Shown here piece by piece: positions 1 to 32,118 of a DNA stretch of 32,118 nt (position 1 is the first letter of the stretch; every line of letters starts with the position of its first letter). This DNA comes from a virus: IMG/VR virus record IMGVR_UViG_3300005436_000028, positions 1 through 32,118 of that record; one strand, written 5' to 3'. The position numbers were made by a program, and so were the translations under genes. A model generated the notes under the pieces. That model saw only the letters and a program-made list of their open reading frames with translations, was not told the origin of the DNA and did not search any database.

Positions 1-79
1 GACCGGATAGACAGACGGCTCAAAAGAGTGGAGCGGGAATTGGAGTGCCGATGATTGACGACTGTGCTGGACAGAAGGC

Positions 80-97
80 AACATTATCGGACCCTAG
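80..97 (-). repeat. Leader repeat copy 1 (degenerate)
   Basis: On the minus strand this reads TAGGGTCCGATAATGTT, identical to the start of the three fuller copies at about 206, 464 and 738, but the part nearest the ribosome site has diverged and no GGAGG follows. It overlaps the TAG stop of the 32-codon gene at 94-192. No supported gene start follows before the window edge. Confidence 0.6.
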
Positions 98-192
98 TCA
101 CGGGCGGCATAGTCTTCAAACGGAACAGCAAATTTTAGTTGCCCATTGCCATCATAAAAAGCTTTTGCACATGCCGGTATCGCTACGCTCAT
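94..192 (-). CDS. Tiny phage protein, 32 aa
   Basis: The ATG at 192-190 opens a 32-codon frame beginning MSVAIPACAKAFYDG and ending in YAARD with TAG inside the degenerate leader repeat. A ribosome site (GGAGG, about 7 nt upstream) and the full leader repeat precede the start, in the same arrangement as the genes starting at 450 and 724. That shared arrangement is the main reason to believe so short a gene. No domain is recognised. The peptide is mildly aromatic with no membrane segment. It is the last supported gene of the leftward operon before the window edge. Confidence 0.5.
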   Translation of the reverse strand: MSVAIPACAKAFYDGNGQLKFAVPFEDYAARD

Positions 193-198
193 TTCGGC

Positions 199-229
199 TC
201 CTCCAGACGCAATCGAACATTATCGGACG
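199..229 (-). repeat. Leader repeat copy 2
   Basis: The minus strand carries GTCCGATAATGTTCGATT, then GCGTC and a GGAGG ribosome site, directly before the ATG at 192. The core (206-228) is identical over 23 nt to copies 3 and 4. The TAA stop of the preceding gene (222-220) lies inside the repeat. Confidence 0.85.
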
Positions 230-450
230 CTGCGACGGGTTGTTCTTTTCTGCCAGAGCGCGACCTCTCTAAGCGATACACGAGACGCCAATATCTGACC
301 GGCTGCACTGAGCACGTAGGAGTGGTCGGAGTATTTTGTAATTAGGCCGCGCTTTTGAAGTTCCACCGTCATAACGTCATCCACCATCACAGATTCCCCC
401 GCGAACAGATCGCAACACGCGCTGACTATTTCAGCATCACTAGGGTTCAT
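220..450 (-). CDS. Small phage protein of unknown function, 76 aa
   Basis: The ATG at 450 follows an AAGGAGGCC ribosome site and leader repeat copy 3. The 76-residue product begins MNPSDAEIVSACCDLF. Its central part (VMTVELQKRGLITKYSDHSYVLSAAG) reads like a short helix-turn-helix or winged-helix unit, but that is an impression, not a family match. The C-terminus is basic (KRTTRRSVR). It could be a small DNA-binding regulator. The stop codon lies within leader repeat copy 2, so the repeat bridges two genes. Confidence 0.6.
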   Translation of the reverse strand: MNPSDAEIVSACCDLFAGESVMVDDVMTVELQKRGLITKYSDHSYVLSAAGQILASRVSLREVALWQKRTTRRSVR

Positions 451-453
451 CTG

Positions 454-490
454 GCCTCCTTCTGACGCAATCGAACATTATCGGACCCTA
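454..490 (-). repeat. Leader repeat copy 3
   Basis: The 23-nt core at 464-486 is identical to copies 2 and 4 and is preceded on the minus strand by TAGG, whose TAG is the stop of the gene at 488-724. It is followed by AGAAGGAGG and the ATG at 450. Confidence 0.85.
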
Positions 491-724
491 TGCGTCCTTC
501 TGCGCCAGTGCTGCGTGTGCCGCTTCAGCCCTCTCCAGCCGCGCATTCTGCTCGCGGAGGGCGTGTAGCTCAGGACGTACCTCACGTATCACCGCTTCCA
601 GTTCCGCGATGCGCTGGCGCAGGATGCCGACTTCTTCTTGGGCGCAGTTGCGGCATAAATCTGTCGGGTCGCACCCCTCATCGGTGGACATCGTTCGGTG
701 GCACTTGCTGCATTCATCGCTCAT
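488..724 (-). CDS. Small zinc-ribbon/coiled-coil protein, 78 aa
   Basis: The N-terminal 30 residues contain two Cys pairs (CSKC at about 5-8 and CRNC at about 24-27), a treble-clef or zinc-ribbon pattern. The rest is a heptad-rich helix (EVGILRQRIAELEAVIREV and on), a likely coiled coil. This architecture suggests a dimeric adaptor or nucleic-acid-binding protein, but no function can be assigned. The start has a GGAGG site inside leader repeat copy 4. The TAG stop touches repeat copy 3. Confidence 0.7.
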   Translation of the reverse strand: MSDECSKCHRTMSTDEGCDPTDLCRNCAQEEVGILRQRIAELEAVIREVRPELHALREQNARLERAEAAHAALAQKDA

Positions 725-730
725 TTCGTG

Positions 731-764
731 TCCTCCAGACGCAATCGAACATTATCGGACCCTA
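731..764 (-). repeat. Leader repeat copy 4
   Basis: The core at 738-760 is identical over 23 nt to copies 2 and 3, followed by a GGAGG ribosome site and the ATG at 724. It is preceded by about 18 nt of unique sequence after the stop of the gene at 783-1019. Confidence 0.85.
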
Positions 765-782
765 TTGCGATCCCATTTGCAG

Positions 783-1019
783 CTAGCGAAAATCTTCGAG
801 GCGATGAGACGTTTTCCCGCACCTCGGGCAAGTGATTGAACTCAGTTCGACGCGGACGGCCGGCAGTTCCCCCTGATCCATGAGGTTATCCGCCAGGTGT
901 AAAAATTCCTCGTCCTTGTTGCGACAGTAAGCGGCGCAACAGGCATAAACCAGTTTTGTGATCTGGTCCCTGGGTAAAAGCACGGTCATCGCCACGGGTA
1001 CGGATTCCGGTTCCGCCAT
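783..1019 (-). CDS. Small phage protein with C-terminal zinc motif, 78 aa
   Basis: The product begins MAEPESVPVAMTVLLPRDQ. It has a helical middle with two Cys pairs (ACCAAYC) and a C-terminal CPRCGKTSH motif of zinc-knuckle type. The start is preceded by a strong GAAGGAGG site about 8 nt away. The leader repeat is absent upstream of this gene, so the repeat family begins after it. Family unknown. Likely a small metal-stabilised accessory protein of the leftward operon. Confidence 0.65.
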   Translation of the reverse strand: MAEPESVPVAMTVLLPRDQITKLVYACCAAYCRNKDEEFLHLADNLMDQGELPAVRVELSSITCPRCGKTSHRLEDFR

Positions 1020-1032
1020 GGATGATCCTCCT

Positions 1033-2388
1033 TCAGAACTGCTCCAAGTGTCCCAGCCCGTCCAGGACAGAATTGTTGGCGCCGGCCACGGTCGCGCCGG
1101 TGGACTGAATCATAGGCGGAGCCGTCCACGAGCTGTCCCATTTTTGATTCTCAATGATGGCGTTGATCAGGTCGGGCGCATAGCTCACGCTGCCGCCCGT
1201 GGCCGAGCGCGCGCCGTTCAAAAAGAAGGTGAATCTTCGCGGCCCGAGAATTGAAGTGATCCTGGTCGTGATGTCCTGGCTTTTGTCGGCGCTCACCATG
1301 TGGACGTAGGGGCACAAGAGATAACCGGGCAGAGTGGAACAAGTCAGCCCATGCCGGGCCTCGGTGGTCACGGTGCAACTCCCGTCGGCGCACTCGATTT
1401 CCTTCGCGGCGACAGGTGGAAGCGCATAGCCTTTGGTTGCGTCGAGAATGTTGAGCGCCACACCTCCGCTGACATAGCCGCCGCCGCCCGAGACCAGCAG
1501 CCCGCCGATGCGCAGCTGGGTATTGGGCCGGCCGTCATTCGCCGCGATCAGGAACCCTGTATTCGACTTGGTCAATTCCGCGTAACTGTCGCGGATATCG
1601 AGGTTATAGATCGACCCGTTGACCAGCCTGATTCCCACCTCGTTGCCCTCGAAGTGGTTTTCATCCGAGAACACCATGCCGTTGGTGGTGCAGCCCCCAT
1701 ACGACGATGGATAGTCGCACAGGCGCATCAGCACGCCGGCGTGAGTATTGGAGTTAATCAGGTTGCGCGAGAACTTCCACGCATTGGCCTGGTCGCCCAG
1801 AAATTCCACACCATCCCCGGAACGGACAAATTGCGAATCCTCGACCGTCCACGTCCACGAGCCGTCGAGAACTCGCAAAGCGGCCTCGGAGAATCCTTCG
1901 ACGCTTACCCGGTCAAGCAGTGCGCCGGGACCACGGGCGTTGCGGATCTCGATGCCCACCGCAGCGGACGATACGGGGATAAAGGCAATGTCCCGCAAGA
2001 CGGTGGCATAGTTGTCGTGAATGGACACGCACGGGTTGCTCTGGCACTTCACGGCGGAGACCGCAAAAGAGACTCCCTGGACGGTGACGTAGTTAGAGCG
2101 GATCTCGATCTGTGTTCCCGGCGCCATGGTGAGAGAACTAAAGCCGACCTCGATGGTGGTCAATGCCCGGTCGATGACGATATTGCTGGCAGCGGTCTGT
2201 GCTCCCGTTACCTGCCGCGCGTCGATCCAGCAGGCCACCGATGGCGGGCATGAATGGATTGCATCCATAAGCCGCGAGCCGAAGTCGCCGCTGCCCGGTT
2301 CCAGCACGATCACGCTGCTTTTCGCGCATCCGGTCAGGAACGTGGTGGCCATCAGCAGGAAGACCCAGCGGGTCACCATGCCCTCCAC
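1033..2388 (-). CDS. Secreted beta-helix lipoprotein
   Basis: The 451-residue product starts with a short basic N-region, a hydrophobic stretch (WVFLLMATTF) and a lipobox LTGC with Cys at about residue 21. Ala at +2 predicts outer-membrane sorting in a Gram-negative cell. From about residue 60 to 300 it shows repeating short strands with Asn/Asp turns (IEIRSNYVTVQGVSF, VSIHDNYATVLRDI, LDIRDSYAEL), the pattern of a right-handed parallel beta-helix of the pectate-lyase/phage spike type. Phage beta-helix proteins usually lie in the tail module and lack lipidation. This one sits among early genes and appears made for the host envelope, so surface modification, receptor masking or superinfection exclusion are plausible inferences. 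The start overlaps the upstream gene by 16 nt; an ATG three codons in is an alternative. Confidence 0.8.
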   Translation of the reverse strand: MEGMVTRWVFLLMATTFLTGCAKSSVIVLEPGSGDFGSRLMDAIHSCPPSVACWIDARQVTGAQTAASNIVIDRALTTIEVGFSSLTMAPGTQIEIRSNYVTVQGVSFAVSAVKCQSNPCVSIHDNYATVLRDIAFIPVSSAAVGIEIRNARGPGALLDRVSVEGFSEAALRVLDGSWTWTVEDSQFVRSGDGVEFLGDQANAWKFSRNLINSNTHAGVLMRLCDYPSSYGGCTTNGMVFSDENHFEGNEVGIRLVNGSIYNLDIRDSYAELTKSNTGFLIAANDGRPNTQLRIGGLLVSGGGGYVSGGVALNILDATKGYALPPVAAKEIECADGSCTVTTEARHGLTCSTLPGYLLCPYVHMVSADKSQDITTRITSILGPRRFTFFLNGARSATGGSVSYAPDLINAIIENQKWDSSWTAPPMIQSTGATVAGANNSVLDGLGHLEQF

Positions 2389-2609
2389 CAGGCTGCCAGC
2401 CGGCCCGTGAGTTCCCAGCCCGCCCAGACCAACCTGACGGCCAGCGCTTCGAGGATCACGCCATTCCGAAAGCCTCGGCAGACTTCCAGGCCGTCCGGCT
2501 CTTCGCTAGGATGCCCATTGCTGGGCCCGTAGGGCCTATAGGCGGCGTCGAAGGGGCTCGACCTATGGTTAGGTACCACCCTTAGCCCATCGAGGTAAAA
2601 TGCGGCCAT
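2373..2609 (-). CDS. Small phage protein with hydrophobic C-terminus, 78 aa
   Basis: The start at 2609 (MAAFYLDGLRVVPNH) is chosen because TAGGAGGAAAT lies immediately upstream. The frame also opens 14 codons earlier without a ribosome site. The C-terminal third (GVILEALAVRLVWAGWELTG and a terminal AAWWRAW) is hydrophobic and Trp-rich, either one membrane helix or an amphipathic one. It overlaps the lipoprotein gene by 16 nt and may be translationally coupled to it, so a joint role at the envelope is conceivable. Family unknown. Confidence 0.6.
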   Translation of the reverse strand: MAAFYLDGLRVVPNHRSSPFDAAYRPYGPSNGHPSEEPDGLEVCRGFRNGVILEALAVRLVWAGWELTGRLAAWWRAW

Positions 2610-2617
2610 ATTTCCTC

Positions 2618-2782
2618 CTACCCGCAGCCCAGGAGCAGCCGCCGGGCGCAATCGCTCCTGCAGGCCCGTAGTTGCGCGTCAATGCGGCGGGCATATTTGC
2701 CCTGCCTTAGCGAGAGGTTGAATTTGCGCATGAGATCGGCGCGCGGCGTCGACTTCCTGCCTCGTTTCCTGCGGACGGTCAC
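2618..2782 (-). CDS. Small basic protein, 54 aa
   Basis: The GTG at 2782 overlaps the TGA of the upstream gene (GTGA), as at other junctions of this operon. A second GTG two codons earlier (2788) with a GAGGT site is an alternative. The product is strongly basic (TVRRKRGRKSTPRADLMRK) with few acidic residues, in keeping with nucleic-acid binding. No family is recognised. Confidence 0.55.
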   Translation of the reverse strand: MTVRRKRGRKSTPRADLMRKFNLSLRQGKYARRIDAQLRACRSDCARRLLLGCG

Positions 2783-3012
2783 TGCCACGGCGACACCTCG
2801 AATCTCGGCGCCTGGACATCCAGCCGCTCGACCGCTTCCTGCCAGCACAGGCAGTCCTCCAGTTCGAAGTGCGCGATGCGCAGGTCGTCGGTGGCCCGCA
2901 CGAATTCCATGGCGTTGCGCACAAAAACGACATCGTTCGAACGGTCGGCCTGCGCGGCCAGCTGCCGGCGCATGCGGATTAGTTCGGCGGCGGGGAATCT
3001 ACATGGCTGCAT
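2779..3012 (-). CDS. Small helical phage protein, 77 aa
   Basis: The start at 3012 (MQPCRFPAAELIRMRRQL) has GAAGGA 8 nt upstream and overlaps the end of the HNH gene by 14 nt. The frame stays open further upstream, but that part reads as shadow of the HNH gene. The product is mostly helical with a mixed-charge middle and a CLCW segment. Function unknown. Its downstream neighbour starts within its stop codon. Confidence 0.6.
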   Translation of the reverse strand: MQPCRFPAAELIRMRRQLAAQADRSNDVVFVRNAMEFVRATDDLRIAHFELEDCLCWQEAVERLDVQAPRFEVSPWQ

Positions 3013-3448
3013 GACGTGCTTCCTTCTTTGCGTAGTATTCGCGAGAAACTCTTTCGTTGTGGCAGGTTCTGCAATCGCGCCCTCGTTTTGCAAAGTAAGT
3101 ATTTTTGGTGTCATAGGGGTGACCTTTTGGACAGTGGGTAACTAAAGCATGCTTGGCGCCCGGCCCCGCTCCGCGAAGCACGTTTATCCTTTGCATTACG
3201 GGCTCAAGATGATCAGGGTTGACGCAATTACGAACCCTGCAGAGGTGATCTAGAACGAGACCTTCTGGAATAGGTCCCCTAACGAATTCATAGGCCACTC
3301 TATGCGCTTGGCGCACAGCCCCAGTCAACATCACTCTTCCGTATCCGCTTGGATGAATAAATCCGGTCCACAACCAGCATGTGCTGGTTTTGTTTACCTT
3401 CTGCCAGAATCGTTCCAACATGGCAGCCCTCCCGCTGCGCCACCTCAT
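2999..3448 (-). CDS. HNH homing-type endonuclease
   Basis: The 149-residue product has an HNH_3-type core: AHRVAYEFVRG, then VLDHLCRVRNCVNPDHLEPV, with the catalytic His-Asn-His spacing visible. This is followed by a zinc ribbon of the type CPKGH...RDCRTCHNER. Such enzymes make site-specific DNA nicks or breaks and often move as selfish genes. The start at 3448 has AAGGAGG 7 nt away and lies directly after the helicase stop. The gene is visibly AT-richer than its neighbours, which suggests insertion into the operon. It could instead help packaging or recombination, but it is far from the terminase genes. Confidence 0.88.
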   Translation of the reverse strand: MRWRSGRAAMLERFWQKVNKTSTCWLWTGFIHPSGYGRVMLTGAVRQAHRVAYEFVRGPIPEGLVLDHLCRVRNCVNPDHLEPVMQRINVLRGAGPGAKHALVTHCPKGHPYDTKNTYFAKRGRDCRTCHNERVSREYYAKKEARHAAM

Positions 3449-3449
3449 C

Positions 3450-4811
3450 TCAGGCCTCCTTCTCGTACCAGTTCTGCGGCGCGGCGTGTTCATCGTAACG
3501 GTCCACGAATTCGCCCCAGCGTTCAGCGCGGATACCGAAGGGCTGCAGGTTCTGCGATTCGCGCATCTTGCCGAGAAAACAAAAGTCCTCGCCCGTGTAG
3601 CGCTTTTCCTCCCTGGTGCGATGCAGCAGGAGAATGACCTGCGCGGCCTGCTCGAAGGCGCTGGAGCCGAGGATCATTTCGACATCGGGGAAGAGATTCA
3701 GATCGTTCGGAGGGGCGCGGCGGATCTGCGCCAGGGCCACCGTGCGGCAGTAATCGCGGGCCACATGCCTGAGCGTCTCCGCTTGCTTAGGCGCGGCTTC
3801 GATGATGTTCTTGGCGCGCGGCACCAGCAGTAACTGCGCGTAATCGACCACGATCAAATCTGCCTTCCATCGCTTCGCCGCCAGCACGGCGCGGGAGCGA
3901 TACTCGCTCACCGTGAGCTCGTGGGTGTCGTCGATGTAGATCGGCAGATCGACGCTCTCTTCCTGGGCGCGTCGGACGGCGGTGCGCTGCTCCGGCGTCA
4001 GGCAGCGGGGATCGCGCATGGCGGCGACCGGGACGCGGGCTATCAGCCGCCACAGACGCCGCAGCAGAGCGCGCTTAGTCATCTCCAGGCTCTGGATGTG
4101 TACCCGCTTGCCGCGCCGCGCGTTCTTGAGCGCGATCTGCAGGCCGCCTTCCGTCTTGCCGCTCGACGGCCTGCCGGCGAGGATGCACAACTCTTCTCCG
4201 TCCAGTCCGCAGGTGGCGCGGTCGATCTCGTCGGTCAAAAGCGATGCCCCACGCAGTCCGCCATGAAGCGCATTGGCTTCCTGCTCGAAGGCTGCCGCCT
4301 CGTCCGCGACGATTTCGATGATTTGCTTGCCCGTGGTGCGTATTTGAGCCGCCGCCTCGGTCATCTGCTGCTGCATATCAGCGAGAACTTCCTGTGCCGT
4401 CTCGCTCTGGTCCGCAGCCCGCGCGAAGCCTGTTGAGCAAATGCCCATCATCCGGCGCAGTATCGCTTTATCGCGCACGATGGAGAGATATGCGCCGATC
4501 ACCGGCCGCCGGGGTAAGCCTTCCGTCAGGCTGGAGAGATATGCCACGCCGCCAATCGCCGCGATTTCGTGCCGCAGTTCATGCGCCAGGGTGATGATGT
4601 CCACTGGATGGCCGGCTTCCATCAGCGCCGCGATGGCGCCAAATATGCGCCGGTGCGAGTCGAGCGAAAAATCATCGGCGGTGAGCCCCTGCTCGATGGC
4701 TTCGTAGAAAGTCCCATTGTCGAGAAAGATGGCGCCAAGGATGGTCTTCTCCGCGTGGATGTCGGTGGGAAATCCGGCGTCTAGGCCATGTAGATCGCTG
4801 GTGGCTTGCAT
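3450..4811 (-). CDS. dnaB: DnaB-type replicative DNA helicase
   Basis: At 453 aa it has the length and two-part layout of DnaB: an N-terminal helical domain (LGAIFLDNGTFYEAIEQGL, with VDIITLAHEL) and a RecA-like ATPase. Walker A is GRPSSGKT at about 213-220, SLEM at 241-244, and Walker B is LIVVDYAQLL around Asp323. It unwinds DNA ahead of the phage fork. No primase is seen nearby, so priming is probably done by the host. The start overlaps the stop of the initiator-like gene (TAATG) behind GGGAGGAAG. This pairing with an initiator candidate is the usual O/P-like arrangement. Confidence 0.93.
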   Translation of the reverse strand: MQATSDLHGLDAGFPTDIHAEKTILGAIFLDNGTFYEAIEQGLTADDFSLDSHRRIFGAIAALMEAGHPVDIITLAHELRHEIAAIGGVAYLSSLTEGLPRRPVIGAYLSIVRDKAILRRMMGICSTGFARAADQSETAQEVLADMQQQMTEAAAQIRTTGKQIIEIVADEAAAFEQEANALHGGLRGASLLTDEIDRATCGLDGEELCILAGRPSSGKTEGGLQIALKNARRGKRVHIQSLEMTKRALLRRLWRLIARVPVAAMRDPRCLTPEQRTAVRRAQEESVDLPIYIDDTHELTVSEYRSRAVLAAKRWKADLIVVDYAQLLLVPRAKNIIEAAPKQAETLRHVARDYCRTVALAQIRRAPPNDLNLFPDVEMILGSSAFEQAAQVILLLHRTREEKRYTGEDFCFLGKMRESQNLQPFGIRAERWGEFVDRYDEHAAPQNWYEKEA

Positions 4812-5596
4812 TAACTTCCTCCCTTGGAAACGGTGGGGCGGGAAAGAATTTTGACCGCCTGCGCCGGCGGGTGACGGCTATTGGCATTTGTGTCATTCAG
4901 CGGGAACACGCCTTTCCATGCGTGAACTATGCTCCGCACGAGGACCTCTTCCGGGGCATATCCTTGATCCCGCAACGACTGCAATGCGTCCACTATCCCC
5001 TCCCGTGCCCGGTCCGTCATTGGAGCCCTGATCTTTTTCCGCATCTCCTCAAAATCAGCCCACACCCGAGGTGGAATCCAGGAAGGAATCTCAAACGCCG
5101 AAAGCCGTGCTTTCGGCGCACGCGGTGCGGGGTTTTGTATTTCAGGCATGGCTAGGCTAGGTTCTGGTTCTGGTTCTGGTAGGGAAGACACGGACGGAAT
5201 TGTCCGGACATGTCCAGACACGGACGGAATTGTCCGGACATGTCCAGACAAAGGAGGATAAAAGCCTACTTGTCCAGACTCAATTGCCCGTTTAGCCCTC
5301 TTTTGTACAGTATTGTCGGCATGTTCCGCCCAATCGTGGACAAGGAGGCGACATGTCTCGTCTTTGTCTAGCCATCCAGTAGCGACCAGAGCCTCTATCA
5401 GTTGATCCTCATCGCCGCGATAGTCGAGAGCGAGAGCAATGTCTTCGTTGCTTAACTTGCCGATATCCCCCCGCCATGCTTCGACCGCGGTCAGATGCCA
5501 CAAGCATTCGAGGATTCCCATTGCCTGGTACAGGGGAACGTCCAGTTTCCGGCACAGGCGCCGCATCTTAGAGTGATTTCTGGCTTCTCTTTTCAT
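4811..5596 (-). CDS. Putative replication initiator/helicase-loader protein
   Basis: The 261-residue product has an N-terminal winged-helix-like domain (about 1-100: MKREARNHSKMRRLCRKLD, SNEDIALALDY, LIEALVATGWLD). A Pro/Ser linker with a tandem 10-residue repeat (SGHVRTIPSV, 117-136) and PEPEPEP follows. The C-terminal domain (about 155-240) resembles DnaD/O-type replication proteins. The position immediately upstream of the helicase gene supports the initiator role, as for lambda O. The linker repeat is encoded by a 30-bp tandem DNA repeat that could be the origin. The exact family is uncertain. Confidence 0.65.
   Translation of the reverse strand: MKREARNHSKMRRLCRKLDVPLYQAMGILECLWHLTAVEAWRGDIGKLSNEDIALALDYRGDEDQLIEALVATGWLDKDETCRLLVHDWAEHADNTVQKRAKRAIESGQVGFYPPLSGHVRTIPSVSGHVRTIPSVSSLPEPEPEPSLAMPEIQNPAPRAPKARLSAFEIPSWIPPRVWADFEEMRKKIRAPMTDRAREGIVDALQSLRDQGYAPEEVLVRSIVHAWKGVFPLNDTNANSRHPPAQAVKILSRPTVSKGGS
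5191..5280. repeat. Phased decamer repeats, candidate replication origin
   Basis: A 30-bp unit occurs twice in tandem (5191-5220 and 5221-5250). Within it the decamers TGTCCGGACA (perfect palindrome) and TGTCCAGACA alternate. Decamers start at 5201, 5211, 5231, 5241 and, as TGTCCAGACT, at 5271, so all are spaced by multiples of 10 bp on one DNA face. They lie inside the initiator-like gene, as iterons do in lambda-type origins. That this is the origin is inference. Confidence 0.6.
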
Positions 5597-5599
5597 ATC

Positions 5600-6010
5600 T
5601 CAGCCCGCCTCTCGTTCAATCAGCGCTATGGCGAAGAATTCATCTGGATTAAAGTGAAAGCGATCATTTTCGTAGTGGAGGGGGCATTTTGCGGTTGCGG
5701 CAAAAAGGGACGGATCGGCCCATATAAAATCAGGCTCGCGAGCCTGGATAGTCCAACCTCTCCAGCGCTCGTCATCCATCATGGCCTTAAGGCATAATGC
5801 GCGTTCGACTATGCAGAATATGCGGTCCGGTTCTTTCGCATAGCGGGGCATCAGAATGAACGCCATCTCAGTGAACCCATCGTCTATATCAAGCCCAGCC
5901 TCCTTACGTGCGCTTAACTCCCTGAAGAGATCGACAACGTCCTGCGGGTCAATCTTCAACTTAGGCAAGCGCATCCACCGATCTGGCAACCGTTTACTAA
6001 TGCGTCCCAT
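5600..6010 (-). CDS. Conserved-looking phage protein of unknown function, 136 aa
   Basis: The start at 6010 (MGRISKRLPDRWMRL) is chosen for its AAGGAGG site 7 nt away. The product has a helical segment (PQDVVDLFRELSARKEAGLDIDDGF), DRIFCIVERALCLKAMMDDERW, and an aromatic acidic C-terminus. No known domain is recognised. The same frame stays open upstream to at least a TTG at 6148 and on to the exonuclease stop, and the extra residues (LWLWLGSLAAHAGYVKACEKF) look coding, so a longer 182-aa form is possible. It lies between recombination and replication genes. Confidence 0.6.
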   Translation of the reverse strand: MGRISKRLPDRWMRLPKLKIDPQDVVDLFRELSARKEAGLDIDDGFTEMAFILMPRYAKEPDRIFCIVERALCLKAMMDDERWRGWTIQAREPDFIWADPSLFAATAKCPLHYENDRFHFNPDEFFAIALIEREAG

Positions 6011-6198
6011 CTCAGGCCTCCTTTTGAAAAGCGAAGAGGCGCGTTGCGAATGCGGAACATATATACATGGGAACTCAATTTCCTCAAACTTTTCGCAGGC
6101 CTTGACGTAACCCGCATGAGCGGCCAGGCTCCCCAGCCACAGCCACAACGTTTCGTGCGCGGGCAGACCTGAGAGGGCATCCCCGGCGCAGCAAAAAC

Positions 6199-6960
6199 TT
6201 ATGCCGCAGACCCTTTCCAGGCTGGGTCTACGGCGCGAATATCGGAATCAGTGATCCCCCATTCCATGTCATTCAGGCTGGCCTTCAATTGCGCGTGCAG
6301 GGGCCCCGGCGGCACAAGGGCATTGAGCCGCGCGATCATCTCGTCCACTTCAGTGTTGAACTGCGCGATATGCGCGTCGATTTCCGCGAGCCTCTTTTCA
6401 TCGCGCTGCAGGCGCCAGACGAACAGCTTCAGATGCGCCGGCATCTCTGGGCAGTAGGAAACAAAATCCATCCATTGCAAGTCGGCGCAGCGCATATTGA
6501 GCGCTATCTGCGGCTCGTAGTCCGATGGCACCGCCTCGCCCAGCAGATACTTGATATGCGTCGATGCGCGCGGGCACTTGATCTCTAGGCCGCCGCGCTG
6601 CCGGAGCATTAATCCATCTGGAGACGCTCCACATCGATCAGGCATTTCAGGATGGAGCACGAATCCCACTTCGTCGACGTCGAACCCGGTGCGCATCTCG
6701 TAAGCTGCGCGCGCGAAGGGCTCAAGCTCTGTGCCGCGCTCCATGTCGCGGCTTACATAGTTGTCCTGCAAGGCTAGGCGGGTTAGTAGTTCGCTCACCT
6801 TCTGCGCCTTGTAATCGATGCGCGGCTGAAGTTCCTTTTTATCGCGGACGCCGAACGCCATGACTTTATGCACACTGGACGCAGTTGCCCTGCCAATGTG
6901 CAAATCGAACCATTCATCGCCGCCCTGCTTGCAGGGGATGATGCGCTCTTCGAGGGTCAT
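6199..6960 (-). CDS. YqaJ-family phage recombination exonuclease
   Basis: The 253-residue product has the YqaJ/lambda-Exo-type core: IGRATASSVHKV near the N-terminus, ERGTELEPFARAAYE with Glu78/Glu80, GASPDGL with Asp115, LEIKCPR with Glu126 and Lys128, and YEPQIALNMRC. These fit the PD-(D/E)XK metal-dependent nuclease fold that resects double-strand ends 5' to 3'. The gene starts within the stop of the annealing-protein gene (ATGA overlap), the classic exonuclease/annealase pair for recombination-dependent repair and replication. The C-terminal 60 residues form a helical tail. Confidence 0.9.
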   Translation of the reverse strand: MTLEERIIPCKQGGDEWFDLHIGRATASSVHKVMAFGVRDKKELQPRIDYKAQKVSELLTRLALQDNYVSRDMERGTELEPFARAAYEMRTGFDVDEVGFVLHPEMPDRCGASPDGLMLRQRGGLEIKCPRASTHIKYLLGEAVPSDYEPQIALNMRCADLQWMDFVSYCPEMPAHLKLFVWRLQRDEKRLAEIDAHIAQFNTEVDEMIARLNALVPPGPLHAQLKASLNDMEWGITDSDIRAVDPAWKGSAA

Positions 6961-7721
6961 TCTTTATACCTTGCTTTTTCGATTTTGTTGCATTGAATGA
7001 GATCGAACATGGCGGATTTGTCGCCCAATACCTCGGCCGCCTTGTAGCCTTCTCGGAAAATACTGAACAACTGGCCGGGATCGGCGGCCGCGTGCATCCT
7101 TGCCATCCAGCCCTGGAGCGTTTCGGGACGCATGCCGTTGGGATTGCCGCCGGCCGCGTTGCCGTCGTCGTCCTTGTCTTTGAATGTCAAGTTGAAAATC
7201 ATGTCTTTGAGGTAGCGTTTGGCGTAGGTGATCGCGCTGCCTGTGGCATGAGTGCGCGACATTACCCCGCCTCCTTTGGCACCCTTCCCATCGCAAGGCA
7301 TAGGCAGTGGATACTCTTTCGAATATCCGCCTAGAGTCAGAGTTCCCACGACCAGAATTTCTTCAGGCTTGGAGGATTCGCGTGGCTCGAAGGAAAGTGT
7401 CATGCGCTCCCTAGTGAGCAACCCATCGAGCACTGCGTCGATATCCTCGGCGCGAGCGAATTTACTGCGCGTCTCGGGATTATCTCCACGCTTGACGATG
7501 GGTTTCAGTTCGTCCTGAATCCTGCGTAGAGCAGCCTGGAATGCGGCCTTATCCTCGTAATCCCTCTGCTGGCGCATCTGATCGAGAATGAGATTGGCGA
7601 CCGTGAGTCCTTCGCCACTAGCGAGCGCGGCATCCAGTGCGCGCTGAATCATCTGCATTGGCGATGCCGGCGCGATGGCGGTCTGCGGCTCGGTCAGAGC
7701 CAGTTCTGCTTGATTACTCAT
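6957..7721 (-). CDS. ERF-family single-strand annealing protein
   Basis: The 254-residue product has ERF hallmarks: ARAEDIDAVLDGLLTRERMTLSF (about 90-111), the GSAITYAKRYL motif (161-171) followed by a DKDDDGN segment (182-188), and a helical C-terminus. ERF proteins anneal complementary single strands during phage recombination and genome circularisation. The start ATG directly abuts the TAA of the upstream gene (TAAATG) behind GGAGAG. Overlap with the exonuclease gene indicates coupled translation and joint action. Confidence 0.88.
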   Translation of the reverse strand: MSNQAELALTEPQTAIAPASPMQMIQRALDAALASGEGLTVANLILDQMRQQRDYEDKAAFQAALRRIQDELKPIVKRGDNPETRSKFARAEDIDAVLDGLLTRERMTLSFEPRESSKPEEILVVGTLTLGGYSKEYPLPMPCDGKGAKGGGVMSRTHATGSAITYAKRYLKDMIFNLTFKDKDDDGNAAGGNPNGMRPETLQGWMARMHAAADPGQLFSIFREGYKAAEVLGDKSAMFDLIQCNKIEKARYKE

Positions 7722-7958
7722 TTACTCTCCATCGCTCTCTTCTAAGCCCCAGGCGGACTCGTGGCGTTCGTCGATCTTGTTGTCAATGTATTTGTCATAG
7801 GCGCCCTGCTGCGCGTCGTCTTCGCGGCCTTCCATCCAGTCCTCTATGGCCTGCTGGATGGTGGAGGCGAGATCGTTGCGCTCATGTTCCGTGATGCCCC
7901 TGAGGTCATCGAGGAAAAGGCAGGCGAGGTCGTAGCAGTGGGGGTCGAAGAGCCTCAT
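7722..7958 (-). CDS. Small acidic phage protein, 78 aa
   Basis: The product (MRLFDPHCYDLACLFLDDL...) is strongly acidic and helical, ending GLEESDGE. It resembles in size and charge the small early proteins common in phage recombination operons, some of which inhibit host enzymes, but nothing identifies this one. The start overlaps the stop of the upstream gene (ATGA). The end abuts the annealing-protein start with no gap, so the genes are co-translated. Confidence 0.65.
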   Translation of the reverse strand: MRLFDPHCYDLACLFLDDLRGITEHERNDLASTIQQAIEDWMEGREDDAQQGAYDKYIDNKIDERHESAWGLEESDGE

Positions 7959-8251
7959 GCTGCACCGCCCTTGCCGTCTGCCTTGGCGATTGCTGCGCGA
8001 GCACTTGAGAGAATGTGACCGTCTTGCGTCCCTTCGATATACGAGAAACGTTCAACCATTGCGGTCAGCGACTCGTACAGTTCCGGCGCGGCGGCGATGA
8101 GGTTGCGGTTGGCGCACATACGACTTCCACCGATTGCGCTCCATGCTCCCTCTCCGTCCCCATGCGCCTGTGCTACCAACTCCCTTTGAGGATCTGGTCC
8201 GTAGATGTGCGAACCGTTAATTTGCCACGGCCCCGGTGTGAATTTGCTCAT
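7955..8251 (-). CDS. TPGPW-type small phage protein, 98 aa
   Basis: The product opens MSKFTPGPWQINGSHIYG and contains ANRNLIAAAPELYESLTAMV, a signature shared by many phage early proteins of unknown role (TPGPW...LIAAAPELL type). The family is found beside recombination genes in many temperate phages. The start overlaps the stop of the 54-aa gene upstream by ATGA. No catalytic motif is visible. Confidence 0.75.
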   Translation of the reverse strand: MSKFTPGPWQINGSHIYGPDPQRELVAQAHGDGEGAWSAIGGSRMCANRNLIAAAPELYESLTAMVERFSYIEGTQDGHILSSARAAIAKADGKGGAA

Positions 8252-8412
8252 GCGGCACCTTCGATCTGCTCAAACAAGGCAAGCTGCCGGGCGTCGATGG
8301 CGTCCTGAATCTCTATCTCGTCGCGCAGGCGTTCATAGGCTTCGTCCTCATCGGGCTCGAAGCGAACAAATTCGCGCTCGCCCAGCCAGTTGTCTTGATA
8401 GTGCCCTCTCAT
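8248..8412 (-). CDS. Small acidic phage protein, 54 aa
   Basis: The ATG at 8412 has AAGGAGGCCGC directly upstream and opens a 54-codon frame (MRGHYQDNWLGEREFVRFEP...). It ends LALFEQIEGAA at a TGA overlapping the next ATG. The ATGA overlaps at both ends are strong evidence that this short frame is a real operon member. It is acidic and helical. No family recognised. Confidence 0.7.
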   Translation of the reverse strand: MRGHYQDNWLGEREFVRFEPDEDEAYERLRDEIEIQDAIDARQLALFEQIEGAA

Positions 8413-8615
8413 GCGGCCTCCTTGAGAAAGGGGCTCGTAACCCGGTGCAGGGCAATGGCCAGGGCGAACTGATCGTGCGGGATGCCATCGTTGATGACAC
8501 GTATCTTGGCGTCGGAGAGAATTTCCATTGCTTCCGAATGGCCGCTCACTTGTATGTCCGCCAGCAGATGGTCCCAGGCGTTCATGAGAATGAGATACCC
8601 GATAGCGTTATCCAC
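8409..8615 (-). CDS. Small phage protein, 68 aa
   Basis: GTG at 8615 is preferred because GGAGG lies 6 nt upstream. The ATG at 8648 further up lacks a site and would extend into the neighbour. The product (VDNAIGYLILMNAWDHLLADIQVSGHSEAMEIL...) is helical with HDQFALAIALHRV near the end. It overlaps the upstream gene by 8 nt and the downstream gene by 4 nt. Function unknown. Confidence 0.6.
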   Translation of the reverse strand: MDNAIGYLILMNAWDHLLADIQVSGHSEAMEILSDAKIRVINDGIPHDQFALAIALHRVTSPFLKEAA

Positions 8616-9015
8616 GGAGCACCTCCGCCGGCCATAGCCCCTCATCATCCAGATCGCCGAGCTTGTCCTCGATCATGGTTTCGCCGTGCTTGATGTCGTC
8701 GACGCAGTCGGTCAGCGTCTCGGCGGCTTCCTGCACGCGCTCGATGTCGATGTCGAGGCCGGGATTGCCGTCCGCCCACTCGCGCGTCTCGATTTTGAAT
8801 TGGGCGCGGCTGACCGAGTAGGCCAGGTGGCCGAGTTCGCGGACCAGGATGGCGCGCAATTCGGCTTCCTTTACGCGCAGAAGTTCAAGCATCGCTCTGT
8901 CGTGCTCGATTTCCGTGCGCAGGGCCTGGCGCTCGGCTAAGATTTGCAGGCTCGAAGGGGGCGGTTGGGGATGGCGGCGAAAAACAATATTCACGGCGCG
9001 CTCGCTTACGGTCAT
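8608..9015 (-). CDS. Helical phage protein, first gene of leftward operon, 135 aa
   Basis: The product has a long heptad-rich region (ILAERQALRTEIEHDRAML...LRAILVREL), likely coiled coil, and an acidic C-terminus (DKLGDLDDEGLWP). The ATG at 9015 is preceded by GAGAGGAAA. As the promoter-proximal gene of the leftward early operon it could be an early regulator or host-takeover protein, but no family is recognised. Confidence 0.65.
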   Translation of the reverse strand: MTVSERAVNIVFRRHPQPPPSSLQILAERQALRTEIEHDRAMLELLRVKEAELRAILVRELGHLAYSVSRAQFKIETREWADGNPGLDIDIERVQEAAETLTDCVDDIKHGETMIEDKLGDLDDEGLWPAEVLRG

Positions 9016-9095
9016 GCTCTTTTTCCTCTCAGTTTCCGGCGGGTCGGGGGGCCCTCCAAATCCATGTATGGCATCTAGGGATGGATTAAGTTCAA

Positions 9096-9122
9096 ACTAT
9101 ACTCCCCGCCGCGCAGAGTCAA
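9096..9122 (-). promoter_or_regulatory. Candidate leftward early promoter
   Basis: On the minus strand TTGACT (9122-9117) is followed after 15 nt by TATAGT (9101-9096), a close sigma70-type match with a slightly short spacer. It lies in the 166-nt gap between the divergent leftward operon and the excisionase gene and points at the leftward operon. The rightward promoter for excisionase/integrase is less clear. Confidence 0.45.
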
Positions 9123-9181
9123 GGTATATGTTTTGATAAGTTGCGATTGATTTCTTTTGTAGACGGGCGTAGAGTCCAGTA

Positions 9182-9406
9182 ATGGTTACTAAAAAGCTAC
9201 TCATACAACTGGACGACCCGCTACTGACCCCCCAGCAGGTAGCGGATCGCCTGCAAATGCATAAGATTTCAGTGCAGAATATGCGTCTGAAGGGCAAGGG
9301 GCCGCCCTGGATCAGGCCTAACGGCAAGCGGGTCTATTATCCGCAGCGCCTGTTTGAGGAGTGGCTGAATAAGACCCTGACCGTGCCCGGTCAGGACGTG
9401 GCCTGA
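9182..9406 (+). CDS. xis: Excisionase-like helix-turn-helix protein
   Basis: The 74-residue product has the HTH_17 (MerR/AlpA-like) pattern of phage excisionases: LLTPQQVADRLQMHKISVQNM, then KGKGPPWIRPNGKRVYYPQRLFEEWL. Such proteins bend DNA at attachment sites and tip the integrase toward excision, and some also regulate transcription. It ends 1 nt before the integrase start, so the two are coupled. The ribosome site is weak. Whether it acts in excision or as a regulator cannot be told from sequence. Confidence 0.8.
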   Translation: MVTKKLLIQLDDPLLTPQQVADRLQMHKISVQNMRLKGKGPPWIRPNGKRVYYPQRLFEEWLNKTLTVPGQDVA

Positions 9407-9407
9407 T

Positions 9408-10451
9408 ATGTCCGTTTTTCAGCGCGGCCCCCGCTGGCACTATGAGTTCATGTATGCGGGCGTGAAGATCCGCCGCGCCTGCGGAAAGAACTGCCACAGC
9501 AAGATGCGCGCCCAGCAGATCGAACGCGAGGCCCGGGCCCGGGCCATGAATGGCGACACGCCCATGAGCCCCAGGTCGATGCCCATCTTAAGCCAGGCCG
9601 CCGAATCGTTCCTGGCGGAGCGCGAGGAAGCCTTTCAGGCCGGTAACCTGGCCGCCAACACCCTGCGCCATTACCGCAACGCCTGGCGCAGCTGGCTGGC
9701 CCCCACTGCGCTGGCCGCCATGAAGGTCAACCGGATCACGGCGGAGCACATCGCCGCCGTTCACTTTCCCGGAGGGGCGTTCACCACCCAGAACGCGCGG
9801 CAGTGCCTGGGCGCCATCCTCGAATGGTGCCGCCGGCATCGCTTCATTGCGGCGGTCCCGCGCCTGCCCGGAAAGCGTCTGCAGGGGCGCAAGATCCGCA
9901 TCACCCCCGAAATCGAGTTCGCCCTGCGCCGGCACATGGAGCGCGACGTGAGCGACATCTTCACCGTCATGCTGGACGCGGTGATGCGCAACTCGGAAGT
10001 CATGGCCATGCGCTGGGAGCATGTCGACTGGGAGCGGGGGGAGTATTTCGTGGCGGGCGGGAAGACCGATGCCTCCCGCCGCACCGTGCCCATGAGCGAA
10101 CGCATCCGTGCTATGCTCTTGGGTCGGCAGGCCGAAGCCGCCAGCGAGTGGATATTCCCCAGCAGGATCCACCGCGTGGGCCATCGCGTGACCATCGCCA
10201 GGCAGTTCCGGGCGGCACGGATGGCGGCCGGCATCGACCCCAAGGTCAAGCTCTACTGCGCCCGCCATACCGGCGCCAGCGAGCTATCAGAGATGGGCGT
10301 GGACCTTCTCACCCTGCGCACCATCCTGGGGCACGAGGACATTTCGACCACCAACCGATACCTGCACGGCGACACCCGGCTGGCGAAGGTGGCGGTCGAT
10401 CAGCGCAACCTCGACCGGTGCGGCCTGCGGGTGGTCCCGAAGAAGGCATAG
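9408..10451 (+). CDS. int: Tyrosine-family phage integrase
   Basis: The 347-residue protein has a short N-terminal arm-binding-like region, a SAM-like core-binding domain (about 60-150: SQAAESFLAEREEAFQAGN, NTLRHYRNAWRSWL) and a catalytic domain. Visible residues are Arg194 (AVMRNSEVMAMRW), Lys219, Arg286 in CARHTGAS, His309 in LGHEDIS and nucleophile Tyr318 in TTNRYLH. The box II His that usually precedes the second Arg is a Tyr (YCARHT). It catalyses recombination between phage and host attachment sites. The candidate attachment core lies about 100 nt downstream, matching a tRNA-Thr gene. Confidence 0.95.
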   Translation: MSVFQRGPRWHYEFMYAGVKIRRACGKNCHSKMRAQQIEREARARAMNGDTPMSPRSMPILSQAAESFLAEREEAFQAGNLAANTLRHYRNAWRSWLAPTALAAMKVNRITAEHIAAVHFPGGAFTTQNARQCLGAILEWCRRHRFIAAVPRLPGKRLQGRKIRITPEIEFALRRHMERDVSDIFTVMLDAVMRNSEVMAMRWEHVDWERGEYFVAGGKTDASRRTVPMSERIRAMLLGRQAEAASEWIFPSRIHRVGHRVTIARQFRAARMAAGIDPKVKLYCARHTGASELSEMGVDLLTLRTILGHEDISTTNRYLHGDTRLAKVAVDQRNLDRCGLRVVPKKA

Positions 10452-10462
10452 GACGCCTATGC
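10446..10462 (+). other. Hairpin over the integrase stop codon
   Basis: GCATAGG-ACG-CCTATGC is a perfect 7-bp inverted repeat with a 3-nt loop and contains the integrase TAG. No T-run follows, so it is not a classical terminator on its own. It could protect the mRNA end or bind a protein at the attachment region. Confidence 0.5.
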
Positions 10463-10489
10463 ATCGACCGATTGAGTACTTCCCTTTCC

Positions 10490-10506
10490 CCCCACAAGGG
10501 GTTTTT
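10490..10506 (+). terminator. Putative intrinsic terminator after integrase; also arm-like repeat
   Basis: CCCC-ACAA-GGGG is followed by TTTTT, 40 nt after the integrase stop. The stem is only 4 bp, so termination may be partial. The same sequence (10491-10506) recurs at 10755-10770 with one difference, which raises the alternative that it is an integrase arm-type site. Confidence 0.5.
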
Positions 10507-10554
10507 CCCGATTTTGAGCCGGTGCCATAACGCTATGCAAAAACTACAGTTACA

Positions 10555-10602
10555 TGGAGCCGACGAGCGGGATCGAACCGCTGACCTGCTGATTACGAAT
10601 CA
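10555..10602 (-). other. attP core: 3' part of tRNA-Thr(CGU)
   Basis: On the minus strand the 48 nt read as a tRNA from the anticodon loop to the end: loop TTCGTAA (anticodon CGT, Thr), stem TCAGC, variable AGGTC, T-arm AGCGG/TTCGATC/CCGCT, acceptor CGTCGGC, T, CCA. The D-arm and 5' acceptor half are absent, so it is not a working tRNA. Integrases commonly target tRNA 3' halves and the phage copy restores the gene. Phage genes on both sides indicate attP, not attL or attR. Confidence 0.85.
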
Positions 10603-10754
10603 TTGCACCCAGGAATCCATGTATGGCGCAGCGGAACTTAGCCGGCTGATTATAAATAACTTAACAAAACACCTGCCGCCTTGACTATTGCTAGATTCCA
10701 GACATAGTGAAACAATACGCAATTATGGGACATTCGACGACTCCCCACAGAACT

Positions 10755-10770
10755 CCCACAAAGGGTTTTT
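10755..10770 (+). repeat. Arm-like repeat right of attP core
   Basis: CCCACAAAGGGTTTTT matches 15 of 16 bases with 10491-10506. The two copies flank the tRNA-derived core, 48 bp to its left and about 152 bp to its right, in the same orientation, as integrase arm-type sites do. Confidence 0.5.
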
Positions 10771-10798
10771 GTCTGCCTGCGGGATTGAGGAATCATTT

Positions 10799-11248
10799 AT
10801 GCACCTGGCCGCCTTTTTCATCCTTGCGCTTTGCGCAATCGCCGCGTCCCGCCTGATTCGCTTCCCGCCGTCCGGGGCTGAGGAACTCAAGGAGTTCCAG
10901 CGCATCGAGGATCTGCTGCCCCGTCTCCTGCCCTATGCATATCATGGCGACCGCGCGCGCCTCCTGGCCGTCATCGGGGGCGTCTCCGGCCTGCGCGCCA
11001 TGCGGAGGTCGAGTTCGACCATCTCCACCCTGATCGCGCGCCGGGCGCGCGCCGCCGGCTGCGCAAGCCGGATCGCCGAGCAGACGTTCCTATATTCTGT
11101 CGCGGCCAGGTGGGTGATTTTGGGGGCCATCGTCGAGACCTGGCTGTGCCGGCTCGTTCCCTTGTGGCCCCCGATATGCTTGACCGCTGCGGCGCAGATT
11201 TATTGCGAAATGGCGGTTACCTACGAAGCACTCGTGGACTATATTTAG
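10799..11248 (+). CDS. Putative membrane protein, 149 aa
   Basis: The ATG at 10799 (MHLAAFFILALCAIAASRLI) follows a GAGG site 9 nt upstream. The frame opens earlier at a TTG, but that part covers the attachment arm. The N-terminal 20 residues form a membrane helix or uncleaved signal, followed by a basic soluble region. A second hydrophobic block (about 98-140: WVILGAIVETWLCRLVPLWP, ICLTAAAQIYCEM) may hold one or two more helices. No family recognised. Genes next to integrases are often lysogenic accessory genes, which would fit an envelope protein expressed in the lysogen. Confidence 0.65.
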   Translation: MHLAAFFILALCAIAASRLIRFPPSGAEELKEFQRIEDLLPRLLPYAYHGDRARLLAVIGGVSGLRAMRRSSSTISTLIARRARAAGCASRIAEQTFLYSVAARWVILGAIVETWLCRLVPLWPPICLTAAAQIYCEMAVTYEALVDYI

Positions 11249-11274
11249 ACCTCGCAACTATACATAGCGCATAG

Positions 11275-11766
11275 ATGGGCCTATTATGGAAATTGCGCGA
11301 AATGAACTACTCACTTTTCACATCTCACGATGCGGGGCACGGTATGGTCCTGACCCCATTTGAAGTGTTCACCGCCAAGCGTAAGCAGGAAATACAGTCC
11401 GAATTGACCGCCCTGGTTCCTTCCGATCAGCGGCGCAAGTTATTGAATCTTCTGTCGGAACTGGAGCGCATCGCGGAAGCCCTTTCCAAGGGCAGCGTAA
11501 AGTATGTTCAGGCCGCCATGCCTATCGATGCCATCGTTGCCTACCTGGACGAAGCGCGTCTTCCGGCCACGGAGAACCAGATTGTGGACGCGGTGCTGGC
11601 GGGCGGCTACAAGGGCGGGGAGAGCGCGCGCTCCATGCACGAGCCCCGCATCCGCGCCAGCATCAACGTACATATCAATGGCAAGGGTGCGCAGGGAAAG
11701 AACGCCCTCAAGAAGATCAATGATCTGATTGGGATGGCCTCCTGGGATGATTCGCTGTTCCAGTAA
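11275..11766 (+). CDS. Unknown protein with winged-helix-like segment, 163 aa
   Basis: Residues about 30-80 are helical and charged (FTAKRKQEIQSELTALVPS, RRKLLNLLSELERIAEAL). Residues about 82-135 (IDAIVAYLDEARLPATENQIVDAVLAGG...INVHING) resemble a winged-helix fold such as HARE-HTH. The start is uncertain: ATGs at 11275, 11305 and 11344 are all possible and none has a clear ribosome site. The position just upstream of the partition genes suggests an accessory DNA-binding role, which is inference. Confidence 0.6.
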   Translation: MGLLWKLREMNYSLFTSHDAGHGMVLTPFEVFTAKRKQEIQSELTALVPSDQRRKLLNLLSELERIAEALSKGSVKYVQAAMPIDAIVAYLDEARLPATENQIVDAVLAGGYKGGESARSMHEPRIRASINVHINGKGAQGKNALKKINDLIGMASWDDSLFQ

Positions 11767-11828
11767 ACCGCGCGGCAGGGTTTCCTCTGGAGGCTCCCCT
11801 ATGGGGCTATTGCATATCCTGATTCCTG

Positions 11829-11867
11829 TGGCGTCATAACGTCATCACGCCATGCCATCATTACGCC
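11829..11867 (+). promoter_or_regulatory. Upstream par repeat, candidate operator/centromere
   Basis: TGGCGTCATAACGTCA (11829-11844) is an exact 16-bp copy of 12705-12720 and is followed by related steps (TCACGCCATGCCATCATTACGCC) up to the parA start. Ribbon-helix-helix partition proteins bind arrays like this and repress their own operon. The copy overlaps a possible -10 element (TCATAA). Confidence 0.5.
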
Positions 11868-12482
11868 ATGAAGACAATCGCCTTTATGAGCCAGAAGGGC
11901 GGCGTGGGCAAGACGACGCTCTCCGTTCACATGGCGGTAGCGGCCGAGGAATCAGGCGAGCGGGTGGCGCTGGTGGATACCGATCCGCAGCGCTCGGCGA
12001 CGGTCTGGAGCGAGGCGCGCGCGAGCGAAACTCCCATCGTAGCTACGGCCTCCGCCGGCGATCTGGACGAAGTCCTGCGCGCCGCCCTTGCGGACCACAT
12101 GACCCTGATGATCGTGGATACCGCCCCCCATGCGGCTCCCGATGCGGCGCGGATTGCGAGCGCTGTCGATCTGATCTGCATTCCCTGCCGGCCAACGGCA
12201 TTTGACCTGGCGGCGGTGGGCAATGCGGTTGAGATCGTGCGGGCCGCCAAGACCAGCGCCGTTCTAATCCTCTCCGCCTGCCCGTTCCGCTCCCCGGAAA
12301 TCGCGGAGACGCGGCAATTGCTGTCTGAGTACGGCCTGCCTGTATGTCCCGGCGACATCACCGAACGGCGCGCTTTTGCCCGCGCCGTGGCCACCGGCCG
12401 CGCGGTCACGGAGTTTGAGGAAGACGGCAAGGCCGCCGCCGAGATTCGCGCGTTGTGGTCCTGGCTGAAGGAGCAACTATGA
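11868..12482 (+). CDS. parA: ParA-family partition ATPase
   Basis: At 204 aa it is the short, type Ib form without an N-terminal HTH. It has a deviant Walker A KGGVGKTT (10-17), Walker A' DTDPQ (37-41) and Walker B IVDTAP (about 82-87). Such ATPases form gradients on the nucleoid and position a plasmid through a partner bound to a centromere. The following gene overlaps the stop by ATGA and encodes a ribbon-helix-helix protein, the expected partner. In a phage with an integrase this is unusual and suggests stable episomal maintenance. Confidence 0.92.
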   Translation: MKTIAFMSQKGGVGKTTLSVHMAVAAEESGERVALVDTDPQRSATVWSEARASETPIVATASAGDLDEVLRAALADHMTLMIVDTAPHAAPDAARIASAVDLICIPCRPTAFDLAAVGNAVEIVRAAKTSAVLILSACPFRSPEIAETRQLLSEYGLPVCPGDITERRAFARAVATGRAVTEFEEDGKAAAEIRALWSWLKEQL

Positions 12483-12715
12483 GCGATCTCTCGAAGTTCA
12501 CCCGGAAAGCCTCGCCCCAGACAGTGCCCGCCAGCCGGGTGCGCGGCAAAAAGGAAACCGTGGCCCTCACCGTACGCCTGCGCCGGTCCGACTGGGAGCG
12601 CCTGCACCAGCTGGCCGTCTCCGAGGGCGTCAGCATCCAGACACTGGCCCTGCAGGGGTTTAACCGCGTCTTCGCCGACAAAGGCCTGCCCCGGATAGAA
12701 GTCATGGCGTCATAA
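12479..12715 (+). CDS. Ribbon-helix-helix partition partner, ParB-like
   Basis: The 78-residue product has a flexible basic N-terminus (SKFTRKASPQTVPASRVRGKK) followed by a ribbon-helix-helix fold: strand TVALTVRLR, helix SDWERLHQLAVSEG, helix SIQTLALQGFNRVF. This is the architecture of ParG-type proteins, which bind the centromere and stimulate ParA through an Arg-bearing tail. The ATG overlaps the parA stop. The last codons contain the second copy of the flanking 16-bp repeat. A role as RHH repressor only is the alternative. Confidence 0.75.
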   Translation: MSDLSKFTRKASPQTVPASRVRGKKETVALTVRLRRSDWERLHQLAVSEGVSIQTLALQGFNRVFADKGLPRIEVMAS

Positions 12716-12734
12716 CGTCAATGCGTCTTGACGT
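12705..12734 (+). promoter_or_regulatory. Downstream par repeat and inverted repeat
   Basis: TGGCGTCATAACGTCA (12705-12720) repeats 11829-11844 exactly. Its end forms a perfect inverted repeat ACGTCAA-tgcgtc-TTGACGT (12715-12734) that spans the stop codon of the RHH gene. This is a candidate centromere site for the ParA/RHH pair. Confidence 0.5.
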
Positions 12735-12740
12735 GAGAAT

Positions 12741-12902
12741 CTATGCATGGGGCGCAACGCCATTTTTCGATAACTCGCGGCATTTAGTGATAAATTTGGC
12801 CGATCCACCTATGGAATCCATGGCTTGTGCTATAGTGGCTTTCAATTCCATAAACGCACGGCCAGCGCTTCCACGGCCCAGGTGAGATGCATACTTGTCC
12901 AT
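12741..12902 (-). CDS. Possible small antisense-strand protein, 53 aa
   Basis: The minus frame (MDKYASHLGRGSAGRAFMELKATIAQ...) has protein-like composition with two amphipathic helices and fills a gap that otherwise holds nothing. It can be extended to an ATG at 12944, but that would collide with the rightward gene starting at 12943. No ribosome site is visible for either start and no family is recognised, so it may be spurious. Confidence 0.28.
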   Translation of the reverse strand: MDKYASHLGRGSAGRAFMELKATIAQAMDSIGGSAKFITKCRELSKNGVAPHA

Positions 12903-12942
12903 AAGCAAAAGGGCAGTCTTACGCAATGCACTAGGCGAGCAC

Positions 12943-13215
12943 ATGCAGACGCTCGCCGAGGACGAAATTGAGTCCTATGAATTCCTAGCCGAGCGCGGCG
13001 AAGTCATCCGCTGCCTGAAGATGAAAAAGGGTCGTGAGCTGATCATTTTCCGGCTCAAGGCGCCCAAAGACCCGCCCGTCGAACCATCCAATTCCGGCAA
13101 CTCCGACAGCAGCCTGAGCGAGCACGATGCGCACGCCATCGCGGGATTGTTTGACAAGATCAGCCGCACGCAGATTGAGCGCTGGCTGGGCTGGGGTTTA
13201 ATCGGTTCCTGGTAG
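12943..13215 (+). CDS. Unknown phage protein, 90 aa
   Basis: The product (MQTLAEDEIESYEFLAERGEV...) has an acidic start, a beta-like middle (LKMKKGRELIIFRLKAP), a Ser/Asn linker and a C-terminal helix ending RWLGWGLIGSW. The ATG at 12943 has only a weak AGGCGAG site. A TTG at 12895 would add 16 residues. No family recognised. It lies between the par cassette and the methyltransferase. Confidence 0.55.
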   Translation: MQTLAEDEIESYEFLAERGEVIRCLKMKKGRELIIFRLKAPKDPPVEPSNSGNSDSSLSEHDAHAIAGLFDKISRTQIERWLGWGLIGSW

Positions 13216-13288
13216 CGGGGGGAACCGTGGGGGAGGGGGGGGCGTTTGAGTTCCTGCGCCTTCCGCTAACTTCCGCAGTATCAACGAT

Positions 13289-14131
13289 ATGCCAGCACAC
13301 ACCCAAGCAGCCACCGACATTTATTCGGTATCCCATAAAAAGCTCGCCGACCTGACGCCCGATCCTCGCAACGCCAACAAAGGCACCCAGCGAGGCAGGG
13401 AAATGATCGAAAACAGCCTGCGGCAATATGGCGCTGGCCGATCCATCCTGCTCGACAGAAACGGGCGCATCATCGCAGGCAATAAGACGGCTGAGAACTG
13501 CGGCGCAGCCGGACTGAGCGACGTGATCGTGGTGCAGTCAGATGGCACGAAGCTAGTAGCCGTGCAGCGCATGGACCTCGACCTTGACGACGCCACAGCT
13601 AAACAGCTTGCAATCGCCGATAATCGCGCCGGCCAGGTATCGCTCGATTGGGACATCGATGTACTCAAAGAACTGGCGACCGAGATTGATCTGGCGCCGT
13701 TCTGGAGCGCTGACGAGCTGGAGAAGATGTGGCCGCAGAATGCGGACCTGCTCACGGACGAGGACGATGTCCCTGATCTGCCCGAGGAAGCGGTCACCAA
13801 GCCTAGCGATCTTTACATACTTGGCAGGCATCGGCTGCTGTGCGGGGATTCGACGTGCATCACGGACGTTGAGCGGCTGATGGGGGGCGAGAAAGCCAAG
13901 TGCATGTGGACCGATCCCCCCTACGGCGTCGATTACACAGGCAAAACCAAGGATGCCCTGAAGATCAAGAACGATAGTGGCTTCAATCTTCGTGAACTCC
14001 TCGATGGAGCATTCGCTTGCGCCACAGTTGTGCTGGAGGGGGGGGGCAGCGATCTATGTAGCCCACCCGGCGGGTGGGCTAAGTGTAGCTTTTGGCAACG
14101 CGTTCTTGGGCGCGGGCTGGAGACTCCATGA
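13289..14131 (+). CDS. DNA methyltransferase, N-terminal part before the frameshift
   Basis: Residues about 14-130 form a ParB/sulfiredoxin-like N-terminal domain (HKKLADLTPDPRNANKG, GRIIAGNKTAE, DDATAKQLAIADNRAG), common in phage modification methylases. DPPY, motif IV of N6-adenine/N4-cytosine methylases, follows at 209-212. After Glu250 the frame enters a run of nine G and continues into 30 unrelated residues before stopping. With eight G it would read on into the frame that carries the AdoMet-binding motif. As written, this product lacks that motif and cannot be an active methylase. Confidence 0.85.
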   Translation: MPAHTQAATDIYSVSHKKLADLTPDPRNANKGTQRGREMIENSLRQYGAGRSILLDRNGRIIAGNKTAENCGAAGLSDVIVVQSDGTKLVAVQRMDLDLDDATAKQLAIADNRAGQVSLDWDIDVLKELATEIDLAPFWSADELEKMWPQNADLLTDEDDVPDLPEEAVTKPSDLYILGRHRLLCGDSTCITDVERLMGGEKAKCMWTDPPYGVDYTGKTKDALKIKNDSGFNLRELLDGAFACATVVLEGGGSDLCSPPGGWAKCSFWQRVLGRGLETP

Positions 14132-14555
14132 AGGGCTAGTGTGGGACAAAGGAACGATAGTTATGGGGCATAGCGACTATCACTACTCGCACGAGCCCAT
14201 CCTGTATGGATACACATCCGGCGAGGGACGATTTGGACGCGGCGGCAAGGGTTGGTATGGAGACAATACCCAAAAGAGCGTTCTTTCCTATCCGAAGCCC
14301 TCGCGCAACGAAAGCCATCCCACCATGAAACCGGTTGCGCTGGTCGAGCACTGCCTCCGCAACAGCACTCGGGTTAGTGACAAGGTTCTCGACCTCTTCG
14401 GCGGTTCCGGCTCAACCCTTATCGCCTGCGAGAAGACAAGGCGATTCTGCTACATGATGGAACTGGATCCATGCTATTGCGACGTCATAGTCCAGCGCTG
14501 GGAAGCGGCAACCGGACAGAAGGCAGTATTGGATGCGAACCGGTCGACCGCCTAA
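13977..14555 (+). CDS. DNA methyltransferase, C-terminal part after the frameshift
   Basis: From the G-tract (14046) onward this frame carries the rest of the enzyme: AAIYVAHPAGGLSVAFGNAF, WDKGTIVMGHSDYHYSHEPILYG, KPSRNESHPTMKPVALVEHCLR, and motif I VLDLFGGSGSTLIACEK for AdoMet binding, then ELDPCYCDVIVQRW. The ATG at 13977 is merely the first in-frame start; residues before the tract are shadow of the N-terminal frame. Joined with the upstream part the protein would be about 421 aa, a normal length for the ParB-domain beta-class methylases. It overlaps the terminase small subunit gene by 23 nt. Confidence 0.8.
   Translation: MASIFVNSSMEHSLAPQLCWRGGAAIYVAHPAGGLSVAFGNAFLGAGWRLHEGLVWDKGTIVMGHSDYHYSHEPILYGYTSGEGRFGRGGKGWYGDNTQKSVLSYPKPSRNESHPTMKPVALVEHCLRNSTRVSDKVLDLFGGSGSTLIACEKTRRFCYMMELDPCYCDVIVQRWEAATGQKAVLDANRSTA
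14038..14081 (+). other. G9 slippery tract and hairpin in the methyltransferase gene
   Basis: Nine consecutive G (14038-14046) are followed 12 nt later by an inverted repeat TAGCCCACCCG-g-CGGGTGGGCTA (14059-14081), an 11-bp arm pair. The coding frame breaks exactly at the G-run. This could be a phase-variable tract, a +1/-2 recoding site with a stimulator, or a sequencing error. Confidence 0.8.
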
Positions 14556-14859
14556 GCCAGTAGATGAGCAAAAGCTGGACCTTCTGGCCTCGCTCGGTCT
14601 GACCACGGCTGAGATAGCCGCCGTGCTGGAAGTATCGCCCGACACGCTCGAGGAAAAGTACGCAGAGGAGATGGCGATTGGCAAGCAGAAGTGCAAGGCC
14701 AGTGTGCGGCGCAAGCAGTTTGAACTGGCCATGGCCGGCAATCCCACCATGCTGATCTGGCTGGGCAAGCAGATCCTCGGGCAGAAGGAACGCTACGAGC
14801 AACTGGTGAGCGGCCCCGATGGCGGGGCCATTCCGATCAGCATAGAGATCGATGTTTAA
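14533..14859 (+). CDS. Probable terminase small subunit
   Basis: The 108-residue product begins MRTGRPPKPVDEQKLDLLASLG and has a helix-turn-helix (TTAEIAAVLEVSPDTLEEKY), then a helical region (KASVRRKQFELAMAGNPTMLIWLGKQILGQKER) frequent in small terminases. The small subunit recognises phage DNA and recruits the large subunit. The gene lies 181 nt before the large subunit, with only a 60-aa gene between. The acidic C-terminus fits partner contact. Assignment rests on motif style and position. Confidence 0.7.
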   Translation: MRTGRPPKPVDEQKLDLLASLGLTTAEIAAVLEVSPDTLEEKYAEEMAIGKQKCKASVRRKQFELAMAGNPTMLIWLGKQILGQKERYEQLVSGPDGGAIPISIEIDV

Positions 14860-14871
14860 GGGAGGCCAGTG

Positions 14872-15054
14872 ATGCCTTACGCGAGCAAAGCACAGCAATC
14901 CTTCCACGCGAATAAGCCGCAGCTAGAGAAGCAGGGCGTAAATGTCAGCGAGTGGGATGCGGCGAGCAGGGGCAAGAAGCTGCCGCCTCGCGCCCCGATG
15001 CCTAAGCCGCAGGCCAAGCGCAAGAGCCTGTATACAGGCAATGAAGATCAGTGA
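14872..15054 (+). CDS. Small phage protein, SKAQ-FHAN type, 60 aa
   Basis: The product MPYASKAQQSFHANK... with ASRGKKLPPRAP resembles a widespread small phage family (SKAQ..FHAN...ASKGKKLP) of unknown role often found near terminase or head genes. GGGAGG precedes the ATG by 7 nt. The C-terminus is basic (KPQAKRKSLY). It overlaps the terminase large subunit by 14 nt. Confidence 0.7.
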   Translation: MPYASKAQQSFHANKPQLEKQGVNVSEWDAASRGKKLPPRAPMPKPQAKRKSLYTGNEDQ

Positions 15055-16429
15055 GATCGTCAAGCCTACGGATCGGCAGCGGGAATGCTTCAAGGCGTTG
15101 CGCAAATACCGTTTCGTGCTCTACGGCGGCGCCATGGGCGGCGGCAAGTCGTACTTACTGCGCTGGTGGTGCGTCTTGCAGTGCGCCTACTACTTCGCGC
15201 GCTACGGCGTGCGCAATGTGCGCGTGGGTCTGTTCTCGGAGGATTACCCCACGCTGGTAGACCGGCAGATCAGCAAGATCAAGTTTGAGTTTCCCGCATG
15301 GATGGGCCGGATTACCGAAAGCCGGACCGAGGGCTTCAATTTCAAGCTGTGCGGCGCGCTGGGCTATGGAACGATAGCTTTCCGCAACCTCGACGACCCA
15401 AGCAAATACAACTCTGCGGAGTTCGCATCGATTGCGGTCGAGGAACTGACCAAGGATAAAGAAGAGGTCTTCCATGAGTTGCGCAAACGCATGCGCTGGC
15501 CGGGCATACCAGATGAGGACACGCGCTTCCTGGGGGCCACGAATCCCGGCGGCCCCGGTCATGCCTGGGTCAAGCGCTTCTGGCTCGATCATGATCTGCC
15601 CATAGAGATGGCCTCGCTTGCCGATCAGTTCTGCTATGTGCAATCGAAGGCGCAGGACAATCCGCATCTTTCGCCGGGCTATTATCAATCGCTGCTGACG
15701 CTGCCGGCGGAGATGGCGAAGGCCTACGCGGAGGGCGACTGGGATTTGTTCGCCGGGCAGTACTTCACGGAGTGGCGCAAGGATGTGCATGTCTGCGAGC
15801 CCTTCGCGATTCCCTGGTTCTGGACCATCGAGAGATGCGGCGACTGGGGCGAGGCTAATCCATGCGCGTATCTGTGGGTGGCAACCGATCCGCATGGACG
15901 CAAGTTTGTCATCGGCGAAGTCTACGGCGCTGGTCTGAAGATCAAGGAGCAGGCGCGGCTCATCAAGAAATTTGAGGATGGCAAGAAGGTGCGCAGAGTG
16001 GGCGTCTTGGATGGCGCCTGCTTCGACTCGACCGGCCGCGACAAATCAATCGCTGACCAGTTTGCGGAATTTGGCGTGCTGTGGGCACAGTCGGTCAAGG
16101 GACCGGGCTCGATTGCCAGTGGCGCGCAGACGATTCGGACCTTGCTTTCTTATGAGCGCGATGAGGACGGCAAGGTCATTACCGAGCCGATCATGAAGGT
16201 ATTCAGCACTTGTGTGAACGTCGTTCGCACGCTGCCTTCGCTGATCCATGATCCCAACCGGCCGGAGAACTATATCGGCGAGGACCATTGCGCCGACAGT
16301 TTGCGCTACCACTGCGTGGGCGCGGTCAGCGCTCCCAGCGTGCCTGAGAGTGAGATGACTGAAGAGGAAGCGGCATTATTTGCGGAGGCCGACCGAAAAT
16401 ATTATGAGGAAATGCGGGCAATGCAATAA
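15041..16429 (+). CDS. terL: Terminase large subunit
   Basis: The 462-residue motor protein has Walker A GGAMGGGKS (about 29-37), Walker B SIAVEE (130-135), a coupling motif ATNPGG (about 160) and a C-terminal RNase H-like nuclease with acidic residues in GDWG, LDGAC and EDHCADSLRYH. It pumps DNA into the prohead and cuts the concatemer. The ATG at 15041 lies inside the end of the 60-aa gene; the frame opens 33 codons earlier, but those residues are Arg/Ser-rich shadow. The length is typical for the family. Confidence 0.95.
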   Translation: MKISEIVKPTDRQRECFKALRKYRFVLYGGAMGGGKSYLLRWWCVLQCAYYFARYGVRNVRVGLFSEDYPTLVDRQISKIKFEFPAWMGRITESRTEGFNFKLCGALGYGTIAFRNLDDPSKYNSAEFASIAVEELTKDKEEVFHELRKRMRWPGIPDEDTRFLGATNPGGPGHAWVKRFWLDHDLPIEMASLADQFCYVQSKAQDNPHLSPGYYQSLLTLPAEMAKAYAEGDWDLFAGQYFTEWRKDVHVCEPFAIPWFWTIERCGDWGEANPCAYLWVATDPHGRKFVIGEVYGAGLKIKEQARLIKKFEDGKKVRRVGVLDGACFDSTGRDKSIADQFAEFGVLWAQSVKGPGSIASGAQTIRTLLSYERDEDGKVITEPIMKVFSTCVNVVRTLPSLIHDPNRPENYIGEDHCADSLRYHCVGAVSAPSVPESEMTEEEAALFAEADRKYYEEMRAMQ

Positions 16430-16793
16430 GCAAGACGCGCCTTGGTTTGAGCAGCAGCCCTGTTCCTGCGGCCTGCCTGTGGACGACGACGACCCTAGCC
16501 CGCTGAAGCATGCGCCTGACTGCAATGGCATCGGCCATGAAGTGGTGCTCCATCGGGTGCGCATCCGCAAGCCGGAAATGACGTTCGATCAGAAGCTATC
16601 GCTCAAGTGGACGGAGCGGGGCTGGCAATTGCTGCGCAACGGCACTCGCTTTTATCGCGTGAAGTATCTCTGCCGCCACTGCATTGTCGACGAGGACATC
16701 GCGCAGGAGCGGCGTCAGGAATATGAGAAGGCCTGCAGGGAAACGCGCGGTATGGATGGACGTTCTTACGCGCAGATGCTGGCCAGCCAATAG
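16404..16793 (+). CDS. Cysteine-rich phage protein, 129 aa
   Basis: The product has CGQC near the N-terminus, CSCG at about 20-23 and CRHC further on, suggesting one or two zinc sites. The rest includes FDQKLSLKWTERGWQLLRNGT and a helical C-terminus ending SYAQMLASQ. The start overlaps the end of terL by 26 nt and has no clear ribosome site, so it is probably coupled. Function unknown. Confidence 0.65.
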   Translation: MRKCGQCNKQDAPWFEQQPCSCGLPVDDDDPSPLKHAPDCNGIGHEVVLHRVRIRKPEMTFDQKLSLKWTERGWQLLRNGTRFYRVKYLCRHCIVDEDIAQERRQEYEKACRETRGMDGRSYAQMLASQ

Positions 16794-16802
16794 GAGGACG
16801 AC

Positions 16803-16979
16803 ATGCCACTAAGCGTGCTTTTCTGGGTAATCTACCTAATCGCAGTGTTGTTCGGAGCATGGTCCAGTTATGAACCCGCCCAACCATTATGGTATCGCAG
16901 GGCTGGATCATACCTCCTTCTCTGGATCTTAGTTGGGATCCTGGGCTGGGAAGTCTTTGGGTCCGTAGTCAGGCGATAG
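16803..16979 (+). CDS. Small two-helix membrane protein, 58 aa
   Basis: The ATG at 16803 has TAGGAGGAC 5 nt upstream. The product has two hydrophobic helices (LSVLFWVIYLIAVLFGAW and YLLLWILVGILGWEVFG) joined by a short loop with WYRRAG and ends in RR. Size and topology resemble class II holins or pinholins, but other small phage inner-membrane proteins share them and no endolysin is adjacent. It sits between terminase and portal genes, where such proteins occur in podophages. Confidence 0.7.
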   Translation: MPLSVLFWVIYLIAVLFGAWSSYEPAQPLWYRRAGSYLLLWILVGILGWEVFGSVVRR

Positions 16980-16989
16980 GAGAGCGACG

Positions 16990-17346
16990 ATGGCATACAC
17001 GAGTTTCACCGCGACGGTAACGGCGCCGGGCACCATTCAGCCCTTGACCAGCGTGGTCGCGCCCGCCTTCCCGACCATGAGCGGCACGATGACGGGCACG
17101 GTTCTGCCCACGGCTTCGGTAATCGTCTACCAGGCCGATCCGGGCAATACCGCTGCCGCGCTCATCTATATAGGAAGCAAGTCGATGAATGTGACGACCC
17201 GTGCCGGCATCGGCATGGCGCTGGCTCCGGGGCAATTCTCGCCGCAAATATCGCTGGCCGAGGGCGCGGTATCGCTGTCCGAGATATTCATCGATGCGAC
17301 AGCGGCGGCGGCCGTCAAGAACCTGTTCGTAACGGTGGTGGGATGA
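16990..17346 (+). CDS. Probable structural protein, 118 aa
   Basis: The product is rich in Thr, Ala and Ser with alternating beta-type segments (SFTATVTAPGTIQPLTSVV, SVIVYQADPGN, LFVTVVG) and almost no charge, as for capsid decoration or head fibre proteins. GGAGAGCGACG precedes the ATG. The stop overlaps the next start (ATGA). No family match can be named. Virion role is inferred from composition and context. Confidence 0.6.
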   Translation: MAYTSFTATVTAPGTIQPLTSVVAPAFPTMSGTMTGTVLPTASVIVYQADPGNTAAALIYIGSKSMNVTTRAGIGMALAPGQFSPQISLAEGAVSLSEIFIDATAAAAVKNLFVTVVG

Positions 17347-17594
17347 GCGACCCCGTATGCCGTACCTGCGGCAAGCCGGTCAGAAACGGCAATCTCTATT
17401 GTTCCTATGAATGCGGGCAGGCGCCCAAGGCCGCCCACAAGCTATTAGAGGCGCGGGGCTTCGTGCAGTTGAAGGAAACACCGAACACCTACGTGCGCGA
17501 CGGGTTTGCGGTCACCATCGAGCAGGTCAGATACCTGGGCATCGACACGACCATGCGCGTTCATCGCGCCACGATTGAGGCTGCCGCGCGGTGA
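17343..17594 (+). CDS. Small zinc-finger phage protein, 83 aa
   Basis: The N-terminus has paired cysteines, CRTCGKPVRNGNLYCSYEC, a classic CxxC...CxxxC zinc ribbon, followed by a helix and a beta region (TYVRDGFAVTIEQVRYLG). It overlaps its neighbours on both sides by 4 nt (ATGA, GTGA). Function unknown. Possibly a DNA-contact or assembly factor expressed with the head genes. Confidence 0.7.
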   Translation: MSDPVCRTCGKPVRNGNLYCSYECGQAPKAAHKLLEARGFVQLKETPNTYVRDGFAVTIEQVRYLGIDTTMRVHRATIEAAAR

Positions 17595-17866
17595 AAGAGC
17601 CCAGCATGACGGCGGTTCTGGCCGAAATCATCAAGCGCCAGCAGGACACCATCGACAGGATGCAGGCCACACTCGACCGCATCGTTACGGTGCGCTACGA
17701 CCGCCCTGTCGAGCGCAGCAGCGCGGCCACGGTGACCGAATCCATGCCGCAGTGGGCGATGAACGATCAGGGCGATTCGCGCCCCGATCCCAATGCACAG
17801 GAAATTGAGCGGCAACTGGGCAGAATCATGACCGCGACAGATGCGGAGTGGGTGAATGTCGAGTAA
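17591..17866 (+). CDS. Small coiled-coil phage protein, 91 aa
   Basis: The GTG at 17591 overlaps the preceding stop; an ATG five codons in (17606) is an alternative. The first half is a heptad helix (LAEIIKRQQDTIDRMQATLDRIV), the second half acidic and flexible with NAQEIERQLGRIM. It overlaps the portal start by 11 nt. Possibly an oligomeric head accessory protein. No family recognised. Confidence 0.65.
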   Translation: MKEPSMTAVLAEIIKRQQDTIDRMQATLDRIVTVRYDRPVERSSAATVTESMPQWAMNDQGDSRPDPNAQEIERQLGRIMTATDAEWVNVE

Positions 17867-20123
17867 CGAGACGGGCCAGCCCGAGGTCGTTGCGCAGACC
17901 GACGCCCAGGGCGCGCTTTCGGACCACATCACGCAGATGTACAAGACGGCATCGCGCACGCGGTATGCCGAGGAGCGGGAATGGGCGACGGCGGGCTACT
18001 TCGACCAGAACAAGCAGTGGCTCGAGGAAGACCCGGCTGCCGGCGGGCGTTTGCGCCCCATGGATCGCAAGAAGGATGCCAAGTGGCCGCAGCCGGTCAC
18101 GAACCTGTTCTCGAAGACCATCAACACCAATGCCAATGCGCTGGGCGCGGACATACCGCGCATGCTGGCGCTCTCGGACAATTACGATGCGCGCAATCGC
18201 CGGGCGGCGGAGGCGGCCGAGAAGGTCATCGACACCGGCAACCGCGAATCGACGATGGAAATCATCAACCCCACGCTGGCCAAGCGGGTAGTGCTCTGGG
18301 GCTGGGGATGCACCTATGACACGATTGCGTTTGATCATTCGACTGTTGATGTGCCCGAGGTCGCACCACCTCCAACGCAACCGCCCGCGCTTCCCGCCAG
18401 CACGGATCAGCCCATGCCCCAGGCTGGTCAGCAACCCCAGGAGCAGGCCGCGCCAGACCAGCAGGCCTCGCCTGAATTGCAGGCCATGGGCGTCGAGACG
18501 GTGCCCACGGCGCGCCTGCAGACGTATCTGCTGACGCCCTTCGAGGTTTACCTTCCCCGCGATTCGGCCGACATCAACCTTTGTCCATGGCAGATCGTGC
18601 GCTGGCGGCGGCGCCTGGGGCTGGTCAAGGAACTCTATCCCGCCTATGCCCAGAAGTTCACCGCCGATACGGCCGACGTCACGCTGGCCTTCTATTACCT
18701 CAATACCCTGCGGTCGCTGTCGTTTCAGAACAGCGCGCAGAATGAGGCGGAAGAGGAATTCTGCACCCTGACCGAATTCTGGTGCGAGTGGCAGTCGGTG
18801 CCCGAAGAGGTGCAGAAGAAGATCGCCGCGGAATGGCAGTCCGAGCCTTCGGAGATTTACTCCGCGCAGGGCTTCACGAAACTAGAGGCGGCCATCGAGT
18901 ACGGCCTGTTCGCGGTGCAATGGAAAGGGCAGCTGGTGCAATGGGCCGAGAACCCCTGGGACGGCGACTCGCCGCTGACCTTCTTTCCCTTCCAGAAGGA
19001 CAGCGTTTCCGTTTATCCCAAAGGCTTGAGCGTCGAGCTAATCCCGCTGACTAAATCTTTGAACCGCGTGGATTCGCTGATGCTGCGCGCGGTCATGAGC
19101 ACGGGCACAGGCAAATGGCTGGTGCCGACCACGCAGCCCATCGTGCAACTATCCGGCGACCCTGTCGAGAAGATCGAGTGGGATCCCATAGGCGATGGCA
19201 AGGTCAAGCCGGAATGGATCAATCCCACGCCTTACGGCTCAGTATTGATCCAACTGCGCCAGCAGATCGTGGAGGATTTCAAGGAGCTTGGCTTCTCGAA
19301 CTCCGTGGCCGAGGGCGAGATGCCGGGCGCGGGAACGGCCTTCCGCCTAGCCGCCTACATGGGTGCCAAAGCCGAGGAGACGCGCAAGACGATGCGCTAT
19401 CTCTGGGAGCAGGCGCATGAGATCCGCGCCCGCAAGCTGGTCAAGATGGCGCGCAAGGTATGGACCGAGCCAAGAAAAGTGCAGGCGGCGGGCTTCAACA
19501 ACCAGTTCGCGGCCCAGCAGCTGGAGGCCGCCGACATTCCCGAGGACGGCTATTCGCTGAACGTGATCCAGGATTCGAGCAAGCCCAAGACGCAGACCGA
19601 GAAACTGCAGGTGCTGCAACTGGCGCAGCAGGGCGGCTACGTGAATCCGCAGGACCCGGCCACGCGCGAATACGTGCTCGATGCCTTGGGATTGCAGGAT
19701 CTGGACCCCAGCGACCATCTGCAGTACATGAAGGCCGACCGCGATCTCGAGAAGCTGAAGCATGGCATCCAGCCCATGGAATCGCCCTTCGAGAAGTGGG
19801 ACATTCCGCTCAGGGTTATTGCGCAGTACACGCTGACGGAGGAGTTTGAGTCCTCGCCGGAGAACGTGCGCCACGGCATCCTGATGTATGCGCAGTATCT
19901 GAGCGAGAAGCTATCGGCCGCGCAGGGCGCGCCGGTAGAGATGCCAACCCCGCCGCAGCCCCCCGGCGCCCCACCGGCGGGACCGGGCGGCGCCGGGGGT
20001 CAGCCGGCATCGCACGTTCTGGGACAGGTTCCGGGGGCCCAGGTCAGCACGCCACAAGTAGAGGGAGCGGCCATTCGTGAAGCCGCATCGGTCGTTCCCA
20101 ACAGCCCATCCCCATCGGCATAA
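17856..20123 (+). CDS. Portal protein
   Basis: At 755 aa this is a large, P22-like/podoviral portal candidate. It is second-longest in the window and lies between terminase and scaffold/capsid. Features include an N-terminal helical region (RYAEEREWATAGYFDQNKQW), a Pro/Gln-rich insertion (about 170-210), a wing/stem region with LIPLTKSLNRVDSLMLRAVM, GSVLIQLRQQIVEDF and a long helical C-terminus (QAHEIRARKLVKMARKVW), then a Pro/Gly-rich tail (PPQPPGAPPAGPGGAGG). Portals form the dodecameric DNA channel at one capsid vertex. The ATG at 17856 is supported by overlap with the previous gene. Assignment is by length, order and motif style. Confidence 0.85.
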   Translation: MSSNETGQPEVVAQTDAQGALSDHITQMYKTASRTRYAEEREWATAGYFDQNKQWLEEDPAAGGRLRPMDRKKDAKWPQPVTNLFSKTINTNANALGADIPRMLALSDNYDARNRRAAEAAEKVIDTGNRESTMEIINPTLAKRVVLWGWGCTYDTIAFDHSTVDVPEVAPPPTQPPALPASTDQPMPQAGQQPQEQAAPDQQASPELQAMGVETVPTARLQTYLLTPFEVYLPRDSADINLCPWQIVRWRRRLGLVKELYPAYAQKFTADTADVTLAFYYLNTLRSLSFQNSAQNEAEEEFCTLTEFWCEWQSVPEEVQKKIAAEWQSEPSEIYSAQGFTKLEAAIEYGLFAVQWKGQLVQWAENPWDGDSPLTFFPFQKDSVSVYPKGLSVELIPLTKSLNRVDSLMLRAVMSTGTGKWLVPTTQPIVQLSGDPVEKIEWDPIGDGKVKPEWINPTPYGSVLIQLRQQIVEDFKELGFSNSVAEGEMPGAGTAFRLAAYMGAKAEETRKTMRYLWEQAHEIRARKLVKMARKVWTEPRKVQAAGFNNQFAAQQLEAADIPEDGYSLNVIQDSSKPKTQTEKLQVLQLAQQGGYVNPQDPATREYVLDALGLQDLDPSDHLQYMKADRDLEKLKHGIQPMESPFEKWDIPLRVIAQYTLTEEFESSPENVRHGILMYAQYLSEKLSAAQGAPVEMPTPPQPPGAPPAGPGGAGGQPASHVLGQVPGAQVSTPQVEGAAIREAASVVPNSPSPSA

Positions 20124-20135
20124 GGAGACAGCACC

Positions 20136-20456
20136 ATGGCAATTACGGCAGCATTCTCGAATTTCGAAGTCCCCGGCGCCTCGAAGGTGGGCATCGTGGA
20201 AGTCAGTTTCAGCGGCACCGATTACCTCACCAACGGCGTCGATCCGCGCCCCGCGATCCGGGCGGCGACGGGCATCAATAACATCTCGGACATTGCCCCC
20301 ATCTGCCTCGGCCCCACGCTGGCGGCGGGCATTGCCGACTTCAGCTTTGACAAGGCCAACGGCAAGGTCAAGATTTACACCTCGGCGGCGGTCGAAGCCG
20401 CCAATGCGCTCGACATTTCCTCCATCAAAATCTACTTCTACGTGAAGGGGAACTAA
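20136..20456 (+). CDS. Small structural-type protein, 106 aa
   Basis: The product (MAITAAFSNFEVPGASKVG...) is beta-rich with few charges, containing FSGTDYLTNGVDPRPAIRAAT and ISSIKIYFYVKGN. AAGGAG precedes the start. It could be a decoration or head-completion protein. It ends 1 nt before the next gene. No family identified. Confidence 0.6.
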   Translation: MAITAAFSNFEVPGASKVGIVEVSFSGTDYLTNGVDPRPAIRAATGINNISDIAPICLGPTLAAGIADFSFDKANGKVKIYTSAAVEAANALDISSIKIYFYVKGN

Positions 20457-20457
20457 C

Positions 20458-20844
20458 ATGGCGTACTATCGCAAAATCGAAATCGTGGAAGCCGTGCAGT
20501 ATGAGGGCACACCCCTGTCTGTCATCCATTACCAGTTGGGCGAGCAGCAGGCGCATACGGGCGACTGGCTGCTGGGCACGAAGCGGGGCAAGATCCGCGT
20601 CGTCGGCGCGGCAGAGTTCAAGGCCGAGTATGAGCCGTACACGCCTACTGCTGCCGAACTCAAGAAGCTGGAGGCGCAGGCGGCCGAGGATGAGGCTGGC
20701 GAGCCCATACCTGCCACGGCGGGCTTGACGGAGCCGAAACCGGAGCCAAAACCGGAGCATACGGAGCCGCCGGCGGAGGAAAAGGCCGAGCCCTTGCGCG
20801 AGCATCCGCTATCGGAGGGCAAAACCTTCCCTAAAAAGAAGTAA
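20458..20844 (+). CDS. Phage protein with GDWL-type N-domain and charged tail, 128 aa
   Basis: The N-terminal 60 residues (YYRKIEIVEAVQYEGTP, HTGDWLLGTKRGKIRVVG, FKAEYEPYTP) resemble the small phage PGDY/GDWL-type family of unknown function. The C-terminal half is low-complexity Glu/Pro/Lys (EPKPEPKPEHTEPP) ending in KTFPKKK. A strong terminator follows 27 nt later. It may be a head-associated protein. Confidence 0.65.
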   Translation: MAYYRKIEIVEAVQYEGTPLSVIHYQLGEQQAHTGDWLLGTKRGKIRVVGAAEFKAEYEPYTPTAAELKKLEAQAAEDEAGEPIPATAGLTEPKPEPKPEHTEPPAEEKAEPLREHPLSEGKTFPKKK

Positions 20845-20870
20845 AAACCGCACCAAAATCTCAAAATCAG

Positions 20871-20891
20871 GGCTGCTTCGGCGGCCTTTTT
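20871..20891 (+). terminator. Intrinsic terminator, UUCG loop
   Basis: GGCTGC-TTCG-GCGGCC forms a 6-bp stem (one G-U pair) with a stable UUCG tetraloop, followed directly by TTTTT. It separates the portal block from the scaffold/capsid genes, so the latter probably have their own promoter or rely on read-through. Confidence 0.85.
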
Positions 20892-20908
20892 GATTTGCGA
20901 GGGACAAA

Positions 20909-21838
20909 ATGCCAGAAGAAGCAGTCATCGACGTCCCGGTAGCACCCCCGGAGGCCCCAGCCGAGCCCGCAGCGCCCGAAACGCCCCCAGAACCGGCTAT
21001 CCCGCCCGCGCCGCCCGCAGAACCGCCGCCGGTCGACCCCAATGACCCCATGGCGGCGCTTCAGGCGGCCATGGACGCGCAATTGGGCAAGGATGAGCCT
21101 GTGGCGCCACCAGCGGCGGGCGAGCCTGCTGCCATTCCCGAGGCTTTTCAGCAGGCCTTGGCGATTTCGCCCTATGTGCAGACGCCCGAGCACCTGCAGC
21201 AGGCGGTCGCGGCGGCCGATGAGGTCTGGAAGGTGGCCAGCGGGCAGGCGCCGGCGGCGGGACTGCTCGAAGGCATGCGCGCGGCCAATCCGCAGGGCTA
21301 TCAGAAGGTCATCGGCGACCTGATACCGTACATCGAGCAGGTGACGGGGCGCAAATTCACGGACCAGCCCGCGCAGCCGCCCGATCCCAACCAGGCGCGG
21401 CTCGATGCGCTCGAATCGAGGTTCGCGGCCGAGGAGCAGGCGCGGCAGAGCGAGCAATGGAACCAGCAGGTGACGGCGGCGCGCGGCAAGGCTATGGAGT
21501 TTCTCTCCGCGAGCGCCAAAGGCACGGCCTTCGAGGGCATCGAGAACACCATCCTGCAGATGAGCGCCAATAAAGTGGGCGTGCCCGAGCAGGAAATGGT
21601 GCAAATGCTGCTCCAGGGCAAGACCGGCCCGCTCGAAAAGGCGTTCAAGGAAGTCAAGGCGGAACTGGGTGGCCTCGTGCGGCGCATCAACGCCAACATG
21701 ATCAAGCAGCACCGTGCCCTGGCCGGTGGCGTGCCCGCCGTCAAGGGCAGCCAGCGCGTGCGCCCGGCGCCGGATGAGATGAAGGCGCTGCCCGGCGAAA
21801 CCACGGCGCAGACGGTCAAGCGACTTTTGCAGGGCTGA
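20909..21838 (+). CDS. Probable scaffolding protein
   Basis: The 309-residue product has a Pro/Ala/Glu-rich disordered N-terminus (about 1-70), a helical middle (FQQALAISPYVQTPEHLQQAV...) and a long helix (about 165-260, with RLDALESRFAAEEQARQSEQ). The C-terminus is basic and helical (KGSQRVRPAP..TVKRLLQG). Scaffold proteins of P22-type phages end in a basic helix-turn-helix that holds coat protein. Position between portal and capsid genes supports the call. GAGGGA precedes the ATG. Confidence 0.75.
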   Translation: MPEEAVIDVPVAPPEAPAEPAAPETPPEPAIPPAPPAEPPPVDPNDPMAALQAAMDAQLGKDEPVAPPAAGEPAAIPEAFQQALAISPYVQTPEHLQQAVAAADEVWKVASGQAPAAGLLEGMRAANPQGYQKVIGDLIPYIEQVTGRKFTDQPAQPPDPNQARLDALESRFAAEEQARQSEQWNQQVTAARGKAMEFLSASAKGTAFEGIENTILQMSANKVGVPEQEMVQMLLQGKTGPLEKAFKEVKAELGGLVRRINANMIKQHRALAGGVPAVKGSQRVRPAPDEMKALPGETTAQTVKRLLQG

Positions 21839-21858
21839 TTCCCGCCCCGCACTCAAGA

Positions 21859-21930
21859 TTAGCAATGGGCGAATACATAACGGACTAGCTTCGGGCGAGT
21901 CCACGAGATGTCTCCGCGCCCCATTGCTAA
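21859..21930 (+). ncRNA. Branched structured RNA before the capsid gene
   Basis: TTAGCAATGGGCG pairs with CGCCC(c)ATTGCTAA over 13 bp with a single bulged C, enclosing a second hairpin GGACT-a-GC-TTCGG-GC-g-AGTCC (21882-21902) and a possible third (GAG-ATGT-CTC). It is not a terminator because no T-run follows. A cis-acting leader element for the capsid mRNA is the simplest reading. It matches no RNA family that I recognise. Confidence 0.65.
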
Positions 21931-21934
21931 AACC

Positions 21935-21959
21935 AGCCGAAGGATGACCCCTTGCGGCT
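21935..21959 (+). promoter_or_regulatory. Hairpin just upstream of the capsid ribosome site
   Basis: AGCCG-AAGG pairs with CCTT-g-CGGCT (9 bp with a bulged G, 6-nt loop). It ends 3 nt before AAGGAG of the capsid gene. It could set mRNA stability or ribosome access. Confidence 0.6.
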
Positions 21960-21973
21960 AAAAGGAGACTCTC

Positions 21974-23227
21974 GTGGCAGATGCAAACACGATTACTCGC
22001 ATTGGGGGCATTCTCAAAAACGTCTATGGCCCCAAAATCGAGGAGCAGCAGAACAAGACCGCTGTCCTCCGCACCCGTTACGGCAAGGCCGATAACGAGT
22101 ATGTCCGCTCCATGGCCGGCGATCACTTCGAGTTCCCGGCCCGCGTGGGCGGCAACCGCGCCGGCGTAGCTCCGGCGGCTTCCGACGATCCTTTGCCCAC
22201 CGCCGGGCGCCAGAACGAGAAGAAGTTCCAGGTCTTTGATCGCGGCTACACGGCCGTCATCAAGATGTACGAGAAGGACATCTTGAACAGCGAATCCAAT
22301 CCCCAGGCGTTCGCCAACCACCAGACCAACGAAATGACGCAGATCGTCACCGACACGGAGAAGGTCATCAATATCGACATTGCGGCGGGCGATGGTTCGG
22401 GCATTCTGTCGACCATCGCGGCGGGCACCGCCTCGGCCACGCAGACCCTCGCGGTCGGAACCGCATTCGGGCAGTTCGGTTCCCGCTACTTGCAGGTAAA
22501 CGACGTCGTGGATGTCTACAGTTCGAACCTCGTGACCAGCCGCACCGCAGGAGCGGGCGTGAGCGTTACCAGTATTACGCCGTCCACGGCTGGCGGACCG
22601 GCCACGGTGGTCTTTTCAGCCACCATGACGACCACCACGGGCGACATCGTGGTGCGCGGCGCGGGGCGCGTCAACAAGGCCTATACGGGCTTCTGGGCGG
22701 CGACCAACAACCAGGGCGTGACGTTCCAGGGGCTCTCGACCACGACCTATCCGCTGCTCCAATCCAACCTGATCGCGGCGGCGGGTAATTACCTCAATGA
22801 GGGCTACCTGCAGCAGTTGATCACGGCCATCAACGTGGCCTCGGGGCAGGAGATGGACGAGTTCGTGGCCTCGCACTCGCAGTTCGACCAGTACGAAGCG
22901 CTGGGGTTCGCCCAGAAGCGCTTCACCGATTCGACGCTCGACAAAGGGTACGAAACCTTGACATTTAAGGGCAAGAAGTTCGTCAAGGATGTAGACGTGC
23001 CTCCGGCGGCGATCTACGGCGTCACCCGCGACACGGTGAAGTTCGGCCAGGTCGCAGGGCTCAACTTCAGCGAACTGGACGGCAAGGTGCTTAAGTGGGT
23101 GCCGGGCTATGCCGCCTACACGGCCTACATGCGCGAGTATGGCAACTTTGTTTTTACACATCCGAACCAACTAGGCTGCATCAGCGGATTGGGATACAAC
23201 ACCTCGTCCACCGCATACGCGCGTTGA
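21974..23227 (+). CDS. Major capsid protein
   Basis: The 417-residue product has features of HK97-fold coat proteins: an N-terminal arm (ITRIGGILKNVYGPKIEEQQ), a mixed domain (FDRGYTAVIKMYEKDILN), a beta-rich insertion with Thr/Ser repeats (about 150-240), a long helix (EGYLQQLITAINVASGQEMD) and a C-terminal sheet (YAAYTAYMREYGNFVFTHPNQLG). The order portal, scaffold, coat and strong flanking RNA signals support high expression. Start is GTG at 21974 behind AAGGAG, an uncommon start for a major capsid gene. Confidence 0.88.
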   Translation: MADANTITRIGGILKNVYGPKIEEQQNKTAVLRTRYGKADNEYVRSMAGDHFEFPARVGGNRAGVAPAASDDPLPTAGRQNEKKFQVFDRGYTAVIKMYEKDILNSESNPQAFANHQTNEMTQIVTDTEKVINIDIAAGDGSGILSTIAAGTASATQTLAVGTAFGQFGSRYLQVNDVVDVYSSNLVTSRTAGAGVSVTSITPSTAGGPATVVFSATMTTTTGDIVVRGAGRVNKAYTGFWAATNNQGVTFQGLSTTTYPLLQSNLIAAAGNYLNEGYLQQLITAINVASGQEMDEFVASHSQFDQYEALGFAQKRFTDSTLDKGYETLTFKGKKFVKDVDVPPAAIYGVTRDTVKFGQVAGLNFSELDGKVLKWVPGYAAYTAYMREYGNFVFTHPNQLGCISGLGYNTSSTAYAR

Positions 23228-23251
23228 ACCCAACTCTCCCTTCTTTTCGAC

Positions 23252-23290
23252 CGGGGCCGGTCCTTTCGGTCCAGCCGGCCCCGTCTTTTT
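23252..23290 (+). terminator. Strong intrinsic terminator after the capsid gene
   Basis: CGGGGCCGG pairs with CCGGCCCCG over 9 bp, followed by TCTTTTT, 25 nt after the capsid stop. Together with the terminator at 20871 it isolates scaffold and capsid as a separate unit. Confidence 0.9.
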
Positions 23291-23299
23291 CGAGGCACC

Positions 23300-23764
23300 A
23301 TGAAATTGATCCTTCCCGAAAGCATGGATGCGCCGTCCATTCCTGAATGGTTTCTCGTCCAATTACGGAGTATCGACGCCGGTCTGGTTGTGTATTGGAA
23401 CAAATTCCAGAACCGCTTTGTCATAGATAGGTGCATCAATCCCGCGCCGCATACCCATACGGCGGCCTGCGAGCGGGCCAACGTGATGATCTGCGAGGAC
23501 GAGGAACACGGCTACATGGGCCCCTCGGACCGCATCCTCGAAAAGCTGCGCAGCATGGACGCCTGGACGAAGTATGGCTCGTCGGGCGAGCCAGGCCTGA
23601 TGCGGCAGAGGAAAGAGCGCGAGAATGCCAAGGCGGAATGGGACCGCAAGGCTGAAGAAGAGGCCAGGGCGATATGGCGCGACGGCTTCCGTGATGACCG
23701 CGTGCAGGTCAACAGGCTGGTTCACCTTTTACAGCAACACGATGTTCTACGGCCCAACAAGTAA
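23300..23764 (+). CDS. Unknown phage protein, 154 aa
   Basis: The product starts MKLILPESMDAPSIPEWFL and includes SIDAGLVVYWNKFQNRFVIDRC, with an Ala/Glu/Arg-rich helix near 105-130. This N-terminal style (LPES...WN...RWVIDRC) recurs in head-region genes of podophages with no known role. It follows the capsid terminator by 9 nt, so it may be transcribed from a new promoter or by read-through. The start has a weak GAGGCACC site. Confidence 0.65.
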   Translation: MKLILPESMDAPSIPEWFLVQLRSIDAGLVVYWNKFQNRFVIDRCINPAPHTHTAACERANVMICEDEEHGYMGPSDRILEKLRSMDAWTKYGSSGEPGLMRQRKERENAKAEWDRKAEEEARAIWRDGFRDDRVQVNRLVHLLQQHDVLRPNK

Positions 23765-23814
23765 GGGGGCTCGACGCTTCGGCGTGGACGCCTTCGATTA
23801 CTAAAGGAGCAAGT

Positions 23815-24390
23815 ATGCCCATCAGGTTCTACAACCCCGGCCCCCGGATAGCGGAGCCGATGCGCTTCGATCATCCCACCAACGATCCCAAGGAAATGAA
23901 CCTGGTTTCCTTCTGGCATATCGAGGCGCCCGAAAAGGCATTTTTCGACGTGCCCACGGAAGTAACCGTGGAAACGCCCGATGGAGAGCATACGGTGCCC
24001 GTCAAGTTTGCCGACCGGGTGCAGGAACTCTACCGGCGTTACGGCATCGTGCGCATCAATCCCAAGCCCCGCAACCCGATTGAGGAAGAGGACAACGTGG
24101 CGCTCACTGAGAAGGATGCGAAGGAGAAGGGCGAGCGTCTGTGGCGGGACTGCATGATTGACCTCGTCCGGGCCCATACCCTGCAGTGCGCCGAGATTCG
24201 CAGCCACAACAACATCCCCATGCGCGCCAGGGGCACGACCGCCTACGCGTTCAAGACTCTGGGCATCGAGGACCCCGCCAATGACGTGGTCGACGTACTC
24301 AGCCGCAAGCAGGATGTCAGCGAAGTGGCGGATCTGAAGCGGCAGGTTGAGGAACTGAAATCCATGATGCTGACAGGGGCGAAGAAGTGA
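23815..24390 (+). CDS. Unknown phage protein, 191 aa
   Basis: The start has AAAGGAGCAAGT directly upstream. The N-terminal half is beta-like and Pro-rich (RFYNPGPRIAEPMRF, EVTVETPDGEHTVPVKF). The C-terminal third is a coiled coil (VLSRKQDVSEVADLKRQVEELK). It could be a head-completion or assembly factor. It overlaps the next gene by GTGA. Confidence 0.65.
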   Translation: MPIRFYNPGPRIAEPMRFDHPTNDPKEMNLVSFWHIEAPEKAFFDVPTEVTVETPDGEHTVPVKFADRVQELYRRYGIVRINPKPRNPIEEEDNVALTEKDAKEKGERLWRDCMIDLVRAHTLQCAEIRSHNNIPMRARGTTAYAFKTLGIEDPANDVVDVLSRKQDVSEVADLKRQVEELKSMMLTGAKK

Positions 24391-24584
24391 TCGTCATCAC
24401 CCACATCGTCGCTCCGCAGGCGGGATGGCCGGTTGCCCTCCATTGCCCCATATGCGGGCGCACCAGCATCCTGCTTGAACTGTGCGCGGAGAAACCGAGG
24501 GACGCGGATTATTGCGTGTGGGAAGGCATCTGCCCTGACGACGTCGGGCACATGAAAGCCGCGCCGGCGGAGGTGTGCCATTGA
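24387..24584 (+). CDS. Small Cys-containing phage protein, 65 aa
   Basis: GTG at 24387 overlaps the previous stop. The product has CPICG at about 20-24 and further Cys at 33, 43, 49 and 64, so it may bind a metal. It overlaps the next gene start by TTGA. Function unknown. Confidence 0.55.
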   Translation: MIVITHIVAPQAGWPVALHCPICGRTSILLELCAEKPRDADYCVWEGICPDDVGHMKAAPAEVCH

Positions 24585-25279
24585 ATTTGTACCAGATGTA
24601 TGCCAACTGCAATGCCAACTCGGGCTATGCGCGCGCCGATGGCGAGATTTATGCGGCCCTGGGGCGCGCGGGCTTCAAGGTATTCTCGGCCGTCGTGAAG
24701 GAGAATCGCGGCTTCTTTGTCAAATTTGACGAAACCAGCCTGAGTTTAGTTCCAGGCACGCAGGAGTACCCGCTGCCCGCCGATCTGTCGCAGATCGTGC
24801 ATCTGGCCGAGCGGCAGAGCGCCGCGCAGGACTGGGCGCCCATCGCACCGCTCGACCTCGATACGGCCCTGACCGATTTGCAGGTGGCCTCGGGCTGGTC
24901 GAATTACTTTTCCTCCATGTACAGCAACCGCAGCAGCTACGGCTTCTACGGGCCCTATCTCGATTCGGCGGCGACTGTCGGCGTGCAGACGCAGAAGATC
25001 CGCATCTCGCCGGGCATCGACGCGCCCCGCTTCTGCCAGCTGGTCTATACCGCCAAATGGCTGCCTGTCACCGACGCCTCCAGCAAGGTCATGCTGCCCG
25101 ATGAGGGCACCTACGCCATGGAATCCTTCGCCAGCGCGCAATTGTGCGGTGCCTCGGACGATGGCACGCGCGCCAATTACTACGAATTGCAGGGGGCCAA
25201 GGACCTGATGGCCTTCCTGGCCTGGGCGCGGCAGCGGCAGAGCATGGCGGCGTCCACGGTTGTGACTTACGGGCCGTAA
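24581..25279 (+). CDS. Probable head-tail adaptor protein
   Basis: The TTG at 24581 is chosen because GGAGG lies 7 nt upstream and the codon overlaps the preceding TGA. A GTG two codons earlier is too close to the site. The 232-residue product has a helical N-terminus (NLYQMYANCNANSGYARAD, EIYAALGRAGFKVF), a beta section (FVKFDETSLSLVPGTQEYPLP) and a helical C-terminus, the layout of adaptor or gp4-like proteins that close the portal. The gene sits between capsid and tail-hub genes. No enzymatic motif. Confidence 0.6.
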   Translation: MNLYQMYANCNANSGYARADGEIYAALGRAGFKVFSAVVKENRGFFVKFDETSLSLVPGTQEYPLPADLSQIVHLAERQSAAQDWAPIAPLDLDTALTDLQVASGWSNYFSSMYSNRSSYGFYGPYLDSAATVGVQTQKIRISPGIDAPRFCQLVYTAKWLPVTDASSKVMLPDEGTYAMESFASAQLCGASDDGTRANYYELQGAKDLMAFLAWARQRQSMAASTVVTYGP

Positions 25280-25300
25280 TGCTCACGCGCAGGAGTTTTG

Positions 25301-27691
25301 ATGATTAAGGGACTCAAGCAGGACGGCATCAGCCAGTTTACCGGCAAGGCCGTGACCAGGAACCTGGCCGAATCAAATCCCGGCTCCCTGCTGTCCGCAA
25401 AAAATGTGCTGATCCTCTCCGACGGGCAATTGCGCCGCGCTCCAGGCTACACGCTGGTCACCAATGTCGGCGCTTCCGTGCAGGCGTTCTATGACTTCCA
25501 GCGCAACGTGGATCAAAAGCAGTTCGTCTTCGTTCAGTCGGGCGGGAATATTGGCACGATGAACGCCGACGGATCGGGGAAATTGCTGCTCTCGACCGGC
25601 GAAACGGGAGTCCATCAGTTCGTGTGCAACTCCTTTGCGGCCTACTCCTCCGATGGGCACAATGCCTGGCGCTACGTGGACGTGGGCGGCACGCTGACGA
25701 AGTATCAGTGGGGCATTACCGCGCCCACTACGGCCCCGGCCATTTCGCTCAGTGCGGGCACGCTCACGCTGACCTACGGGAGAACGTATGTCTATTGCTT
25801 TGTCTCGAAGTATACGGATTCTCTGGGCATTCAGCGTGTCAGCGTTTCCGCTCCTTCCCCTGTGTCTGCGCACACTGGCCCCATTGCTGCACAAGTGGTT
25901 TTGCTCTATAACCTCCAGGTTTCCTCCGATCCGCAAGTCAATTACAAATGGATTTTCGCGGTCTCGGATTCGCCTGTCGACACCAGCGCAACGTATTACT
26001 TCGCCGCCGAGATTCCGAACAGCCAAACGTCCTGGGGCGACACGCTGATCGACGATGCTCTCGATGACACGCGCCTGGCGCCCTTCGATAACCATCCCGC
26101 GCCGCCGGCGCCCATGCTGGCCACGTTTCAAAACCGCATCGTGGCCGCCAAGGGCAGCCTGATGCAGCTGTCCGGCTATTCCGAAATCACGCTGGGCATT
26201 CCCGAAGAGGCATGGCCCACCAGCCTGTTCTTCAACCTGCCCAGCGGCAAGCGCACCATCAGCGGCCTGTCCACGATGCAGCAGGGTACCATCCTGATTG
26301 TCTCGACACAAGACTACTTCTATGCCTATACCGGCTACGATGCGATCACCTTCGCGGAGCAGGACCGGGTGGGCTCGCCGGGATTTGCGGGGAAACTCTC
26401 GCATGTGCTGACTCCCGAAGGGCTGATGTACCTGAGCGCCAATCAGAGTGTGCGCGTATGGCGGGGGCCGGGCGGACCGGAGCCGACGTCGATTTCCGAT
26501 GACAACGCCAAGAAGCTCATGGGCACCTATTCGATGGAAGACATCGACGTAGATCACATCGCGGACTCGCAATGCCTCTGGTACGACTTCGGGCCCATGA
26601 ATCTGCTGGTGGTGTTTGCGCGCACCGACGATTTAAGCATCCCTGATGTCCTGATCAATGGCGACTTTTCTCAGGGAACTACAGCATGGGCGTTTCAACC
26701 TCCCTGGGCTTTAGGAGTAAGTGGACTTCCAATGGGGGGGACTGGAAATCAAGCGATCTTCAGTGGATCCGGCACTGCTGCCGTATTCAATAACACTCCC
26801 ATACCATGTTCCCCGGGGGATACCGTCACATCTACCTGCTGGGCACTGGGAGAGTCTGGTGCCGTAGGAACTGCTGACTTGAGAGTAACTTTCTTTGATG
26901 CCAGCGGCGTAAACATTGGAAGTGACCATCCTGGTCCTCCTGTAACGAATAATGCTGTATGGGCCGAGGCTACAGTTGCGGCAACAGCACCAGCCGGCGC
27001 AGTCCACGCTATAGCTAGCTTTGCTGTCTTTGGCGGTGCTCCCGGCCCTCGATGGTTTATGTGGGGCATGACAGCTGTCGTAGCTAAGCCGGATGGATTT
27101 AATCTCATGCAGTTATGGTCCTTCGTGACCCAGGCGCAGGATTCGAGCGGCGTGTACGGTTCAGGCTCGGGCGTCTATACGCAACTGACGGGCACGTACC
27201 TGACCGACAAGCTGCCCTCGCAGTTGATCACGGCGGCGGGCTCGGTCAATGTCGGCTTCGCCGGCCAGGATTTCATCTTCCTGGGCGATGGCGATGGCAA
27301 TGTCTACCGCTGGCCGGATGGGTTCACAGACAATGGCAACCCGTACTACGGCACCGCGCAGCATGCCTGGCACCTGCCCAACGAGGGCAAGAGCCGCTAT
27401 TACTGGGCCGACCTGGTGACGGACCGCAGCGATTCTGCCCTGAGCTTTCAGGTCTACGCGGCCACCGCCGATGCGCCCGACCAGGCCATAAATCCCACCG
27501 AGCTGACCATTCAGCAGATGCCCTCGCCGGTCCGGCAGTCGGGCTACGCGATCCGCGCCGGCATGAATACGCCGGGAACGGCGACCGGCAAATACTGCAC
27601 CCTCTGGATCAGCTTTCCCCGCGATAATGCCGATGCGGTAGTGCGCAAGATTACCCTGGCCTCGCGGCCCATCAATGCGGGGCTGGCATGA
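25301..27691 (+). CDS. Tail hub/stabilisation protein with inserted binding module
   Basis: The 796-residue product resembles beta-propeller tail hub proteins (P22 gp10-like): an N-terminal NLAESNPGSLLSAKNVLILS segment and repeated blades (FVFVQSGGNIGTMNADG, FHAYTGYD-like DYFYAYTGYDAITF, GLMYLSANQSVRVWRG, FIFLGDGDGNVYRWPDG). Residues about 449-598 differ: INGDFSQGTTAWAF and a beta-sandwich-like run resembling a carbohydrate-binding (CBM4/9-type) domain. The DNA there is AT-richer than the flanks. The hub seals the tail and holds the spike. The ATG at 25301 has AGGAG 5 nt upstream. Confidence 0.7.
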   Translation: MIKGLKQDGISQFTGKAVTRNLAESNPGSLLSAKNVLILSDGQLRRAPGYTLVTNVGASVQAFYDFQRNVDQKQFVFVQSGGNIGTMNADGSGKLLLSTGETGVHQFVCNSFAAYSSDGHNAWRYVDVGGTLTKYQWGITAPTTAPAISLSAGTLTLTYGRTYVYCFVSKYTDSLGIQRVSVSAPSPVSAHTGPIAAQVVLLYNLQVSSDPQVNYKWIFAVSDSPVDTSATYYFAAEIPNSQTSWGDTLIDDALDDTRLAPFDNHPAPPAPMLATFQNRIVAAKGSLMQLSGYSEITLGIPEEAWPTSLFFNLPSGKRTISGLSTMQQGTILIVSTQDYFYAYTGYDAITFAEQDRVGSPGFAGKLSHVLTPEGLMYLSANQSVRVWRGPGGPEPTSISDDNAKKLMGTYSMEDIDVDHIADSQCLWYDFGPMNLLVVFARTDDLSIPDVLINGDFSQGTTAWAFQPPWALGVSGLPMGGTGNQAIFSGSGTAAVFNNTPIPCSPGDTVTSTCWALGESGAVGTADLRVTFFDASGVNIGSDHPGPPVTNNAVWAEATVAATAPAGAVHAIASFAVFGGAPGPRWFMWGMTAVVAKPDGFNLMQLWSFVTQAQDSSGVYGSGSGVYTQLTGTYLTDKLPSQLITAAGSVNVGFAGQDFIFLGDGDGNVYRWPDGFTDNGNPYYGTAQHAWHLPNEGKSRYYWADLVTDRSDSALSFQVYAATADAPDQAINPTELTIQQMPSPVRQSGYAIRAGMNTPGTATGKYCTLWISFPRDNADAVVRKITLASRPINAGLA

Positions 27692-29346
27692 GTCCGACGG
27701 CGGTTAAGGGCGGGATGGGCAGCGCCGGCAGCCGGCTGAACAGCGGCGTCCATGCCGATCCGGTCATGTCGCAGCGCATGCAGTGGGTCGACCGGCAGAT
27801 GTCCACGCCGCCCATCGGGACCAACGTGGTGTCGCGATTCCTCTGCGAGCCCAATGCCACCACAGAGGGCGTCGATGTCAGCTTTCGCATTACGGACATG
27901 ACCGGCATGGCGTCGATCAGCCTGCTGCGCGGCAAAGTGCTCGATCTTCAGCAGGGCACGGTGCTTCAAACCTGGGCGGCCTCGGAATCGGCCTTCGCAT
28001 GGTCGGATACGGACAAAATCCTGCAGCAGACCGGGCAGGCCTTTTACTGGCTGAAGCTGGAGCCGGTGAATACCATGAACGGCCAGGAGGAGGTCGTCGG
28101 GCCGCAGTTCATTCTGCTCAATCCCTCGCTCTTGCCCCCGATGCCCGCGACCGGCATCAGCGCCTCGCATGCGGCGGCCGTCAATGGCGCGGTGCTGGTG
28201 ACTTGCAATGTGTCCGGCTTCCCGGCCGGCGGCACGATCAAAATTTATGCCACCGGATACCTGGGCAACCCATCCCCGGTCGCGATGGCGCAGAAGGCCA
28301 GTTCGCCCATCCAGTTCACCATGCAGGCCACGGGGGAAACGGTTACCCTGACGGCCATTGCCGTAAGCCCAGGGGGGACGGAGGCGCCCAGCGGACCATC
28401 CTGCACCCTGACCCTTACCGGAACCGCCACGGCGCCCGCCAAGCCCGTGGGCGTGACCGTGGTGCAGATCGCTACCGGCAACCAGGTCATGTGGCCGGCT
28501 TCTGCGGATGCGGGGGTTACGGGCTATCAGGTATGGCGCGGAGACCGGGCCACCGCCTTCGGCGCGGCGTCCCTGCTGGCGACGGTTCCATCCCCCGGCG
28601 GGATGGGCACGGTCGAGTATCTCGACACCGGCGGCCTGGGGGGCGATTACCAGTACTTCGTGATTGTGGTGACCTCGGCCGGCAATAGCCCTCCCTCCGA
28701 TCCGGCCAACCCGCAGGTAATCTTTTCGAGCGCGCTCATTCCTCCCAACGTGGGAGCGAATACCAACAACACGGCCACGCTCGATTCAGTCGACGCCGGA
28801 GGCTCGGCAACGGTGCGCATCTATGGCCCCGGCGGGCTGGGCACGAGCTACACGCGGCAGATGGGCTACGGGACGCCGACCAGGCCGGCCGGAAGCATTG
28901 TAGGGCTCGCTTACACCACGCGCTTTTACGTCGTGTACCTGCCGGGCGGTTCTTACCAGGCCAGCACAAGCTATGTCGACTCGCTGCCCGATGGGTACGA
29001 ATACGTGGGGACGCTCATCACCTGCCCAGCGGGCGGGAGCGGCGGCGCCACGGCGAGCGCGCAGGCGGCCACCATTTCCCCCTACCCGGTTATCGCCGTC
29101 AATCCCGTCAATCCTGGCTATGGCTACGGGACCGCGCACTGTGTCATAAGCGGCGGCGGCGGAACCGGCGCGACTGCGGCAGCAAATTGTTCAGGCGGAC
29201 AGGTGACAAGCTACTCGATGACGGCAGGGGGAAGCGGGTATATCAACCCGGCAAGCATCATCGTGGCCGTATTCCTCGACACTCCCTACACCGGCGGCGG
29301 GGGAACATCAGGCAACGGCGGCGCGCGCTACGTCCTGGCGTCGTGA
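27688..29346 (+). CDS. Fn3-containing tail protein
   Basis: The 552-residue product overlaps the hub gene stop (ATGA). It has an N-terminal region (SRLNSGVHADPVMSQRMQW), a fibronectin type III/Ig-like block (about 155-345, with VTVVQIATGNQVMWPASADA, VTGYQVWRGDR, DYQYFVIVVTSAGN) and a C-terminal Gly-rich beta part (ISGGGGTGATAAANCSGGQV..TAGGSGYINPASI), a repeat type common in phage adhesins. It probably mediates surface contact at the tail tip. Receptor binding is inferred, not shown. Confidence 0.7.
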   Translation: MSPTAVKGGMGSAGSRLNSGVHADPVMSQRMQWVDRQMSTPPIGTNVVSRFLCEPNATTEGVDVSFRITDMTGMASISLLRGKVLDLQQGTVLQTWAASESAFAWSDTDKILQQTGQAFYWLKLEPVNTMNGQEEVVGPQFILLNPSLLPPMPATGISASHAAAVNGAVLVTCNVSGFPAGGTIKIYATGYLGNPSPVAMAQKASSPIQFTMQATGETVTLTAIAVSPGGTEAPSGPSCTLTLTGTATAPAKPVGVTVVQIATGNQVMWPASADAGVTGYQVWRGDRATAFGAASLLATVPSPGGMGTVEYLDTGGLGGDYQYFVIVVTSAGNSPPSDPANPQVIFSSALIPPNVGANTNNTATLDSVDAGGSATVRIYGPGGLGTSYTRQMGYGTPTRPAGSIVGLAYTTRFYVVYLPGGSYQASTSYVDSLPDGYEYVGTLITCPAGGSGGATASAQAATISPYPVIAVNPVNPGYGYGTAHCVISGGGGTGATAAANCSGGQVTSYSMTAGGSGYINPASIIVAVFLDTPYTGGGGTSGNGGARYVLAS

Positions 29347-29352
29347 GGAAAT

Positions 29353-29577
29353 ATGGCAACCATTCTGAGTAAGACGTTTGACCTCGCGCAGGGGGCCGTG
29401 GTGCTTTCGGTCAAGGATGCCGTGCTGGGCACGATTACCTCGCACACGATCTACGTAACCATGACGCCCAACGTGCAGGAGGTCATCACCCACATCCTCG
29501 AAGAGGCCGATGCCAACGCGCAGAAGATCCATGACGGCATGGTGGCGGCCGGCTGGATTCCGCCCGATGGAAATTAG
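29353..29577 (+). CDS. Small phage protein, 74 aa
   Basis: The product has a beta-rich first half (ILSKTFDLAQGAVVLSVKDAVLG, TSHTIYVTMTPNV) and a helical end (EVITHILEEADANAQKIHDGM). GAGGAAAT precedes the start. It overlaps the next start by 11 nt. Possibly a tail-associated factor. Confidence 0.6.
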   Translation: MATILSKTFDLAQGAVVLSVKDAVLGTITSHTIYVTMTPNVQEVITHILEEADANAQKIHDGMVAAGWIPPDGN

Positions 29578-29956
29578 ACAGGCGAGGTCGGATGAGTTGC
29601 CCTATATCAAGGCGCGGCTCGACGCAGGGAATAGCGAAGATATCGGCATCGATACCGCCCGCCTCTTCGTAGCCGTTGAAAACGAACAGATAATCGGCGT
29701 TCTGGCGGCGCGGATGTGCTGGCAATTGCAGCCGCTGGTGATCTTCCCTGAGGTCAGGAACAAGGCAACGCGGCGTCGAGCCGGTCTGGGCATGTTTAAG
29801 GCCGCGCAGGAATGGCTCGGAAACCGGAACCTCAATCGAACCGGGATTTACTGGTTTTTCGCCGTCACCCGCTCCCGGCCGTGCATGCGATGGCTTACGA
29901 GCCTTGGAATGTTCCGCCAGTATCGCGGAAGCGCTCACTTTCTCAAATATTTGTAG
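29567..29956 (+). CDS. GNAT-like acetyltransferase
   Basis: The 129-residue product (MEIRQARSDELPYIKARLD...) fits the GNAT fold: N-terminal strand-helix, LFVAVENEQIIGVLAARMCW, LVIFPEVRNKATRRRAGLGMFK in place of the acetyl-CoA loop, and a C-terminal SLGMFRQYRGSAHFLKYL. The usual Q/R-x-x-G-x-G/A loop is only partly visible (RRRAGLG), so cofactor binding is uncertain. The start overlaps the previous gene. GNAT proteins of this sort occur among tail genes of podophages with unknown substrates. Confidence 0.6.
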   Translation: MEIRQARSDELPYIKARLDAGNSEDIGIDTARLFVAVENEQIIGVLAARMCWQLQPLVIFPEVRNKATRRRAGLGMFKAAQEWLGNRNLNRTGIYWFFAVTRSRPCMRWLTSLGMFRQYRGSAHFLKYL

Positions 29957-29967
29957 GGGGATTTGAA

Positions 29968-30615
29968 ATGTCGAGTCATGCGCAGGATCAGAGCACCCAG
30001 AAGGCGGCCTCGGCAGGAGCAACTGCACAGGACACGGCTCTAGCTAAAAATGCACAGAAGAATCAGGCTTTCTCCGATCAGACGCGGCAGAATCTCTTCG
30101 GCACGAGCGGCACAGGCGGCACTATGGGCGGCTTCACCAACCCCGCCTCGCTCAATCAGACGGGACTGAGCGGCACGTATCAGAACCAATACCAGAACGC
30201 CGCAAACAGGGTCGCCAATACTACCCAGAACGCTCTGGGCACGACTATGCAGAGCCTGGCCAATCGCGGCATGGGAGCGAGTCCGGCGGGCTTCGCGGCC
30301 GATCAGGCGCGCAAGGCGTACCAGGACCAGGCGGGGCAGCTGGGCGACCTCTACACGGGCGCGGCTCAGGGGCAGCATGGCGAGGCGTTGAGCAATTTCT
30401 GGAATGCGACGAATATGCTCAATTCGAACGCCTCGCAGACGGCCAATCTGAGCCTGCAGGGCAATCAGGCGGCGGCGGGCAACTATGCCAACCTCTACGG
30501 CACGGCCTCGCAGCAGCAGGCGAACCCGTGGGCGGTCGCAGGGCAGACGCTGGCGGGCTTGGGCACGGCGGCATCCGGCTTCATGCCGAGGCCGCCAGCG
30601 AAGCCGCCAGGATAA
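29968..30615 (+). CDS. Ala/Gln/Asn-rich virion protein, 215 aa
   Basis: The start (MSSHAQDQSTQKAASAGA) has a GGGG site. The product is low in hydrophobic clusters, rich in Ala, Gln, Gly and Asn, with helices such as AGFAADQARKAYQDQAGQL. It resembles internal or ejection-type proteins of podophages. The C-terminus ends Pro-rich (PRPPAKPPG). No family recognised. Confidence 0.6.
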   Translation: MSSHAQDQSTQKAASAGATAQDTALAKNAQKNQAFSDQTRQNLFGTSGTGGTMGGFTNPASLNQTGLSGTYQNQYQNAANRVANTTQNALGTTMQSLANRGMGASPAGFAADQARKAYQDQAGQLGDLYTGAAQGQHGEALSNFWNATNMLNSNASQTANLSLQGNQAAAGNYANLYGTASQQQANPWAVAGQTLAGLGTAASGFMPRPPAKPPG

Positions 30616-30630
30616 GGAGACGCGAATCCC

Positions 30631-32118
30631 ATGCTTCCGCCGCAAATGCCGCCCGTAAAAGTCGACCCACTCACGGGCAAACTTGTGCCCGCCGATATGC
30701 CGCCTCCCAGCCCCACGCTAGGATTCCAAACCTGGGCGAGCGCGCCCGAGAACGCTCAGAAAATCCAGCCCGCGATGGTCGCGCAGGGGACACCATTACA
30801 GCCCAATGCGGGCATGGCTAGCGTCAATCCGCCTCCGGTCCCGCCCATGGCATCGTCCATGCCTCCTGGTGGCTTTGGTGCCGCCTCCGCCGCCGCGCAG
30901 CCCCTGGGCGCGGAACTATCCGGCAGTATCAGCCTGCCCGCCGCCCCGGCTCCTGTCATGGCATCGAGCGCGCCAGCCGAGGCGGACCGGGCCGAATTGC
31001 AGCGATTGCAGCAGAGCGGCGCGGGACTAAATAAGATCGGCAATCCATGGCTGCGTGGCTTGGCGCGGGCGGGCGATATTGCCGGAACAATTGTGGCGCC
31101 AGGTGTGATGTCAGCTATTCCCGGCACTACCGTTCACAATTGGACCCTGCAGAACATGCAGCAGGGCAAGGTGGCGAACGATCAGGCGGCGCAGGCGGCC
31201 GATCTGGCGCAGCAGACCGGCCTGGCTAGCCTGGCGAAGACGCAGGCAGAAACGGCGGCCATTCCCATCAACGCGGGCATGAAACGGCAGACGTATCTTG
31301 CCGCGCTGGCGGGCAAAGGGCTGCGCGAGGACGAGAACGGCAATATCGTGCCCGACGAGAATTCCCCTGTCTATCAGAAGCAGCAACTCGACCAAGGATT
31401 AGTAGAGGCTCATACTGCCGCCTTTAAGGCGGGCATCGAGCTAAAGGGCGCACAGGCGGAACTGGCAAGACTGCAGCAGCAAAAGTTCGATCCCAACAGC
31501 CCGATTTTCAAGCAGGCGCAGCAACGTCTCGCGACGGCACAGCAGAACGCAAATGCGACACAAATGAAAGCGCAGGCCTCCATGGGGCGCTACTTGCAGA
31601 GCGCGTACAACATTGACGCGCAGGGCAACGTCCTCCCCGGCGCCACGGAAATCTCCGACGAGGCGGGAAACATCACGACGGTGGGCACCGGCAATGCGGC
31701 CCTGGCGGCGAAGGCGCAACCCAATGCGGCCATGTTCAACGAGGTCGGCAATGCCACCGACGCGCTGGAACAGAAGGCCGAGAATTTAGTGAACAAGGGC
31801 GGCAAACTTAACGACCTGCGCGTGGCGGCCGCGATCAAAGATCCTGAAACCACCTCGGGGCAATGGGCGCAGGGAGAATTCGCGAACTCCGGCCTGACGC
31901 CCGAGCAACGCGATTACGTGATCGCGGTCAAAGCGTACAAAGAGCGGCTCCAACCGCTGCGCAAATCGGCCGGCGGCGGCGTATCTGATGCCCAGGTGGA
32001 ACGTCTGCTGGCAATGGCACCTGGCGCAGCCACGCCCGATCTTGATTACCTCAAACGCCAGACAAAAGAGATTCGCGCCCTGCAGAACAACCTGGCAGCG
32101 GGCGTGACTACCGCAAAA
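30631..32118 (+). CDS. Internal virion protein candidate, partial (runs off the window)
   Basis: An ATG at 30631 (MLPPQMPPVKVDPLTG) behind AAGGAG opens a frame that stays open for 496 codons to the window end. The first 110 residues are Pro/Ala-rich and disordered. Beyond them the protein is Ala/Gln-rich and helical (NMQQGKVANDQAAQAADLAQ, ELARLQQQKFDP, QQRLATAQQNANATQMKAQ), as in ejection or pilot proteins that cross the envelope with the DNA. It may be continuous with a longer protein beyond the edge. Function inferred from position and composition. Confidence 0.75.
   Translation, partial: MLPPQMPPVKVDPLTGKLVPADMPPPSPTLGFQTWASAPENAQKIQPAMVAQGTPLQPNAGMASVNPPPVPPMASSMPPGGFGAASAAAQPLGAELSGSISLPAAPAPVMASSAPAEADRAELQRLQQSGAGLNKIGNPWLRGLARAGDIAGTIVAPGVMSAIPGTTVHNWTLQNMQQGKVANDQAAQAADLAQQTGLASLAKTQAETAAIPINAGMKRQTYLAALAGKGLREDENGNIVPDENSPVYQKQQLDQGLVEAHTAAFKAGIELKGAQAELARLQQQKFDPNSPIFKQAQQRLATAQQNANATQMKAQASMGRYLQSAYNIDAQGNVLPGATEISDEAGNITTVGTGNAALAAKAQPNAAMFNEVGNATDALEQKAENLVNKGGKLNDLRVAAAIKDPETTSGQWAQGEFANSGLTPEQRDYVIAVKAYKERLQPLRKSAGGGVSDAQVERLLAMAPGAATPDLDYLKRQTKEIRALQNNLAAGVTTAK

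Follow-up and report, generated by a model that had tools for sequence, protein, structure and literature searches.

Phase-variable methylases are known in bacteria, and DNA methylation shields DNA from some restriction systems while exposing it to methyl-dependent ones. Phage Mu tail assembly genes use a −2 programmed frameshift. In Campylobacter, G tracts of at least 8 switch genes via slippage, with lengths 9 and 10 dominating, and the cut-off for a poly-G phase-variable gene lies at a minimum of 7–8 G (PMC6321876). Low-level frameshifting occurs on G runs (PMC5009743). Coding palindromes have been described in the mitochondrial genes of Nematomorpha (PMC6649704), and local template switching is a process that can create palindromes (PMC8794818). 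Like the bacterial phasevarions of Campylobacter, Helicobacter and Neisseria, the phage locus described here carries a sense G tract of 8–11 in a DNA-modification gene, and a one-base change flips the reading frame. Phasevarions involve host restriction-modification genes, whereas this gene is an orphan ParB-domain DNA methyltransferase (MTase) in a phage terminase cassette; unlike in phasevarions, the tract position moves between lineages, and here the tracts are known from single-length sequences only. A literature search limited to open-licence papers found neither poly-G switching described for a phage-encoded ParB-domain MTase nor any account of the MTase palindrome presented below.

The window, by which we mean the whole stretch of 32,118 bases, is one metagenomic IMG/VR virus record (IMGVR_UViG_3300005436_000028). 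Judged by gene content, its source is a temperate tailed phage: it encodes a DnaB-like helicase, YqaJ and ERF recombination proteins, an integrase and a ParA-like protein, along with the MTase, small and large terminase subunits, a portal, a major head protein and virion proteins. The order MTase–terS–terL is common among relatives. Searches by flanking pattern or TerL found no second member of the same phage population, and no MTase was seen in the covered portion of the capsid-related contigs L179–L182. Elsewhere in the window, a 30-bp tandem repeat (5186–5250; 2.2 copies, 100% match) lies inside the ORF at 4811–5596, with the peptide repeat SGHVRTIPSV, and contains the palindrome TGTCCGGACA. 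Around 10570–10640, just 3′ of the integrase, the peptide ADERDRTADLLITN is encoded in one reading frame; we take it to resemble peptides that often arise from translated tRNA regions, perhaps as an attachment-site remnant, and ARAGORN found no tRNA there. Runs of G6 and G8 occupy 13217–13242, in the stretch that separates the MTase start (13289) from the ORF that ends at 13215.

The MTase is split across two frames (Table 1). The N-terminal frame matches the PHROG 498 DNA methyltransferase (E=1.3e-47), leaves register after the G tract and stops at 14129–14131. The C-terminal frame is open from 13977 to 14555, overlaps the N-terminal frame at G9 and lies +1 (equivalently −2) relative to it. 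Together the two parts cover the PHROG 498 profile consecutively, at positions 35–272 and 269–432, and show the architecture of that family: a ParB-like domain ahead of the beta-class MTase motifs IV and I, in that order. As with PHROG 498 phage MTases, terS and terL follow downstream; in contrast to them, the window copy is frame-broken, and a coding palindrome and/or poly-G tracts occur in only a subset of the family. By profile and motif order, the gene is a ParB-domain beta-class MTase adjoining terminase genes. Frame analysis bears out two claims of the first-pass annotation: that the MTase frame breaks exactly at nine G, and that eight G restores a ParB-domain methylase of about 421 aa with both DPPY and FGGSGST (421 codons plus stop).

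Table 1. Features of the split MTase gene and its surroundings, and in-frame tracts in homologues. Positions refer to the window unless a locus is named.
Feature	Position	Strand	Remarks
MTase, N-terminal part	13289..14131	+	280 aa; ParB-like domain and motif IV (TDPPYG)
G9 tract	14038..14046	+	encodes Gly-Gly-Ala; joins the frames if 8 G
MTase, C-terminal part	14046..14555	+	+1 frame; motif I (FGGSGST); PF01555 E=3.7e-18
Perfect inverted repeat TAGCCCACCCG-G-CGGGTGGGCTA	14059..14081	.	inside coding sequence
Terminase small subunit (terS)	14533..14859	+	overlaps MTase end
Terminase large subunit (terL)	14942..16429	+	ORF start as listed; true start probably further in
G8–G11 immediately before motif IV (TDPPY), in frame	L306:2132, L310:3542, L038:3041, L042:3089, L085:3022, L095:3049, L288:3047		

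Both halves are under purifying selection, with dN/dS against the close relative L007 of 0.12 for the N half and 0.07 for the C half, at synonymous sites near saturation. With both constrained, the frame break must be recent, reversible, bypassed or not real. Among the window's conserved genes, the MTase alone is visibly broken, and the break falls, notably, exactly at the contig's longest homopolymer. The tract by itself is not significant, since dinucleotide shuffling of the window gave at least one G9 in 31 of 100 trials (0.59 expected).

Long sense G tracts recur across the MTase family. In 258 distinct MTase genes, sense runs of 6, 7, 8, 9, 10 and 11 G numbered 15, 3, 3, 8, 2 and 1, respectively, and the longest sense C run was 7, with none of 8 or more. 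A stricter count, with genes clustered more tightly and the window excluded, found 14 sense tracts of at least 8 G in 320 kb of MTase sequence against 4 in 830 kb of control ORFs (non-MTase ORFs of 200 aa or longer from the same loci). Runs of G6–7 showed the reverse, with 18 in the MTase set and 98 in the controls (Fisher test of G≥8 against G6–7, p=2e-7; rate test, p=1.6e-5). Run lengths immediately 5′ of motif IV are bimodal, with runs of 1–6, none of 7, and 8–11 in 9 of 237 genes. The G8–G11 tracts occupy at least four gene positions, among them before DPDDAPE, before motif IV and after motif IV, and AT-rich genes carry them as well (L306 with G11, L310 with G9 and L095 with G8; GC 0.41–0.42). 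Part of the excess is accounted for by glycine-rich loops, as a protein-fixed synonymous simulation expected 3.9 tracts in intact genes, where 10 were observed (maximum of 200 runs, 11).

At least 11 of the tracts are in frame. The out-of-frame cases are the window, L329 and L246, each at G9; L255 and L218 carry G10 on contigs that begin too near the tract for a frame call. The second of the broken genes comes from an isolate: in Roseomonas marmotae plasmid p1318-3, an MTase beside terminase genes is broken exactly at G9 (L329:1361-1369), and no CDS is annotated across it. We searched for near-identical relatives of this plasmid locus and of L306 and found none. One tract turned up in 78 MTase genes from genome contigs, against 13 in the 167 genes whose records are viral, phage or plasmid, which makes the tract chiefly a feature of mobile elements. 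Likewise, G8 followed by TDPPY was absent from 393 scanned bacterial genomes (385 of one class and 8 others), which marks the tract as uncommon in bacterial chromosomes.

We consider it about an even bet (probability roughly 0.5) that the MTase is switched by replication slippage at the G run and that the window contig captures the off state. Such a gene would have acquired a Gly-Gly-Ala-coding G run just past motif IV that grew long enough for replication slippage. Copies with 8 G (or 11 G) would yield the full MTase, while 9-G copies, as here, would stop at 280 aa, lack motif I and presumably be inactive. Tract length would then change within the phage population, and selection might keep methylation switching on and off, for example where hosts differ in restricting methylated or unmethylated DNA; the MTase gene would tolerate, or benefit from, slippage-prone tracts. 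As in poly-G contingency genes, a run of no fewer than 7–8 G lies inside a reading frame, one tract length opens the full frame where neighbouring lengths do not, and the family carries an excess of such runs, weaker in the codon-conditioned test. The recurrence of in-frame and out-of-frame tracts, as read from these gene sequences, agrees better with phase variation than with one isolated accident.

The tract is not an old feature of this site. In the closest relatives, L006 and L007 (about 75% nucleotide identity), in which the MTase also lies directly 5′ of the terminase genes, the tract site reads GAA GGC GGC GCA, in frame. Across an alignment of 175 relatives at the junction, the G run is at most 5 in 173; the exceptions, L018 (G9) and L112 (G8), are both in frame and could simply be ordinary codons. 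The near-universal short runs imply that the tract is young at the window's site. The first-pass annotation had itself set down ordinary in-frame codons in relatives as a refutation of its proposal, and the idea of a tract conserved at this site falls with L006 and L007. Its phase switch survives in altered form: the excess of sense G8–G11 favours switching at the level of the family, and what does not hold is conservation of the tract at this position. A mosaic gene was also found among the homologues (L003:1112-2557), in which a ParB N part 68% identical to the window's is fused to a different MTase core (TSPPY), indicating that halves of such enzymes are exchanged.

Of the rival explanations, a sequencing or assembly miscount of the ninth G, with a true gene of 8 G and intact, deserves the most weight, though we regard it as the less probable account. 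The contig is metagenomic, the lesion sits in its longest homopolymer while the remaining conserved genes look intact, and purifying selection on both halves is what an unbroken gene would show. GGC motifs and inverted repeats are reported to trigger Illumina dephasing errors, with CGGCGGGT among the strongest contexts (PMC3622629), and CGGCGGGT lies inside the adjacent hairpin. Such context errors, however, are mainly miscalls rather than indels; the G9–G11 runs of relatives are mostly called in frame, and the isolate plasmid sequence has a G9-broken copy as well.

A real, one-off slippage mutation that inactivated the MTase, with no selected switching, seems unlikely. It would agree with the closest relatives lacking the tract and with related MTases being broken in other ways, as in Streptococcus prophages Javan476 (L332) and Javan492 (L333). 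These two had been candidates for homopolymer cases and were rejected, for their MTase is annotated as two ORFs at unchanged length relative to the intact Javan486, and the split is probably a nonsense mutation. A one-off event does not account for sense G tracts being in excess and bimodal in length in the MTase family and not in neighbouring genes, with most of those tracts in frame.

Downstream of the tract, after a 12-nt spacer, lies a perfect inverted repeat with arms at 14059–14069 and 14071–14081. The first-pass annotation had described a strong 11-bp hairpin 12 nt past the tract; the perfect 11-nt arms and the spacing stand, and the fold is a 10-bp stem with a 3-nt loop, an eleventh pair requiring a 1-nt loop. 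None of 20,000 synonymous recodings of the hairpin peptide, drawn with contig codon usage, reached 9 bp, so the hairpin is not due to chance, and synonymous simulations rule out a by-product of codon usage as well. No Rfam family scored above its gathering threshold anywhere in the window.

The palindrome is kept in about 33 diverse homologues, in which the arms have changed yet remain complementary, with stems mostly of 9–20 bp centred on the first base of a codon between Pro and Gly. A scan of IMG/VR with the pattern GCSCRCCCGNCGGGYGSGC returned 64 stretches, 35 of them perfect palindromes and 26 of these in MTase homologues, a sample that is biased by the pattern. All 26 have a single reading phase, with the frame open through the palindrome, and a G run of at most 4 over the 30 nt 5′ of it. 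We therefore drew an independent sample of 224 distinct regions using peptides outside the palindrome as queries. Stems of at least 8 bp were present in 18, every one of which has the same codon at its centre, the one between Pro and Gly of Y-x-x-x-P-[APS]-G. Differing arms, each exactly complemented, include GCGCACCCG, GTAGCCCACCCG, ATTTCTCACCCG, CAACAGTCCCG and TTGCGGCCCCG.

Synonymous simulation gave p≤0.00125 for most of the 18 stem-bearing regions. Over 67 sites, Watson–Crick pairs averaged 6.72 of 13, where simulation gave 5.29 (sd 0.145), and of the centre shifts tried, zero alone stands out. Stems of at least 11 bp in long ORFs (1.94 Mb) numbered 12 at the palindrome site and 9 elsewhere; some of the 9 are complementary duplicates, and one is the palindrome site itself read antisense. 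The longest stems reach 20 bp (L228, L196 and L225), and the palindrome is also found in L255, L258, L306, L310, L311, L320 and L328. Among cultured phages, a query with the palindrome arm gave nothing of note; a 10-bp version was found separately in Mycolicibacterium phage phi1_186018 (M. smegmatis mc2 155), whose MTase lies directly 5′ of terS. Two readings were rejected. A general property of CCCGNCGGG seeds does not fit, since 67 seeds elsewhere gave stems of at most 7 and 20 of the 28 seeds at the site have stems of 9–16. Nor is the palindrome confined to a single lineage: hairpin-bearing genes are spread over the MTase tree, whose well-supported branches require a minimum of 7 changes of state. 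L259 and L262 have the local peptide in common and differ at the palindrome.

Tracts of at least 8 G occurred in 7 of 37 hairpin-bearing genes and in 8 of 209 others (p=0.003). With the palindrome-scan loci and the window removed, the counts were 3 of 22 and 8 of 207 (p=0.08), and the association of hairpin and tract is thus no more than suggestive. The two lie anywhere from 12 nt to some 300 nt apart, a spread that speaks against their being directly coupled. On this comparative evidence, the hairpin is a separate feature and does not belong to the poly-G switch.

Programmed recoding, in which a −2/+1 ribosomal frameshift or RNA polymerase slippage aided by the hairpin would make full enzyme from the 9-G allele, is very improbable: the needed shift (+1 or −2) agrees with the −2 direction in Mu and would join the frames near a G run as it does there, frameshifting on G runs is documented and a stem stands 12 nt downstream, but 26 of 26 palindrome-scan genes are continuous in frame with a hairpin and no adjacent G tract, the slip site is missing from the close relatives, and the truncated protein, without motif I, is no evident candidate for a useful second product. 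In contrast to phage Mu, the slip site is not conserved at the junction, the downstream structure does not act with it, being independent of the tract, and a need for two products is not evident. Hairpin-bearing intact genes without a tract rule out the hairpin as a stimulator of recoding at the tract, and the recoding site proposed by the first-pass annotation is left unsupported.

The palindrome itself may be a selected RNA or DNA structure, or the product of local template switching. A G-U excess that would signal selection on the RNA strand was not seen, GT mismatches being no more frequent than AC, so that either RNA or DNA may be the structured form. The MTase palindromes resemble the coding palindromes of Nematomorpha in being perfect inverted repeats inside genes that code for functional proteins; unlike them, they sit at one fixed codon of a single phage gene family, with stems mostly of 9–20 bp, and their arms change in concert between lineages. 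A palindrome whose pairing is kept in many diverse phages would mark either a DNA or RNA element that has so far gone unrecognised or a template-switch process of strongly local action.

If the MTase is switched by slippage, methylation would become a random heritable state of the phage, and so would its escape from restriction and methyl-dependent defence. We extend this reading only tentatively to the family, in which the terminase-cassette ParB-domain MTase might be a contingency locus with recurrent poly-G switches and, in a subset, a hairpin palindrome selected at the nucleotide level. Were that so, stochastic on/off methylation would amount to phage bet-hedging, and the gene would hold, in its palindrome, a new cis-acting RNA or DNA element.
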